From: Singulisphaera sp. GP187
Lineage (GTDB): Bacteria; Planctomycetota; Planctomycetia; Isosphaerales; Isosphaeraceae
Reading direction: 5' to 3'
DNA length: 64,000 bases
Assembly (NCBI RefSeq): GCF_900129635.1
Contig: NZ_FSRB01000002.1
Span: 2,756,727-2,820,726 of the forward strand
A program made the position numbers and the translations under genes. Positions 1 through 64,000 of the stretch are shown here, one piece after another. Below the pieces are notes generated by a model, which did no database searches, was not told the origin of the DNA, and saw only the letters and a list, made by a program, of their open reading frames with translations. Each line of letters begins with the position of its first letter. The first letter of the stretch is position 1.

Positions 1-766
1 CCAGGATCAAGGATTGGGCACGGGGTCGATCGTAATCGCGTGCCAGGGCCACCATCGCGGCCGTCCCGAAGGCCGCCAGGGCTACATCATTGAGCGGGGC
101 GCCCATGCCGTTGGAGACCGCGGGAACGAGCAGCGCGATCGCTCCCGCCCACCAGGCCCGGGCTCCCAGGCTCGGACGCGCCAAGGCCGTGACATTGGCC
201 GCAAACACGAGGCCAAGGAGCCATTGCACCAGCCGGCAGGCGACCGGGCCTCGGAACGCCAGACCGACGGCGTAGAGCATTTCCGTCAGCAGTGGATAGA
301 CGGTTTCGTGGAGGTCGGGATCGAAAAAGATTCCCCCACGCACAAGAAAGAGCTTAGGAACTTGGAGGTGATAACAGAGCGCATCGCCATCGGTGACCGG
401 AGCGAGCGCGGTCAAGAATGTGCCGAGGGTGGTGACGACAACGCCAATGAACAGGCTGATATCGAGGGCTGTTCGACCTGGGATCGGACTGGCCGAGCTT
501 CGAATCAGCCTACCCACATCGCTCCAGGTATGACGGCCGACCAGCAGCGCTGTCACCGTGAACAGAACCGAGAGCCCGCTTGGGCGCAGGACTCCACAAG
601 CCCCGAGTGCCAGGGTCGCGAGTGCGACCACTCCCAGCCCCAGCGGAATCGCCAAGGCCAGGGTATCGAACTCTTGGTCCAACCGCGCATCGAGCGCATC
701 GAGCAGTCGGAGCCCGACCGCGGCCGCGAGCAGACCGAGGCCGAGGATGAAGAGACAGTCGAGCAT
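1..766 (-). CDS. GT39-like multi-pass membrane protein (partial, runs off left edge)
   Basis: Reading the minus strand from an ATG at 766 gives an open frame with no stop before the window edge, so the C-terminus is missing (255 codons seen). The N-terminal half has several hydrophobic segments. A motif reading DGDALCYHLQVPKLFL sits about 125 residues in, and similar D-A-L-x-Y-H-L-x-x-P-K motifs occur in bacterial membrane proteins related to the GT39/PMT glycosyltransferase superfamily, where early loop acidic residues bind the lipid-linked sugar donor. It lies just downstream of a flippase and a methyltransferase on the same strand, which suggests surface polysaccharide or glycolipid assembly. 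The substrate is unknown. A plus-strand frame over the same bases looks like a shadow, because its protein is rich in Arg, Gln and Glu and has no domain. Confidence 0.6.
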   Translation of the reverse strand, partial: MLDCLFILGLGLLAAAVGLRLLDALDARLDQEFDTLALAIPLGLGVVALATLALGACGVLRPSGLSVLFTVTALLVGRHTWSDVGRLIRSSASPIPGRTALDISLFIGVVVTTLGTFLTALAPVTDGDALCYHLQVPKLFLVRGGIFFDPDLHETVYPLLTEMLYAVGLAFRGPVACRLVQWLLGLVFAANVTALARPSLGARAWWAGAIALLVPAVSNGMGAPLNDVALAAFGTAAMVALARDYDRPRAQSLIL

Positions 767-824
767 CGATCCCTCAATGTCCGGATGTCCGCCGACGACG
801 CGATCGTCGCGGTCTCGTTTGGTT

Positions 825-2357
825 TCAGCCCAACGGTTTCGGATGGCGAAGGGTCATGCCTCCCCATCCGTGCCGATGTCCCCACAACCAGAGTGCCGGC
901 AAGATCCAGGCGGAAAGGAAGAGGCAACGCGCCGGCAACCGGGACCAGGCGGGGAGGGAGCTGACACTCAGATGGGCCGCGAGTAGCGCCCCCGCCGTAT
1001 ACCAGGCCAGGGTCCGAACGAGTCGCCCTTGATGGTCGGACCAGACACGCCAGCCGAGCGCGGGCACTTGCGCCGTGGCGCTCGTGAGTAGCGAGACCGT
1101 CGAGTAACCGAACGTCATGCCCCAGGCCACGCCGACGATCCCGGCGCGATCCGCCCCCAGAGTCCCCGCAATCGCGGTCAGGGCCAGACCAAGCAGGGTC
1201 GCCAGGAACAGGCGGACCGGACGGTCCAAAGTGATCAAGGCTTGCCGGGCGGGCCAGGCGAGTCCCAGCATGAAGGTCCCGAGCAAGAGGGGCCGCAACG
1301 CCGGAAGGCCGTCGGCGTAGCGTGGGATCACGGTCCCCAGAAACGCAGGGCCGACCAGATAGGCCACCGCGCTGCCGGCCGCGAGCAAAGGGGCTTGTGC
1401 CTCGGTCGCCCGCATCGCTTGCAAGGCAACTTCGCGCGGGTCTCGGGTACGTCCCAAGGTGGTCTGAAACGCCGTGTACATCACGAGCACGATCCGACCC
1501 GCGAGGTCGAGACTCCAGCTCGTCCCCATGATCGCGATCGTGTAGAGCCCCACGGCCCGCGCACCATCAGGGACCCTCCAGAGGATCAGCACCCGATCGA
1601 TGCTCAGGACGGCACCGAAGACCGCGGTGTTGGCCAGAATCGGCAAGCCGACACGCATCAGGCGTTTGGCGGTCGGCCAATGCCAGTCCCACCGGAACCG
1701 GAGCGGATGCCGTGCGTGCAGGTAGAGGATCTTGAAAGCGATGAGCGCACCAACGCCCGTCAGAAGGCCCCAGAACCCGGCGAGCCAGAGTCCGGCCGAG
1801 ACCGCAACGGCCGAGACGAGCGACTCGACGATGTCGAGCTCCGTGGTCAGACTGAACTCGCGGTGGGCGCGAAGCACCGCCACGAGAAAGCTCTCGTAAC
1901 GCTTGAGGACCGCCAGGCCGGCCACCACCACCAGGCCCCAGGTCCATTCGCGTGCCAGGGGATCGCTGGCCAGCAGCGGTGCACGCACCCAGGCCCAGAG
2001 CAGGAGGGCCGCGATGTAGACCGCGCAGGTCAGCGTGTTCGTCGTGTAGGCCACGTCGGCCACGCGCTGGGCCTCGACCTCTTCGCCGGCGGCGCGGAGG
2101 ATGGGAATCTCTTGCACGGCGCCCAGGCTGATTCCCAAGCTGGAGCGGTTCGTCTGGTCGAGGTAGAGGCGGAGCCCGGTGTAGACTCCCAGGAGCGCGG
2201 GGTCCAGACCCCAACGCAGAGCCAGGGCCGTGAGCGTGCCGAGGACCCGGTCGAGCTGGCCGCCGACGGTGACGACGAAGCTATCGCGGACGTTCCTCCG
2301 CCGTTCCGCGACGGCCTGCCCCGAATCCATCGGGAGCGTCGTGGTTATCGTCGCCAT
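825..2357 (-). CDS. polysaccharide flippase-like membrane protein (Wzx/MATE-type)
   Basis: This is a roughly 510-residue protein with about twelve or more hydrophobic segments along its length and few charged loops. Size and pattern fit the polysaccharide biosynthesis (MOP/MATE) flippases that move lipid-linked oligosaccharides across the inner membrane. The N-terminal stretch with VRDSFVVTVGGQLDRVLG resembles the first helix of that family. I chose the ATG at 2357 (MATITTTLPMD) because it overlaps the stop of the upstream methyltransferase by 13 bases, a typical translational coupling; a longer start at 2417 would overlap that gene much more. Together with the GT39-like gene downstream it looks like part of a surface glycan locus. 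Specificity cannot be inferred. Confidence 0.7.
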   Translation of the reverse strand: MATITTTLPMDSGQAVAERRRNVRDSFVVTVGGQLDRVLGTLTALALRWGLDPALLGVYTGLRLYLDQTNRSSLGISLGAVQEIPILRAAGEEVEAQRVADVAYTTNTLTCAVYIAALLLWAWVRAPLLASDPLAREWTWGLVVVAGLAVLKRYESFLVAVLRAHREFSLTTELDIVESLVSAVAVSAGLWLAGFWGLLTGVGALIAFKILYLHARHPLRFRWDWHWPTAKRLMRVGLPILANTAVFGAVLSIDRVLILWRVPDGARAVGLYTIAIMGTSWSLDLAGRIVLVMYTAFQTTLGRTRDPREVALQAMRATEAQAPLLAAGSAVAYLVGPAFLGTVIPRYADGLPALRPLLLGTFMLGLAWPARQALITLDRPVRLFLATLLGLALTAIAGTLGADRAGIVGVAWGMTFGYSTVSLLTSATAQVPALGWRVWSDHQGRLVRTLAWYTAGALLAAHLSVSSLPAWSRLPARCLFLSAWILPALWLWGHRHGWGGMTLRHPKPLG

Positions 2358-3058
2358 GGCTCGGCCACACAGAATTGCGTCGGAGCGGAATCGAGCTCGG
2401 CTGGGATCGGCCCGCACTCGGCAAGCGGGATACCGGCGGCGCGGTACCAGGCGGCCGTATCGTAGCCGTAACGATTGTAGCTGAAGTCGGTATCCTCGTT
2501 GTGCGCGGCGAAGCGGCGCGAGACCCGGATCACCTCACGGCGGATTTGCTCGGCGATCGGCGGCGGATTATGGAGGATGACGGCCGAGGTCAGAACCAGG
2601 TCGAACGAGTGGTCGGCAAACGGCAGCAACGCCCCGGTGCCCAGGACCAGGTCAATCCGGTCGAGCCCGTCAAGGTAGACGCGAGCTTGCCCCAGTTGAG
2701 TCGGGCTGAAGTCGAGACCGACCATCGGCACGTCCAGACGTCGGCGGATCGCACCCAACTGTTTGCCGTAGCCGCAACCGATCTCAAGGATCGAGCGGGG
2801 GCGATACTCCGCGACCCGCCCGGCGATCCATTCCGAACGCTCGGTCCGGGTCGGATGGTCTTCCTGTTCGCGAAAATAATCCAGGCCGCCGCGCAGGGTC
2901 CAGTATTCGCGAGGGTCGGCATAGAGCAGACGACGCTTCCAGTCCGGCCAGCGGCCAAGCGTCCGTCTGAGGAGTTTGTGCCAGGCGTAGCGCGGTCCTC
3001 GGTCCCTCCAGGCGGACCAGGCACGTACCGGTAACGGGAGCGGGACTGAGCGTTCCAT
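2345..3058 (-). CDS. class I SAM-dependent methyltransferase
   Basis: The protein (about 237 residues from the chosen start) has the class I Rossmann methyltransferase motifs. Motif I is ILEIGCGYGKQLGAI, the acidic end of strand 2 is VGLDFSPTQL, and a later LPFADHSFDLVLTSAVI corresponds to motifs II-III. Such enzymes transfer a methyl group from S-adenosylmethionine; here the acceptor is probably a sugar or small metabolite, judging only by the neighbouring flippase. The ATG at 3058 is preceded by GGAG with 7-base spacing. An in-frame TTG at 3106 is the alternative start. The stop codon lies inside the first codons of the flippase gene, so the two are probably co-translated. Confidence 0.75.
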   Translation of the reverse strand: MERSVPLPLPVRAWSAWRDRGPRYAWHKLLRRTLGRWPDWKRRLLYADPREYWTLRGGLDYFREQEDHPTRTERSEWIAGRVAEYRPRSILEIGCGYGKQLGAIRRRLDVPMVGLDFSPTQLGQARVYLDGLDRIDLVLGTGALLPFADHSFDLVLTSAVILHNPPPIAEQIRREVIRVSRRFAAHNEDTDFSYNRYGYDTAAWYRAAGIPLAECGPIPAELDSAPTQFCVAEPWRR

Positions 3059-3364
3059 CGCACGACTCCGCCGGGCAACTCTCACCGCCCGAACGACCGG
3101 GTTCAAGGCCGAGAATCCTCAAGGAGAGTTGACAGGTGTTCTCCTTGGGCCCGGTCCAGTCGGGGAGGAGTGTACGAGCCTTCGGATCCGCGGTCAAGGC
3201 AGCCTACGCGGGGGGAGAACCTGCCGGATGGAGCGTTCGTAGAAGTTGTGCCGGCGTGATTTGCGGGGGAAGAAACCGCGATATAGAATGAGTTTGAAGA
3301 TCTCTGTGTCGTGCGAGACCCCCTTTTTTTGGGGATCGGTCTGGCGTCGGAAGGAGTGACGGGC

Positions 3365-3925
3365 ATGGGGGTGAGTTTCGGGCGTTCTCGGGTCGCCGAC
3401 CTGGCGTTCCAGGTCTTCGGCAAAGCGATCCATCCCGACTGGTTCGCGGTCCGGGCTCATCGCAGGATCACGCAAAACTTCTGGGAGGCCGACATTCGGA
3501 TCATTGAGGGGGGGCATTCGGTGATCTTCCGCTCGGGGGAGGTCCGAGTGGCCGAGGTGCTCGCGGGCCCCGAGACGAGTCTTCCCGAACCCGGCTTGCT
3601 CTTTCACTCGCCCGTTCGCCACGAGCGGTCCGCTTCGCTCCATCCCGGGGCCGGCCTGGTTTACCAGACCTGCTTTGAGGTCGAGCGGGTCGACCCCGAG
3701 GTCTTCACGCATCTTTGCGAAGAAATCACGCTCGACGCCCGCCGCGGCCCGCTCTTCCACAGCTTCCGTCCCGTCGATCGGATGGCCCCCGCCCCACTCA
3801 CTCATCTCCACATCGAAGCTCAAGTCAAAGGCCTGTCGATCCAGTCGTTCCACACCTTCCCCGCCGAATGCGCGATCGTCCGAACCCAATCTCTGTTTGA
3901 GCCGCAGATCGCCCGAACCACCTGA
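3365..3925 (+). CDS. DUF2617 family protein
   Basis: A 186-residue soluble protein without signal peptide or membrane segment. It begins with the pattern LAFQVFGKAIHPDWF and continues with a WEADIRIIEGGHSVIF stretch, which I recognise as the DUF2617 family found in Planctomycetes and some Actinobacteria. No biochemical function is known for the family. The ATG at 3365 follows GGAAGGAG at a good distance, whereas the longer frame from 3311 has no such site. It stands alone, divergent from the methyltransferase and followed by 800 bases without a gene. Confidence 0.6.
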   Translation: MGVSFGRSRVADLAFQVFGKAIHPDWFAVRAHRRITQNFWEADIRIIEGGHSVIFRSGEVRVAEVLAGPETSLPEPGLLFHSPVRHERSASLHPGAGLVYQTCFEVERVDPEVFTHLCEEITLDARRGPLFHSFRPVDRMAPAPLTHLHIEAQVKGLSIQSFHTFPAECAIVRTQSLFEPQIARTT

Positions 3926-4725
3926 AAAAAGTTGGCCTTCGCTCTAGGTTCCGCGCGGCTGCCAATTTCCCTCCTCGTCGGGAGCTTCCTGCTGGCGCGG
4001 GCTCCCGCCCAGCCGGACGATTGCTCGTATCGGTCGCTGATGGATGGGAGCAGGCTCGCTGACAAATTTGGGGCGAAAGAGTGGCATTTTTCCTGGATTC
4101 GGCGTTTAATGTCCTGTCTACCCTCTCCGGCCGACAACCCTGCGAACCGGCTGATTTTCAGCCTGGTTCTTCAAGGCGTCTTCGGTAAGTTCAGCAGGGC
4201 CAACTTGACCCGGTTTCAAGCATCACGCCGTTGCGCTCGGTTGCGCGACGAGTGACCTGATGAGGAATCGGATTCGCACTGACCGGGGTTGCTCTCGGCG
4301 GCCCGAGAGCGCCGATAGTATCCTCCGAGGAAGGCCCCGTTGGGACGGTTCAGACTGAATTCCTGAACAGACCAGCGGCGCGACGGGCCGCGGATCCGCG
4401 GGATAGTCACGCCGCTTATCCTATTCATCTGACCATCAAAGTTCGCGAGAGTATGAGAGGGAGCCGCACGATGCTTGCGACCTGGCGGGGGAAAAACGTG
4501 CGGGGCGGGAAAAAAAACCGACGGGGCCCCGATGCTTCGTAAGTAGAGCGTGGGACTCGCGTCCGTGTTGCCATGCCGGCGTCGCAAATGCCCCGATGGC
4601 CCGCCCTCGAGTAAAATTCCGTTGGCGTGGTTCGACCACGTGGTTACAGTTCGTTGCGTCCCGACGAGAAGGGGTCCGGCAGGGCATTTTGCCAATCGGC
4701 CCGAGATCCGAAGGAGCTTGTTTCG
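3926..4725. other. 800-base gap without a convincing gene
   Basis: No frame here shows a recognisable domain or plausible start. One hairpin is visible at 4291-4310 (GCTCTCGG / CCGAGAGC with a 4-base loop). The last bases carry the GAAGGAG ribosome-binding site of the next gene (4710-4716). Short purine runs with blocks of A near 4490-4520 look non-coding. Confidence 0.5.
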
Positions 4726-5913
4726 ATGCCCCAATTGCCCCCGCTCGACCGTGCCCGGGGATGTCTGCTCGGGTTGGCCATCGGTGATGCCCTGGGGGCT
4801 CCGCTGGAAGGTCTTAGCGCCCAACAAATTCGCGCCCATTACGGCGTGGTTGTTGACTATGTCGACGGCGCTCGAGCCTGGAAGAAGAAGCCCTACCGCT
4901 GGCGAATGCCCGGTTTGTACTCAGACGACACCCAGCAGGCGCTGGCGCTCTGTGACGTCCTGATCGAGCGGAACCGAATCGAGGCCGATCCGCTGGCCGA
5001 GCTCTATCTTCGGCTCGCGACGCCCAAGGGATCGTACGTCGGCGCCCATCGCGGGGTCGGTCGGAGCTTCCGGCAAGTGCTCAGCGAGTTGGAGCGTGGC
5101 GTGTCCCCTCGTCAGACGGGGCAAGCCTCGGCCGGCATCGGCGCGGCGATGCGGATCGCGCCACTCGGGATCTATTTCGGCAACGACGATTCCGAAGAGA
5201 TGTTCGACTCGATCATGGCGGCCAGCCTGATCACCCACCGCGATATCCGTAGCCTCGCCGGCGCCATGGCGGTCGCTCACGCCGTCCGCCGGATGGCCAA
5301 CGGTGAGCCGCGAAATCCCTCGTTGCTGCTCTGGGTGGCCGCCGACGTTGCTCGCAGCGAGGACAAGATCGCCGCCCTCCACGGCGATGTCGTGACCTCG
5401 CTCGCCAACCATCCTCGAAGCATGTCCCGGTCGATCGCCCATGCCGAGTCGCTCCTGGATCTGCCCCGTGATCGCGCCTTGGCCGCCCTCGTCGAAGAAG
5501 CCAACAAGCACGGTGCCGAGCCAACCTGCAAACGGGCGACGATGGGCTTCCCCCCCGCCTGTATCCCGACCTGCCTCTACCTCTTGCTGACCACCGATAG
5601 CTTCGAGGAAGCGATCGTCGAGGTGATCAACCTCGGGGGCGATGCCGACACCACGGGCGCAATCCTGGGGGCGCTGCTCGGTGCCCACTACGGGGTCGAC
5701 GCAATCCCGGAACGGTGGTTGACTCAACTCAAGAATCGCGACGGAATCGAACTCCGCGCCGAGGCCCTGGTGCGCCGCTCGGCCGAAGGCCTCGAGATCC
5801 CTGATCTCGTCGGCAAGGAGCACGAACTCAGCGCCTTGGAAGGTGACTGCCGCGAACGACTCCTCACCCACTCCCAGAATGGCGGCGACCTCGGCGCCAA
5901 TCGTCGCCTTTGA
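4726..5913 (+). CDS. ADP-ribosylglycohydrolase family protein
   Basis: This 395-residue protein has the signature of the DraG/ADP-ribosylglycohydrolase fold. An N-terminal GLAIGDALGAPLEG is followed by YSDDTQQALAL, whose aspartates would bind one metal, and a C-terminal LGGDADTTGAILGALLGA holds the second metal-binding D-x-D-T. The family removes ADP-ribose from modified proteins (for example nitrogenase reductase) or from small ADP-ribosylated molecules, using a two-metal centre in the cytoplasm. The ATG at 4726 is preceded by GAAGGAG. No ADP-ribosyltransferase gene is seen nearby, so the target is unknown. A long minus-strand frame inside it is a shadow. Confidence 0.85.
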   Translation: MPQLPPLDRARGCLLGLAIGDALGAPLEGLSAQQIRAHYGVVVDYVDGARAWKKKPYRWRMPGLYSDDTQQALALCDVLIERNRIEADPLAELYLRLATPKGSYVGAHRGVGRSFRQVLSELERGVSPRQTGQASAGIGAAMRIAPLGIYFGNDDSEEMFDSIMAASLITHRDIRSLAGAMAVAHAVRRMANGEPRNPSLLLWVAADVARSEDKIAALHGDVVTSLANHPRSMSRSIAHAESLLDLPRDRALAALVEEANKHGAEPTCKRATMGFPPACIPTCLYLLLTTDSFEEAIVEVINLGGDADTTGAILGALLGAHYGVDAIPERWLTQLKNRDGIELRAEALVRRSAEGLEIPDLVGKEHELSALEGDCRERLLTHSQNGGDLGANRRL

Positions 5914-5940
5914 CCGACCCGCGCGACCGTCGACGGCTCG

Positions 5941-5967
5941 AAGGAAGAGACGACCAGTCTCTTCCTT
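5941..5967 (+). terminator. hairpin between the ADP-ribosylglycohydrolase and TPR genes
   Basis: An 11-base perfect stem (AAGGAAGAGAC / GTCTCTTCCTT) with a 5-base loop lies 28 bases after the stop of the ADP-ribosylglycohydrolase gene. No clear T-run follows, so termination is inferred from position and stem only. Confidence 0.4.
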
Positions 5968-6082
5968 ACCCCTCTATGATCGGTTAAACTATCGCAACGG
6001 TTATCTAGGTAGGCTCGTCGACCTTCGAGGGAGTGAAGGGATCGGGTTGGACGTTTCTGGCTTGAGGGGAGACGGCGGGGCG

Positions 6083-6613
6083 ATGAGCCGGATCATCCGC
6101 GACCCAATTAAACGGCAACTCGACGAGGCAGAGGGCTACTTGATGCTCAATCTGCCTCGCAAAGCCATTGAAATTCTCGAACGCCGGGCGGACTGGGCGA
6201 CGATGCAGTTCGAGGCCAGTTTCTTGAGCGGCGAGGCCCTCCGCTCCCTCGAGCGTTATCGCGAAGCCCTCAAACCGCTCGAAGTGGCCGCGGCCCTGCG
6301 GCCGGCCGATATCGGCGTCGCCATCGCACTCGGCTGGTGCTACAAACGCACCCAACGTCTCGCCCAGGCGATCGACTCCCTGGAGCGAGCCGCTCGGCAC
6401 AATGCCAAGACGCCTCAACCGCTCCTCCACTATAACCTGGCGTGCTACTGGAGCCTGGCCGGCAATACGGCCAAAGCGCTCGACGAGCTGACCGTGGCTC
6501 TCAAACTCGGGCCCGAGCTCCGCTCGCTCGTTCCGGGCGAACGTGATTTCGACAAACTCCGAGGTAACCCGGAGTTTGATCAACTCACCAACGATCCCGC
6601 CCCCCTGACCTGA
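6083..6613 (+). CDS. TPR-repeat protein
   Basis: A 176-residue protein made of helical pairs with tetratricopeptide character. One example is EALKPLEVAAALRPADIGVA and a second is YNLACYWSLAGNTAKALDEL, both matching the TPR pattern of small and large residues. TPR proteins serve as protein-protein interaction scaffolds. There is no signal peptide, so it is probably cytoplasmic. The ATG at 6083 is preceded by GAGGGGAG. The longer open frame upstream contains the hairpin at 5941-5967 and is unlikely to be translated. Confidence 0.65.
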   Translation: MSRIIRDPIKRQLDEAEGYLMLNLPRKAIEILERRADWATMQFEASFLSGEALRSLERYREALKPLEVAAALRPADIGVAIALGWCYKRTQRLAQAIDSLERAARHNAKTPQPLLHYNLACYWSLAGNTAKALDELTVALKLGPELRSLVPGERDFDKLRGNPEFDQLTNDPAPLT

Positions 6614-6687
6614 TTGATCCCTGGTCGAGCTTCGCCAAACTCGTTCTCCTCAACTTCGGCGAAGTCGTGGGACGACGATTCCCATAG

Positions 6688-6704
6688 GGTGGGCACGGCC
6701 CACC
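6688..6704. terminator. GGTGGGC/GCCCACC palindrome at a convergent junction
   Basis: The palindrome GGTGGGC-ACG-GCCCACC lies between the end of the TPR gene and the end of the minus-strand gene at 6796. The same 17 bases, with similar flanks, recur at 56250-56266, also in a convergent space. It could act as a bidirectional terminator; no T-run is present. Confidence 0.4.
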
Positions 6705-6795
6705 ATTACCGCGAATCGGCCGTGATTTGATGAGGGGGCTCGGCGAGGTTATCGATCCGAGATCCTTGCGCAGGATTGGCGTGAGCCTGGGGTGG

Positions 6796-7428
6796 TTACT
6801 TCGTCGTTTTTCCATCGGCGTGAGCGAGTTGAGGTTGGAACGGTTGGCCCAGCATCGCCTTCCAGCGCAGCTTTTGCGCGTCAGTCAGCGTCGCGAGCGT
6901 CCGCTGGGCCAATTCGCGATCGAAATGGCTCGCGTTGGAATCCTGACTTCGGCGACGGATCGACTCGTCGACGGCTTTCTTCAGGGTGGTCAACTGCTCG
7001 GGCGTCAATTCCAGGAATTCCGCCACCGCCGGCCGGCTGATCAGCGCGGACGGCCCTTCCCACTGGAGGTCGATCTGGACGATCCGCTTCCGTTGTGTTT
7101 CGGAGAGCCTGTTCTCAAACCAGAGGCGCTGCTCCTCGTCGATCGCGCGACGCTCAGTGATCGCCTTCTCACCTTTGAGGCCGCGTAGTCCGTTTGCCTT
7201 GACGTAGAGTTCACGAATCGCCGTCTCGGCGTCATCCACCTGAGTACGACTCAGTTGGAGGTCGGCCTGGACATCGTGGCGACTCAGCAAGAGCAGTGGC
7301 GCCGTTCGAACCCCGAGGCGGCTGTCGGGGAGCGACGTGGTGCCCTCAGCGCCCGCGCAGCAAGGCGAATAGGCGAGTGCCATGCTCCATAGAAGCGCAG
7401 ACGCAACGGCTGTCGTTCCCTGACGCAT
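6796..7428 (-). CDS. secreted protein, paralogue of the neighbouring 389-residue protein
   Basis: A 210-residue protein with an N-terminal signal peptide (MRQGTTAVASALLWSM, then a small-residue cleavage region ending in AGA). The mature part is helical and charged. It shares with the upstream-transcribed protein the stretch RIVQIDLQWEGPSALISRP (there RIVQIQLQQEGPMAVTKPE), followed by a helix pair of the type LTPEQL. This gives two tandem paralogues of a secreted helical family of unknown function, loosely reminiscent of Spy/CpxP-like periplasmic helical proteins but not clearly homologous. The ATG at 7428 follows GGGAGGG. The 219-base gap to its neighbour holds that gene's terminator, so it probably has its own promoter. 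Confidence 0.6.
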   Translation of the reverse strand: MRQGTTAVASALLWSMALAYSPCCAGAEGTTSLPDSRLGVRTAPLLLLSRHDVQADLQLSRTQVDDAETAIRELYVKANGLRGLKGEKAITERRAIDEEQRLWFENRLSETQRKRIVQIDLQWEGPSALISRPAVAEFLELTPEQLTTLKKAVDESIRRRSQDSNASHFDRELAQRTLATLTDAQKLRWKAMLGQPFQPQLAHADGKTTK

Positions 7429-7569
7429 GAGCGGTATCCCTCCCGCAAACCCCGATCGATCCTTCGCGACCTTCGCGTCGCCGTTATACGAGGATCGAGC
7501 CAAGGGGGGAAGATCAGACTCGAGCCTGACGGATCGCCCGAATGTTCCGGCAATTGCATAGTCAGGCGC

Positions 7570-7611
7570 AAACAAAGAAGCCCGACCTCCGATCGGAGAA
7601 GGTCGGGCTTC
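7570..7611 (-). terminator. rho-independent-type terminator of the 389-residue secreted protein gene
   Basis: On the minus strand an 11-base stem (GAAGCCCGACC / GGTCGGGCTTC, loop 13 bases) is followed directly by TTTGTTT. It lies 36 bases past the stop of the gene ending at 7648, in the right orientation. Confidence 0.7.
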
Positions 7612-7647
7612 CAGGTCGATGACGTTGCGCTCCGAGCCAAGTTGGAC

Positions 7648-8817
7648 TCAGGCGTTCCGTTTGGACTTGGCCGAAGTCTTCTTTTTTGAGGAAGAACCCT
7701 TCTTGCTGTTGGCGGCTTCCTTGGCGGCTTCGGCCTCCTCTTTCTTTTTCGCCTCGGCGGCGACGGGATCGTAGTTGCGATCCAGCTTCGCCAGATCGAA
7801 CGGGGGGCCTTGCATCTTCTGGAAGTTTTGGTGCTGCTTCTTGGAGAGCGTCTTGCCAATCATGGCGATCGTCTGATCCTGAAGTTGCGCACTCTGCTTC
7901 GTCATGGCCTCACGACTCTTATCCATCTGGGCTTTGAATTGAGGATCCTGCTGGATCTTGGCCTGGAAGGCTCGAAAGTCGAATCTTCCATCCGCGGACT
8001 GGAAGCCCGCCATCTGTTCTCGCCCCTGGTTGAACAGGTCGGTCCGCGCCGTATCCCGCTCCTCGACGATCATCGCGATTTGCTCGATCTGCGTCGGGCT
8101 CATGTTCAACTTCGTCTGCAACTCGGGCTTGGTGACCGCCATCGGGCCTTCTTGTTGCAGCTGGATCTGGACGATCCGCTCGCGCTGGGGCTTGGTCAAA
8201 ATCTTGGCGAGCGCAGCGTCGGTATCCGCCTGCTGCCGCTGGAACTGTGCCCGAAAGTCCGTACCACCGCCGTTGGTTCCGGGGCCATTGCCATTGTTCC
8301 CGCCACGCGGGCCTTGAGCGGCTCCGCCGTTGGGATCGGCGCTTTTCGCAACGGCACCATTCTTGGTCGCATCGCCATTTTTAGTCGCATCACCATTCTT
8401 GGTGGAAGCACCACGTGTGCGACCGGTTCGACCTTTGGTCGAGGCAGCGTCCGTCTTCGTGGCATCGGTGCTGGGCGGGTTCGCGCCCACACCATTCGCG
8501 GCGGGATTGTTTCCTCCAGCGCGGCGCTGTTCGAAGGCCTTGCGCTGGGCATCGCGTTGTGCCTGAATCTCGTCGGAGAGTGCCTTGACCTGCTCCTTCT
8601 GGGAGTCGGTCAATTTGAGATCTTCTTGCACATATTTATTGGAGGCCAAAGACAACGGCGACGAAATCCGATTTCGACCACCAAAGCCACCACCAGGACC
8701 GCCTCGGGCGCCCCGACCTCCACCACCACCCGGAGCCTGAGCCTGGCTCACGGACTGCGCGAGTAGGACGGCAATGACCAGACCCATGCTGAGCAGGAAC
8801 GCGCGAATTCGGGACAT
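7648..8817 (-). CDS. secreted helical protein with Gly-rich and TKNGDA repeat linkers
   Basis: A 389-residue protein with a signal peptide (hydrophobic core LLSMGLVIAVLLAQSV, cleavage after SQAQA). A Gly/Arg-rich segment follows at about 30-50, then helices with DLKLTDSQKEQVKAL, a low-complexity Asn/Thr/Gly/Lys linker at about 100-185, helices shared with the gene at 6796, and a Lys/Glu/Ala-rich basic tail ending SKKKTSAKSKRNA. The linker contains three near copies of the hexapeptide TKNGDA encoded by an 18-base tandem repeat (about 8345-8405). The ATG at 8817 follows AGGAGG at 6 bases. Function is unknown; the repeated L-T-x-x-Q patterns recall periplasmic helical proteins that sense or bind partners. 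Confidence 0.6.
   Translation of the reverse strand: MSRIRAFLLSMGLVIAVLLAQSVSQAQAPGGGGGRGARGGPGGGFGGRNRISSPLSLASNKYVQEDLKLTDSQKEQVKALSDEIQAQRDAQRKAFEQRRAGGNNPAANGVGANPPSTDATKTDAASTKGRTGRTRGASTKNGDATKNGDATKNGAVAKSADPNGGAAQGPRGGNNGNGPGTNGGGTDFRAQFQRQQADTDAALAKILTKPQRERIVQIQLQQEGPMAVTKPELQTKLNMSPTQIEQIAMIVEERDTARTDLFNQGREQMAGFQSADGRFDFRAFQAKIQQDPQFKAQMDKSREAMTKQSAQLQDQTIAMIGKTLSKKQHQNFQKMQGPPFDLAKLDRNYDPVAAEAKKKEEAEAAKEAANSKKGSSSKKKTSAKSKRNA
8345..8405 (-). repeat. 18-base tandem repeat encoding TKNGDA units
   Basis: About three units of an 18-base repeat (core ACCAAGAATGGTGATGCG on the coding strand, with synonymous differences) sit within the linker of the secreted protein. Such in-frame repeats can expand or contract by slippage. 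Confidence 0.6.
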
Positions 8818-9110
8818 CTCTGCCTCCTAGGGGATTGACGCCTGGTTGTAACCAATGCGCAGAAGGGAGCCGCTATCGAATAATGGATGTAGCGCCATCC
8901 CTGATCCATGCGTCCCAGAATCCTTGGCGGAATCTCGAACGTCCTCTCCCCGCAGACGATACAGAAAATGAGGCGAGCGACCAGGACAGTCGATCCCCCC
9001 ATTGATCGGGCAAACCCCGCTTCGCGACCGAGGCGGGGATCACCTTCGTCAGACCGACATGTGAATCTCAGACGGGCGGAGGTACCTCATCTCGCTCCTG
9101 CCCAGTGGGA

Positions 9111-9863
9111 TCAGGCGCGTTGCTGCACCAGCCAGACGGCGAGGGTCGCCGCCGCGCCAATCGATGCCAGCCGGACCATCCAGCGGTAGGAGGTAAAGCG
9201 GCGGCGGACGTTGCGTTCAAGGTCGTCCGCGGCCTCCGCGGCGAGGGAGTGGCGTTGGAGGCTCGCCAGCGTGTTCATCCCCACGAGATAGACAAGCCAG
9301 AGGATCAAGAAGCCGACCCCCTGTTCGAGCCACGCGTGCCAAGGGATCGGCGGCAAGTGTGGCGCCCATTTCGAAGGCGTTGTCAGCGGTCGATCGGATT
9401 CGTAGACCACGAGCCGCGCGGCCTGGCTCGTCCGATCCATCCCATCGGTCGCGCGGAGCAGGAGTGCAGCCGGTTCCGGCGTCCCGACCCGAGGCGTGCC
9501 GCGAACCTGAGCGGTGGCAGGGTCAAACGTCAGGCCGTCGGGAAGCTTACCGTCAATCGCCCAACGAATCGGTCCACTGCCCCCCGTCGCGGCCAGGGCG
9601 ACAACATAGGGACGGCCCGCGATCGCCTCGGGGAGCGTTTCCGGTGTGGCGATGGCGAGTGGAATCGGGTCGTCCTTATCCTCACCCCCCTCGGACGAGG
9701 GGAGGTCAATGGCCTTGGGCAAAAGCGCCATGATCACCATGGTCAGCAGTAATATGAACAGAAGTGCGCCGGTGAGCTTGGTGACGACGACCGCGACGAA
9801 CGAATCTTCGCCCGAACCGCCGAACTCCATGCCGCCATGGCCGCCTCGCCGTGATCGACGCAT
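9111..9863 (-). CDS. membrane protein with one N-terminal helix, Ig-like (He_PIG) domain and two C-terminal helices
   Basis: A 250-residue protein. Residues about 22-49 form one long hydrophobic helix (SFVAVVVTKLTGALLFILLL). Residues 75-155 resemble a putative Ig domain, with the turn GKLPDGLTFDPATAQVRGTP typical of He_PIG modules. Two more hydrophobic helices lie at about 181-199 and 229-247. It is transcribed after a MotA/TolQ/ExbB-like gene, so it could be the partner subunit, in the place of MotB/ExbD. Unlike those partners it has no aspartate within the helix; E19 and D20 flank it and K29 lies inside. Strong AAGGAGG precedes the ATG at 9863. The role is inferred. Confidence 0.6.
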   Translation of the reverse strand: MRRSRRGGHGGMEFGGSGEDSFVAVVVTKLTGALLFILLLTMVIMALLPKAIDLPSSEGGEDKDDPIPLAIATPETLPEAIAGRPYVVALAATGGSGPIRWAIDGKLPDGLTFDPATAQVRGTPRVGTPEPAALLLRATDGMDRTSQAARLVVYESDRPLTTPSKWAPHLPPIPWHAWLEQGVGFLILWLVYLVGMNTLASLQRHSLAAEAADDLERNVRRRFTSYRWMVRLASIGAAATLAVWLVQQRA

Positions 9864-10042
9864 GTCTCCTCCTTCAAGCGGCCCGGAACGTGTCGTGCCC
9901 CTGATCCTGAACCTAATCCTAACCGACGGCCCGCTCGCGAATGATCCGTCGAATCAGGCGCAAGGGCCGTTTCCTTGCCAGTACTCAAACGTCCACGAGA
10001 ATGAAGCTGCCGACCTTCTGGAAAAACTCAACCCTTGCTCAT

Positions 10043-11317
10043 TTATGCGGCATCATCACTTCTCACAGAAAGCCCCTTACTGCTGGAATCGAACATCTTC
10101 TTGACGATGTTGCGATAGAGGGCGTTGCCTTGTTCCATGCTGACGTTCAGCAGGTCGATCGCGTCCTTAAGGCTGTTCAAGGTCCGCGCCAGTTGATCTT
10201 GCGTGCTCCGGCTCGAGCGCTCATAGGCGAGGGCCCACGAGTTCGACATGGCCTCGATCGCCGCGCAGGTGCGGTCGATCCCGCGCTTGATCTCATCGAG
10301 TTGGTCGGCCGAGCCCGCCTGGTCCGTGAGCGTGGTCTCGATTCGCCCGAGGGCGGCAACGCCCCGACGGAGCGTGTCGCCGGCCGCGCCCAAGGCCTCG
10401 AGCTCGGCCCCGATCCGGCCGATCGACTCGGCCCCGCGCTGGAACCCAGACATCGAATTGGGCAAGTGGTCGATCGAGCGGGCGAACTGTTCGATCTGGG
10501 TTCCGAGCCGCTCGCTCCACCGCGCGGCCAATGAGTCCGACCCGCCCGCGGTCTGCGGTTCGGCGGCTCCCACGCGTGGTAGCACGAACTCGACGACCCA
10601 ACGATCGACGCGTGCGAGCAGGTCTTCGGATCGGCGGAAGACCAGGGTCTGGACGAGCATCAAGGCCGCGCTCAGGAAGAGGGCGAGCAACGTGCTGTCG
10701 AATGCGATCTGAAGGGCCGAGGTCACCCCGGTCAGATTGTTCATGAAGCCGTCGAGGTCCTTGACCATCGGCAAGACCTTGCTGATGTTCATCAAGGCCT
10801 TTGAGATGCCCTCGACGGTCCCGATGAACCCGATCACCGGCAAGAGATAGAGAATGTAGCGTGTGAGCGTGAACCGACCCGCGGACTGCTCTTGATCGAG
10901 GGCCGAGGCCTCGCGATTCAACTCCATCATCTGCGAGACGGAAGGCGTGCCGGTCTCTTCGAGGTAAGTCGTGAGCTGCCGCACTCGGGTTGGCAGGATC
11001 CTCGCTTCCTCGAGCGGGATCGCGGTCGATGTCGCTCCCGCTTCGTCGCTCGAGCCGCACGCGACCTTGACGGTGTGGAGGAGCGCGGGAACTTCGTCGA
11101 ACGCCTTCTCGTTGGCCCAGAGCTTGGCCAGCTCGCGGGTCAGGGCAATCACTGCCCAAAAGTAGATCGCGGTTCCAACGTACTGTTCCCAACCCCGCTC
11201 AAACATGAGCGTTGGGTTGAAAATCATCAGGCCGATCGGGAAAGCCAAGGCCAGACCCAGCATCGCAAGCGTGCCGGAGTAAGACATCTTGGAGGTGCCG
11301 TGAGCTCCGCTCGGCAT
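10043..11317 (-). CDS. MotA/TolQ/ExbB proton-channel-like membrane protein with long C-terminal coil
   Basis: A 424-residue protein with four hydrophobic segments at about 17-33, 46-62, 152-172 and 205-226, the topology of MotA. The third helix has PVIGFIGTVEGISKAL, and the fourth region ALQIAFDSTLLALFLSA; these match the two conserved blocks of the MotA/TolQ/ExbB domain, which forms the pentameric part of ion-driven motors. Residues 250-410 form a helical, probably coiled-coil tail, longer than in ExbB and reminiscent of ZorA. I chose the ATG at 11317 because AGGAAGGGG precedes it at 7 bases. Its partner is probably the next gene (ends 9111). What the complex drives is unknown. Confidence 0.7.
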   Translation of the reverse strand: MPSGAHGTSKMSYSGTLAMLGLALAFPIGLMIFNPTLMFERGWEQYVGTAIYFWAVIALTRELAKLWANEKAFDEVPALLHTVKVACGSSDEAGATSTAIPLEEARILPTRVRQLTTYLEETGTPSVSQMMELNREASALDQEQSAGRFTLTRYILYLLPVIGFIGTVEGISKALMNISKVLPMVKDLDGFMNNLTGVTSALQIAFDSTLLALFLSAALMLVQTLVFRRSEDLLARVDRWVVEFVLPRVGAAEPQTAGGSDSLAARWSERLGTQIEQFARSIDHLPNSMSGFQRGAESIGRIGAELEALGAAGDTLRRGVAALGRIETTLTDQAGSADQLDEIKRGIDRTCAAIEAMSNSWALAYERSSRSTQDQLARTLNSLKDAIDLLNVSMEQGNALYRNIVKKMFDSSSKGLSVRSDDAA

Positions 11318-11442
11318 GGGAAAGCCCCTTCCTGTGTGGGCCAATCAGACCTGTCGAGCGTGGCCGCTCGTCGTCCTGACGAAGTTCGGTCAGCCCACCC
11401 TACCATCGCGTTAATCGGCAAATTGTCCAGCCGACTTGAGGA

Positions 11443-11985
11443 TCAAAGGGCCTGGTCCTGCGTCAGCTCGCTCGTTGTCTCCCGGTCGTTCGAAACGTCC
11501 GAGCCCTCCGAGCCTGGGGACGCAACAAACCGGAAATTGCAGCACGACGCCCCTTCCATGAGGGTTTGCGTGCGTGAGAGGTGAATCGTGGAGTTGAAGC
11601 CTTCGACGAGCGAAAAATCGCGCTGGCAGGAGAGGCTCGAGCCGAGGTCGGCCAGGCCCAAGGTGTGGTACATTTCGGCGTAGCGGCAGCGTGTCACGTT
11701 GAACGAGAGCCGTTCCTCGGTCTGCTCGAGCATTTCCAGCTCGAGCGCTCCCCCCGCCCGCCAGCGGTCGAGGCTTCCCGAGAACGCTTCGAGAGTCGCC
11801 GCGCCCAATTGCGCCGCGAGGTCGGCACCGCTCTGACGGGCCAGTTCGGAGATGACGCGGCGAAGCAGGGCCAGGGTTTTCTCCTCGCCGAGCTCGTCGC
11901 GTACCGCATGGATGATGGGGCCAACAATTCGCGCTTCGATTTCGCGTTGTTGAAGGAGAGTGAGCGGGTGGGGGTCGGATGACAT
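11443..11985 (-). CDS. L-2-amino-thiazoline-4-carboxylic acid hydrolase family protein
   Basis: A 180-residue soluble protein. The C-terminal half contains NVTRCRYAEMYHTLGLADLG followed by CQRDFSLVEGFN and a final GASCCNFRF, the cysteine-containing pattern of the ATC-hydrolase family (PF14196), named after the Pseudomonas enzyme that opens 2-aminothiazoline-4-carboxylate during L-cysteine formation. Most family members have not been tested, and many sit in unrelated contexts, so the reaction is uncertain. It precedes the MotA-like gene by 125 bases on the same strand and may be co-transcribed with it. Confidence 0.7.
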   Translation of the reverse strand: MSSDPHPLTLLQQREIEARIVGPIIHAVRDELGEEKTLALLRRVISELARQSGADLAAQLGAATLEAFSGSLDRWRAGGALELEMLEQTEERLSFNVTRCRYAEMYHTLGLADLGSSLSCQRDFSLVEGFNSTIHLSRTQTLMEGASCCNFRFVASPGSEGSDVSNDRETTSELTQDQAL

Positions 11986-12073
11986 TGGGGGCAGGCTCCA
12001 CGGACCCGACAGGAATGCAAAGGCAACTCCAGGATGCCCGTCATTCTAAGGGGTTCGGCGGCCTTGGACACGA

Positions 12074-12457
12074 TCAAACCGGGATCGCGCGTAACCGAAG
12101 CAGGAGTGTCGGAAGGTCGATCGGCTTGGTGACGAAGTCGTCTGCCCCCGCAGCTCGGGCTCGTTGTTCGGACAGGCCGGAGGAATCGGCCGTGATCGCG
12201 ACGACAGGCAGGGTGGCTGTCTCCGGATTGGCGCGGAGTTGGCGGATGAGCTCAACCCCATCCATGACGGGCATCGCCAGGTCGGTCACCACCAGTTGGG
12301 GTCGAAATGTACTCACGCAGTCCAAGGCTTCACGACCATCCGTCGCTTCCATAACCTCGAAGCCATGCATTCGTAGCAAACGCCCGAACGCATAGCGCAG
12401 GAAAGGAGCATCCTCCACCAAAAGTAACCGAGGGTTCTTATCGTAAGAATCCCACAT
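12074..12457 (-). CDS. single-domain response regulator
   Basis: A stand-alone receiver domain of about 127 residues. RLLLVEDAPFLRYAFGRLL carries the acidic pocket, PQLVVTDLAMPVMDG carries the phosphorylated aspartate, and TADSS and the conserved lysine in FVTKPI complete the fold. There is no output domain, as in CheY or Spo0F, so it acts by protein contact or in a phosphorelay. No histidine kinase lies in the window. The ATG at 12457 follows GGAG at 8 bases; an ATG at 12475 is the alternative start. Confidence 0.85.
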   Translation of the reverse strand: MWDSYDKNPRLLLVEDAPFLRYAFGRLLRMHGFEVMEATDGREALDCVSTFRPQLVVTDLAMPVMDGVELIRQLRANPETATLPVVAITADSSGLSEQRARAAGADDFVTKPIDLPTLLLRLRAIPV

Positions 12458-12838
12458 CGGATCAACTCCAGCCATATAAGGAAGGCCTGAACTCGGGGCC
12501 CAGCTCGTTCCAAGCCTTCCCCGCTCGATGCGATCACGGCAGTCGCGGATTCACAAGCCTCGCTGCCTCATTTGCAACGCGTTCCTGATCGATTCGACAT
12601 TAGCAAGCAAACCTCAGGCCAACAGCGTGATTGTGCTCAGATCTAGAAAAAAAGACGTGACTCAAGCAGTCTGACGGCTGTGGACTTTACCCAGCCATCG
12701 CGATCGTTGCGGAGCTCAGTTCCAAGTTGCCCAAGATGATGCCGGTTCCTTGCTCAGGGCGGGAGCTCGCGCCTACGATGAGATTGATCCCAACTTGATT
12801 CCATGCTCGCAGAGAACTGCGTCGAAGGATCACCCCCC
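12458..12838. other. divergent intergenic region, about 380 bases
   Basis: This separates the minus-strand response regulator from the plus-strand esterase and must hold two promoters. No near-consensus -35/-10 pair is convincing. The end has GAAGGA, which serves the esterase ATG at 12839. Confidence 0.4.
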
Positions 12839-13843
12839 ATGATGCCCACAACTCGCCAGCCGCTCCCCGCGAGCATTCGTTTTGGCACCGGCCTATTCCG
12901 GACTGTCGCCTGGCTGGTCCTACTCGGCGCGACCGCGATCCTGGTGCGTGCCGAGGCCCAACGAACGACCTTGCCGGAAACGGTTTCGGAGCACGCCGAC
13001 ATCGTCTACCGGAGCATCGCCGGTCGTGAGGTCCGGCTCGATGTCTACCTTCCCACCGCCCCTCCGATCCGAGGCGGATGCCCGGCCGTGGTCGCGATCC
13101 ACGGAGGAGGCTGGCGGGGCGGCAGCAAGCGAGACATGAGACTCATGTCGATCCAACTCGCCGAGCACGGGTACGTTGTGGTGGCCATCGACTACCAGCT
13201 CTCGCGCCCCGGTCGACCAAGCTGGCCCAGCAACTTCGAAGACACCCGGGAGGCGGTCCGCTGGATCCGCCGCCACGCCGCTGACTACGGCGTCGACCCG
13301 GATCGAATCGTCGCGCTGGGGGTCTCGGCGGGGGGCCATCTCGCCGCCTTGCTCGGGACCTACCCCGACGGCCCGGTCAATCCGGACGCCCGCGACCGGC
13401 ACCCCGCGCTCTCCTCCGCCTCCGTCGCTCGTTCCGACGCCTCGACCCGAGTCCAGGCAGTCGTCGACCTCTATGGTCCGGCCGACCTGCTCGCGTCCCG
13501 GACCTCCCTCCCCTTACCGGCAACTCCTGTCACCCTGATGCTGGGCGGAACCCTCGAGACCATGCCGGGACGGTACGAGGCGGCCACACCTGTCCGTCAC
13601 GTCTCGCCCAACGATCCGCCGATGCTCCTGATCCACGGTCGCGACGACCGACTCGTCCCCCTCGAACAATCCCAGGCGCTCGCCGCCGCCCTCGACGAAG
13701 CCGGCGTCGCCCATCGCCTGATTGAGGTCGATGACGCCGCACACGGCTTTGGTTTCCACGTGCCGAACCGCAAGATTCTTCCCGACATCCTTGCCTTTCT
13801 CGACTCCGTGTGGAACTCTAATACGAGCCGGCCCTCAAAATAG
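12839..13843 (+). CDS. exported alpha/beta hydrolase (esterase/lipase, BD-FAE-like)
   Basis: A 334-residue protein with an N-terminal hydrophobic segment (VAWLVLLGATAILV, then RAEA) that looks like a signal peptide. The hydrolase shows the oxyanion HGGGWRGG motif, the nucleophile elbow ALGVSAGGHLAALL (Ser), an acidic residue in LIHGRDDRLVP and a histidine in DDAAHGF, forming a full catalytic triad. It fits the BD-FAE/carboxylesterase group that removes acyl groups from polysaccharides or small esters outside the cytoplasm. The ATG at 12839 follows GAAGGA; the frame opens earlier at 12803. A hairpin follows the stop. Confidence 0.8.
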   Translation: MMPTTRQPLPASIRFGTGLFRTVAWLVLLGATAILVRAEAQRTTLPETVSEHADIVYRSIAGREVRLDVYLPTAPPIRGGCPAVVAIHGGGWRGGSKRDMRLMSIQLAEHGYVVVAIDYQLSRPGRPSWPSNFEDTREAVRWIRRHAADYGVDPDRIVALGVSAGGHLAALLGTYPDGPVNPDARDRHPALSSASVARSDASTRVQAVVDLYGPADLLASRTSLPLPATPVTLMLGGTLETMPGRYEAATPVRHVSPNDPPMLLIHGRDDRLVPLEQSQALAAALDEAGVAHRLIEVDDAAHGFGFHVPNRKILPDILAFLDSVWNSNTSRPSK

Positions 13844-13850
13844 AGAAACT

Positions 13851-13873
13851 AGGGCGATCATGCGGATCGCCCT
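13851..13873 (+). terminator. hairpin after the esterase gene
   Basis: A perfect 9-base stem (AGGGCGATC / GATCGCCCT, loop ATGCG) begins 8 bases after the esterase stop. It is followed by G-rich rather than T-rich sequence, so its role as a terminator is inferred. Confidence 0.45.
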
Positions 13874-14029
13874 TGGGGGGGGAAGGAATTCGTTTTCCAG
13901 AACTCCTTGCATTTTTTTGCTCGACTTGGAACGATTAGTGAATCCTTTCCCAGCAGGCACTCAGGTAGGAGCCGGAGGCTCGCCGAGCGCCATGTTTCGC
14001 GTTCGATCACGCAAGATGGAGGCGGCGTA

Positions 14030-15298
14030 GTGGATTCCAACACCCCAATGGGTGGGATGAACGCGCCCATCTCGGAACCGCTGGACTTGAACGACCAGTT
14101 CGATCGAGTCCTCCATACCGCGGGCGATCGCCCATCCACCGACACCTTGCCAGCCTTGATCGATCCAGCCGTCGATTTCGCCGACCGCAAGTTGACACGT
14201 CGCCGGGAAGATATCGAGGAAAAGCACCGGCGGATCGCCGCCTTCCTCGACGCGACGGGGCACGACGCGGTCGTTCTGGGGCGGGGCGACTCGGTCTCCT
14301 GGTTCACCTCGGGGGGCGACCTCGGGCAAGATCTCGGCTCCGAGGTGAGCACGGTCCTGCTCTACATCAACCGAGGCAGTCGAGCGGTCGTGACCGACAA
14401 CGTGCAGAGCGCCCGGGTCTTCGAGGAAGAACTGGCGGGGCTTGGCTTCCAGCTCAAGGAGCGCCCTTGGTTCGAAGACCCGAGCCGGGTCATCGACGAG
14501 CTCGGCCACAACAAACGGCTCGCCTGCGATCTGGCCCACTCCCCGCGCCCCTGGCCGCGCGACGGCGACCCGTTTCGCGCCTTGCGACGCCCCTTGACCT
14601 CGCTCGAGCGGCAGCGGCTTCGCGAACTGGGCCGGACCCTGACCCTGGCGGTCGAGGCCACCTGCCGGAACTTCGTCCGCGGGGAAACCGAAGCCGATAT
14701 CGCCGGCCACCTTGCCCACCGTTTGATCCGCGAGGGTGTCGTCCCGGTGGACATGCGGGTCGCGGGGGACGACCGGCTCGAGCGCTTCCGCCAGCCGACG
14801 TTCAAGGCGGCGGCCATCGATAAGCGCGTCACGATCACCGCCACGGGCCGCCGCTTCGGACTCTGTGCCACCGTCTCCCGAACCGTCTCGTTCGGGCCGG
14901 TCGACGCGAAGTTCGGCGCCTGCCATTCGTTGGCCGCGATGATCGACGCGAGCTGCATCTACTTCTCCCGCGACGGCGAGACCGTCAGCGAAGTCGCGCG
15001 CCGATCGAAGCGAATCTTCGAGAAGTACGGACGCGGACACGAATGGACGCTCGATTATCTCGGATTCGTGACCGGCTACACCCCCCGCGAGTCGCTCCTG
15101 CTCCCGGATAGCTCACTGGTGCTCACGCACGGGATGCCCCTCTGCTGGAGCCCGAGCATTGGCGCCGCACGCTCCGGTGACACCCTGGTGGTCGACCGTC
15201 GAGGCTACGAGGTGGTCACAACGGCTCAGAATTGGCCGCAAATTGATGTCGCCGTCAAGGGTTTCGTGATCCCACGGCCGGGGATCCTCGAACGCTGA
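14030..15298 (+). CDS. M24 (pita-bread fold) family protein with substituted metal ligands
   Basis: A 422-residue protein related to Xaa-Pro aminopeptidases: a creatinase-like N-domain followed by a pita-bread C-domain. In the C-domain ITATGRRFGLCATVSRTV aligns without gaps to the canonical I-D-A-G...C-S-D-I-T-R-T, but both metal-binding aspartates are threonine (residues 270 and 281, spacing 11 as in true enzymes). Later, CWSPSIGAARSGDTLVV aligns with the usual E-P-G...R-x-E-D-T, with both glutamates changed to Ser and Gly. One histidine remains in GRGHEW. It is therefore probably not a metallopeptidase; creatinase is a known non-metal relative. The start is GTG at 14030, preceded by GGAGG at 7 bases; ATG at 14048 is the alternative. 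Confidence 0.7.
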   Translation: MDSNTPMGGMNAPISEPLDLNDQFDRVLHTAGDRPSTDTLPALIDPAVDFADRKLTRRREDIEEKHRRIAAFLDATGHDAVVLGRGDSVSWFTSGGDLGQDLGSEVSTVLLYINRGSRAVVTDNVQSARVFEEELAGLGFQLKERPWFEDPSRVIDELGHNKRLACDLAHSPRPWPRDGDPFRALRRPLTSLERQRLRELGRTLTLAVEATCRNFVRGETEADIAGHLAHRLIREGVVPVDMRVAGDDRLERFRQPTFKAAAIDKRVTITATGRRFGLCATVSRTVSFGPVDAKFGACHSLAAMIDASCIYFSRDGETVSEVARRSKRIFEKYGRGHEWTLDYLGFVTGYTPRESLLLPDSSLVLTHGMPLCWSPSIGAARSGDTLVVDRRGYEVVTTAQNWPQIDVAVKGFVIPRPGILER

Positions 15299-15438
15299 TC
15301 AGGTTCCCGCAGCCGAATTTCCGAACAAAGCGCACGGCCCCTGCACTCTCTTCCTCGCTTCTTTTGAATGCCGATTTTTTAATTTGATCGCTCGGTCAAG
15401 AGCCTCTTCTGGAACTGATCCTGGGGAGAACCACGCGC

Positions 15439-16647
15439 GTGCTGATCCGTTCCCATCCCCATCGCGGCTTCAAGCTGATCGACCTGATGGTCGTGGTGCT
15501 GGTCATCGGCGTCTTCTTCGGTTTGCTCATCCCCGCCATCGAGGCCGCGCGCGAAGCAGGTCGCCGGGTGCATTGTTCCAATAATCTGAGACAACTGGCT
15601 CTGAGCCTGATCAACTTCACCGCGAGCAAGAACCAGTATCCCAACGCGGGGACCTTTTTCGACGACCCGGCGATTCATGGCGGGGATCCGGCCCGGTCGA
15701 TCATCGCTCGTTCAATCGAGAACCCCGCCGCATTCAAAGGAGATACTGATGGCTGGCGCCGCAGTTGGGTAATCGACATAATTCCTTATCTAGATTCTAA
15801 TGACGTCTCAAATGGTTGGGACCGTAGCGAATCCTACCTCAGCACCACAAATTTCGGTAATCTCAAAATCTGTTCAGGTGACTTCGGTGTCCTGAGATGC
15901 CCCGATGACACGACGACGACGACGGGTCAGGGCAACCTGAGCTACGTCGTCAACGGCGGCTTCTCGCGCTGGCACGCGATCCCGTTGAGCTGGAATGGCG
16001 GGAAGGCGGATGGGCAATCCAAGAACGGCGGAGCGCTGCAATGGATTCCGCCCGGCGGCACCTGGCAAGAGACCCAAGCGGTCAGTCGTAAGTTGGGAGT
16101 CATGTTCCTGGGCACGAGCACGGGCGACCAGCCCTGGGACATCGTCACGGGGCCGAACGACATCCCCGACGGATCGAGCGAGACCCTCCTCCTCGCCGAG
16201 AATACGTTGGCAGGCTATTCCCCGGGGACTCCTTACTCGGGAGGAATCCCGACCAACTGGGCCTGCCCTCTGCCGAATTTCTGCATGTTCATTGCCTCGG
16301 ACGATGTTTGCCGATCGGCTCGATCGACGACCGATTGTCTCGCTGGATCCTTGAAACCCGACACATCCGGCAAGGATGGCACCGGCTGGGCCTGGGCAAA
16401 TCGGCCGGGAACCTACGAGAATATTGGCTATGGCCAGAACTTGCGTATCGAGGGTTCGTTCCCGTTCGCCAGTAGCGGCCATCCCGGTGGCGGGAACTTC
16501 GTTTTTTGCGATGGAGCGACACGATTCCTCAGTGACTCGATCGACGGCACGGTTTATGCGAAGATGATCAGTCCGGCGGGAAGTCAACTTCCCACGCCTC
16601 TGCTCCAGGGACCGCTCGCGCGCGACAGTTGGGAGCAGGCACCCTGA
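15439..16647 (+). CDS. DUF1559 pseudopilin-like protein, atypical
   Basis: A 402-residue protein with a prepilin-like N-terminus (GFKLIDLMVVVLVIGVFF), so it is likely cleaved after Gly by a prepilin peptidase and held by its hydrophobic helix. The conserved Glu5 of prepilins is Asp here. After LIPAIEAAREAGRRVHCSNN come a beta-rich region and the planctomycete H-x9-DG motif (HPGGGNFVFCDG) near the C-terminus. Unlike the other two DUF1559 proteins in the window it lacks the final ISADA-type tail. The start is GTG at 15439 after GGGGAG. Its role is probably in an extracellular fibre or type II secretion-like pseudopilus. Confidence 0.75.
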   Translation: MLIRSHPHRGFKLIDLMVVVLVIGVFFGLLIPAIEAAREAGRRVHCSNNLRQLALSLINFTASKNQYPNAGTFFDDPAIHGGDPARSIIARSIENPAAFKGDTDGWRRSWVIDIIPYLDSNDVSNGWDRSESYLSTTNFGNLKICSGDFGVLRCPDDTTTTTGQGNLSYVVNGGFSRWHAIPLSWNGGKADGQSKNGGALQWIPPGGTWQETQAVSRKLGVMFLGTSTGDQPWDIVTGPNDIPDGSSETLLLAENTLAGYSPGTPYSGGIPTNWACPLPNFCMFIASDDVCRSARSTTDCLAGSLKPDTSGKDGTGWAWANRPGTYENIGYGQNLRIEGSFPFASSGHPGGGNFVFCDGATRFLSDSIDGTVYAKMISPAGSQLPTPLLQGPLARDSWEQAP

Positions 16648-16780
16648 GTGGCTGCACTCAGGGCAAAAGATTTCATTCAAACAACGGTTTGTTGATAGTT
16701 GGGCTGAACATTCCTCACTCGAAGTGCGAAGTACTAGAGAGAAGAGAAGGGTCCGCCCTTCGAGAAAGGAAAACAAGGTC

Positions 16781-17590
16781 ATGCAAAGTTCCTGGAAGTT
16801 GGGCCGGCTGGCGGGAATTGACGTTTACCTCCACCCGACCTTCATGCTGATCCTCGCCTACGCAGGCATGGTGCTGGGCGGCCTCCCGGCGATCTTGCTC
16901 GTGATGGCGGCCTTTAGCTGCGTCCTGCTCCATGAATTTGGCCATGCGCTCATGGCCCGAAGATTTGGAATCGAGACCGAGGATATCACCCTCTACCCGA
17001 TCGGTGGCGTGGCCAGACTGCGGCGGATGCCCAAGTCGCCCGGCGCCGAGATGGCCATCGCCCTGGCTGGTCCCGCGGTAAACGTCGTGATCGCCGCGAT
17101 TCTCGCGTCGGCGCTGGGGCTCGGCCTGTTTGATGGTCCGGGTAACGCGGCGATCCTCGGTGCCTTCGCCGTAAACCTCCTGTCGATCAACATCGTCCTG
17201 GTGTTGTTCAACATGATCCCCGCCTTCCCGATGGACGGCGGACGCGTTTTACGGGCCGCGTTGAGCGGCTGGCTCGGTCGGGTCCGAGCCACCATGATCG
17301 CGGCCTCGATTGGCCGGGGATTGGCCACCTTGTTCGGCCTCTACAGCATGGTGCATGGCGACTGGATTCAAGTCGTCCTGGCGATCTTTATCTACGTCGT
17401 GGCCGGAGCCGAGCTCAGACAGGTTCTTGCCGAGGGCCGCTCCTCGGATTCCGATTCGGACTCGCATCAAGACTCAGATGACGTCTGGGTCGCTCCACCC
17501 GGATTCCGCTGGGTCAGCCGCGGCAAAGGCGTCTGGCAGCTCGCTCCCATCGTGGTGCGCACCTCCGACCGGTCGTCATCATGGCGCTGA
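16781..17590 (+). CDS. M50 site-2-type membrane metalloprotease
   Basis: A 269-residue multi-pass membrane protein. The zinc motif HExxH appears as LLHEFGHALMARRFGI, and the second zinc-binding motif is FNMIPAFPMDGGRVLR (N-x-x-P-x-F-P-M-D-G). This is the compact SpoIVFB-like subgroup of site-2 proteases, which cut membrane-embedded substrates such as anti-sigma factors. The early ARLRRMPKSPGAEMAIALAG segment is also typical. The C-terminal tail holds an acidic Ser/Asp run and a Trp-rich end and lacks a CBS domain. The ATG at 16781 follows AAAGGA. The next gene overlaps its end by 10 bases. Confidence 0.85.
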   Translation: MQSSWKLGRLAGIDVYLHPTFMLILAYAGMVLGGLPAILLVMAAFSCVLLHEFGHALMARRFGIETEDITLYPIGGVARLRRMPKSPGAEMAIALAGPAVNVVIAAILASALGLGLFDGPGNAAILGAFAVNLLSINIVLVLFNMIPAFPMDGGRVLRAALSGWLGRVRATMIAASIGRGLATLFGLYSMVHGDWIQVVLAIFIYVVAGAELRQVLAEGRSSDSDSDSHQDSDDVWVAPPGFRWVSRGKGVWQLAPIVVRTSDRSSSWR

Positions 17591-17814
17591 TGCCGATCGT
17601 CGAGCTCGGAGTGGCCGAAGCGTACGAACTCCTGTCCGGCCGTTTCGGTATCGTGGGCCTGCCCCCACTCGAGGCGATCGAGAACGAGGACTGGGGTCGA
17701 GACTTCCTCCTCAGCCGATTCCAAGAACTGCCCGCCCAGGCACTCGCCGAGGCGGGCCTTTCTTGGGATGACCCCGATCCGGACGAACCGGCCGTGAATC
17801 CCTCCCCGATCTGA
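17581..17814 (+). CDS. small acidic protein overlapping the M50 protease gene
   Basis: A 77-residue hypothetical protein, strongly acidic at its C-terminus (SWDDPDPDEPAVNP). It overlaps the end of the M50 protease gene by 10 bases; an alternative ATG at 17590 shares the TGA of that gene as TGATG. The overlap points to co-translation and a joint role, but I recognise no domain and no membrane segment. Confidence 0.5.
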   Translation: MALMPIVELGVAEAYELLSGRFGIVGLPPLEAIENEDWGRDFLLSRFQELPAQALAEAGLSWDDPDPDEPAVNPSPI

Positions 17815-17923
17815 CCCGACGTGTTGGGGGGCGTGAACGGCGCCTGGACTGATTCCCGACGGCCAGACCGAACCAACCTCCGGGAACAGATTCACCCAAG
17901 GCAACGGCAATTTAACGGGACTG

Positions 17924-18250
17924 TCAAACGGCCCAGGGGCGGACCAAGCCCGAGGCGCTCAACGACTCATCATCCTCGGCGATGATCTGGAACCGCAGGC
18001 CGGGCTCCACGGGGACCGGCCGCGCCAGCCTGAGACTCAGGCAGGTACAGACACGTTCGTCGAACGATCCCAACGGGGTCCGATCACGAATCGTCGCCCA
18101 GACGTCCGCCGTCCGGATTTGAACCCGCCAGGTGGTGCCGGGTAAGCATTCGAGCAAAAAGGTGTCAGCCTTTGCGGGGTCGTTGACCGTCACCAAGGCC
18201 TCGATCCGGTCGACCTCACGCGCATCGGGAATCCGCGGTGAATGTGACAT
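17924..18250 (-). CDS. free-standing EF-Tu domain-III-like beta-barrel protein
   Basis: A 108-residue protein that resembles only the last domain of EF-Tu. It starts with VDRIEALVTV, has VQIRTADVWATI (EF-Tu: FRTTDVTGTI) and ends with PVPVEPGLRFQIIAEDDE then SASGLV (EF-Tu: PIAMDDGLRFAIREGGR then GAGVV). No GTPase domain is present, so it cannot act as an elongation factor. It may bind a partner through the barrel. The ATG at 18250 lies 9 bases inside a TTG-started frame at 18259; no strong ribosome-binding site is seen. It is 36 bases downstream of the DUF1080 gene. Confidence 0.55.
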   Translation of the reverse strand: MSHSPRIPDAREVDRIEALVTVNDPAKADTFLLECLPGTTWRVQIRTADVWATIRDRTPLGSFDERVCTCLSLRLARPVPVEPGLRFQIIAEDDESLSASGLVRPWAV

Positions 18251-18286
18251 GGGTTTCAAGCTCGCAACGGCCGGTCTTAGCTTCGC

Positions 18287-18907
18287 TTAAGAGGCCGGAA
18301 GTTCCTTGATTTTGAGACTGCGCCACTCAAAATGCCCGTGCTCCGCCTGGAGGCCGATATGGCCCTCAGGAAGCGCAATCGCATCGGATGCCGTGACGGG
18401 TACGCCGTTCAACGACGCTTCGACACGGGTTCCGACCACCTTCAGGCGAATCTGCTGCCACTCCCCGGCACCCTTCATCGCCTGCTTCAATTCCGCGGAG
18501 TGCCGATCCGAGGTGGGGGGAGGAGTTCCATGGCCAAACACCTTGAAATTGTTCTCGGAGTCGCTGACCTGGAGTTGATAGCCTCGCGCAGGCCAGTGCG
18601 GTTCTTCGGGTGAACTCTCGGTGGCCGTTCGGAAAAAGATGCCGCTATCCGCGCCTTTGTTCACCGCGCGATATTCCGCCTCGAGCTCGAAGTTCTTGTA
18701 GCGTTTGTCACTTCGCAGCCAACCGGTGCCGCCATCGTTGACGATCACCCCGTCGCGCACCGCGAACCGCTGGGTGTGCTCGAGCGTCCACCCGGTGAGC
18801 GTCTTGCCATCAAACAGGGCGACACTCGCCGGCTCGTCGGCCAGACTCATGGCGACCCAGACGACCGTCAAGGCAACGCCCGCAAGTGTCAATCTCAGGC
18901 GTGTCAT
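18287..18907 (-). CDS. secreted DUF1080 (3-keto-disaccharide hydrolase-type) protein
   Basis: A 206-residue protein with a signal peptide (LAGVALTVVWVAMSLA) followed by a concanavalin-like beta-sandwich. Recognisable blocks are LFDGKTLTGWTLE, KNFELEAEYRAVNKGADSGIFFR, and the end HFEWRSLKIKEL, the standard marks of DUF1080. Some family members hydrolyse 3-keto-disaccharides; planctomycetes carry many copies, most of unknown substrate. The ATG at 18907 follows GGAGG. Confidence 0.85.
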   Translation of the reverse strand: MTRLRLTLAGVALTVVWVAMSLADEPASVALFDGKTLTGWTLEHTQRFAVRDGVIVNDGGTGWLRSDKRYKNFELEAEYRAVNKGADSGIFFRTATESSPEEPHWPARGYQLQVSDSENNFKVFGHGTPPPTSDRHSAELKQAMKGAGEWQQIRLKVVGTRVEASLNGVPVTASDAIALPEGHIGLQAEHGHFEWRSLKIKELPAS

Positions 18908-19064
18908 TGACCGGCACCTCCACGACTCTCGCCACGCATCTCGTTCATCAGTTCGTAAACAACCATGCCACAAAAAATCGACCGGGCCCCCGAAATCAAG
19001 CCGCGGCCGGTTTCCTAATCCCCCAAATCGAGACACCCTCGGGCGATACGGTGTCAGGGTCGAA

Positions 19065-20279
19065 TCAACGGTCTGCACTGGGCGGGATGTTCTTGGGAGC
19101 AGCCGCTTGGAGGAGGGCGGCCGTGAAATTGACGAGATCGCCTTGCTTACGGGCGATCGCCGCGAGCCGGTCGGGCTGACCGGCCCGCTGGCAGAGTTGC
19201 GCGACGCCCGGGCAGATCAGGCTGGACTCCGGGAGCCCCGCCAGGTGCTCGGCCGCGACTTCAATCGCCTGGTCGAGCCGACCGAGTCGCACCATCAGAC
19301 CGACAAGCACTTGCGCCGGCAGGGATCGATCCGGCCGATCGGGATCGGGAGAATCGAGCTTTTGGCGAAAATGGGCCAGGGCGAGATCGACATCCTGACC
19401 GAGGAGCGCGGCCAGGTAGACCGCATGGTCGTCGAACGTCTTCTCGAACGGAGACTCTCCCTCATACTGGTACCGTTCCGAAAGCCGTCGACCATACTCG
19501 CAGAGCCCGGCCGCGAGCTTGAGCGTCTCGGGGTCGGTCAACATCGGAGCCAACCGCGCCGTCGCCGAGAGGTGGGAGACGTCGATGTGGTAGGCGTCTT
19601 CGAGGAACAGCCAGTCGTTGCCGGCGAGGAGGGCAGGAATCAGGCTTCCTTCCGCGGGCATCGGTTGGCCGCGCTGGGCGATTTCCGCGCGCAGGTTGGC
19701 GACCAGATGTTCATGGAGCTGTCGGACCAGACGATCGGAACAAGCGACGCGGGTCGCCTCGTCGGGGGGGAGATGCTCGAAGGCCGAGATCGCCGAGCAG
19801 GTCCCGTAGTGCTGAAGGATCAGCTCAAAGCCCTTGCGAGGATTGGCGCCTTGATTGAAGGCGACCTCGACGATCTGGTTGATCTGCTCGTCCCCTTCGA
19901 CCGCTTGATAGGCGTCGATGGCGCGTCGGACCGGCTCGGGCTCGCCGATCGCCCGAAAGTAGGGCCAGGCCGAGGCGATATCCCCAGCCTTCAAGAGTCG
20001 GTCGCCGACCGAGCGGATCGCCTCGACGTAGCGTTCTTCGTACTGGGCTCGCGTCGGCTCCGGCAAGTCATTCAGGGAGCCAACCTGGATCAAGGGGAGT
20101 TCGAGCTCATGGCGGGCCCGCAGTAAGAGTGCATCGAGCAGGGCGCGAAACTCCCCCCGCTCGGCGAGGTGATCGACCAATTGGTCGAGTGCGGCTCGAG
20201 GACCCGAGGCACTCAGCGTCTGCTCGAGTGCGCGAAACACCTCGGCGTCCTGAACGGTCACGTCGGGGGCGATGGTCAT
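19065..20279 (-). CDS. helical-repeat protein of unknown function
   Basis: A 404-residue soluble protein that is almost wholly alpha-helical, with TPR-like helices such as ALAHFRQKLDS and AIEVAAEHLAGLPE but no clean repeat consensus. I recognise no catalytic motif. It starts at an ATG (20279) after CAGGAGC. It follows the LOG gene by 80 bases on the same strand and may be co-transcribed with it. I infer a scaffold or accounting role only from the fold. Confidence 0.6.
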   Translation of the reverse strand: MTIAPDVTVQDAEVFRALEQTLSASGPRAALDQLVDHLAERGEFRALLDALLLRARHELELPLIQVGSLNDLPEPTRAQYEERYVEAIRSVGDRLLKAGDIASAWPYFRAIGEPEPVRRAIDAYQAVEGDEQINQIVEVAFNQGANPRKGFELILQHYGTCSAISAFEHLPPDEATRVACSDRLVRQLHEHLVANLRAEIAQRGQPMPAEGSLIPALLAGNDWLFLEDAYHIDVSHLSATARLAPMLTDPETLKLAAGLCEYGRRLSERYQYEGESPFEKTFDDHAVYLAALLGQDVDLALAHFRQKLDSPDPDRPDRSLPAQVLVGLMVRLGRLDQAIEVAAEHLAGLPESSLICPGVAQLCQRAGQPDRLAAIARKQGDLVNFTAALLQAAAPKNIPPSADR

Positions 20280-20359
20280 GTCACAAGGGCTCCTGCGGAG
20301 GGCTCAGGCGGGTCAGGGCGGGGCCGGTGGGACGGACGATCAAATCCAACTCGGATCGA

Positions 20360-21289
20360 CTATTGCGCGTCGGACTTGGCAGGGTCGATGGCCGTGGCCG
20401 GCGCCCCCGGCGGGTCGGCGTCGAGCTTGGCCCCTTCCGACTTCTTCCAGGTCGTCCAGCAACGCGTATTGTAGCAGTCGACAATCACGTCGCGGGCTTC
20501 GTCGATCGAGTCGGTCACGATCAGCAGATTCAGATCCTCGGCCGAGATCGCTCCATGGACAAGCTGGGTTCCCTTGATCCAGTCGAGCAAACCACTCCAG
20601 TAGGCCGAGCCGAAGAGCACGATCGGGAACCGGCTGATCTTCCGGGTCTGGACCAAGGTCAAGGCCTCGAACAACTCATCCAAGGTACCGAACCCGCCGG
20701 GAAAGATCACGAACCCATTGGCGTATTTCACGAACATCGTCTTCCGAACGAAAAAGTAGCGGAAGTCGATCGAGAGCGTTGTATATCGGTTCTCCGACTG
20801 TTCGAACGGGAGCTCGATATTGCATCCCACCGAGATTCCGCCCGCCTCGTAGGCTCCCCGGTTGGCCGCTTCCATCAGGCCGGGCCCACCGCCGGTAATT
20901 ACGGCGAAGCCAGCCTCGGCCAGCTTGGCCCCGAGCCCTCGTGCGTCGGCATAAAACGGGTTGTCCTCACCGAACCGGGCCGAGCCAAAGATCGCCACCC
21001 CCGCGCCCACCTCGGCCAGTGCATCGATCCCGTTGACAAACTCGCCCTGGATCCGCAAGACCCGCCAAGGGTCGGTATGCGTGAACGCGGCCAATTCCGG
21101 TGCCTGGGCCTGCGGAGACGGAGGCACCGGACGATTCAGCAGTTCCTCGTCCTCTGTTGTCCGAGTACCCGAAAGGCCACGAGTGCCGGAAGCCTGAACG
21201 ATTCTCCGGCGAGCCACCTCGGAGTTCTCGCCGTTGTTATAGGAACTAAACTCTTGATTCCGTCCTGCATGAGGATCAACGCGGTCCAT
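20360..21289 (-). CDS. LOG family (TIGR00730) nucleotide phosphoribohydrolase-like protein
   Basis: A 309-residue protein with a Rossmann-like fold. The two family marks are present: GGGPGLMEAANRGAYEAGG, and PGGFGTLDELFEALT, which contains the P-G-G-x-G-T-x-x-E active-site motif. LOG proteins hydrolyse nucleoside 5'-monophosphates, in plants and some bacteria to release cytokinin bases. The N-terminal ~85 residues are poorly conserved and may be disordered. I chose the ATG at 21289 (MDRVDPHAGRN). The 9-residue loop TTLSIDFRYFFVRKTMFVKYA fits the long-form LOG proteins of bacteria. Confidence 0.85.
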   Translation of the reverse strand: MDRVDPHAGRNQEFSSYNNGENSEVARRRIVQASGTRGLSGTRTTEDEELLNRPVPPSPQAQAPELAAFTHTDPWRVLRIQGEFVNGIDALAEVGAGVAIFGSARFGEDNPFYADARGLGAKLAEAGFAVITGGGPGLMEAANRGAYEAGGISVGCNIELPFEQSENRYTTLSIDFRYFFVRKTMFVKYANGFVIFPGGFGTLDELFEALTLVQTRKISRFPIVLFGSAYWSGLLDWIKGTQLVHGAISAEDLNLLIVTDSIDEARDVIVDCYNTRCWTTWKKSEGAKLDADPPGAPATAIDPAKSDAQ

Positions 21290-21764
21290 CGTTATAAAAC
21301 TCGTCGAGAAAACGCCGCAAATCGAATGGTTATCAGAAAGTTCTCGCTCGTGAATCGCGGCCAAAGCCAGCGAGAACCTGGATTATCACGAATCGGTCCC
21401 AGCATCCGTTGCCCTTCGACGTAAACCCTTTACAGTAAAGAGACTACTCCACTCAGGCTTCGGCAAAAAATCCCTCATCCCTTGATCTACAAAGGATTCG
21501 GGATTCTTGGTTCAATCCCTGGAAAAGCTCCTCGAATCCGACTGAAATTGTACGCCCCGTCCTCGCGCGGGCCTACCCCCCTGCCCGATCGCAACTCCTC
21601 GCTCATCCCGGTCGGAGATTGGCGAGATTCCGAAAAAAGGGGAAAGTGAGTCGAAAGTCTGGGCCGTTGGTCGCCCTCGTCAGGACGCCATTCCTTCTTC
21701 TACGGCACCTGGCGTAAAATAGTTTGCGATCGCCTACCGAACGAATCCCGAAGACAACATCCCC
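21290..21764. other. divergent intergenic region, about 475 bases
   Basis: It lies between the start of the LOG gene and hemE. A small perfect inverted repeat CTTTAC-A-GTAAAG occurs at 21428-21440. Otherwise I see AT-rich patches and no gene. Confidence 0.4.
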
Positions 21765-22841
21765 ATGCCAACCCCCGCCTCGCAATCCACCATGAATGAT
21801 ACGCTCAGGCAAAGTCGATTCCTCAAGGCGTGCCGCCTCGAGCCGACCGACGTCACGCCGGTCTGGCTGATGAGACAAGCCGGGCGCTACATGTCGGAGT
21901 ATCGCGAGCTCCGTGCCAAGGTTTCGTTCCTGGAGCTGTGCAAGAATCCCGAGCTCGCGACCGAGGTGACCGTAACCGCCGCCGAGCGGTTGGGCGTCGA
22001 CGCCGCGATCCTGTTCGCGGACATCCTCCTGATCCTTGAGCCGATGGGCCTCGACCTCGAGTTCGCCAAGGGCGAGGGGCCAGTCATCCACAACCCGGTC
22101 CGCACGGCGGCCGACGTTGACCGGATCCGCTGGATGGAGGATCCCTCTCCGCTCGACTACGTCTACCGCGCGGTGACCTCGATTCGCTCAGCGCTCCCGT
22201 CGGGGATGCCCCTGATCGGCTTCGCGGGCGCTCCCTTCACTCTGGCTTGCTACGCGATCGAAGGAGGGGGATCACGCCATTATGAGAAGGCCAAGACCTT
22301 CATGTATCGCGATCCGGGCGCCTGGGATGCGTTGATGGAACGGCTCGTCGCCGCGACCACGCTCTATCTCAATGCCCAGGTCGCCGCGGGAGCCCAGGTG
22401 CTTCAGATCTTCGATAGCTGGGTCGGCAACCTCGGCCCCGACGATTACCGTCGGTTCGTGCTTCCCCACATGCGCCGGCTCTTCGAAGGCCTCGATCCGG
22501 CGACTCCCGTGATCCACTTCGGCACCGACACCGGCTCGCTCCTGGAACTTCAACGCGACGCCGGCGGCGACGTCATCGGGCTCGACTGGCGAGTCGACCT
22601 CGACCAGTCCTGGAATCGGCTCGGGCCCAAGGTCGGAGTTCAAGGCAACCTCGATCCCACCTTACTCTTCGCGCCGATCCCCGAGATCAAGCGCCAGACC
22701 AGGCGAATCCTCGACCAGGCGGCGGGCCGGCCCGGTCACATCTTCAACCTCGGGCATGGGATCTTGCCCACCACCCCCGTCGACCACGTGATCGCACTCG
22801 TGGACGAAGTCCATTCGTATCAGCCCCGTTCGGCGCAATAA
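21765..22841 (+). CDS. hemE: uroporphyrinogen decarboxylase
   Basis: A 358-residue protein with the family's conserved N-terminal block PVWLMRQAGRYMSEYRELRA, which binds the substrate propionates, then FADILLILEPMGLDL with the catalytic aspartate, GFAGAPFTLACY, QIFDSWVG and a C-terminal FNLGHGILPTTP. It removes four carboxyl groups from uroporphyrinogen III to give coproporphyrinogen III in haem synthesis, in the cytoplasm. Its length fits the family (about 340-360). A second ATG at 21792 is a possible start. No other haem gene is adjacent. Confidence 0.95.
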   Translation: MPTPASQSTMNDTLRQSRFLKACRLEPTDVTPVWLMRQAGRYMSEYRELRAKVSFLELCKNPELATEVTVTAAERLGVDAAILFADILLILEPMGLDLEFAKGEGPVIHNPVRTAADVDRIRWMEDPSPLDYVYRAVTSIRSALPSGMPLIGFAGAPFTLACYAIEGGGSRHYEKAKTFMYRDPGAWDALMERLVAATTLYLNAQVAAGAQVLQIFDSWVGNLGPDDYRRFVLPHMRRLFEGLDPATPVIHFGTDTGSLLELQRDAGGDVIGLDWRVDLDQSWNRLGPKVGVQGNLDPTLLFAPIPEIKRQTRRILDQAAGRPGHIFNLGHGILPTTPVDHVIALVDEVHSYQPRSAQ

Positions 22842-23025
22842 CGCCGTTCGTCGGGCTCCCGAGGCGATCCGTTGGTGAGTCGTGCCCTCCCCACAAGTCG
22901 CTTTGCATCAAGATTTCTCGACTTGTAAGCGAGGCGCGGCCCACCAACCTCTACCACTGATTTCTTCATGAACACGAAGGCAGGGAGCGGCACTTCCCAT
23001 CGAGGCAACCGCAATCGTCGAATCG

Positions 23026-23490
23026 TCAACCGACGGTCGGAGCGTTCGAGGCGAGGAGGGCTTCGGGAACCTGGATCTCGCAAACGGCCCCTTGATAAGG
23101 CCGAAGCGTATTCGCGATCTCGGCATCGCTCGCCAGGTTGAGCCACGCCGAGAGGCGCCTGCGACCCGTCGAGATCAGGGCGAACGTCTCACGGGCAAAC
23201 GGAAAGAGAAGCGGCTGCGCCAGGCGGAGTGACCACTCGCGGTATTCGACCAGGGCGTAGAGGCACATGATCCAGGCCTGAGCCTCACGGTAGACGCCGC
23301 CTTCGTCCGAGACGACCACGAGGTCGTCGACCGCATCGGGCGCCGAAAGGTCGGGGAAGATCCGCAAGGCCCAGGCCGAGCCTTTGGGGATGAAGACGAA
23401 CTCCAGGAAAGCCGGCTGTCGCGTCAGCCAGCGCCGCGCCCAGGTGCAGAGCCCGCACCGGTCGTCATAAAGCACGAAGAGACGTCGCAT
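23026..23490 (-). CDS. DCC-family (DUF393) thiol-disulfide oxidoreductase-like protein
   Basis: A 154-residue protein with the DUF393 start: VLYDDRCGLCTWARRWLTRQ, containing a C-x-x-C pair in a thioredoxin-like position. The family is thought to handle thiol-disulfide exchange, but the partners are not known. ATG at 23490 follows GGGAGG at 7 bases. It is downstream of a small membrane protein (23558-23968) on the same strand, and the pair probably forms an operon. Confidence 0.75.
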   Translation of the reverse strand: MRRLFVLYDDRCGLCTWARRWLTRQPAFLEFVFIPKGSAWALRIFPDLSAPDAVDDLVVVSDEGGVYREAQAWIMCLYALVEYREWSLRLAQPLLFPFARETFALISTGRRRLSAWLNLASDAEIANTLRPYQGAVCEIQVPEALLASNAPTVG

Positions 23491-23557
23491 GCGGAAGCCC
23501 TCCCACAAGCCCGGGCGGGAGCGAACGCTCACTCCCGCCCCTCACCTGCACCCACCG

Positions 23558-23968
23558 TCAAGAATGGCTGTACTCGCGAGCCGGCTCGATGAAGCGCTCG
23601 GGCAGGACCGGCGGCTTCTGGCTTCGGAGCATGGAACGCCGGCGAAGCTTGGTGAAGAGGTAGAGGTTGAAGAAGTGCATCCCCCCCAGGACCAACAAGA
23701 CCACCCCCACCTTCGTGCTCAGGGTCTCGATCGCGCCGGGCAAATCGACCGGCCGATCGCCATATTTGAGCGCGAGGCTGACGTAGCCGAAATTGACCAG
23801 GTAAAACCCGACGACAAGTAAGTGGTTGACGGAGTCCGCGAGCCTCTCGTTCTCAAGAAATGCGTCGATCAAGAACACGCGTCCGTTTTTCATGAGCGTG
23901 CGAGCCACCCAGATCGTGAGCCCGATGCTGATCGTCAGGTACGCGAGATAGGAGTAGACGACGTACAT
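23558..23968 (-). CDS. small integral membrane protein paired with the DUF393 gene
   Basis: A 136-residue protein with three hydrophobic segments: YLAYLTISIGLTIWVA, LLVVGFYLVNFGYVSLALKY and VGVVLLVLGGMHFFNLYLF. Between them is ARTLMKNGRVFLIDAF. Similar sequences occur in other bacteria as conserved membrane proteins of unknown function, from memory. The ATG at 23968 is preceded by GGGAGG. Its stop is 67 bases from the start of the DUF393 gene. Confidence 0.65.
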   Translation of the reverse strand: MYVVYSYLAYLTISIGLTIWVARTLMKNGRVFLIDAFLENERLADSVNHLLVVGFYLVNFGYVSLALKYGDRPVDLPGAIETLSTKVGVVLLVLGGMHFFNLYLFTKLRRRSMLRSQKPPVLPERFIEPAREYSHS

Positions 23969-24208
23969 TTGCAGACCTCCCACGGTTGCGGCACGCGATG
24001 CGCCACGAACCGTCTTGAAACTCACGGTCAATCGTTTCGGCTCCGGCCACCCTTCCCCAACCGAGCCACCGCCTCGTTCTTAACCCGGTTTCCAGAACAA
24101 ACCCCAAAAAAAGGGAGCGTGCCCGCCTGGATGCCTGGTGGCCGCTGCGCGGAACCGAGCGTTATACTGAGAACTTGATGAGGAACCGACACCGGCCCGA
24201 GCCGCACC

Positions 24209-24847
24209 ATGTGGCCTGACGCAAACGAGACCGAAGTCCTGCTGAAACACGTCGAGCAGGAGGGCGCCTCGGCAAAGGAGCGGCTCTGGGAGCGGCACCG
24301 CGAACCGCTCCGGAGGATGATCCTTCACCGGCTCGACCACGCGCTCGAACGACGCGTCGACGCGAGTGACGTCGTTCAAGAAGTGCTCCTCAAAGCCAAT
24401 CAACGTCTGGCGGAATACCTGCGGAATCCGGTGATGCCGTTTCACCTCTGGCTTCGCCACATTGCCCGTGACCATATGATCGACGAGCACCGACGACATC
24501 GCGTCGCCGCCCGGCGCAGTCTCGATCGCGAGCAGTCACTGGCCGCCCCTGCGTTCGTCGATCGCTCGTCGATGGATCTGGCGGCGCAGCTCCGCGACCC
24601 GAACCTGACTCCGGCGGCCGCCGTCTTGCGCCTCGAGTTAGAACGACGCTTTCGCGACGCACTCAACCAGCTCGAGGACAACGACCGTGAGATCGTGCTG
24701 ATGCGTCACTTCGAACAACTCTCCAACGGCGACGTCGCGCGACAGCTCGGCGTCAGCGAAGCGGCGGCCGGGATGCGGCACCTTCGCGCGCTCCGCCGCC
24801 TGCGGACGATCCTGGGGGAAACGCCCTCGTTGAGAGGACAGGCATGA
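24209..24847 (+). CDS. ECF-type RNA polymerase sigma factor
   Basis: A 212-residue sigma factor. Region 2 includes RVDASDVVQEVLLKANQRL and FHLWLRHIARDHMIDEHRRH. Region 4 is LEDNDREIVLMRHFEQLSNGDVARQLGVSEAAAGMRHLRA (quoted in parts), a helix-turn-helix for the -35 box. There is no C-terminal extension. The next gene, a Ser/Thr kinase, starts within its stop (ATGA overlap), and I know this arrangement from planctomycetes, where the kinase may control sigma activity. It starts with ATG at 24209. Confidence 0.85.
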   Translation: MWPDANETEVLLKHVEQEGASAKERLWERHREPLRRMILHRLDHALERRVDASDVVQEVLLKANQRLAEYLRNPVMPFHLWLRHIARDHMIDEHRRHRVAARRSLDREQSLAAPAFVDRSSMDLAAQLRDPNLTPAAAVLRLELERRFRDALNQLEDNDREIVLMRHFEQLSNGDVARQLGVSEAAAGMRHLRALRRLRTILGETPSLRGQA

Positions 24848-26559
24848 GCGCGCCTCACCCGCCGCGAAACCAGGACCAGGACCAAGACCTCATCGAATCC
24901 ACCGAACACGAGACCCAGCTTGTCGCACTGCTTCAAGCCCTGACGGACGAGCTCCGCCAAGGACTCGTGCCCGACGTCGAAGGGGCGGCACGCCGTCACC
25001 CTGAACTCGCGGACGAGGTCCGCGCGCTCTGGGCCACAGCGCGGATCGCCGAAGATCTGGCGGTCCCGCTGGAAGCAACCGCCGCCTGGTCGTCCGGCTC
25101 CCAACACGGTCGCACACCACGACCGACCTTGCTCGAACCGGGCGCTCGGAGACTCGGAAACCACCAGTTGTTGGAGGAGCTGGGCCGTGGGGGCATGGGG
25201 GTCGTCTATCGCGCGTTGGAGCTCGAGCACGGTCGGATCGTGGCGTTGAAATGCCTGCTGCGCGGCGAGTCAGCCGGCGCCAACGACCTGGCCCGATTCC
25301 GCGCGGAGACCGCGGCGGCCGCAAAGCTCGCTCATCCTCACATCGTCCCGTTGCACTATATTAATGAATACGAAGGCCAGCCCTACTTCGTGATGACGTA
25401 TATCGACGGCACAACGCTTGCGAAACGTCTGGCCGATGGCCCGATGACCGCCAACGAGGCCGCGAAGCTCTTGGTTCAGGTCAGCCGGGCAGTGCAGCAC
25501 GCCCATTCCCAGGGGGTCCTCCACCGCGATTTGAAGCCGTCGAACATCCTGCTGGACCGGGACGGCGAAGCATATGTCGGTGACTTCGGCCTGGCGAAAT
25601 TGATCGACGTCGACGGCAGCCTGACCCAGAGCGGGGCGATCCTGGGAACGCCGAGTTATATGTCTCCCGAGCAGGCCTCGCGGAGTTGGGGCCCGATCGG
25701 CCCCGCCAGCGACGTCTACAGCCTGGGCGCCATCCTCTACCAGATGCTCACCGGCCGCCCCCCGTTCCAGGCCCCCTCCCCGCTCGATACCGTGCTCCTC
25801 CTGCTCGAGCAGGACCCGGTCCCGCCCCGGCTCCTGAACCCATTGGTCAACGCCGACCTCGAGATGATCGCGCTGAAGTGCCTTCAGAAACCGCCCAACC
25901 TCCGCTATCCCACGGCGGCCGCGCTGGGAGACGACCTCGACGCGTTCCTGGCCGGCGAGCCCGTCTCAGCGCGTTCCACGACCCTCCGCGCGCTGGCGGC
26001 TCGGCTCCTGGGCGAGACCCATCACGCGGCCGTCCTCGAGAACTGGGGAATGCTCTGGATCTGCCACAGCGTGGCCCTGATCGTCTTCTTCGGACTGACG
26101 AACTGGCTCCTCTGGCGGGGCGTCTCCGCGCGCTGGCCGTATGTCGCCATCTTCACCGTCGGCCTCGGGGCCTGGGCGGCCTTGTTCTGGACGCTCCGTC
26201 GACGCGGGGGCCCGATCGCATTCGTCGAGCGGCAACTCGCCCATGTCTGGGGCGCGGGCGTCATCGGCATCAACCTGATCTTTCTCGTCGAATGGCTTCT
26301 CGGCCTGCCTGTCCTGACTCTCGCGCCCATGATCGCGGTGATGAACGGAGCGCTCTTCTTGGTGAAGGGGGGCATCCTGTCGGGAAGCTATTACGTCCAG
26401 GCCGCCTTGACCTTTCTCACGATCGTCCCGATGGCCCGATACCCTCGATTCGCTCCGCTCATCTACGGCGTCGTCGCAGGACTCTGCTTCTTCACCACCG
26501 GCCTGAAATACCACCTCCGCTCTCAGCGCGGCCGACGACTGGCGACGAATCGGCCCTGA
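24844..26559 (+). CDS. membrane-anchored Hanks-type Ser/Thr protein kinase
   Basis: A 571-residue protein. Residues 1-100 are an acidic/charged N-region. The kinase domain (about 108-375) has the glycine loop LGRGGMGVVYRA, the ATP lysine in VALKCL (K136), HRDLKPSNILL (227-237), DFG (247-249) and GTPSYMSPEQA. The C-terminal 160 residues contain about five hydrophobic segments (for example SVALIVFFGLTNWLLW), so the kinase is tethered to the inner membrane. It overlaps the ECF sigma gene by 4 bases, which suggests that the two act together, perhaps by phosphorylation of the sigma factor. Confidence 0.9.
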   Translation: MSAPHPPRNQDQDQDLIESTEHETQLVALLQALTDELRQGLVPDVEGAARRHPELADEVRALWATARIAEDLAVPLEATAAWSSGSQHGRTPRPTLLEPGARRLGNHQLLEELGRGGMGVVYRALELEHGRIVALKCLLRGESAGANDLARFRAETAAAAKLAHPHIVPLHYINEYEGQPYFVMTYIDGTTLAKRLADGPMTANEAAKLLVQVSRAVQHAHSQGVLHRDLKPSNILLDRDGEAYVGDFGLAKLIDVDGSLTQSGAILGTPSYMSPEQASRSWGPIGPASDVYSLGAILYQMLTGRPPFQAPSPLDTVLLLLEQDPVPPRLLNPLVNADLEMIALKCLQKPPNLRYPTAAALGDDLDAFLAGEPVSARSTTLRALAARLLGETHHAAVLENWGMLWICHSVALIVFFGLTNWLLWRGVSARWPYVAIFTVGLGAWAALFWTLRRRGGPIAFVERQLAHVWGAGVIGINLIFLVEWLLGLPVLTLAPMIAVMNGALFLVKGGILSGSYYVQAALTFLTIVPMARYPRFAPLIYGVVAGLCFFTTGLKYHLRSQRGRRLATNRP

Positions 26560-27524
26560 GCCGACCGGCACGAGAGACCAGGCACGGGCGAACCCCCGGG
26601 TTCGTCCCGGCCGCCGTGCGCGGATGCCCGCAAATCGCCGGGCGCATTTTCGTCCGGGACGACTTCAGACAGATCCGCCTGGCACCGCAATCGCATTGCA
26701 CCACCAAACACACCGGCTTACAATGGCGATTTCAACCACTCCTGGCACCCTCCGCCGTTAGTACTGAACCTGGATCATCCCGGCGACCGTCAGTCAATTC
26801 GGACCTCCAGACCCGGCATTCACCCCGCAGTAAGTTCGAGGCATGTCCGAGCGATCCAATCGCAGGATCCAAGATTCCTACACTCATAAGCTATTCCGAA
26901 ATTTCCGTTTTTTAGTCGACTTGAAAACCGATCACTGGACCAAGACCCAGGCGAGGAACGGGCGTCCGTTCGTCGTCGCGAAGCCAGATCTCGGAACGAT
27001 GGCTCGCTCCCAAAGCCTGGCGCCTTGGCTGCATGACACCGAGTTTCGGCTCCCCTGCCTCACCGCCAGATTGACGCAATCGGACTGCGGAAGAATAAGC
27101 TTCAACCCTCATAACACAAGCAACTTACAAAGCGAACACCCGGCCATCCGCTCGACTTGCTGCCTCGCGGCAACGACTTGCGATTCTGGCCACGAGCACT
27201 CGCCTCTTCAAAACGATGAAATACGGACATACTGGTTCTTACCACCTGTAAATCACCCGATTTCCAGAAATTGCAGAATTTATTTGACAGAGCCGTGTCG
27301 CGGCGGGATGCTTCATTGACCCGCTCTCCGAGGCATCCAACTCAGGGGCGGATCTCACTGATGTTCTTAATCTCCCAGACTCCATCACCTTTTTCCTATC
27401 AGTATTGTTCCTGTCCGTGGCTGCCGACAGGATGTCGTCGGATTGGCAGGGGTGGAATATCCACGCTTTGTTTGGCATGGATGCATCCTTGCCATTAATG
27501 CGAAGGGTATAATGAGGGGGGCTC
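26560..27524. other. 965-base gap, mostly without a supportable gene
   Basis: Apart from the hairpin at 26585-26609 I see no gene. A 158-residue plus-strand frame (26843-27319) has no recognisable domain, no ribosome-binding site and patchy composition. Base composition is clearly lower in GC than the flanks in parts of 26880-27420. The last 20 bases carry GAGGGGGG before the next ATG. Confidence 0.45.
26585..26609 (+). terminator. hairpin after the kinase gene
   Basis: CGGGCGAACCC pairs with GGGTTCGTCCCG, with one bulged base and a very short loop, starting 26 bases after the kinase stop. No T-run follows, so the function is inferred. Confidence 0.4.
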
Positions 27525-28589
27525 ATGATGAAACGCTCACGTGGCTTTACTTTGATCGAGTTGCTCGTAGTGATCGCCATCATTGCCGTCTTGATCGCAT
27601 TGCTCTTGCCGGCGGTGCAAGCGGCCCGTGAGGCCGCCCGCCGTGCGCAATGCATCAACAACCTCAAGCAGATCGGGTTGGCGATGCACAACTACCATAG
27701 TGGGCTGGACACCTTCCCGATCGGTGAGATGCGTCCTGGCATCGGACCCAGCGGGCAAAATGGGGCGTGGCAGTATTGGGGCTGCCTCGCGTTGTTGGCG
27801 CCGTATATGGAACAGGGGGCGGCGTTCAACTGCCTCAACTTCAATTATTGGGCGCCGTCGGACGCCGCGAATGTCACGACCCTGAACATGACGGTGGCTT
27901 CGTTCCTCTGCCCCTCCGACGGGGGTCGCGACGGTCTGATCCAGAACAATTACAAAGGGAGCACCGGTACCTACGCCAAGATCCAGAAGGGGGGCGGATC
28001 CAATGGCCAGGGCATCGGATTCCCCACCAACGGCATCTTCACCGTCGACCTCTGCTACGGGATTCGCGACTGCCTTGACGGCACGTCGAACACCATCGCG
28101 TTCGGCGAGCAGATGGGCGGCGACGGCCAGCGGGCCCGGTGGAGCCGTTCCGATGGCTGGGGCGGCGGCGTCGGTGTGTGGGCCTTAACCGCGGCCGGCG
28201 ACCCGGTCACGGGCAACGCCCAGGTCGAGTTCAGCCTGTACCAGCAGATGGAAACCCAGTGCGACGCCAACGGCTACCGTAAGGCCGGCGTGACCGAGGC
28301 GAATTGGGCCGGAAGGTGGTGGACCGTCGGCGGATTTGAACTCTCCTTGTTCAACACGATCCAGCCCCCCAATGGCCAGCACGTGATGGGTTGCCGGTCG
28401 GACTGCAGTCCCGACTGCTGGCCCGAGCAGAACGGCCTGGCGATGGCCACCAGCCCGCACCCCGGCGGCACCGGCTTCTTGATGGCCGACGGCAGCGTCC
28501 GCTTCATCAAGGACAGCGTCGCCCAGAAGACCTACATGGGTCTCGGCACCCGCAACGGCGGCGAAGTCATCAGCGCCGACGCCTACTGA
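27525..28589 (+). CDS. DUF1559 pseudopilin-like protein
   Basis: A 354-residue protein with the full planctomycete prepilin signature [20 protein letters not shown], then [20 protein letters not shown]. Near the end it has [12 protein letters not shown] (H-x9-DG) and the terminal VISADAY. The N-terminal leader would be cut after Gly and the helix used for assembly or anchoring. Cysteines in the body suggest disulfides outside the cytoplasm. ATG at 27525 follows a purine run GAGGGGGG. A small lipoprotein gene follows. Confidence 0.9.
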
Positions 28590-28862
28590 CCCCGAACCGC
28601 ATTGCCAGGCCGGCCACCGAGGCGGGTCAGATCGATCGATCGGTCGTGGGGCGAGGAAAAAGGGCTTGAACCTCGCCCAGGATTCTTGGCCAGCCACTCC
28701 CCTCCACCCGCCCCCCCAGGTGTGGGAGAGATTCGACGGCCACCAATCGCGCAAGGCCAGCACACTTCCAGTCGATCGATTGACATTCAGAAATTATGAA
28801 TATTTCGGCGTATCCTCTTTTCCTGGATACCAGCCTCCTCGAATTTAGTGAAGGATTCTCGC

Positions 28863-29060
28863 ATGTACGTAACAATCCGCCTGCGTGCCCTCGTTTTCTC
28901 ACTCCTGCTCGCGGCCCCCGCGCTCCTTGCCCTGTCAGGCTGTGGTGACCAGTCAGGATCGACCGCGGAGGCGAAGGATCCAACGACTCAATCGGTCTCG
29001 AAGTACGAGTCGGAGATCGCCAAGAGCAAGTCCGCCGCCCCTGGGAAAACCGCCAAGTAG
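28863..29060 (+). CDS. small lipoprotein
   Basis: A 65-residue protein with a lipoprotein signal peptide: hydrophobic ALVFSLLLAAPALL and a lipobox LSGC (cysteine at residue 27). The rest (GDQSGSTAEAKDPTTQ and a Lys/Ser-rich tail) is short and likely disordered. It sits 273 bases after the DUF1559 gene, as often in planctomycetes, where small lipoproteins follow DUF1559 genes. ATG 28863 is preceded by AAGGA. Confidence 0.7.
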   Translation: MYVTIRLRALVFSLLLAAPALLALSGCGDQSGSTAEAKDPTTQSVSKYESEIAKSKSAAPGKTAK

Positions 29061-29320
29061 GTCAAGTGGGGGGCTGGGCTTTCCGGTTGGCGCTGAGACG
29101 CTCGAATGCCCGTGTGCCTCCCTCACCACAGTAAAGTCTCGACGGCGAACTCGACCGTATCGGGATCGCCCCTGGCCGAGTGGAGGAGAGGAAGGATGGA
29201 GTTCCCCCAAGCCTGTCCGGATTGTGAACCGAAGCAGTCCAGTGAGTTCGGCGACTCGAGGGATCTCACCTCGCTCGAACGCCTGGGACTACAGCGTTTT
29301 GCCATTGGATGGCGCACGGA

Positions 29321-29950
29321 TCATGGGACACAGCGAGTGCCGAACGGGCTCTGAGCAATCTCCCGGAGGATGTCCTGTCCCCAATCGGGCCGGCCCCGGT
29401 GAAATTCTTCGAGTGGGCACCATCCCCGCTCGGGTTCGAAGCACTCGAACCGCTGACCGTATCGCCGACAGAGCTCCCCGTCATCGCCCCGAACGCAGGC
29501 GTTGAGCGAGCCGGCGATCTGGAGCATTTTATCGAGGGTCGCCAAATCGGGATTCTTCGTGGAGATGCTCCCGTGCTCGAACCAGAAGCATCGTTCCTCG
29601 CCATTCGGATGCCCCACCCATTCGGCGGTGTCGGATTCGATTGCTTCCGGGTCCGGTGCGGCGTCCCCCTTGAGATCCTCCGCCAATTCCTTCAGACGCC
29701 GCGCCTGTTGCTTCGAGAATCGGAAGCCGACCTCGCTGCGGCACTCCGCCAACTCTGGTGTTCCGTCCACCAGACGCTCCAACTCGTCGATCGTCAGGCG
29801 GTCAGAATAGTCGATCGCCAACTCGGGGTCTGCCTTTACCAAATTCTCCCATTCGTTGAAGCCGATGACTTCGCACTGGCTCTCGGACCAATGCACGTTC
29901 TCAGGCCAACGATCCGCACGAGTGATGTGAAATTCGTAGCTCACCGCCAT
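29321..29950 (-). CDS. conserved hypothetical protein (YEFHITRA family)
   Basis: A 209-residue soluble protein beginning MAVSYEFHITRADRWPE, with an FNEWENLVKADPEL motif and a C-terminal FEHGSISTKNPDLATLDKML then GDDGELCRRYG. I recall this start-and-end arrangement from a widespread family of uncharacterised bacterial proteins that often lie near toxin- or immunity-like genes, though nothing here shows that. The ATG at 29950 is preceded by TTGGGGG; a longer frame begins at 30022. Confidence 0.55.
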   Translation of the reverse strand: MAVSYEFHITRADRWPENVHWSESQCEVIGFNEWENLVKADPELAIDYSDRLTIDELERLVDGTPELAECRSEVGFRFSKQQARRLKELAEDLKGDAAPDPEAIESDTAEWVGHPNGEERCFWFEHGSISTKNPDLATLDKMLQIAGSLNACVRGDDGELCRRYGQRFECFEPERGWCPLEEFHRGRPDWGQDILREIAQSPFGTRCVP

Positions 29951-30129
29951 CCCCCAACACGACTTGGGTTCTGACCAAGCCACCTCGAAGCCTCGCTTTA
30001 TCGTATCCACTTTCTGCATCAAACGGATCAGTGATTTTGTCGAACGTTCTCACTGGTTCTAATCCGTCCCGACCGGGCATCCCAGGTGTCTCGCCACCTC
30101 TTCCAAAGTTGCGGGCTCTGAGGTCACTT

Positions 30130-31944
30130 TTATTGATAAGACGCTGCCTGGATCCCATAGAGTTCCGCGTATTTGCCCCCTTTAGCCATCAGTTCCATGT
30201 GGGAACCGACCTCGACCAAGCGCGAGCCGTCGAGTACGACGATGAGGTCGGCCATTCGCACGGTGCTGAAGCGGTGGGACACCAGGATTGTGATCCGGCC
30301 ATGGGTCGCTCCCGCGAAGCCGTTGGATTTCTCAACGCGTGCGGCGGCGGCGTAACGCTCGAAGAGCGCGTGCTCGGTCTCGGCATCTAGGGCCGCGGTC
30401 GGCTCGTCGAGGATCAGGAGTAACGGGTGATCGCGCATGAAGCCGCGGGCCAGCGCAAGCTTTTGCCACTGGCCAAAGCTGACTTCCACGCCCTCGGCCC
30501 AGGTGGGGCCGAGTTGAGTCTCGAGGCCCGCCGCAAAACGTGCCACAACGTCGTCCGCGCCCGCACGCTCCACGGCGGCCATGACCGCGGGTTCGTCGTC
30601 GAGGCGAGCCAGGTCGCCGATGCCAATGGTCCGTCGGGCTTGGAACTCGAACCGAAAGAAATCTTGAAACGCACCGGCGAGCCGAGACCGCCACTGGTCC
30701 GCGGGCATACGTCCAAGTTCAAGTTCGTCGACCAAGATACGTCCGCTTGTCGGTTGGTAGAGCCGACACAAGAGCTTTACAAGAGTTGACTTGCCTGCGC
30801 CGTTTTCTCCCACGATGGCCACCACGGTTCCGGGCTTGATGTCCAGGCAAACGTCCTCGATCACGAGGCGGTCAGTCGCCGGATAAGCGAAGGAGACGTG
30901 ATCGAAGCGGATCCCGAGGTTGAGCCGCTCCGGCACCGGTGTATCGGCCGTTTCAAGCAATCCGGCCGCGTAATCCTCGAGCCAGGCCATGCGCCTCGAG
31001 CCGTCAAGCCAGAATCCGCAGAGGAAGCCCACCTCGCCCACCGTGGCGCCGATGTAGGCCGAGAGTCGCGAGCCCGCCGCGAGCACGAGCAGGACGTCAC
31101 CGGGTTTCGCCTGGATCCCCAACGCGACGAAAGCCACGGACCCGAGAAACCCTGCGCCGAAGATCCCCCACGCCAGCATGTTCCAGAGGGCACTCCCCCA
31201 ACGTGCCTTGGCGACCGGCCGATACCAACGTTCCCAGGCCGCCCGGCGATCGGCGACCAACCGATCGCCGATGCCGGTCACCCGCACCTCCTTACCGGGC
31301 GGGGCCGTGGTGGCCGTCACGAACAGGTGCCGTGCCAGCCGGTTCGCCGCCGCGCCCTGCTCCTCGGCGGCACGTTCGACGCCGGGTCGCCAGGTCGAAC
31401 TCAGCACGGTGGGCAAGGCGAACACGACCAGCAGCACGAGCGCGGGGTGGATCGACATCAGTAACGCGACGGTCACTCCCAGACGCAAGATCCAACCGCA
31501 CGTGGAAAAAAGTGACATATACATATGATCGAGAACAAAAACCTGGTCGCGGAGCACCGCAAGCCGGTTGAGGTACTCGGGGCGTTCATGATGCTCCACC
31601 GTGACCACCGACGCCTGGAGCCGCGCCACGTGCGACTCGAGTGCGATCGTGACCTGATCCCGAAACCGGCGCTGAGTGCGATCGCTCATCACACGCAGGA
31701 ACCAGGTCGCAGTCGCTGAGCCGCCGAGGCCGACCGCCGCCACCAACACGAGCGGGCGGTGGTGAGCCAAGACCCCGTCACCGAGCAGTTTGAACCAGAG
31801 CGCCATCAGCGAGTCGGGTAGCGCTGCGAGCAGAGCCAGACCAAATGCCACGACGAGGAGCCGGGGCTCGGCCTCGTACCCCCGTTTGAGGGCGCGCCAC
31901 ATCGAAGCCAGCGCCGGGGGCATGGGGGCATCAGGCGAGGACAT
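30130..31944 (-). CDS. ABC exporter subunit (fused permease and ATPase), degenerate signature
   Basis: A 604-residue half-transporter: about six hydrophobic segments in residues 30-300, then an ATPase domain. Walker A is GENGAGKST, Walker B is LLLILDEPTAALDA and the H-loop is VSHRFSTVRMAD. The family signature LSGGQ reads VSFGQWQ here, and an extra loop (VEKSNGFAGATHGR) lies before the H-loop. It overlaps the end of the upstream half-transporter gene by 14 bases, so a heterodimer is likely. The N-terminus is taken at ATG 31944. The substrate is unknown. Confidence 0.8.
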   Translation of the reverse strand: MSSPDAPMPPALASMWRALKRGYEAEPRLLVVAFGLALLAALPDSLMALWFKLLGDGVLAHHRPLVLVAAVGLGGSATATWFLRVMSDRTQRRFRDQVTIALESHVARLQASVVTVEHHERPEYLNRLAVLRDQVFVLDHMYMSLFSTCGWILRLGVTVALLMSIHPALVLLVVFALPTVLSSTWRPGVERAAEEQGAAANRLARHLFVTATTAPPGKEVRVTGIGDRLVADRRAAWERWYRPVAKARWGSALWNMLAWGIFGAGFLGSVAFVALGIQAKPGDVLLVLAAGSRLSAYIGATVGEVGFLCGFWLDGSRRMAWLEDYAAGLLETADTPVPERLNLGIRFDHVSFAYPATDRLVIEDVCLDIKPGTVVAIVGENGAGKSTLVKLLCRLYQPTSGRILVDELELGRMPADQWRSRLAGAFQDFFRFEFQARRTIGIGDLARLDDEPAVMAAVERAGADDVVARFAAGLETQLGPTWAEGVEVSFGQWQKLALARGFMRDHPLLLILDEPTAALDAETEHALFERYAAAARVEKSNGFAGATHGRITILVSHRFSTVRMADLIVVLDGSRLVEVGSHMELMAKGGKYAELYGIQAASYQ

Positions 31945-33736
31945 CGTAGTGGCCCCCTTCTTCCTCAGCGTCATCGGATCCGAACCGCGAGGCTTGAAGC
32001 TCGAACATCGTATGGTAACGGCCACCGGCCGCCATCAACGCTTCATGGGTACCGAGTTCGACGACCTTCCCGGCTTCAAGCACACAGATCCGATCGGCGT
32101 GCCGCACGGTCGAGAAGCGGTGAGAGATCAGAATCGTGGTGGTCTGACGCGTCGCGGCGAGAATGCGCTCGAAGATCTCGGCCTCGCCACGCACGTCGAG
32201 TTGCGCGGTGGGCTCATCGAGCAGCACCAAGCCTGCTCCGAGCCGGACCGCGCAGAGCGCTCGGGCGAGTGCGACCCGTTGCCACTGGCCGCCGGAAAGC
32301 TCGGTGCCCCCCTCGTAGCCACGGGCCAGCACCGTGTCGAGACCGGCGAGGCCCGTCGCACCGGCATCCGCCAAGGCGGCCCGGATCAGGTCGTCGGGCG
32401 CGCCGCCGGGGGCCACGTTGTCGCGCAGTGAGAGCTCGAAGCGGATGAAGTCCTGAAAGACGGCGGTCACCCGCGATCGCCACCCATCGAGATCGATTGT
32501 GCGAAGGTCCACCCCGTCGACTTCGATGGCGCCGGCCTGGGGGTCGTAGAGCCGGCAGAGCAACTTCGCCAAGGTCGTCTTACCGGCTCCATTCTGGCCG
32601 ACGATGGCGAGCGAAGTCCCGGCCGGGATGGTGAGGTCGAAGCCCTCGAGCACGGGATGGTCCGTGCCCGGATAGGCGAACGTCAGGTTGCGGAACCGGA
32701 TCGCGCGAGCCGGGACACCGACGGCCGATTGTCGGCCAAGGACCAACGCCCCAGCCGGTTCCATCGCCTCCTTGAGCCGGAGCACCGCCGCGACCGGGGC
32801 GGACGAGCTATCGAGCGCCCAGGACAGACCACCGAATGCGATCAGGCTGGTTGTGACCGCCGCGCTCGCGTAGGTCACCAGTCGATCGAGAGCAAGCGTA
32901 CCATCCGCCGCGGCGCTCGCCATCGACCCGAAGACCACGAGGTTGGCAATCAAGACAATCAAGAGGCTCCAGAGCACGGGGCGTTCGCGCAACTTCGTCG
33001 CCTGGAAGCGAAGCGCAACGAGGCGGCTGCGCATCGAGCGGAACCGATCCACGGTCCAGTCGGCGAGTCCGAAGAGCCGGAGTTCCTTGGCGGCGTACGG
33101 TTCGACGGCAAGGCGGTAAGCGTAGTCGGCTTGGCGCTGGGCGTCGCGGACTTCCTCGGTATTCCGGTCGCGCCAGACGGCACTCTCGCGCAACAGCCAG
33201 TGGGTGGAGAGCCAGCCACCGGCAAGGAGCAACGGGGCCCACCAGGCATAGCCGACGAGAATGACTGCGGAGGTCAGCCCCGTGATCATCTCCACCAGCC
33301 CGGCGGCGATAAAATCCATCGAGATCGACAGCGGAGGGCCGCTGATTCCGAGGTCGAAGTCACGCGCCATCGTGAGGTCGTTGGTGAGCTTCGGATTCTC
33401 GAGGTGGCCCATCCCCGGAGGTCGCGTGCAAGCCAGAGCAAGGCGGTCATAAAGCCAGGCAGCGGTTTGGCTTCCAAGATTGGCGCCAAGGGCCCGGTGG
33501 AGAGGCGCCAGGATTTGGAGCGGGACGAACACAAGCCCTACCAAAACCAACGAGCCCACCACATCCTGCTCCCGCTGGACGGTGCCCACAAGTGTCCCAA
33601 TGACGATGGCGAACAGTGCCGGAAGGATGCCACGGAGCAGAAGCACCACCCACCAGGCCAATGCGAGGGCGCGATCCGCCCGCGGCAATACCCCGAAAAA
33701 CTTCCACCCGTCGCTCGCGCGGAGGCCGTCGATCAT
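31931..33736 (-). CDS. ABC exporter subunit (fused permease and ATPase)
   Basis: A 601-residue half-transporter with an N-terminal membrane domain and a C-terminal ATPase. Walker A is GQNGAGKTT, the signature is canonical ELSGGQWQRVALARAL, Walker B is LVLLDEPTAQLDV and the H-loop is ISHRFSTVRHAD. Translation probably begins at ATG 33736 (MIDGLRASDGWKFF) after AAAGGA. The stop lies within the start of the next subunit, so the two are co-translated. Such pairs export peptides, lipids or drugs; no processing peptidase domain is fused. Confidence 0.85.
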   Translation of the reverse strand: MIDGLRASDGWKFFGVLPRADRALALAWWVVLLLRGILPALFAIVIGTLVGTVQREQDVVGSLVLVGLVFVPLQILAPLHRALGANLGSQTAAWLYDRLALACTRPPGMGHLENPKLTNDLTMARDFDLGISGPPLSISMDFIAAGLVEMITGLTSAVILVGYAWWAPLLLAGGWLSTHWLLRESAVWRDRNTEEVRDAQRQADYAYRLAVEPYAAKELRLFGLADWTVDRFRSMRSRLVALRFQATKLRERPVLWSLLIVLIANLVVFGSMASAAADGTLALDRLVTYASAAVTTSLIAFGGLSWALDSSSAPVAAVLRLKEAMEPAGALVLGRQSAVGVPARAIRFRNLTFAYPGTDHPVLEGFDLTIPAGTSLAIVGQNGAGKTTLAKLLCRLYDPQAGAIEVDGVDLRTIDLDGWRSRVTAVFQDFIRFELSLRDNVAPGGAPDDLIRAALADAGATGLAGLDTVLARGYEGGTELSGGQWQRVALARALCAVRLGAGLVLLDEPTAQLDVRGEAEIFERILAATRQTTTILISHRFSTVRHADRICVLEAGKVVELGTHEALMAAGGRYHTMFELQASRFGSDDAEEEGGHYDVLA

Positions 33737-34212
33737 ACTGATGCGAATCCTTTCAAATCCAATCCAACTCCCCACTCGGAGCCAATCCAAAACGGCCCGG
33801 CTGGGGACCTGGACGCGGAATCCTTCCCTTCGAGCCGGATCGCATGCAAATGGGGATAGACCAACCCAAAACAGATGCCCACGTGAGGGCAAAATAACCG
33901 AAGTGGCTCCGATTCACAATTGGCACCGGGGCGTCTGGACGCCTGGCCCCGACCTGACTGGACTCAACTCAAACCGTATTCCCCGCGTGAGTCGGGCCCC
34001 TTGAGAAGCGTCCGAATTGCCGCAGGTTTGCCATTCCTCATCAATTGCAACCAGCATTGGAACCCGAAACCTGCGGTCGACTTACAATTTACGGTTTAAC
34101 ATGTACGTTCCATTGTGGTAGCACTTGACATCCAATCTGCATTCAACCATGATGCGGCTCCCCGGCAGTAATTTCTAAAGCACCCCATGAGTTCTTCCCA
34201 GGGAGGGGTCGA
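33737..34212. other. divergent intergenic region, about 475 bases
   Basis: It separates the minus-strand ABC genes from the plus-strand PEP-CTERM gene. A possible promoter is at 34125-34153 (TTGACA, 17 bases, CATGAT). No gene is visible. Confidence 0.4.
34125..34153 (+). promoter_or_regulatory. candidate sigma70-type promoter upstream of the PEP-CTERM gene
   Basis: A perfect TTGACA is followed after 17 bases by CATGAT (4 of 6 match to TATAAT). It is about 60 bases before the start codon. This is a weak call based on consensus only. Confidence 0.3.
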
Positions 34213-35202
34213 ATGCGCGGCAGATTACTTCAACTCGCTTTACTTTCGACGACCGTGGGACTGGCCGGAACGCGGGTAGACGCGGATCCCGTCTACTCCG
34301 TGACCGACCTCGGTCAGGCTGACGACACCACCAACTACCACTTCAACTATCTGGACGCCCTGGGCGCCACAGACAAGTCGGCGTTTCAGTCGGGTTCCTT
34401 CGAGAGATTTTCTCACCCAGTCCCGCCGGGACTTCCCGTTTATTGGATTCAAGGAGATGTGGAACAGTCGAGTATCGGCAATCTGTTCCTTGACAGCGTC
34501 CGTTTTGCAAGTGGCAATAATCACGGCTACGTGGTCGGCGTCACAAGCCAAAGGTTTTATCCGGATTTTAATGGGCCTCATTCGTTGGTTGCCTTGTTTC
34601 AGCCGGACCCGCACACACTCCAGGTTTACGGATCCCACGAACCAGCCAGCGTCCAGAGTCCCGGCTACCTCAGCACGGTTTTCATGGGCGGTCCGGTGAA
34701 TAGTTTTTACGGAACGGTCTCAGGGATCAACGATCACCTGATGATTACAGGATCGCAGCAGAAATCTCCGAACTGGCAGGAGACTGCCCCCGTGCTGATC
34801 GACCCCACAATCACATCAGGCACATCAAGGTTTGTGGACTTGGGTAGCCTCGGCGGCAAGAATGGAACGGGAAACGCTCTGAATAACGCTGGGCAAGTTG
34901 TCGGCTGGTCGGAGATTGCGAACGGCGCACACCACGCCTTCCTCTATGACAAAGGGATCATGGAGGATCTCAATACTCTGATCCCACCCACCGCGGGGCT
35001 CAACCTCGAATCGGCCATCGGTATTGACGCCTCCGGGCGGATCGTGGCTTTTGGAACCGATCGTTCCGGGGCCACCCATGAGTATTTCCTCACCCCCGCT
35101 CCTGTGCCGGAGCCGAGCACGTTGGCGTTTTTCGGACTCGTCGCCGGAAGCCTCGTCCTTCGCCGTCAGCGCCGATGCGGGCGAATCAACACCGCGGCTT
35201 GA
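34213..35202 (+). CDS. PEP-CTERM protein with HAF-type repeats
   Basis: A 329-residue exported protein. It has a signal peptide (LLQLALLSTTVGLAG) and, at the C-terminus, the PEP-CTERM sorting segment: VPEPSTLAFFGLVAGSLVL followed by RRQRR. The segment is recognised by exosortase, which would cut it and attach the protein to the surface or exopolysaccharide. In the body, VDLGSLGGKNGTGNALNNAG and VVGWSE match HAF repeats. The ATG at 34213 follows GGAGGGGT. No exosortase gene is in the window. Confidence 0.85.
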   Translation: MRGRLLQLALLSTTVGLAGTRVDADPVYSVTDLGQADDTTNYHFNYLDALGATDKSAFQSGSFERFSHPVPPGLPVYWIQGDVEQSSIGNLFLDSVRFASGNNHGYVVGVTSQRFYPDFNGPHSLVALFQPDPHTLQVYGSHEPASVQSPGYLSTVFMGGPVNSFYGTVSGINDHLMITGSQQKSPNWQETAPVLIDPTITSGTSRFVDLGSLGGKNGTGNALNNAGQVVGWSEIANGAHHAFLYDKGIMEDLNTLIPPTAGLNLESAIGIDASGRIVAFGTDRSGATHEYFLTPAPVPEPSTLAFFGLVAGSLVLRRQRRCGRINTAA

Positions 35203-35839
35203 AAGCGCACGCTGACTCAGCCGGATTCCCAATCCTGATCGTCGCTCAACCCCCTGAGCGGCGCTCGAGCCTTCAAAGCCGATATCGTCGAGGGCTTGCC
35301 GCGGAAGCCTCGCCCAAATCCCTGGTCTCAGTGCCGCTCGACCCGCGTCGGAACCTGGATTGAAGCGTGTGGGTCGTCCGCTTCATTCTAAAATATTACT
35401 GATTTCAACAAGTACAAAATATCGCGGCAGTTGTTCCAGCAACTCGTTGAGTGGCCAGGAGAGGCCGTGACGTGACTCATGGCTTGAAACTGACTCCCCT
35501 CCTGCAAAGCCCGCGGACGCTCCGCCCGCAATTCGTTGGAATTCCATCCAAATAAGCGCCCACGGTCGCAGGGAACTCAACCGACGGTAAGCCGCATGTG
35601 GTGTGGTCCCACGCCAGCAAGCCGGCATTTCCCGCCCCCAATACCTGCCTCCTCGACCGAGGACTGGTGAGGTTCACCACGCCTGTAGCTGAGGAGGCCC
35701 ACCCCAAAAAGGGCTCCGAATGGATCTGAACCCGCGCGACCGCGGGTTGCTTTCGGCCGGATGAGCTCCCAAAATAGAGGTTAAAGGTGGAACGCTCCGC
35801 GTCCACTCTGAGCACATCTTCGTTAGGAGAGACGCGCCG
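35203..35839. other. 637-base gap with no supportable gene
   Basis: Only a small hairpin at 35729-35748 (AACCCGCG / CGCGGGTT) stands out. The last bases hold the AGGAGA site for HtrA. A minus-strand frame at 35477-35860 runs into the HtrA gene and has no domain. Confidence 0.4.
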
Positions 35840-37339
35840 ATGGCCTCGTTCGACCCGCAAGACTTTGGCCTCGACGAGCCGCCTCCCCGCCCCACGACCC
35901 CGCCGGTCCGACGCGGGTTCCTTTTGATCCTGTTCGTACTCACCCTCCTGGCCTCGTTGGTTTACGGCGTTCCTTACCTTGCGGACAACGCGGGATACGC
36001 GTGGGAGTCAGGCCGGTCACGCGCGGCGTCCGAAGCGTTGGCGAAGCTGAACCAAGCGGGAATTATTGCGCGGGCTTCGGAGCTGTTCCGGATGGCCACA
36101 GCCGCGGCCGCCCCGGCGGTCGTGCGGGTCGAGGCGAAACGGTTTCCGGGTCGTGGCAACGGACCGCGCGAGGCGCCGGCGGGTGACCCGCTTGGGCTGG
36201 CGGACGCCAGCCTCGGCTCGGGCGTGATCATCGACAAGGATCGAGGGTTCGTGGTCACGAACAACCACGTTGTGAAAGATGCGGACGAGATCGTGGTTCG
36301 CCTGAGCCAGGGGACGCGGATGCCTGCCCGGCTCGTGGGGGCCGACCCCAAGACGGACCTCGCCGTCCTTCAGATCAGTGGCAAGGTGACCACCGCCGCG
36401 TCCTGGGGCGATTCCGACAAGCTCGATATCGGTGACTGGGTGCTCGCCATCGGTAGCCCGTTCGCCCTCGACCATACGGTGACCGCCGGAATCGTCTCGG
36501 CCACCCAGCGGAACGACCTCCGAATCAACGAGTACGAGTCGTTCATTCAGACCGACGCCGCGATCAACCCGGGAAACTCCGGGGGCCCTTTGATCGACCT
36601 GACAGGTAAGGTGATCGGGATCAATACGGCCATTTATACGTCCAACCAGAGTCAGGGCAATGAAGGCATTGGCCTGGCGATCCCCTCGTCGATGGCCAAA
36701 CGGATCGTGGAAAGCCTGATCAAGGATGGGCGGGTGATTCGTGGGTTCGTGGGGGTGAACATGGAACTCCTCACCCCGGACCAAGCGCGTGCGTTGGCGA
36801 TCCCCGACGGCAAAGGGGCGTTGGTCAAAAACGTCGTGCCCGATGGCCCGGCCGACAAGGCAGGGCTGCTCGCGGGGGACGTCATCGTCCAGTTGAACGG
36901 CAAAGCGGTCGCCGATCCCGACAGCCTCAAACGCGTCACGGCCGACCTCGCCGTCGGCTCGCACGTCCCGATCGGCGTCTATCGCGACGGCAAGCTGAAA
37001 CTGGTGGAGGTGATCATCGCCGAGTATCCCGGGGCTCCGGTCCTGGCTTCGTTCGGCTTCCGGGTCCGTGAAATTCCCAGCGAGGAGGACCCGAGCCTCG
37101 GCGGATCGCTGGAAATCGATCAGGTCGTCCTCGAAAGCCCCGCGGCGCGGGCGGGGCTTCGTCCTGGCCTGAGAATCGTCGCCGTCGGCCACACCCCAGT
37201 TCACACCAAGGCCGAATACGACGCCGCGATCGCCGCACTCAACGCCGATCAGGGCCTTCCCCTCCTGGTTCAGACGCCTGATGGCCAGGCGGGCTCAGTC
37301 ACCATCAACAGCGGCAACTCCTCCGCCCCCAGGCGCTGA
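35840..37339 (+). CDS. membrane-anchored HtrA/DegP-type serine protease with two PDZ domains
   Basis: A 499-residue protein. A helix at about 26-46 (GFLLILFVLTLLASLVYGV) anchors the N-terminus. The trypsin-like domain has the full triad: H143 in TNNHVV, D173 in DLAVLQI and S247 in NPGNSGGP. Two PDZ domains follow, near residues 290-390 and 390-485, the second ending with an Ser/Pro-rich tail. HtrA proteases degrade or refold misfolded envelope proteins. The ATG at 35840 follows AGGAGA. A strong terminator hairpin follows the gene. Confidence 0.9.
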   Translation: MASFDPQDFGLDEPPPRPTTPPVRRGFLLILFVLTLLASLVYGVPYLADNAGYAWESGRSRAASEALAKLNQAGIIARASELFRMATAAAAPAVVRVEAKRFPGRGNGPREAPAGDPLGLADASLGSGVIIDKDRGFVVTNNHVVKDADEIVVRLSQGTRMPARLVGADPKTDLAVLQISGKVTTAASWGDSDKLDIGDWVLAIGSPFALDHTVTAGIVSATQRNDLRINEYESFIQTDAAINPGNSGGPLIDLTGKVIGINTAIYTSNQSQGNEGIGLAIPSSMAKRIVESLIKDGRVIRGFVGVNMELLTPDQARALAIPDGKGALVKNVVPDGPADKAGLLAGDVIVQLNGKAVADPDSLKRVTADLAVGSHVPIGVYRDGKLKLVEVIIAEYPGAPVLASFGFRVREIPSEEDPSLGGSLEIDQVVLESPAARAGLRPGLRIVAVGHTPVHTKAEYDAAIAALNADQGLPLLVQTPDGQAGSVTINSGNSSAPRR

Positions 37340-37413
37340 GCGTTCCGAGGGAAGGAAGGCCGCATCCGCCGCGAGCCGACGGATCGCCGCAAGGCGCCCG
37401 GATCGAATCGCCG

Positions 37414-37457
37414 ACGACGCCCGCCAGGCCCTGGCGGGCGTCGTTCGCGTTCTGTTT
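37414..37457 (+). terminator. rho-independent-type terminator of the HtrA gene
   Basis: A 14-base perfect stem (ACGACGCCCGCCAG / CTGGCGGGCGTCGT) with a 3-base loop lies 74 bases after the stop and is followed by a T-rich stretch (TCGCGTTCTGTTTTC). Confidence 0.75.
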
Positions 37458-37747
37458 TCGTCCCGGCGGCATGGGCCAGTCCCCAATCCGCGGCACCACC
37501 CTTGACTTGGACACCTGGTTTGCGGGACAAGGGTTTCACGCGTTTGTCGCCCGCGCGTGGAACAGGTCCAGGGAATACGACGAGGGATTCTCGAGGAACG
37601 AGCGGACCCCGGATGTCAAGAGTCGAGTCAGGCCGGCTGGAAGGATCGGGCAAACTAGGGAGGCCTGTTTTCCGGCGGCTAGCCCTAACTGCTAAAATCA
37701 TGCCAGGTTAGAATCAGGGCTTCCTGTCGTTCAACCCCCCGAAAAAC

Positions 37748-37776
37748 TTGACCGTATTTCAGATAGGGGCTATAAT
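37748..37776 (+). promoter_or_regulatory. sigma70-type promoter of dnaG-rpoD
   Basis: TTGACC, 17 bases, then a perfect TATAAT. This is the strongest housekeeping promoter match in the window. Transcription would start near 37783, leaving a leader of about 115 bases before the dnaG start. Confidence 0.75.
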
Positions 37777-37898
37777 TCCGCTGACAGCCGACGAAGAACG
37801 GCACGGAACGCGGCTCGTTCGGGAACGGGCGATCATCAAACCCACCGTGTCTACGATCCCCTTGGACCCGGGCCTGAGGACTCGTAGAGGAGATCTCA

Positions 37899-39818
37899 GT
37901 GCCCCGATACTCCGAAGCGACTTTGACCGCTATTAAACAGGCGGTGGATATCGTCGCGATCGTTGGCGAATACCTTCCTCTGCATCGTTCCGGTTCAAAA
38001 TTTAAGGTTTTGTGTCCGTTTCATGACGATCACAATCCCTCGCTCGAGCTCAACCCTGAACGACAATCGTTCAAGTGTTGGAGTTGTGGCGCGGGGGGCG
38101 ATGTTTTCGATTTTGTCAAGGATTATTTGCGGGTGGATTTTCCCGAGGCACTCCTCATGTTGGCCGAACGGGCAGGAGTCACTCTGGAGAGCGCACCTGC
38201 CGGGCCGGGCCCGAAGGGACCATCCAAACGCGACCTGCTGGCGGTCAACGAGTGGGCGCAGCGGATGTACGGCGAGGCTCTGGGGCGTGATGCCGGGGTT
38301 CTCGCTTATGTCGAAGAGCGGGGAATCAGCGCCGAGAGCGTCGCTCGATTCCGCCTGGGCTACGCTCCTGACACGCGTGACTGGCTCACGAGCCGGGCAG
38401 GCAAAGAAGGAATTTCTCTTGACTTTCTGGAGCGAGCGGGCCTCGTCGTTCGATCTAAGGAGTCTCCCGGACTGACTCGCGAGCGGTTTCGCGGCCGACT
38501 GATGTTCCCGATCCACGATCTTCGGGGGCGCACCCTCGGTTTCGGCGGTCGGATTTTGCCCCAGTTGGAACGATCGTTGGCGGCCGCGGGAAAAAATATT
38601 GCAAAATACTTGAATAGCCCCGAAACACCTTTGTTTCAGAAGCGTAAGATTCTTTATGCGGCGGATCTTGCGCTCGCCTCGGCTCGCGAGATGGGCTGGG
38701 TGGCCGTCGTTGAAGGTTATACCGATGTGATTGCGGCCCACCAGGTGGGCCTGAGAAACGTGGTGGGCACACTCGGCACGGCCCTGGGCGACGACCACGT
38801 CCTGATGCTCCGCCGGCTCACCGATCGGGTCGTGCTGATTTTCGACGGCGACGATGCGGGACAGTCGGCCGCCGACCGCAGCCTTGAGTTGTTCCTGGCC
38901 CATGAGGTAGACGTCCGCGTGTTGACTCTTCCATCCAAGCTCGACCCCTGTGAGTTCCTCCTCGCCCAAGGAGCGGATGCGTTCCGGGCCCTGGTGGACC
39001 AGGCTGTCGACCCGATGGCCTTCGCGATCCGGCGCGCGGAAACGCGGTTCGACCTCAACTCGTTCGAGGATGCGCGGCGGGCGGCGGAATGGGTCCTCTC
39101 GATCCTGGCGCGGGTGCCCAAGTCGACCCGGATCGGCATGGATATCAAGATCGCCCGCGCCCTCGACACGCTCTCGCAGCGGCTGCGCGTCCCGGTGGAC
39201 GTCCTGAAACAATCATTGAAGCGGCTGCACACCACGGCGGCCTCGTCCGCCGCCGCCGCCGCGACCCGCAATCGGGCGCTGCCCGAAGTGGCGACGACCT
39301 CGGCCGCGGGAACACCCCCGGCGGCCCCGGTCGTCCCGATCCGCATGGCGGATCTCGACCCCTTCGGTCGCGAACTCCTCGAAATTGTGTTGAACCAGCC
39401 GAACGTGGTCGGGCAGTTGATCTCGCGGGTGGCGGTCGCTTCGATCCGCGACGCCCCGTTGCGAGCGATCCTCCAGGCGTGCTACGACCTGCACGCCGAG
39501 GGGTTGACGCCCACGTTCGATCGGGTTGCTCTGCGTCTCGACGACGCGGCAACGCGGGCTCTGGCCGCCGGCCTGCTCCTCCCGAGAGACCCGGCCCCCT
39601 TGCCCGATTATGCCCAGCCCGCTCCCTGGGAGGATTGTCTTGCGGGGGTGCTCGGCCGACTCGCCCAGCGCGACTGGCAAGACCACCTGCAAGATCTCAA
39701 AGATGCTTTGAAAGAAAACGATCCTGCTGCGCGGCCTGAAGAGTATCAAGCCCTGCAACGCGAATTGTACCGACACCATTCCATGCGGCCGGACACGAAG
39801 AAGAAAAACGCGTCCTGA
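37899..39818 (+). CDS. dnaG: DNA primase
   Basis: A 639-residue primase. The N-terminal zinc-binding domain (CHC2) has C39-x2-H42 and C60-x2-C63 (LCPFHDD, FKCWSCG). The catalytic core includes [20 protein letters not shown], and the TOPRIM motifs are [13 protein letters not shown] and [14 protein letters not shown]. The C-terminus is a helical helicase-binding region with an Ala/Pro-rich linker near 445-470. It synthesises RNA primers for replication, together with DnaB at the fork. The start is GTG at 37899 after AGAGGAGA. It is followed by rpoD, as in many bacteria, though rpsU is absent. Confidence 0.97.
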
Positions 39819-39849
39819 CCCATCGTTCCGTCGTGAGGGAGGTTATTGG

Positions 39850-41520
39850 ATGGAAAAGCTGGACGAGGGCCTCAAGACGCTCCTCGATTTGGGCAAACGC
39901 CGAGGGTTCCTGACGTTCGATCAGGTGAACGACTACTTGCCGGACGAGGCCAGTAGCCCGGATAAGATCCACGGCTTGCTCGAATCGCTCGACGAGATGG
40001 GGATTGAGCTCATTAACGAGGACGAGGCGGAATCACGCCTTCAGGCCTCGGGGGACTCCGATGATGAACCCGACGAGTTGGTTGACGAGCCGGTCGACGA
40101 CGATGACGGAGAACTGACCCCCGAAGACCTCGACGAGATCTCGCGGCGGATCGACGACCCGGTCCGGATGTACCTGACCCAGATGGGAGAGATCCCGCTC
40201 CTGACGCGCGATCAGGAGATCAACCTCGCCAAGAAGATCGAGATCACCCGGAAGCGGTTCCGCCGCAAGGTCCTCGAGTGCCACTTCGCGCTCGCCTTGG
40301 TCGTCGACGTGCTCAAGAAGGTCAACGAGGGTGACCTGCCGTTCGATCGCACGGTCAAGGTGTCGGTGACCGAGAATCTCGAGAAAGACCAGATCCTCGG
40401 CCGGATGCCCCATAACCTGGTGACGCTTGCACACCTGATGGAGTGCAACAACCGCGACTTCCGCTCGTTCATCCGCGAACGCGACAAGACAGCGCGACGC
40501 GCCTTGATGGCCGAGCTCAAGAGCCGCCGCCGCAAGGCCGTCAACCTGGTTGAGGAGCTCTCGATCCGGACCCAGAAGGTCCAGCCGCTCATGAAGCGGC
40601 TCGAGCAGGTCGCCGCCCGGATGGGTGAGTTGGTGGTCCAGCTTCAGGACTACCGCGCGGGTCGTGGGGGCAAGGAAGACCGCTCCAACCTGCAGAAGGA
40701 ACTCAAGGACCTGATGCGGATCACCCTCGAAACCCCGAAAAGCTTGCGCAATCGGGTCGAGGCGATGAACTCGCGGTTCAAAGAGTACGAGCAGGCCAAG
40801 CGTGAACTCTCCGGCGGTAACCTTCGGCTGGTCGTCTCGATCGCCAAGAAGTATCGCAACCGCGGCCTCTCCTTCCTCGACCTGATCCAGGAGGGGAACA
40901 CCGGCCTGATGCGGGCGGTCGACAAGTACGAGTATCGCCGGGGCTACAAGTTCAGCACCTATGCCACCTGGTGGATTCGTCAGGCGATCACACGCGCCAT
41001 CGCCGACCAGGCCCGGACGATCCGGATCCCGGTCCACATGATCGAGACGATGTCGAAGCTGCGCAACGTCTCGAAGAAGCTGCTCCAGGAAAAGGGGCGC
41101 GAACCGACCATCGAAGAGACCGCCAAGGCCGCCAACATCTCGATCGAAGAGACCCGGCGGGTGATGAAGATCTCCCGCCACCCGATCTCGCTCGACCGGC
41201 CGGTCGGCGAAAGCGAAGACAGCTACTTCGGCGACTTCATCGAAGACGAGGCGGCCGAAAGCCCGATCAACGCGGCCACCCAGGAAATGCTCAAAGAGAA
41301 GATCGATCAGGTCCTGAAAACCCTGACCTATCGCGAACGCGAGATCATCAAGCTTCGCTACGGCCTGGGAGACGGCTACACCTATACCTTGGAAGAGGTG
41401 GGCCGGATCTTCAAAGTCACTCGCGAGCGGGTGCGGCAAATCGAAGCCAAGGCCGTCCGTAAGCTGCAACATCCGGTTCGCAGCCGGCAACTCGAGGGTT
41501 TCCTCGAGAGTACGGGTTGA
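39850..41520 (+). CDS. rpoD: primary RNA polymerase sigma factor (sigma70)
   Basis: A 556-residue housekeeping sigma factor. Region 1.1 is at the N-terminus (residues 1-60), followed by an acidic linker, region 1.2 ([17 protein letters not shown]), a long non-conserved region, then region 2 ([20 protein letters not shown] and [20 protein letters not shown]), region 3 and region 4 ([18 protein letters not shown] and [18 protein letters not shown]). It directs RNA polymerase to the -10/-35 promoters. ATG 39850 follows GAGGGAGG. It sits 31 bases after dnaG, so the two are co-transcribed. A terminator with a TTCG tetraloop follows. Confidence 0.97.
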
Positions 41521-41533
41521 CCTCGGACGACAC

Positions 41534-41569
41534 AACCGCCGGCCGCCTTCGGGCGACCGGCGGTTTTTT
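41534..41569 (+). terminator. rho-independent terminator after rpoD
   Basis: The hairpin AACCGCCGG...CCGGCGGTT has an inner CGCC/GGCG pair (one C-A mismatch) closed by the stable tetraloop TTCG and is followed by T6. It starts 13 bases after the stop of rpoD. Confidence 0.9.
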
Positions 41570-41771
41570 GTTGGCCTCGCGGCTCGATCCGCTCCGCTCC
41601 GATCCGAACGGGACCGGCGATCGACCGCCACAATTCAAGGGACGCCAGCGGGAACGCGCTCCGCGCTCGTTGGAGGTCGACTCCGTTGACAGACCTCTGG
41701 ACTTTATATGGTTGGTTCTCTTGCTTGCTGATTTGACTGCGCCTCCGAACCGACCCGATGGAGACGAAACG

Positions 41772-42509
41772 ATGGCTGCCACCGCCGATAATCTCCGCGA
41801 ACTCCACCAGCTCCACCAGCGAGCCAAGGCGCTCCGCGACCGGATGACCTCGGGTCCCAAGACGCTCGCCGCGCGCCAGGCGGCGCTGGTGCTTCGCAAG
41901 ACCGCGCTCGAGGCCTCCCGCAAGGCCGTTCAAGATTCCAAGGTCCAGCTCAAGAAGCGCGAGCACTCGCTCCAGGCGCACCAATCCAAGATCGACGACC
42001 TCAAGGTCAAGCTCAACCTCGTCAAGAAGAACGAAGAGTACAAGGCGATCCAGAATCAGATCGCCAATGACAAAGCGGCCATCGAGAAGCTCGAAGGCGA
42101 GATGCTCGAAGACATGATGCGGATCGACGAGCAAGTGGCCGCGCTGGCGACCGAGGAGCTCGAGGTCAAGACGTTCGGGGAACAGGTCGCCACGCTCCAG
42201 ACCGAGATCGAGTCGCAGGCCGCGGACCAGAAGACCCGGCACGAGGAACTCGTGGCCGCGATCGTCGGCGCCGAGGCGATCATTCCCGAAGACCTCCGTG
42301 AACGGTATCGCCGGACCGTCAAGCAGCACGGCGCCGACGCCATGGCGTTCATCGAGAACCACGCCTGCTCGGGCTGCTTCGTCTCGATCACGGCGCAGAT
42401 GATGAACGAGCTGATCAACAACAACTCGCTCAGCTTCTGCAAGACCTGCGGACGCGTCCTCTACCTGGCCGAGGAAGACGTCGCCAATACCCGCCGCTCG
42501 GCCCGATAA
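41772..42509 (+). CDS. zinc-ribbon coiled-coil protein (CT398/DUF164-like)
   Basis: A 245-residue protein. The first 180 residues form a long antiparallel coiled coil (for example LNLVKKNEEYKAIQNQIAND). The C-terminus has C-x2-C pairs in HACSGCFVSITAQ and SFCKTCGRVLYL, forming a zinc ribbon. The arrangement is that of the CT398 family, known to bind RpoN and secretion factors in Chlamydia. The ATG at 41772 has GGAG upstream. It lies between the rpoD terminator and thioredoxin. Confidence 0.85.
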   Translation: MAATADNLRELHQLHQRAKALRDRMTSGPKTLAARQAALVLRKTALEASRKAVQDSKVQLKKREHSLQAHQSKIDDLKVKLNLVKKNEEYKAIQNQIANDKAAIEKLEGEMLEDMMRIDEQVAALATEELEVKTFGEQVATLQTEIESQAADQKTRHEELVAAIVGAEAIIPEDLRERYRRTVKQHGADAMAFIENHACSGCFVSITAQMMNELINNNSLSFCKTCGRVLYLAEEDVANTRRSAR

Positions 42510-42673
42510 GGGCAGGCAGGCACGTTCGCCGCGGTCGATCCGGCCGGTTGACTCGCGCTCAAGCCTTCTTATAATGTCTACCAACGAGCGACGGACCCCA
42601 AACACCGCCAACAGCCCTGTCAAGTCCGTCGACCCCGCTCTTGAACGTTCGATCGAGGAACGAGGCGATACCA

Positions 42674-43006
42674 ATGGCCGCGAATGTGCTGGATTTCACC
42701 GACGCGAACTGGAAGTCGGACGTTTTGGACTCGGAAATCCCCGTGATTGTCGACTTCTGGGCTCCCTGGTGCGGTCCCTGCCGAATGCTCGCTCCGACGA
42801 TCGAAAAGCTCGCGGGAGAGTTCGAAGGCAAGGTCAAGATCGGCAAAATGAACACCGACGAGAACCAGGAGACCCCCGGGGGCCTGCGGATCTCGGCGAT
42901 CCCGACCGTCTTGATCTTCCACGGCGGCAAGGAAGTGGACCGACTGGTGGGGGTCAATACCGAGTCGAAGTTCAAGGCTTCGCTCGAGAAGCTTGGGGTT
43001 TCCTGA
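42674..43006 (+). CDS. trxA: thioredoxin
   Basis: A 110-residue protein with the classic active site FWAPWCGPCRMLAP and the cis-proline in ISAIPTVLIF. It reduces disulfides of cytoplasmic proteins using thioredoxin reductase. It starts at ATG 42674. The next gene (trpF) begins 4 bases after its stop, which suggests co-transcription. Confidence 0.9.
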   Translation: MAANVLDFTDANWKSDVLDSEIPVIVDFWAPWCGPCRMLAPTIEKLAGEFEGKVKIGKMNTDENQETPGGLRISAIPTVLIFHGGKEVDRLVGVNTESKFKASLEKLGVS

Positions 43007-43010
43007 GCCC

Positions 43011-43682
43011 GTGCCCCAACCCACCGTCCGAATCAAGGTGTGCGGGCTGACCAGCGTGGCCCAAGCCTTGGCGTGTGCCGCGGCGGGTGCGGACTGGGTC
43101 GGACTCAACTTCCACCCCGCGTCACCCCGCCGTGTCGACCCCGCGCTGGCGGCCGAGATTGTGGTCGCCCTTCCGAGCCCGACCGAAGTGGTCGGGCTCT
43201 TCGTCGACCGGCCCCCCGATGAGGTGGCGGCTCAGGCCGATCGAATCGGGATCGGCATTGTCCAACTCCATGGTCAAGAGCCCCCCGAAGATCTCGTGAG
43301 ACTCGGCCATCTCCGACTCGTTCGCGCCTTCCGGATCGGTAGCGCGGACGCGGTCGCGGCGATGATCGCCTACCTGCGCAAGGCCGCGGACCTGGGTCGC
43401 GTCCCCGACGAAGTCCTCGTCGATGCGTACGTCCCCGGTCGCGACGGCGGGACCGGCCAGGCGATCGCCGACCACCTGTTCCCGCTCCTCCCTCCCCTGC
43501 CCCGACTCATCCTGGCCGGCGGGCTCACGCCTGAGAATGTCGCCGAGCGCGTCGCCCGGGTTCGCCCATGGATGGTCGACGTGGCCTCCGGAGTCGAGTC
43601 GGCCCCAGGGCAGAAAGACCCCGTCCGCGTGGCCGCCTTTGTCCAAGCGGCCCGATCAGCCATCTCTACGGTGCTTTCCTAA
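43011..43682 (+). CDS. trpF: phosphoribosylanthranilate isomerase
   Basis: A 223-residue TIM-barrel enzyme of tryptophan synthesis, isomerising N-(5'-phosphoribosyl)anthranilate to the CdRP form. Marks are the N-terminal RIKVCGLTS with the catalytic cysteine, then DWVGLNFHPASPR, GIVQLHGQE, DGGTGQAI (for LLDAxxxGxxGGTG) with the general acid aspartate at the preceding VLVDAY, and LAGGLTPENV. The start is a GTG at 43011, 4 bases after the thioredoxin stop. No other trp gene is near. Confidence 0.9.
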   Translation: MPQPTVRIKVCGLTSVAQALACAAAGADWVGLNFHPASPRRVDPALAAEIVVALPSPTEVVGLFVDRPPDEVAAQADRIGIGIVQLHGQEPPEDLVRLGHLRLVRAFRIGSADAVAAMIAYLRKAADLGRVPDEVLVDAYVPGRDGGTGQAIADHLFPLLPPLPRLILAGGLTPENVAERVARVRPWMVDVASGVESAPGQKDPVRVAAFVQAARSAISTVLS

Positions 43683-43720
43683 AGCGGTTCCGGCCGGAGG
43701 ATTCAGAGACGGATCGATCC

Positions 43721-43799
43721 GGGTGGCCGGGGTCCGTCTTCGGCCCCCATTCTTCTTGAGATCGCGCCGGAGGCCGAAGACGGACCCGAGCCGCCACCC
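43721..43799. repeat. long imperfect inverted repeat downstream of trpF
   Basis: A 15-base perfect arm pair (GGTCCGTCTTCGGCC / GGCCGAAGACGGACC) is extended, after a small bulge, by a further 7-base pair (GGGTGGC / GCCACCC). The loop is 26 bases. It starts 38 bases after trpF and would form a strong RNA hairpin. There is no T-run. Confidence 0.6.
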
Positions 43800-43911
43800 C
43801 AGAGGTGGGCGATCCCAAAGGGGTAACCGCTCCGGCGAGGACTCGCCATCGGGCGAACCGAGTGGAGTCGGGTGAATCGTCCGAATCGGTCAAGGCGAGT
43901 TTGGCTCGCTC

Positions 43912-43940
43912 TTGACACACGCGTACGTGTGTCTTATCAT
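43912..43940 (+). promoter_or_regulatory. near-consensus promoter with a palindromic operator in the spacer
   Basis: TTGACA, exactly 17 bases, then TATCAT. Overlapping it from 43914 to 43933 is the perfect palindrome GACACACG-CGTA-CGTGTGTC (two 8-base arms). A repressor bound there would block RNA polymerase. Downstream lies the small gene at 43996 and then ahcY. Confidence 0.7.
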
Positions 43941-43995
43941 CCCCGACGAAGTGAAACGAACGATCTCGTTGCGGGACGGTTTCCGGGAGGTCGGC

Positions 43996-44310
43996 ATGGA
44001 GAAAGATCGGCGCGGGCGGCGACGGCAGCCCGATCAAGAACGGGGCTTGCGTCCGCTCTATCCCCGGTTGCCCGGCGAGTGGACGAGTCGAGCGGTTCGG
44101 GTGGCGATGTCGAGTGAGGACTGGGCGCGGTTTGACGACTTGGTTCGCACCGCGGCTTCGTCGGCTCCGACTCAGGCCCGGGCCCACGGGATCGCGATCT
44201 CCCAACTGATCGAGCGGCCAGTTGCCGTGGATCGACCCGCCCCAGGGCCATTCGATTGGATGGACTGGGAGCGGCAGAAGACCCTGAAGCTGCTTCGCTC
44301 GGCGATCTGA
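43996..44310 (+). CDS. small basic protein of unknown function upstream of ahcY
   Basis: A 104-residue protein with a basic N-terminus (MEKDRRGRRRQPDQERG) and a C-terminal half with RAVRVAMSSEDWARFDDLVRT, followed by WMDWERQKTLKLL. The middle could fold as a small helical domain; no motif is recognised. The ATG at 43996 follows GGGAGG at 5-6 bases. Its promoter carries a palindromic operator, so it could be an autoregulator, which is an inference only. The intergenic space to ahcY is about 105 bases. Confidence 0.6.
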   Translation: MEKDRRGRRRQPDQERGLRPLYPRLPGEWTSRAVRVAMSSEDWARFDDLVRTAASSAPTQARAHGIAISQLIERPVAVDRPAPGPFDWMDWERQKTLKLLRSAI

Positions 44311-44344
44311 TAAAGCGGTGTGAAAACGTTGTCTTGTCGGGTAG

Positions 44345-45733
<1,389 letters not shown>

Positions 45734-45774
45734 TTTCCCCGCCTCGCCAACGTCCGAGAGCGATCAGAATCGCT

Positions 45775-45806
45775 GGGCCGGCCGGCTTCACCGGGACGGC
45801 CGGCCC
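45775..45806 (+). terminator. hairpin after ahcY
   Basis: A perfect 10-base stem (GGGCCGGCCG / CGGCCGGCCC) with a 12-base loop begins 42 bases after the ahcY stop. There is no strong T-run, so termination is inferred. Confidence 0.5.
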
Positions 45807-45867
45807 GATCCGATCCAGGAACTTGTTCTTCTCACAAATTGGGCCACGATTGCCCTTTATCCTTAAA

Positions 45868-45896
45868 CACCGGCGGGGCCTGAACCCCTGCCGGTG
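45868..45896 (+). promoter_or_regulatory. hairpin just upstream of the DUF1015 gene
   Basis: CACCGGC-GGGG pairs with CCCC-T-GCCGGTG with a 6-base loop and one bulge, ending 12 bases before the ATG at 45909. Such a structure could affect access to the ribosome-binding site. Confidence 0.35.
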
Positions 45897-45908
45897 GGAA
45901 CCATTCCG

Positions 45909-47204
45909 ATGCCCGAGATTCAACCGTTCCGGGGCGTCCGCTACGACATCGCTCGAGTCGGGGCGATGTCCGATGTGGTCGCTCCCCCTTATGATGTGAT
46001 CGACGCGGCTCTGCAGGACCGGCTCTATCAGGCGAGCGAGCATAACGTCGTTCGACTCGAGCTCAACCGCGAAGAGCCGGGCGACGACGCCACTCAGAAC
46101 CGTTATAGCCGCGCGGCCCGCGCGCTCCGGGAGTGGAACCGGGACGGGATCCTCCGCCAGGACGACCACCCCGCGCTCTACGTCTACCACCAGACGTTCG
46201 AGGTCGAAGGGCAAAAACACACGCGCAAGGGGTTCCTCGCACGTGTCCGCCTCGAAGCGTTCGGCGAGGGGAAGATCTACCCGCACGAGCAGACCCTCTC
46301 CGGTCCCAAGGCCGATCGGCTCGCCCTCTTCAACGCCACCAAGTACAACCTGAGCCCGATCTTCGGCCTCTACCCCGACGCGGAAGCCGAAGTGCTTCGC
46401 GCCGCGGAAGCCGGAATTCGCGACCGCACCCCGCTGGAGGCGACCGATCACCTCGGCGTCCAGAACCAGCTTTGGCAGGTCCACGACCCACAAGTCCACA
46501 CCGCGGTCCAGGGCTTGATGGCCGCGAAGCCGATTTTCATCGCCGACGGCCATCACCGCTACGAGACCGGCGTGAAGTTTCGCGACGACCTCGCCGCCGC
46601 GGGCGAGTTGACCGGCCCCAACGACCCGGCCAACTTCTGCATGATGATGCTGGTCGGCATGAGCGACCCCGGCCTGCTGATCCTCCCGACCCACCGGCTC
46701 GTCTCCGGGTTCCCGGGCCTCACCTCCGAAGCGCTCGCCGAACGGCTCGCCCCCGAGTTCGACGTTCGGATCGCGGGCGAGGGCGATGCGGGTTGCCGCG
46801 CTGCCTGGGAAGAGATCGCCATGGGAGGCGATCAGGACGTGCTCGCCTTCGGTACGCGTGACGGACGCTGGTTGATCGCACAGCTCCGGTCCGACGCGAC
46901 CATGGACACCCTCGCCCCCGAGCATAGCGCAGAATGGCGATCGCTCGGTGTGAGCATCCTCCACGAGCTCGTCCTGAAGTCGATTTTGAAGCCGGCCGAA
47001 CCGGCCGCCTGCCGCTACGTCCACCTGCTCGAGGAGGTCACGGCCGACCTCAACGCGGGAGGATGCGACCTGGCCTGCCTCGTGCCGCCCGCGGGCATGG
47101 AGCACGTCGAGTCGATCGCCTCGAACCTCGAGAAGATGCCCCCCAAGAGCACCTATTTCTATCCCAAGCTGCTCAGCGGACTCGTGCTCAATCCGCTACG
47201 ATGA
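45909..47204 (+). CDS. DUF1015 family protein
   Basis: A 431-residue protein with the family's N-terminus PEIQPFRGVRYDIARVG, then VVAPPYDVID, YVYHQTFEVEGQKHTRKGF and the block FIADGHHRYETGVKFRDD. DUF1015 proteins lie in many bacteria near amino-acid or serine-metabolism genes; no activity is established. It starts at ATG 45909. A hairpin lies between it and the convergent stress-protein gene. Confidence 0.85.
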   Translation: MPEIQPFRGVRYDIARVGAMSDVVAPPYDVIDAALQDRLYQASEHNVVRLELNREEPGDDATQNRYSRAARALREWNRDGILRQDDHPALYVYHQTFEVEGQKHTRKGFLARVRLEAFGEGKIYPHEQTLSGPKADRLALFNATKYNLSPIFGLYPDAEAEVLRAAEAGIRDRTPLEATDHLGVQNQLWQVHDPQVHTAVQGLMAAKPIFIADGHHRYETGVKFRDDLAAAGELTGPNDPANFCMMMLVGMSDPGLLILPTHRLVSGFPGLTSEALAERLAPEFDVRIAGEGDAGCRAAWEEIAMGGDQDVLAFGTRDGRWLIAQLRSDATMDTLAPEHSAEWRSLGVSILHELVLKSILKPAEPAACRYVHLLEEVTADLNAGGCDLACLVPPAGMEHVESIASNLEKMPPKSTYFYPKLLSGLVLNPLR

Positions 47205-47214
47205 CTGAGGCGCG

Positions 47215-47242
47215 GGGTGGGTGGGCACTCCCACCCATCCCG
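47215..47242. terminator. bidirectional hairpin between convergent genes
   Basis: A 12-base stem around GGGTGGG / CCCACCC (loop CACT) lies between the ends of the DUF1015 gene (plus) and the stress-protein gene (minus). It resembles the GGTGGGC palindromes at 6688 and 56250. Confidence 0.5.
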
Positions 47243-47262
47243 CACGCTCTCGAAGTTGGCGT

Positions 47263-47805
47263 TCAGGCCGAAGCCGCGTCAAAGACATCGACCTGCTCGG
47301 GAGCTTCCGGTGCCAGCAGTTCCTTGGCCGTTTCGATCGCCTCGGCCGTGCCTCGAGCAACGACGAGGAACTTGCCCGCCTTGACCTGCGTTTCAAACTT
47401 GAGTGCCTGGTCCTTGGGCACTCCCCAGCCGACCAAGGCTCCGCCCAGCGCTCCAATCGCCGCCCCCGCGAGGGCGCCTTCCACCCCGCCGAGTAGAGCC
47501 GCCGACAGCGGTCCCGCCACGATCACCGGGCCCAACCCCGGCAGAATCAGGAACGCCGCCCCGACCAGGAGCCCGAAGAGGCCGCCGACCCAGGCCCCCG
47601 TCCCCGCGCCTGCCGCCGCGAAATCGCCCGTGTTGACGAAGCCGATCGGCTCTTCGCTCACCTGGAAGTCGCGTCCCACGATCGACAGATCGCTCATCGC
47701 GAACCCTCCCTGATGTAACCGACGCACCGCCCTCTCCGCCGAAGCATGGTCAGGATAGACCGCGACAACACTGGAACCTGTAGGTGTTTCCGCCTGGCTC
47801 ATCAT
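47263..47805 (-). CDS. general stress protein 17M-like membrane-associated protein
   Basis: A 180-residue protein. The N-terminal part (SVVAVYPDHASAERAVRRLHQ, quoted to 20: SVVAVYPDHASAERAVRRLH) matches the heat-induced 17M-like domain. It then has a Gly/Ala-rich hydrophobic region (about 70-130) with glycine-zipper repeats such as GGVEGALAGAAIGALGGAL and a C-terminal beta/alpha domain KFLVVARGTAEAIETAKELL. ATG 47805 follows GAGGA. It is probably a stress-response or membrane-associated protein; the function is unproven. Confidence 0.7.
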   Translation of the reverse strand: MMSQAETPTGSSVVAVYPDHASAERAVRRLHQGGFAMSDLSIVGRDFQVSEEPIGFVNTGDFAAAGAGTGAWVGGLFGLLVGAAFLILPGLGPVIVAGPLSAALLGGVEGALAGAAIGALGGALVGWGVPKDQALKFETQVKAGKFLVVARGTAEAIETAKELLAPEAPEQVDVFDAASA

Positions 47806-48052
47806 CAAATCTCCTCGAAGGAATGTGAGGCGAGATCCGATTTTAAGTGTAGCAGGTGACATACCAAAGCCGTCTCAATGTTTTCGCTCGCCGCAGAGTT
47901 TCGCTCGCCACCGATTTTCCCGCGTGCCTTTGCATTCCTCGGCCCTCGGCCCATAATGACGAGGCCTCTGTTTCTGTCGAAAACCTGGCGCAAACTCGGA
48001 TCTCGGCAGAGTCACTCCTTTTTGTCTTGATAGGTCCCTGGATCACCCGGTG

Positions 48053-48715
48053 ATGGCCGACTGTCCCCGCAACCCGCCGATCACGAGCCCTCCGATCCGC
48101 CTGGCCGTCTGCGTCTCGGGGGGTGGAACCACCCTCCAGAATTTGATCGACCTGATTGGGGCCGACAAACTCGACGCTACGATCAGCCAGGTCATCGCAA
48201 GCCGCCCCAAGATCGGAGCGATTACGCGTGCCGAGGCCGCGCAAATTCCGGTCGCCTTGGCCACGCGCGGGAAATCGCAATCGCTCGCCACCTTCAGTGC
48301 CTCTGTGTTCGACCCGATCCGCGAGTCCAAGGCAGACCTGGTGATTCTCGCCGGCTTCCTGTCACTCGTGGAAATCCCGGCCGACTACACCGGTCGAGTC
48401 ATCAACATCCATCCGTCTCTGATCCCCGCCTTCTGCGGCAAGGGCTTCCATGGCGCCTCGGTGCACCAGGCCGTCGTCGAGGCGGGAGCCAAGGTCACCG
48501 GCTGCACCGTTCACTTCGCCGACATGACCTACGACACCGGGCCGATCATCCTCCAACAAACCGTCCCGGTCCTCGACGACGATACCCCGGAGACCGTCGC
48601 CGCCCGCGTCTTCGAAGCCGAGTGCCAGGCACTTCCCAAGGCGATCGCACTCTACGCCGCTGGCCGGCTCAAGGTTGAGGGGCGACGGGTTCGCACGCTC
48701 GGACAAGCCGAATGA
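48053..48715 (+). CDS. purN: phosphoribosylglycinamide formyltransferase
   Basis: A 220-residue enzyme of purine synthesis, transferring a formyl group from 10-formyl-tetrahydrofolate to GAR. The N-terminal loop reads VCVSGGGTTLQNLIDLI. The catalytic set is present: Asn and His in INIHPSLIPAF, followed by GKGFHGASVHQAV, and the aspartate in TYDTGPIILQQ. Usual length is 190-220. The start is ATG 48053 (GTG at 48050 is also possible). Confidence 0.95.
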   Translation: MADCPRNPPITSPPIRLAVCVSGGGTTLQNLIDLIGADKLDATISQVIASRPKIGAITRAEAAQIPVALATRGKSQSLATFSASVFDPIRESKADLVILAGFLSLVEIPADYTGRVINIHPSLIPAFCGKGFHGASVHQAVVEAGAKVTGCTVHFADMTYDTGPIILQQTVPVLDDDTPETVAARVFEAECQALPKAIALYAAGRLKVEGRRVRTLGQAE

Positions 48716-48900
48716 GGCTGCGATTCCGCACCAAGAACCAGGCGTCGCTTCGCGAAAAAATCAAGAGATATCAGCAAGACCAGGAGCATCTGGCCATCGT
48801 CCAAGGCATTGAAGCCGATCTGCGAAGGTCGGTGAACCGCGTGCCCCGGTCGAAGCCGACAGCCTCCCAGGGGCGTCCGGTCCGTTCTCGGTGGATCGGC

Positions 48901-49593
48901 TCAGAGCAAGAGATGTTCCAGGCTGGCCAGTCCGATCGGCTCCCGGCTCGCGAACGGTTCCGCGTGCGCGACGCCAACGGTATGTCCCCAGAAGCGTGAG
49001 CGATCACGGACCGAATCGATCACGCCCGGGACGCCTTCGGGTTGGTTGTCCACCAGTTGCGAGCGGTAACAGCGCAGCGCCGTGAGCTTGTCCTCGAGTT
49101 GGTCGCTGATATCGACCATGAAGGTCGGGCGCTCGACGATCCGGAGATGAACGCTGAAGTAGTAGAAGATTCGCGATGGGTGGAACGGAGTGCCGGGAAT
49201 ATCGGACTTCGACAGCTTGCTCCAGAACCGGGCCCCTTCGACGAGTTGGGTCGCGGCGGTGTGGTCGGGGTGGGCGTCTTCCCAGTAGGGCGCGAACAGG
49301 ATCCGGGGCCGAACCTCGCGAAAAAGAGCCGCCAGAGCGCGGCGATGCTCCAACGTCGGCTCGAGGCTGCGATTGGGAAGACCAAGGTTTTTTCGCCAGG
49401 GACTCTTGAGCGCGAGGTTCGCCTCGGCCGTCTCCCGTTGCCGGCGCTCGACGCTTCCCAACGGGGTCGGCTCGCCGCTGGTGAGGTCGAGGATCCCGAC
49501 CTTCCAGCCTTGACCGAGCAGGCGAACAATCGTCCCTCCCATGCCCAGTTCGGCATCATCCGGGTGCGGCGCAATGACCAGGGCATCAAGCAT
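48901..49593 (-). CDS. LmbE/PIG-L deacetylase, BshB1-type
   Basis: A 230-residue zinc deacetylase. The metal site is IAPHPDDAELGMGGTI near the N-terminus and DAHPDHTAATQLVEGARFW further on. These are the marks of the BshB1 group, which deacetylates GlcNAc-malate in bacillithiol synthesis or related sugars. I chose ATG 49593 after GGAG. No BshA or BshC homologue is in the window, so the product is uncertain. Confidence 0.8.
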   Translation of the reverse strand: MLDALVIAPHPDDAELGMGGTIVRLLGQGWKVGILDLTSGEPTPLGSVERRQRETAEANLALKSPWRKNLGLPNRSLEPTLEHRRALAALFREVRPRILFAPYWEDAHPDHTAATQLVEGARFWSKLSKSDIPGTPFHPSRIFYYFSVHLRIVERPTFMVDISDQLEDKLTALRCYRSQLVDNQPEGVPGVIDSVRDRSRFWGHTVGVAHAEPFASREPIGLASLEHLLL

Positions 49594-50040
49594 CGTCAAG
49601 GAACTCCAGGAGCGAAGGTCAGAAATCATCCCAAACTTAAAAAACGAGCCAGGCAACGCACCAACGATTTTCAGGGGACGAGAAGCGCGACGTCATCGGC
49701 CGCGATAACCCTGACGCTCGGTTCTTGAGTGTCCCAGCTCACGGGCGCGCCCACTCCGCGCTTGGTCGGCGACGTAAGCCCCCCTGCCCCCGCCGACCAC
49801 GACCAGGCCGTCAGTCGAATCGTTCCCCATGGCCCCTCCCGGAGCGGTCGCGAGCGACCGCCGTATGCATGGAGTTTATCCGGGCGGCAAGTCTCGTGCC
49901 TCGGGATCGTTCCCAAAGGGTTGACGGATATGCTAGACTAGCCATGATTGAGGAACGCCAAGGTGGCGAGATGAAGACGGACGTCGGTTCGAACCGACGA
50001 TCCGTGGTGTGCATGTGGACTGATTTTGGAGCCGTTGGGA
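49594..50040. other. 447-base gap upstream of the Rieske gene
   Basis: No frame in this space can be supported. One minus-strand frame (49671-49916) has no domain. The last bases hold GGAG, 9 bases before the Rieske ATG. Confidence 0.4.
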
Positions 50041-50349
50041 ATGCCTGAACTCGTCAAAATGGCGGAGTTGAGTGAATTACCTCCAGGAGGTTCCAAGGAA
50101 GTCGAGCACGACGGACGGATTTACGCCCTCTTTAACGTCGATGGCAAGATCACGGCAATCGACGGAATTTGCCCCCACCAAGGGGGGCCGCTCGCCGAGG
50201 GCCCGCTGGATGGGACACTCGTCACCTGCCCCTGGCACGGCTGGCAGTTCGATGTCTGCTCCGGAAAAACCCCGATGGGTTCCAAGTTGAAGCAAACGGT
50301 TTACGAAGTCACAGTCGAAGGCCAAGACGTTATGGTCTCCGTTCCCTGA
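50041..50349 (+). CDS. Rieske [2Fe-2S] ferredoxin-like protein
   Basis: A 102-residue single-domain Rieske protein. The cluster ligands are C44-x-H46 (GICPHQGGPL) and C63-x2-H66 (TCPWHGWQFD). It resembles ferredoxin components of nitrite reductases and ring-hydroxylating dioxygenases, and probably carries one electron between a reductase and an oxygenase. No partner gene is adjacent. The ATG is 50041 with GGAG upstream. Confidence 0.9.
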   Translation: MPELVKMAELSELPPGGSKEVEHDGRIYALFNVDGKITAIDGICPHQGGPLAEGPLDGTLVTCPWHGWQFDVCSGKTPMGSKLKQTVYEVTVEGQDVMVSVP

Positions 50350-50424
50350 TCGTGGTTCCTGCTTCCGCGGAGGACGACTCTCATCCTCCCAACGCGATCC
50401 GACCTCTTACCGCAATTGAACCTG

Positions 50425-51408
50425 GTGACGAACTTTCGCTCGTTCCGAAACGGCGACTCACCCGCGCTGGCGGACCTCTGGAACCGGGGAATCCCCGATT
50501 CAGGGGCCGCTCGTCCATTGACCGCCCACGACTTCGACTACCATGTCGTCTCGAGGCTGGACTTCGATGCGAACGGCCTGATCGTGGCCGAACGCGACGG
50601 CCAAATCGTCGGATTCGCGCACGCCGGCTTCGGTCCTGACGAACCGGTTGGTCGCCCGAACCACCTGAGTTTTGAACTCGGCACGATCGCGATGCTAGTC
50701 GTCCCGCCCGGCGCGGAGGACGTGGAACTTGAGACGCACCTGGTTCTTGCCGCCGAGCGCTATCTCCGCGGCCACGGTGCGAAGGTGATTTATGCGGGGG
50801 GACAGTTCCCGCTCAATCCGTTCTACTGGGGTATTTACGGCGGCAGCGAGTATGCGGGAATTCTGTCCACCCACCATGGATTTCTCAGGGCCGTGGTGCG
50901 TGCGGGCTATCAACCCGTGAGCGAAACGGCGCTGATGGAGGCCGACCTTGACCAGCCGGAAGTGCGGGAGCCGAGGGCACCTTTGATCCGCCGGGTGGCT
51001 CGAGTCGAGGTCATCGAGGACGCCTTGCCCGACAACTGGTGGGAAGCGCTCGCCATCGGCAATTATCGACCGACCTGTTTTCAGCTGCTCGCCAAGGCCG
51101 ACGATCGCGTGCTCGCGCGGGCCACGACCTGGGATATGAGTTGGTACACTCGGCGCGATAATCGGCTCCGGTTGGGCCTGATCGCCATGGGCGTCGACCC
51201 CGAACATCGCCGCAAAGGGTATGGCCGCCACCTGGTGGCCGAGATCCTCCGCCGGTCGCGCAGCGAGATGATCTCGAGTGTCGCCCTTCAGACCCGAGCG
51301 ACCAACATCCCGGCCCTGGAACTCTATCAATCGCTTGGATTTGCCCCCGCCGAGTCCTCAATCCTCTACCGACTCCCCGCCCACCTGACCGCGCGAGCCG
51401 ATTCGTAG
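50425..51408 (+). CDS. double-domain GNAT acetyltransferase
   Basis: A 327-residue protein with two GNAT folds: first in residues 1-160 and second in 165-320, where the acetyl-CoA loop reads VDPEHRRKGYGRHLVAEILR. The N-terminal domain has GTIAMLVVPPGAED without the full R/Q-x-x-G-x-G/A loop and is perhaps degenerate. Two-domain GNATs include mycothiol synthase (MshD), but size alone does not prove that here. The start is uncertain: GTG 50425 is chosen, TTG 50416 is the alternative. Confidence 0.75.
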   Translation: MTNFRSFRNGDSPALADLWNRGIPDSGAARPLTAHDFDYHVVSRLDFDANGLIVAERDGQIVGFAHAGFGPDEPVGRPNHLSFELGTIAMLVVPPGAEDVELETHLVLAAERYLRGHGAKVIYAGGQFPLNPFYWGIYGGSEYAGILSTHHGFLRAVVRAGYQPVSETALMEADLDQPEVREPRAPLIRRVARVEVIEDALPDNWWEALAIGNYRPTCFQLLAKADDRVLARATTWDMSWYTRRDNRLRLGLIAMGVDPEHRRKGYGRHLVAEILRRSRSEMISSVALQTRATNIPALELYQSLGFAPAESSILYRLPAHLTARADS

Positions 51409-51642
51409 CCGGTCGAACTCGACGGCGAGGACCGGGATGCGAATAATCCCAAAGCAGCGCAACAACTGATCGGCCCCGAGCGATGCCGCTCGCTCCTCGC
51501 CAAACGACCGAGGCTGGGATGGGGCCGATCTGGGGTTTCATGGTAAAAGCTTCGGGCAAAGCCGCCCGATCGCTCCGGGAAGACAGGCGTCCCCGGTGAA
51601 ACCCGCACACTCATCGATCTCGTTTTGAGGCCTGATTTTCCC

Positions 51643-51936
51643 ATGGGACGACCCCTGAACCGACACGAACTCCGCGCCCACGCGGAGGCCGCCGAGGCCC
51701 TCGGTCTCAATACGCCGTCTGAAAAGAAGCGGCGGTCCGAGCCCACCGAACGTCGCGCCAAGCCCGAGCTCCAAGCCCGAATGCGGGTCGTCTGGGCCGT
51801 CTGCGACATCGGCGGACGGACCGTCAAAACGTTCGACTATCCCCTCAAGGCCGACGCCGAGGCGTTCGCGCTCCAACTCAAGGCCAAGGGGAAGGGGAAC
51901 CACTTCGTGCGGTCGCTCAAAGAACCGATGATCTAG
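51643..51936 (+). CDS. small conserved hypothetical protein
   Basis: A 97-residue protein beginning MGRPLNRHELRAHAEAAEAL, with a later VVWAVCDIGGRTVKTFDYPL and a C-terminal KGKGNHFVRSLKEPM. I recall similar short proteins in Isosphaeraceae, but no function is known. ATG 51643. It converges on the SDR gene with no gap (stops adjacent). Confidence 0.6.
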   Translation: MGRPLNRHELRAHAEAAEALGLNTPSEKKRRSEPTERRAKPELQARMRVVWAVCDIGGRTVKTFDYPLKADAEAFALQLKAKGKGNHFVRSLKEPMI

Positions 51937-52752
51937 CTAGGAGGAACGCGTTCCCGAGCGTGCCCGTTCGATCTGGGCACCAAAGACGCGGGGCGACCAG
52001 CGTGCCATCAACCAGTCGAACGGACCGGGGAGCCAGTGGGCCAGGGTCACCGTCCACCAGGCGGCCATGGACGGGTACAGGAAGGCCTTCCGCCCGTCAA
52101 TCCCCCGGACGATGGCACGCACCACCTGTTCGGTCGACGTCCCCTTGGGGACCGGCCCGCGCGGTTGGCCGTCACCGAGAGCGACCTGAAAGAATTCGCT
52201 CTCGGTCTGACCCGGGCAGGCCGCCCAGACCCTCACGCCCGTCCCGCGCAACTCGTAGCGCACGCTTTTCACCAAACCATTGACGGCGTGCTTACTCGCC
52301 ACGTAAGCCGCCGAATAGGGAAGTCCGATCGAGCCCAGAACGGACGAAATCTCAAGAATTTGCCCAGCCCCTCGCGCCCTCATGGAACGGACCCCTCTTT
52401 GCGTGAGGTCGATGAGCGCGAGCAGGTTGACTTCGATGATCTGACGAATGATTTGCGGGTCCTGGTCGGCGAACTCGTGATAGTGCCCCAGACCGGCGTT
52501 ATTGACGAGGAGATCGACCCCGCCCGGAAATTGCTCGGCCCGCGCCCAGAGCCGGTCACGGAATTCAGGGTCGGCCAGGTCGCCCGCCAGGATCTCGACC
52601 CGACCGGCGGGCAGTTCTCGGGCGAGGCTCTCGAGACGGTCAAGGCGGCGGGCGGTCGCCAACACGGTCAGACCTCGGTCGAGAACGAGTTGGCGGACCA
52701 ATTCTCGTCCCAGTCCGGAAGAGGCGCCTGTGACCAGGGCGTGGCTCAGCAT
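51937..52752 (-). CDS. short-chain dehydrogenase/reductase
   Basis: A 271-residue classical SDR. The NAD(P) motif is ALVTGASSGLGRELV, the NNAG motif is LLVNNAGLGHY, and the catalytic residues lie in ISSVLGSIG (Ser) and YSAAYVASKHAVNG (Tyr/Lys). The C-terminal 50 residues include a hydrophobic stretch (WWTVTLAHWLPGPFDWLM) which could anchor it to the membrane. I chose ATG 52752; a longer start at 52791 exists. It is divergent from ilvB. Confidence 0.85.
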   Translation of the reverse strand: MLSHALVTGASSGLGRELVRQLVLDRGLTVLATARRLDRLESLARELPAGRVEILAGDLADPEFRDRLWARAEQFPGGVDLLVNNAGLGHYHEFADQDPQIIRQIIEVNLLALIDLTQRGVRSMRARGAGQILEISSVLGSIGLPYSAAYVASKHAVNGLVKSVRYELRGTGVRVWAACPGQTESEFFQVALGDGQPRGPVPKGTSTEQVVRAIVRGIDGRKAFLYPSMAAWWTVTLAHWLPGPFDWLMARWSPRVFGAQIERARSGTRSS

Positions 52753-52820
52753 TTGAGAGCGAACTCCGAAGCGGTGAGGCGTGTCCAGCAAGCCGGAATC
52801 GGTTCCGAGATCAGGGTGGG

Positions 52821-52858
52821 TTGTCCCTGGTCGTACGATGAATTAAGATCATTGTACG
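52821..52858 (+). promoter_or_regulatory. candidate ilvB promoter with overlapping palindrome
   Basis: TTGTCC, 17 bases, TAAGAT is a fair promoter. The inverted repeat CGTACGATGA-N7-TCATTGTACG (52832-52858, one mismatch) overlaps it, so a repressor or activator could bind. It lies in the space between the divergent SDR and ilvB genes. Confidence 0.4.
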
Positions 52859-52912
52859 CGAGTTTCCCCCGAAAAAGAGCTGGACTCCTTACGTCCAAAG
52901 AAGAGGATTGAC

Positions 52913-54682
52913 GTGGCCACTATCGACGACCGCCAGACCGCGACCAACCGTCAACCAATGACCGGAGCCGATGTCCTGGTCGAGTCTCTCGTGCGCCACG
53001 AGGTTGATGTCATCTTCGCCTACCCGGGCGGAGCAAGCATGCCGATGCACCAGGCCCTCACGCGCCAGCGGGACAAGATCCGTACGATCCTGCCGCGGCA
53101 CGAGCAAGGGGGCATCTTCGCTGCCGAAGGCTATGCCCGGACCACCGGGAAGCCAGGCGTCGTCATGGCCACCTCGGGCCCCGGAGCGCTTAACCTCGTG
53201 ACCGGATTGGCCGACGCCAAGATGGACTCGCTTCCGCTCGTGGCCATCACCGGCCAGGTGCCCAGCCATGCGATCGGCAGTGACGCGTTTCAAGAAACGC
53301 CGATGGTCGAAGTCTGCCGCGCAATCACCAAGCACCACTACCTCGTCCAGAACGCCAAGGACATCGCCCGGATCGTCAAAGAGGCGTTCCATATCGCCGC
53401 CACCGGACGTCCCGGGCCGGTCCTGATCGACATCCCGAAGGACATCCAGAACACGATCGTGGCCAATCCGGACTACGACGTCGCCATGGACTTGCCCGGC
53501 TATCACCTCCCCCCGGCCCCCTCGGCCCAGAAGATTCAGGATGTCCTCACCGCGCTCAAGGGGAGCCGCAGGCCGATCATTTATTGCGGTGGCGGCGTGA
53601 TCGCCTCCAACGCGGCCGAAGAGCTCCGCGAGTTCGCCATCAAGTCGGGCATCCCGGTCACGATGACCTTGCAAGGGTTGGGGTCGATCCCGAACGAGCA
53701 TTATCTCTCGCTCAACATGCTCGGGATGCACGGGACCGTCTACGCCAACCTCGCGATCAACGACGCGGACCTGCTCCTCGCCCTCGGTGTCCGATTTGAT
53801 GACCGGGTCACCGGCAAGCTCAGCGAGTTCGCCAAGCACGGCCGGATCGTCCACGTCGATATCGACGCCTCGGAGATCAACAAAAACAAGACCGCGAACA
53901 TCGCGATCAACTCCGACGTCAAATCGTTCTTGAAGGCGATCACCCCGTCGGTCGAGGCGGGTGACTGGCGTGAGTGGCATCAGCAGCTCGATGCCTGGCG
54001 GGCCAGCGATCCGATGACCTACGACCAGCGCGACGACGCGATCATGCCCCAGTACGTCATCGATCAGTTCTCGAACATCACCAAGGGCGACTTCGTGATG
54101 GCGACCGGTGTCGGCCAGCACCAGATGTGGGCCGCGCAGTGGACCCGATTCACGGCGCCGCGAACCTGGATCACCTCGGGGGGCCTGGGCTCGATGGGCT
54201 TCGGTCTTGCCGCCGCGATGGGCGCTCAGGCCGCCCGGCCCGACGCCCTGGTCGTCGACATCGACGGCGACGGTAGCTTCCTGATGAACATCCAGGAGTT
54301 GGCCACGGTCTACTGCGAGAGCCTGCCGGTCAAAGTCATCGTGCTCAATAATCAGCACCTGGGCATGGTCGTGCAGTGGGAAGACCGGTTCCACGCCGGC
54401 AATCGCGCTCACACCTACCTCGGCCCGATCGACCATCCCGAGGCCACCGGCGAAGGCGAAGGGAGCCTGCCCGAGGTGACTTACCCCGACTTCGTGGCGA
54501 TCGCCAAGGGATTCGGCGTCAAATCACGGCAGATCCGCCATAAGTCGGAAGTCATCGACGCCCTGAAAGAGATGATCGCACATCCCGGACCCTATGTCCT
54601 CGACGTGCTCGTCCCCTATCAGGAGCACGTGCTGCCGATGATTCCCTCAGGCGGCACCGTCCGCGACATCATTAAGAGCTAA
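52913..54682 (+). CDS. ilvB: acetolactate synthase, large subunit
   Basis: A 589-residue thiamine-diphosphate enzyme that condenses two pyruvate molecules (or pyruvate and 2-oxobutyrate) in branched-chain amino-acid synthesis. The N-domain has [12 protein letters not shown] and the ThDP-activating glutamate E64 in [13 protein letters not shown]. The C-domain has the ThDP motif [16 protein letters not shown] plus [14 protein letters not shown]. The start is GTG 52913 after AGAGGA. No ilvN or ilvC lies directly downstream. Confidence 0.95.
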
Positions 54683-54728
54683 CATCACGCCACCTCGCCT
54701 TGGCCCCGAACCTCGAGCGTTCCGTCCC

Positions 54729-54770
54729 CGACTTTTGCCGGAGCGGCCCTGCCCTCTCCGACAAAAGTCG
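54729..54770 (+). terminator. hairpin after ilvB
   Basis: CGACTTTTG-C-CGGAG pairs with CTCCG-A-CAAAAGTCG (one C-A mismatch). It begins 46 bases after the ilvB stop. No T-run follows. Confidence 0.45.
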
Positions 54771-54907
54771 AGGAACCGGCGTCGGCGGATTGAAAACCAA
54801 GGCGCCGGGCCTGATAATGGGGGGATTGGAGCCGATCTCAACTTCTTGAAAATGCCGGTTCGTTGCCCACCCAACGGGGATGGCGTCCTGGCGGGGAGTG
54901 CCCTTCG

Positions 54908-56185
54908 ATGAGCCAAGACCCGCAAGATCCAATGCCCAGACGCCACCCCAAGTCTCCGCCGGCGGCGAAGAGGCCCCCCGCGAAGCCGGACGATGGGCTC
55001 GAACCGTCAACCTTTCGCGCGAACCCCAAGAAGGGGGCCAATGGGGTCAAGTCGACCACATCCACGACGACAACGGCAAGCGAGCGCGAGCCGATGCCGT
55101 CGGCCCCGGGCCTCTGGGAGCGGATCCTCTTCGGTCGCGTCGGCTCCGGACAACTCGCCCGCTTCTGCCGCCAGTTCGCGGCCTACCTGGACGCGGGCGT
55201 CGACCTCTTAAAGAGCCTTTCCAGTCTGGAAACTCAATTCGCGCGAACGGCCCTCGGGCCGGTGATCGGCCGGATCCGACTGGCGGTCCGCCAGGGGGAT
55301 AGCCTGACCGAAGCGGTGGCCCGCGAGCCGCAGGCGTTCGACTCTTTGTTCGTCAGCCTGATCAAAGTCGCCGAGATGCGCGGGGGGATTCCCGAAACGC
55401 TCCATCGCCTGGCGAAGCATTACGAAGCGCGCCAGAGCCTGATCCGTCAGGCCCGGTCAGCGATGATCTATCCGATCGCGGTGCTGGTCATCGCCTCGGG
55501 CGTGGTCGCTCTGATCACGATCTTTCTGCTCCCCCAGTTCATCGCCATGCTCAAGGATGTGGCGCATGGAGCGGCCCTCCCCCTGCCCAGCCGGCTCCTG
55601 ATGGCCTTCAGCGCGTTCGTCGGATCGTCGGGCTGGTGGATGATGCCGCTTGTCATGATCGGCGGGCCTATCCTGCTCTTCAAGCTCTATCAGACCAAAT
55701 CCGGGAAAGGGGTGATGGACCGGATCGCGCTCTACATCCCCGTCCTCGGCCTTCTCTTGATGAAGATCGACACGACTCGATTTGCGCGGACGCTCTCCGT
55801 CCTGCTCGGTTCGGGGGTCGACGTCGGCACCTCACTCGACCTGACCGCGGGTGTCTTGCAACTCGACCCGTTCCGCGATGCGGTCCGCAGGGCTCGAGCC
55901 GCAGTCATGAGTGGAGAGACCCTCACCGCGTCGCTCGACGACACCCGTCGATTCTCCGTCGACGTCATCGCGATCGTCGACTCCGGTGAAGAGACCGGTA
56001 AGCTCCCTGAGAGCCTCGATCGCCTGGCCGACGATTACGACGAGCAGGTGGCCTACATGGTCAAGAACATGGGCCAGTTGGTCCAACCGATCCTGCTGGT
56101 CATTCTCGGCGGCATCGTCCTCTTCATCATCCTGGCGATCTTCCTGCCGTACCTCTCGATCTTGACCAACCTGGCGGGCGGATAA
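54908..56185 (+). CDS. GspF/PilC-type inner-membrane platform protein
   Basis: A 425-residue protein. A low-complexity N-region (1-65) precedes the first GspF domain: LARFCRQFAAYLDAGVDLLK and GGIPETLHRLAKHYE. The second domain includes RFARTLSVLLGSGVDVG and VDSGEETGKLPESLDRLADD. There are three transmembrane helices. It would be the inner-membrane platform of a type II secretion or type IV pilus-like machine, which fits the DUF1559 prepilin-like proteins elsewhere in the window. The ATG is 54908 with GGGAG upstream. Confidence 0.85.
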   Translation: MSQDPQDPMPRRHPKSPPAAKRPPAKPDDGLEPSTFRANPKKGANGVKSTTSTTTTASEREPMPSAPGLWERILFGRVGSGQLARFCRQFAAYLDAGVDLLKSLSSLETQFARTALGPVIGRIRLAVRQGDSLTEAVAREPQAFDSLFVSLIKVAEMRGGIPETLHRLAKHYEARQSLIRQARSAMIYPIAVLVIASGVVALITIFLLPQFIAMLKDVAHGAALPLPSRLLMAFSAFVGSSGWWMMPLVMIGGPILLFKLYQTKSGKGVMDRIALYIPVLGLLLMKIDTTRFARTLSVLLGSGVDVGTSLDLTAGVLQLDPFRDAVRRARAAVMSGETLTASLDDTRRFSVDVIAIVDSGEETGKLPESLDRLADDYDEQVAYMVKNMGQLVQPILLVILGGIVLFIILAIFLPYLSILTNLAGG

Positions 56186-56839
56186 ACTTCTTAACCTGAA
56201 AATTTGCCGACACAAGCACATCAGCAAATCGAAATTCCATTTCCCGTAAGGTGGGCACGGCCCACCTTCATGCGGGATGCTCCTGTTGGGTAGACATCAA
56301 CCGGCCCAACCGAAGAGGGACGATAGCCGAGCCGGGTCGTCATCCACACGGGAAATCCGTGTGGATCTTCGTGAAATCCCGGTTGGCGATATCACCAGGA
56401 TCGAGCCAGATGTCGAGATATCCCCCAGCCCATTCGCCGCGTGATCGTCGCTGGCGAGTTGGATCAGGAGCCGGAGGTCTCGGGAGCCGACCTCATCCAT
56501 GAAGCACCACTTGTATGCACGTTGGGTTCGCGCGGCAAGACTCGCGAGCGACGGACCTGTGCCTACCTCTGGGAGGCTGCAAGGGATTGCAGCCGCGATC
56601 GCGTCGGAGTCGATCCGCGTGCAACGCGGAGGTTGTCGGGTCCTCGGACCGGATTGATCTTGCCCAACGACGTGAGGGCCGAGGGCGAGGCCGGGGCGTT
56701 CGACTCCGGGCCGCTCGACGGGAAAGGATCGCGGCGTTGCCCTGGGGAAAATCATGACGGCGGCGCGATCAAGCGGCCGATCGCCGGTGAGGTCGCGACC
56801 GACCGCTTGTTGAACGCAGGAGAGATTTGACGCAATGCG
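56186..56839. other. 654-base convergent gap
   Basis: It contains the palindrome (56250) and a second hairpin at 56342-56366 (ATCCACACGG / CCGTGTGGAT). Frames on both strands here have no domains. No gene can be supported. Confidence 0.45.
56250..56266. terminator. GGTGGGC/GCCCACC palindrome downstream of the GspF gene
   Basis: This is the same 17-base palindrome as at 6688-6704, with similar flanking bases (TTCCC...TA upstream). It lies between convergent genes and could stop transcription from both sides. Confidence 0.4.
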
Positions 56840-57268
56840 TTATTTCAAGTCAAAATCATAGGCCGACTTGTCTTTGCTGACGGTGGCCTCGAGGCCTGAG
56901 GTTTGGAGCTGGTTGTACTTCTTGGGGATGATGTCTTTGGGCTTCACGTAGCCGGGGGATGAGCCGGGGATCATCGTGGGGTCGGCGGTGTTGGATATGA
57001 TCATAATTTTATGCACACCGAGGACGGCGCCGTCTTTCTCGCCGAAAGTGGAGAGCTGGAAACTGCCGTCGGGCTGGATCTCACCGACAGCGGGTTGGCC
57101 GTCGGCGGGCTGAAACGTGATCGTACCCTTGGGGACGGGCTTGCCGTCGTAGGTGACTTTGCCCGAGACCGGAACGGTCTCGGGATGCTTTTCGGCAGAA
57201 CCGCACGCGCTGAGGAGGACAGTCAGGACGCATGAAAACATGAAACTATATTTTCGAATCGATCGCAT
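56840..57268 (-). CDS. lipoprotein with carboxypeptidase-regulatory-like beta domain
   Basis: A 142-residue lipoprotein: signal FMFSCVLTVLLSAC with the lipobox cysteine, then a beta-sandwich starting VPVSGKVTYDGKPVPKGTIT, the common planctomycete carboxypeptidase-regulatory-like fold. Such proteins follow DUF1559 genes often and may form part of the same surface structure. It lies 99 bases downstream of the DUF1559 gene on the same strand. The start is taken at 57268 (MRSIRKYSFMFS). Confidence 0.8.
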   Translation of the reverse strand: MRSIRKYSFMFSCVLTVLLSACGSAEKHPETVPVSGKVTYDGKPVPKGTITFQPADGQPAVGEIQPDGSFQLSTFGEKDGAVLGVHKIMIISNTADPTMIPGSSPGYVKPKDIIPKKYNQLQTSGLEATVSKDKSAYDFDLK

Positions 57269-57367
57269 AGAGAGGGCTCGGGCTCGTTGGGTTATAGAGA
57301 TAGGTCAATAAACATGACGCGCAACCGCCGCAAGGCGGGACGCCTGCGCGCCCTGTCGCCTCGTGAG

Positions 57368-58312
57368 TTAGAAGGCATCGGCACTGATGATTTCACCGAA
57401 GGCCCTCGTGCTGACGGCGCGGTAGATCATCTGGGAGATGCTCCCCTTGATGAATCGGACTGACCCATCGGCGAAACCGGCGTTCATGCCGCCAGGGTGC
57501 TGGCTCCGGAACCCGTAGCAATAGCCCGGCTGGGCACGGTCGAGATTCGTCCGCTGATTCATCGGGATCGAGGTGGTGGCGACCGAGGAGTTGCTCTCCG
57601 ACCAGGCATTCCAGTTGCAGGCGTTGGGCAGGGCCTCACCCGTCAGCATCGTCCCGCTCAGCCCGTCAGTCACCGCGGCCACGGTAACAACCATCCGGGC
57701 CCGCCAGAACATGCCGGTGGCCGAAGGCTGCGTGGACCCGCTCGGGACGTCGCCGTAGGCATTGTTTGAGCCGGGGAAAGGCCCCGTCGTGTTGTCGCCC
57801 AGGCTCCCCTTGTAGCAAGTGCCGGCGATATCCCAGCTCGACAGGTTTCCGCTCGTCCCCGCGTAACTGTTCCAGTCCGCCTGACCTTTCTGAACCATCG
57901 GGCCGGGGTAGCTCGGGCAGACGAACGCGTTGAGCTGTGTCCGGATGACCGTGGTGTTATTCCAGGAGTATTCGGCGCGGTCGGCGACGAAATTGTACGC
58001 GTTGAAGAGTGCGCTCTGCTCCAGCATCGGCAAGATCTGAACCATCCAGCTCGTCCGGTAATCCGAGTTGTCAAACCAGCCCACACTGCCCGAGATCAGA
58101 TAGCCGCCAACCTGAGTGGGGAACACCTGGTTAATGTCGATGTAGTTGTGGCAGGCAATTCCGAGCTGCTTGAGATTGTTGACACATTGGGCGCGCCGAG
58201 CCGCCTCACGAGCCGCCTGGACGGCCGGCAACAGGAGCGCAATCAGGACTGCAATGATGGCGATGACGACGAGGAGTTCGATCAGAGTGAAGCCGCGACG
58301 ACGACGTACCAT
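57368..58312 (-). CDS. DUF1559 pseudopilin-like protein
   Basis: A 314-residue protein with [39 protein letters not shown], and at the end [19 protein letters not shown] (H-x9-DG) and IISADAF. All marks of the family are intact. It probably forms or joins an extracellular pseudopilus-like assembly. The ATG is at 58312. It is followed by a lipoprotein gene. Confidence 0.9.
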
Positions 58313-58611
58313 CTCAACACCTCCTCAATGGCATATCAGGAATCGACTCATGACACATCATGACGCCTCCTCGTCCCGGGTTAGCCCGCTCGCCGAGGCG
58401 CAGCGACGAGCGAAACCCATGCACGAAAAGTGGGTTGGGGGGACACTCGACTTGACGGACGTTCGATGACTTAGGTAGGCCTTACTCGATCAGACTACTC
58501 CTGACGTCCACGACTAGCAAGTTCATCCACGCCAAAAAACCGCTGTTTATCACAAATTCTCGTAAATGCATGCCAAAGGTTCACACATGCAAGGTACCAC
58601 GAGTACGATTA

Positions 58612-58918
58612 TTAAATTAAAACTTGCCATTCGTTTTGCCAGGCTCTTCTTGATCGTAGGGCCGGCTGCACGAGCCGGGGGCCGGTGGCGGGGGAGTTGG
58701 GCTTTGAAGTCGCCCAGGCTGTGCCAGTCGAGGGGTTCTCCGAGGTCAACTTCGGCAAGGGCGACGCTTTCCTACTCGGAGGTGCGGGCCAGAGGGTAGC
58801 CGTCGTGGCCGGAGATCGCAGAGAGGGTCCCGTCGTCCTTGACGTCAGTGAAGGTGCTGCTGACGAGGTCAATGTGGTTCTCGCAGGCGCGGCCGATGCG
58901 AGCAGAAATGGACGCAAT
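58612..58918 (-). pseudogene. C-terminal remnant of a carbon-nitrogen hydrolase (nitrilase family) gene
   Basis: Minus-strand translation gives GRACENHIDLVSSTFTDVKD, then SGHDGYPLARTSE, a TAG stop (58772-58774), and in the same frame [20 protein letters not shown] and [11 protein letters not shown]. The pattern matches the C-terminal end of nitrilase-superfamily proteins (...VAEVDL...W...LGDFK...RHRP). The rest of the gene is missing upstream and the in-frame TAG would cut the product, so I call it a decayed remnant. Confidence 0.7.
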
Positions 58919-59078
58919 GCATAAATTCGTCAATATTGCATTCGTTTAGTTAACAATGAACAGTACTATCGATTCATACAGGGATGAATTTATCAAGCTT
59001 ACGCATCTTTCCTCAAAATTCAGGTATGTCACAATTTCATCGCCTTGAAACGAGACAGACCGAATCGGAGTCAATTGT

Positions 59079-59648
59079 ATGGTTGACGATGAGACCAGCG
59101 ACTCACGTTTCGACGACGTGGTCGGTGACTGGAACAAGTTGGAGGAGCAGGCTCGAGAGTTCGCGGAACGGGCTAACGATGCGGCCCAGACAGCGGCCCG
59201 AGAGCGGCGAGAGGCCGCGAAATGGCCTGCGTCCTCGGAGTTGAGAGAACGCCACGAAAAGGAAGTACAGCGGTGGGATAAGATTGCAGAGTGGAACTTG
59301 ATTCAGTCCGAGTACCTGTCAAAGCGGAGCGATTCCATTCGGTCCTTTAAGATTCGCTTTCGGACTGGAGTCCTCACGCTCCTGCCCGAGAATCGAAGGG
59401 AAGAAGGTGCTTGGATATCTATGCTTTCGAGACAGGTTCGCATTGATCGGGGGGGCGCGGAGATCTTCTGTCAGAGGTGTCGAAGGGGTGATCGATTTGA
59501 CGTCTGGCTGGGCCCGCCACTACCGGACGTCGCCCTCCAAGAGAAGGCGGCGGCTCACTTTTTCAAAGCGGGCTGGCGGCTTGAATGCAAGCTTGAATGC
59601 AAGGCATTGTGCCCTGATTGCCTGACTGAGTCTTCTAGGGAGAAGTGA
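59079..59648 (+). CDS. hypothetical protein with coiled N-region and zinc-ribbon-like cysteines
   Basis: A 189-residue protein. Residues 15-90 form a charged helical stretch with EQAREFAERANDAAQTAARE. The C-terminal part has two C-x2-C pairs, FCQRCRRGD and ALCPDCLTE, which could bind zinc. ATG 59079 has GGAG upstream. It lies among decayed genes and lower-GC sequence, so recent arrival is possible. I do not recognise the family. Confidence 0.5.
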   Translation: MVDDETSDSRFDDVVGDWNKLEEQAREFAERANDAAQTAARERREAAKWPASSELRERHEKEVQRWDKIAEWNLIQSEYLSKRSDSIRSFKIRFRTGVLTLLPENRREEGAWISMLSRQVRIDRGGAEIFCQRCRRGDRFDVWLGPPLPDVALQEKAAAHFFKAGWRLECKLECKALCPDCLTESSREK

Positions 59649-59853
59649 GTAATCCCTCAGCTGGGACGGCGGCAAATCGCCCCCTATGACCAATGCGTGC
59701 GGAAGGCCGCAGGGGGATACACGTCAATATCGCCGCCATTTAAGCAACAATAAATATCAAACATACAATTATTCAAATGTTATAATTCAATCAATTCATA
59801 ATCCCTTAAGAATTAGGGCCATCTCCTGTTCGTGCCCGAGGAAGGAACAGCCT

Positions 59854-60576
59854 GTGTCTCAAGTGAACCTGATCACCGAACCCTACCTTGCTCAGACGGA
59901 CCGCTGGCCCAGGCTCAGTCGCCATATCCTGGCCCAGTTTGACGACGTATCGGTGGTCGTCCACCAGGCGTACAATCGGGCCATTGGCCACTTTGCGGCC
60001 TTTCATGGCTAATTTGGTGACGGGATTAGCACGAGTCGGATGACCTGGATCAAGCCGAACTTCCTCTGGATGATGTACCGCTCCGGCTGGGGCACCAAGG
60101 AGAACCAGGTGGTGACCCTGGCCGTCCGGCTCAAGCGAGACGCCTTTGACAACATCCTCCGCCTGGCGGTCCACTCGTCGTTCGATCCCGACGCCTACGG
60201 GACCCAGGGGGCTTGGAAGCAAGCCATCGCCGACTCTGACGTGCGGCTTCAATGGGACCCTGACCACGGGCCGTCTGGCACCCCGATGGAACGGAGAGCG
60301 ATCCAACTCGGGCTGAGAGGCAAAGTCCTCAGCAAGTACGCCCAAGATTGGCGATTCGACATTCAGGATATCACCGAGTTCGTGGCCGAGCAGCGGGCGA
60401 TCGCAGCAACCCCGTACAGCCACCTGATCACGCCTCGGGAACTGGTCTACCCGGTCACTGATCCCATTGTCGCCGCACGACTGGGCGTGTCACGAGACTG
60501 GACGAAATCGGCGAAGTCGGTCGCCAGGCACTACTATTCCGTTACGTTTCCGGCACGCATTTGCACGAGTGCGTGA
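59854..60576 (+). pseudogene. DUF4291 gene interrupted by one in-frame stop
   Basis: From a GTG at 59854 (after GGAAGGA) the frame reads DVSVVVHQAYNRAIGHFAAF, then a TAA (60010-60012), and continues in the same frame with SRMTWIKPNFLWMMYRSGWG, LAVRLKRDAFDNIL, VRLQWDPDHGP and IQLGLRGKVLSKYAQDW. The second part starts at ATG 60040 and stays open to 60576. The blocks match DUF4291, a small family of unknown function. A single nonsense change is the only visible damage. Confidence 0.75.
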
Positions 60577-61217
60577 CATCAAAACCCTTAAGTCCTTGAG
60601 ACCTGAGGCTTTCCGTTAGACAAAAAAAAGACGCAATCGTCATCATGCATTCATTTATTACACACAATAAAGCCTGTTGGTACAGAGACTTGAAGAACGT
60701 AACGGAGTAGCACCAAGAACGAGGGCAACGCGTGAACCCTGAGCAATTCGTCGAGTCTCGCGAGTCGGCCACCAGCTTTGCCGAATTTCCCAGAGATTAC
60801 GCCCACTCCCCAAGATCTACACAGCCTCGCTAGTGTTGCTCATTTTAGGCATTCTAGGTGTATTGCCGGATGATGCTCACTTGAAAATCGCGGCCTCTGC
60901 CCTTTCGGCCATACACCGATCGTGGCATGGGCCGCATTGAGGGATTCACCGGACGCAGATCAAGCGCTCCGCTCTCCGGAGATCCTCCTTGGTTCAGGCG
61001 AGAGGAGAACGTGGGGCTCCCCGGCGTCTTGGGGGCGAGACTTCGAAGCCGGTGGGTCGTGCCCACTTTCCACGTCTGAGACGGCGGCCCCCGGCAAAGC
61101 ACGCGGGGAAATGAGGCTCAAGATCCTTGTCGGGGGCAGCCGCTCCGAGTACCCTCGGCACGTCGCTACCGAGACGCACGTATCGCTTCGAGGCCCCGTG
61201 GCGCGGGAGAACCGTTG
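60577..61217. other. 641-base gap
   Basis: It holds an AT-rich patch (60613-60680) and, at 61051-61066, a variant of the GTGGG...CCCAC palindrome. No supportable gene is seen. Confidence 0.45.
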
Positions 61218-62606
61218 ATGGATAAGTTTGAGGTCCGAAAAATCGTCGCCGTCTCGCTGGTGATCGTCTCAGCGTTGGCAAGCCAACAACTACCCGCCGA
61301 CGCAGCCGAGGGCGCGCGAGCAGGCACGGCGCGCGTGGCCATCACGCCCAAGCAGCCGACCTGGATGGCCGGGTACGGGAGCAGGACCAAGCCGTCGGAG
61401 GGAGCGATCCATGACCTCTGGGCCAAGGCCCTGGTCCTCGAGGATGAGGCGGGCCGAAAAGCCGCGCTGGTGACGCTCGACATCTGCGGGATCGGTCGCG
61501 AGCTCTCTTTGAAAATTCGCAACCGACTCAAATCCGACCTTGGAATCGACCGCGATCATGTCGTCCTTGCGTGCTCGCACACCCATTCCGGGCCGGTCGT
61601 GGGGGATAATCTGATCGGTATGTATCCGATGGATGACGCCCAGCGCCAGGTCGTGGCCGACTACGCCATATTCCTCGCGGACTCGATCGTCGCGATCACC
61701 GCCCAGGCGGTCAAGAACCTCGAGCCGGCGAAGCTCGCCTGGGGGACGGGTCGGGCCGATTTCGCGGTCAATCGCCGCAATAACAACGAAACCGAAGTCC
61801 CCACGCTCCGCGATCGCCTGGCGCTCGAAGGGCCGGTCGATCACGACGTCCCAGTCTTGCGCGTGCAAAACGCCGCGGGTAAGACGGAGGCCGTGGTCTT
61901 CGGCTACGCCTGCCACTGCACGGTCCTCTCGTTCAACCAGTTCTGCGGCGACTACGCTGGCTTCGCCCAGCTTGCCGTCGAGAAGAACAATCCCGGGGCG
62001 CAAGCGATGTTCGTCGCCGGCTGCGGAGCCGACCAGAACCCGCTCCCCCGCCGCACCGTCGAGCTCGCCAAAGGTTACGGTGAGCGGCTTGCTCAAGGCG
62101 TGCAGCGCGTCCTCGACGCGGCCATGGAACCGATCACGACCCCCTTGAAAACGTCCTACTCCGAAATCGACCTTGGCTTCGGCACGTTGCCGACGCGTGA
62201 CGAGATCAAAAAGGAGGCAAGCTCGAAGACCCTGGCCATCGCCAACCGTGCCAAGGCGATGCTGCAAACCCTCGATGCGAAGGGACAATTGCCAACGAGC
62301 TATCCCTATCCCGTCCAGGCCTGGCGGCTCGGCGAGCTGACCTGGGTCTTCCTGGGCGGGGAGGTCGTCGTCGACTACTCGTTGCGGTTCAAGCGCAACC
62401 TCGGTTCGTCGCACACCTGGGTTTCGTCCTATTGCAACGACGTCTGCGCCTACATCCCGTCGTACCGGGTGCTCAAGGAGGGCGGGTATGAAGGGGCCAC
62501 CTCCATGATCTATTACGGCCAACCCACCGTCTGGTCGGAAAAGGTGGAGGAAGACATCATTGATGCCGTCAACCGCGCGGCGAAAACGATCGAACCGGCA
62601 CACTGA
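61218..62606 (+). CDS. secreted neutral/alkaline ceramidase-like protein
   Basis: A 462-residue protein with a signal peptide (IVAVSLVIVSALA). It then shows ARVAITPKQPTWMAGYGSR, VTLDICGIGRELS, ACSHTHSGPV and the zinc-site histidine region FGYACHCTVLSFNQFCGDYA, as in the N-terminal domain of neutral ceramidases. It lacks the C-terminal immunoglobulin-like domain and is shorter than true ceramidases (over 600 residues). Planctomycetes carry such proteins widely; substrates are unproven. ATG 61218 (TTG 61215 adjacent). Confidence 0.85.
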   Translation: MDKFEVRKIVAVSLVIVSALASQQLPADAAEGARAGTARVAITPKQPTWMAGYGSRTKPSEGAIHDLWAKALVLEDEAGRKAALVTLDICGIGRELSLKIRNRLKSDLGIDRDHVVLACSHTHSGPVVGDNLIGMYPMDDAQRQVVADYAIFLADSIVAITAQAVKNLEPAKLAWGTGRADFAVNRRNNNETEVPTLRDRLALEGPVDHDVPVLRVQNAAGKTEAVVFGYACHCTVLSFNQFCGDYAGFAQLAVEKNNPGAQAMFVAGCGADQNPLPRRTVELAKGYGERLAQGVQRVLDAAMEPITTPLKTSYSEIDLGFGTLPTRDEIKKEASSKTLAIANRAKAMLQTLDAKGQLPTSYPYPVQAWRLGELTWVFLGGEVVVDYSLRFKRNLGSSHTWVSSYCNDVCAYIPSYRVLKEGGYEGATSMIYYGQPTVWSEKVEEDIIDAVNRAAKTIEPAH

Positions 62607-62630
62607 TCGTGCGCCTCAATACGCTCAACG

Positions 62631-63938
62631 TCAGCGCGCCTCGCGCTGAGCCAAGCAGAGGGGTTGCGCCGAAGGCTTGACCAGGAGCCAGGTGACGACC
62701 CCGCCCACACCGACCACCGCACAAACAGATGATGACACGGTCATCGCATACGTCACCCCAAAGTGGCTCGCGACGTAGCCGGTCCAGAGTGAGCCGAGCG
62801 GGACGGATCCCGAATAGGCGATGATCCAGATCGCCATCACGCGGCCGCGCAGGTGGTCGGGAAGCGCGTTCTGGATCATCGTCTGCGTCGAGGCATAGAA
62901 CAAGACGGCCCCAAATCCGACGCCGAACAGGCAGACGGAGGCCGTGGCCAATCGCACGGCGGGGAAGGCGACCAGCCCCGCCAACGGCGGGAACCAGGCT
63001 GAGGCCGCCAGCGCGACCGCGAAAATGAGGAGACCGGCGAGGACGAGCCACTCCTTGCTCTCCGCGCTGCTGAATGAGGCCATCCAGAACGCCCCGACCG
63101 TCGCCCCGACCCCACTGCACGCCAGGAGCACGCTATAGCCCCGGACGTCGGTCCCGACAACCCGCGTGGCGTAGGCCGGGATCATGGAGTCGTAGCCCAT
63201 GCCGACCACTCCGAAGAAGGTCATGAGCACGAAGAGGATCATGACCCTACGATCGCTGCCGATGAACGCAAACCCACCGAGCACTTCCGCCAGACCCTTA
63301 GCTCCTTGCGGGCGGCGGCGCGCGGGAAGCCTGATCGCCAACACGGCGACGATCGCGGCAAGATAGCTGGCGCCGTTCAAGGCGAAGCAGGCGGTCGCGC
63401 CAAGCCCTGCATAGATCAGGCCCGCCAGCGCGGGACCGATCACCCTCGACGCGTTGAAAAGTCCCGAGTTGAGCGCAATCGCATTGCTCAGGTCGGCGCG
63501 TCCGACCACGTCGTAGAGGAAGACCTGGCGGCTGGGCATCTCGAACGTCACGCAGACGCGGGTCAGCATCAAGATCACGATCAGATGCCAGACCTGGACG
63601 ATGCCGAAGCCGATCAGAAAAGTGACGGCAAAGGCCAAGACCATCTGCGCGACTTCCATGATCAAGATCATCCGCCGAGGGACGACTCGATCGGCGATCA
63701 CCCCCGCAATCAGCCCGACGACCAGGCCGGGGAACAGCGCCGCCGCGCCAACGACGCCGAGCATCGACTCCGAGTGTGTTTTCTCGAAGACGATCCAGTT
63801 GATCGCCGCCCCTTGCAGCCAGGTACCGATCAGGCTGATTCCCTGGCCGAGATAAAACCGTCGATAGTTCGGGTTGGCCAACGCCGCAAAGGTTCGAGAG
63901 CGAATCGGAGCACGATCAGAGGCGAGAGCGTTGGCCAT
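62631..63938 (-). CDS. major facilitator superfamily transporter (MFS_3/enterobactin-exporter-like)
   Basis: A 435-residue protein with about 12 transmembrane helices. The N-terminus has RRFYLGQGISLIGTWLQGAA, typical of the MFS_3 group (EntS-like), and the A-loop IADRVVPRRMIL (D-x3-R-R). Such proteins export siderophores or drugs. The stop converges with the ceramidase-like gene 24 bases away. ATG 63938. Confidence 0.85.
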   Translation of the reverse strand: MANALASDRAPIRSRTFAALANPNYRRFYLGQGISLIGTWLQGAAINWIVFEKTHSESMLGVVGAAALFPGLVVGLIAGVIADRVVPRRMILIMEVAQMVLAFAVTFLIGFGIVQVWHLIVILMLTRVCVTFEMPSRQVFLYDVVGRADLSNAIALNSGLFNASRVIGPALAGLIYAGLGATACFALNGASYLAAIVAVLAIRLPARRRPQGAKGLAEVLGGFAFIGSDRRVMILFVLMTFFGVVGMGYDSMIPAYATRVVGTDVRGYSVLLACSGVGATVGAFWMASFSSAESKEWLVLAGLLIFAVALAASAWFPPLAGLVAFPAVRLATASVCLFGVGFGAVLFYASTQTMIQNALPDHLRGRVMAIWIIAYSGSVPLGSLWTGYVASHFGVTYAMTVSSSVCAVVGVGGVVTWLLVKPSAQPLCLAQREAR

Positions 63939-64000
63939 GAAGGTCCTGAGGGCGGGAGAATCGCTTCGGCCTTGGGGAGGGGCCGCGGTTGGCTACTTCA

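Follow-up and report, generated by a model that had tools for sequence, protein, structure and literature searches.

The window, a 64,000-nucleotide stretch of the Singulisphaera sp. GP187 genome (contig NZ_FSRB01000002.1, positions 2,756,727 to 2,820,726), carries two neighbouring genes on its minus strand. The first in reading order, P1 (10043..11317, minus strand), encodes a MotA/TolQ/ExbB-type ring protein of 424 amino acids, for which the ATG at 11317 is the best start. After 179 bases it is followed by P2 (9111..9863, minus strand), which encodes the proposed axle, a protein of 250 amino acids made up of an N-terminal helix (helix 1), an Ig domain and two C-terminal helices. The P2 gene starts with the ATG at 9863, with GGAGGAG ahead of it.

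The assignment of P1 was based on Pfam, AlphaFold2, Foldseek and conservation within the family. A match to Pfam MotA_ExbB (PF01618) was obtained with an E-value of 5e-7 and 29.9 bits (curated cut-off 22.9), and AlphaFold2 modelled four long helices, predicted to be of membrane type (residues 10-33, 43-88, 127-184 and 188-249), followed by a helical tail to residue 413 (pLDDT 64). The preliminary description of this DNA, made from the letters alone, had called P1 a ring protein of this type with a long tail, and both statements held. Foldseek searches with this modest model returned TolQ, MotA, ExbB, PomA and ZorA as almost all of the top matches, with probabilities up to 1.00, an E-value of only 0.018 and TM-scores of 0.3-0.5. 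The tail (residues 250-413; 10079..10570, minus strand), delimited by the AlphaFold2 model and conservation, would be cytoplasmic; it ends in the conserved segment LNVSMEQGN.LYRNIVKKMF, and a weak match of P1 to the ZorA profile (E-value 2.6e-4) reached into it. A profile search with P1 gave nothing except coiled-coil noise from the tail, and a phmmer search of PDB chains gave no matches.

For P2, the Pfam search identified He_PIG alone (E-value 2e-7, above the curated cut-off) and no OmpA-like peptidoglycan-binding domain, which is a feature of MotB. The AlphaFold2 model (pLDDT 81) showed a helix at residues 19-51, Ig strands at 86-151 and helices at 175-209 and 213-249, in keeping with the layout proposed beforehand, in which a helix at the N terminus is accompanied by a He_PIG Ig domain and a further pair of helices. 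Helix 1 (residues 19-51; 9711..9809, minus strand) is the proposed trans-pore axle helix, on the basis of conservation and hhalign. The Ig-like domain (residues 69-155; 9399..9659, minus strand), recognized by Pfam and AlphaFold2 and by Foldseek, where bacterial and cadherin-like Ig domains ranked top, is presumably periplasmic. The second helix of the model (residues 175-209; 9237..9341, minus strand) is hydrophobic, and the third (residues 213-249; 9117..9227, minus strand) has an Arg-rich start. P2 did not match the ExbD/TolR profile (PF02472) up to an E-value of 1, and a search for ExbD in the window's genome found ExbD proteins elsewhere, P2 not being among them. PHROGs and NCBIfam supplied no useful names.

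The preliminary description had made the pairing depend on the two genes occurring together and in a conserved order in related genomes. Among 45 sampled genomes of the Isosphaeraceae, the planctomycete family to which the window's genome belongs, 43 contained both genes, two contained neither and none contained only one. This supports the pairing, and the pair is nearly universal in the family. The two genomes that have neither (G015 and G371) are incomplete drafts, and since the genes adjoin in most relatives, a single assembly gap could have removed both. P1 lies directly before P2 in 28 of the 36 genomes with both genes that were compared for gene order; in the other eight they are separated by 2-16 kb, are encoded on opposite strands or lie on different contigs. 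In Singulisphaera acidiphila, a member of the same genus, P1 and P2 have between them about 2.3 kb that the window lacks (L127:7405-9752). The neighbours identified in the window were an ATC_hydrolase-family protein upstream of the pair (11443-11985), a response regulator, and LTXXQ (Spy/CpxP-like) proteins downstream (6796-8817). The ATC_hydrolase and LTXXQ genes recur beside the pair in many Isosphaeraceae genomes, with parts of the block ATC_hydrolase, P1, P2, LTXXQ, LTXXQ being found again; a functional link of P1-P2 to envelope stress is possible from these neighbours.

Conservation within P2 was found to be very uneven. Across 36 homologues, with identities over the whole protein down to about 41%, helix 1 (DSFVAVVVTKLTGALLFIL) was near-invariant, residues 17-38 being identical in nearly all of them. 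Over this segment 7-16 of the 22 codons differ silently from those of the window, and because so many silent changes have left the amino acids untouched, the identity is not due to chance. Asp20 (9804..9806, minus strand), Ala24 (9792..9794, minus strand) and Lys29 (9777..9779, minus strand) were each present in 36/36 homologues, and none of the 36 has an acid inside the helix. It had been stated beforehand that helix 1 lacks an internal aspartate, with D20 flanking it and K29 within it; this was confirmed in all 36 homologues, D20 lying at the start of the helix. In P1, inner helices 3 and 4, T167 and T209 included, were likewise nearly invariant. Since the surfaces under the strongest constraint in the two proteins, P2 helix 1 and P1 helices 3 and 4, are those that touch in solved motors, the natural reading is that helix 1 would serve as an axle.

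P1-like rings of 25-30% identity are present across the class, and the gene that follows them encodes an axle. Two types of axle recur. The A-type carries 'SLFPFL[SA]', with the Asp replaced by Ser, Ala or Thr, and some members ('SLFSFQD') retain it; in the B-type, '[DE]S(F/L)LD...N..G', the Asp, Asn and Gly are invariant. Behind many Asp-less A-type axles a B-type gene follows directly, and in G042 and G046 it is found elsewhere in the genome, so that these systems have an Asp in one of two axles. Widespread TolQ-like rings of other planctomycetes (L044-L062 and L133-L161) are followed by an Asp-less 'SLFPFL[SA]' axle and often then by an Asp-bearing 'DS(F/L)LD...N..G' axle; these would often be heterologous axle pairs with the proton-binding residue in only one member.

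When P2 helix 1 was aligned by hhalign with the B-type axle profile, an E-value of 1.1e-4 and a probability of 56% were obtained, while control helices from P1 and P2 gave 0.01 or worse. By this profile comparison, helix 1 is homologous to the planctomycete B-type axle helix, and the likeness to MotB/ExbD noted beforehand reflects more than a similar appearance. In the hhalign register, D20 is matched to the leading acid of the DSFLD/LELLLD motif, A24 to the proton-binding Asp, K29 to the conserved Asn and G32 to the Gly; the D...N..G of the B-type thus appears in P2 as A...K..G, with one residue inserted. If the glycines are anchored instead, V25 lies opposite the axle Asp. Note that the register is not unique, since any of A24, V25, T28 and K29 may be placed opposite the Asp. 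In the A24 or V25 register, judged on these alignments, the axle Asp has been lost, and Lys29 lies roughly one turn above its place. The idea that Lys29 stands exactly at the place of MotB Asp32 was rejected, as the alignments favour Ala24 or Val25; its sole argument was the spacing to a proline, as compared with MotB. The planctomycete B-type systems share with P1-P2 a homologous ring and axle helix and a ring gene directly ahead of the axle gene, and they differ in usually having two unlike axles, one with Asp, and a coiled coil. P2, in contrast, is a single axle without Asp, with Lys for Asn and an Ig domain for the coiled coil.

Outside the Isosphaeraceae, P2 was found in none of the other genomes of the class that were sampled, the helix search jumping from 7e-17 to 0.01. 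A search with whole P2 returned Ig-domain matches only, apart from one protein of another planctomycete family (G113; L162:6353-8601). At that locus the gene after a P1-like ring encodes a protein that begins with a helix, continues with He_PIG Ig domains and closes with another helix; unlike P2, it has an Asp in its first helix (in SIFIDPLFG; SIFIDPLFGAFGAFLFIF), three Ig domains and a single C-terminal helix, and its significant alignment with P2 covers the Ig part only. In the phylogenetic tree, the Lys29 family formed a single, long-branched clade (100/100), and the L162 ring fell weakly on the same side (90/92, long branch). If this placement holds, an Ig axle with Asp would have come first.

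It could be that no ring/axle complex is formed at all, P2 being an envelope protein of the same operon and P1 using another axle, and the eight of 36 genomes in which the genes lie apart are what such an arrangement would allow. However, helix 1 is homologous to axles, the genes co-occur perfectly, and a search of ten Isosphaeraceae genomes, most of them in few contigs, found no axle of the A- or B-type encoded elsewhere, while the same searches gave matches at 1e-14 to 1e-19 in four control genomes. The window's genome contains seven other MotA_ExbB rings, four of which adjoin ExbD proteins, so that its ExbD-type axles have rings of their own; an independent P2 is accordingly the least probable of the explanations considered here. 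The same searches led us to reject a heterodimer of P2 with an Asp-bearing axle encoded in trans. Two further rings of the window's genome (L118, C4, and L119, C3) are followed by short one-helix proteins with an Asp in the helix and the motif 'LFDL', which may resemble DUF2149 proteins. P1 and P2 very probably do form a ring/axle complex, and given such a complex, ion coupling would be an even bet.

The residues of P1 that could take part in coupling were located by mapping onto TolQ and ExbB. Thr167, in the GTVEG block (10817..10819, minus strand), corresponds through its GTV motif to TolQ T145 and ExbB T148, and Thr209 (10691..10693, minus strand) to TolQ T178 and ExbB T181, which are proton-path threonines (PMC12965293). 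Both were invariant, each in 42/42 homologues, and on this mapping both proton-path threonines of the ring are kept in P1. Glu169 (10811..10813, minus strand), the counterpart of TolQ Trp147, was present in 42/42 Isosphaeraceae sequences and in none of the listed relatives, which have M, I, L, V, Q, R or W; TolQ Trp147 faces outward and touches TolA on the ring exterior (PMC12965293). Asp207, in AFDST (10697..10699, minus strand), was also invariant, and D is found as well in most relatives that have an Asp-less A-type axle, with E, G, H or N in some others. It maps to TolQ Ile176, two residues from T178, and because of this distance to T209 it would lie off the pore face; no charged residue of the P1 ring maps to the pore face by homology. 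Two other rings (L123 in G053 and L167 in G287) read GTVRG, with an Arg in the place of Glu169. Behind the L167 ring come directly a non-axle protein and then a vWA-type axle with Asp, and behind the L123 ring no axle was recognized.

One interpretation of the acids in the ring is that the charges of the motor have been inverted, with Glu169 and/or Asp207 carrying the ion and Lys29 of the axle acting as the counter-charge. A precedent exists in GldLM, which serves gliding and type IX secretion and resembles the proposed pair as a 5:2 motor that couples without an axle acid; GldL is not known to be a MotA_ExbB protein. There, Glu49 of the GldL ring is required (PMC8986121), and simulations pair the ring Glu with a central Arg of GldM (PMC12239597). 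The restriction of Glu169 to the Lys29 family and the invariance of Asp207 fit such a scheme. However, the ring acid of GldL faces the axle, whereas both P1 acids map away from the pore, and for this reason charge inversion was ranked last of the readings in which a complex is formed and is considered unlikely. In addition, Asp207 also occurs in relatives that lack Lys29, and the co-occurrence of Glu169 and Lys29 amounts to one evolutionary event, since it is confined to a single clade. A direct Glu169-Lys29 salt bridge, suggested by the fact that both are exclusive to the Isosphaeraceae, was set aside as unsupported, given the contact of the TolQ Trp147 counterpart with TolA outside the ring, and is a weak rival only.

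Two further systems were compared. In the TPH-vWA motors described in 2025, a TolQ-like ring is paired tightly with a fusion of a trans-pore helix and a vWA domain, and the Asp is present (PMC12204202). The likeness to P1-P2 lies in a TolQ-like ring with just one partner, in which an adhesion-type fold is joined to a trans-pore helix, and the difference in that fold, He_PIG Ig in P2 rather than vWA, and in the conserved Asp that P2 lacks. ZorAB of Zorya likewise combines a MotA-type ring that has a long cytoplasmic tail with a small axle, but ZorB carries a critical Asp (PMC11890865), and the P1-P2 locus is family-wide rather than mobile. A role in Zorya defence was rejected, as P2 has no Asp and the identified neighbours include no Zorya genes (ZorC/D, ZorE). 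In the largely open-access literature covered, no account was found of an axle with an Ig domain or of one that lacks Asp and bears Lys.

The reading preferred here, at a probability of roughly 0.42, is a 5:2-type ring/axle pair in which ion coupling has most likely been kept but moved. P1 would form a TolQ/MotA-type ring, expected to be a pentamer, and two copies of P2 would insert helix 1 into its pore as the axle. In this axle Ala24 takes the place of the proton-binding Asp, and Lys29 that of the conserved Asn, which lies one turn higher. The Ig domain would lie in the periplasm, and the C-terminal helices would re-enter the membrane and hold the axle there in place of peptidoglycan. Against the axle anchored in this way, the ring and its long tail would rotate. 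Coupling would be taken over by Asp20 (a turn nearer the cytoplasm), by Lys29 (a turn nearer the periplasm) or by both, together with T167 and T209. This relocation is consistent with the perfect co-occurrence, the conserved order with LTXXQ proteins often behind, the concentration of constraint on P2 helix 1 and P1 helices 3 and 4, the hhalign result, the retained threonines, the failure to find any A- or B-type axle elsewhere in the ten genomes, and GldLM as a case of coupling that needs no acid in the axle. Asp20, moreover, matches an acid kept in B-type axles. Note, however, that Asp20 could also belong to a helix N-cap box (S17-x-x-D20) and so be explained as a helix cap, that the alignment allows several registers, and that no charged residue of the ring maps to the pore face. 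TolR no longer functions once its Asp is lost (PMC12583513), and in MotB D32 is critical (cited in PMC9389320). A Lys without a counter-acid in a ring of threonines would also be an odd ion carrier; that it might itself be the ion-binding group, cycling between neutral and +1 with the threonine ring in a base-type ion-driven rotary motor, seems improbable.

Alternatively, the ring and axle may conduct no ions, with Lys29 plugging the pore by its positive charge so that no protons leak through it. The complex would then be a fixed anchor of the envelope, or it would sense tension and signal through the P1 tail. This is a tentative but substantial possibility: the Asp is lost without an acid mapping to the pore face of the ring or an Asp axle found in trans in the ten genomes searched, Lys29 is invariant, and P2 has two helices that tie it back to the membrane and no peptidoglycan-binding domain. 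Near-invariant proton-path threonines and ring helices 3 and 4 are not an obvious requirement of a pore without ion flow, however, and the extreme constraint on P2 helix 1 also speaks against it.

In MotB, TolR, ExbD and ZorB, the axle Asp is regarded as the heart of the motor. P1-P2 is a natural experiment on this residue, in which the proton path of the ring appears to be kept and the axle Asp replaced, with no substitute axle in the genomes searched, and with it Ig domains would join the list of axle cargo. The pair would show either that one scaffold allows ion coupling to change its position or that a motor ring can turn into a non-motor part of the envelope.
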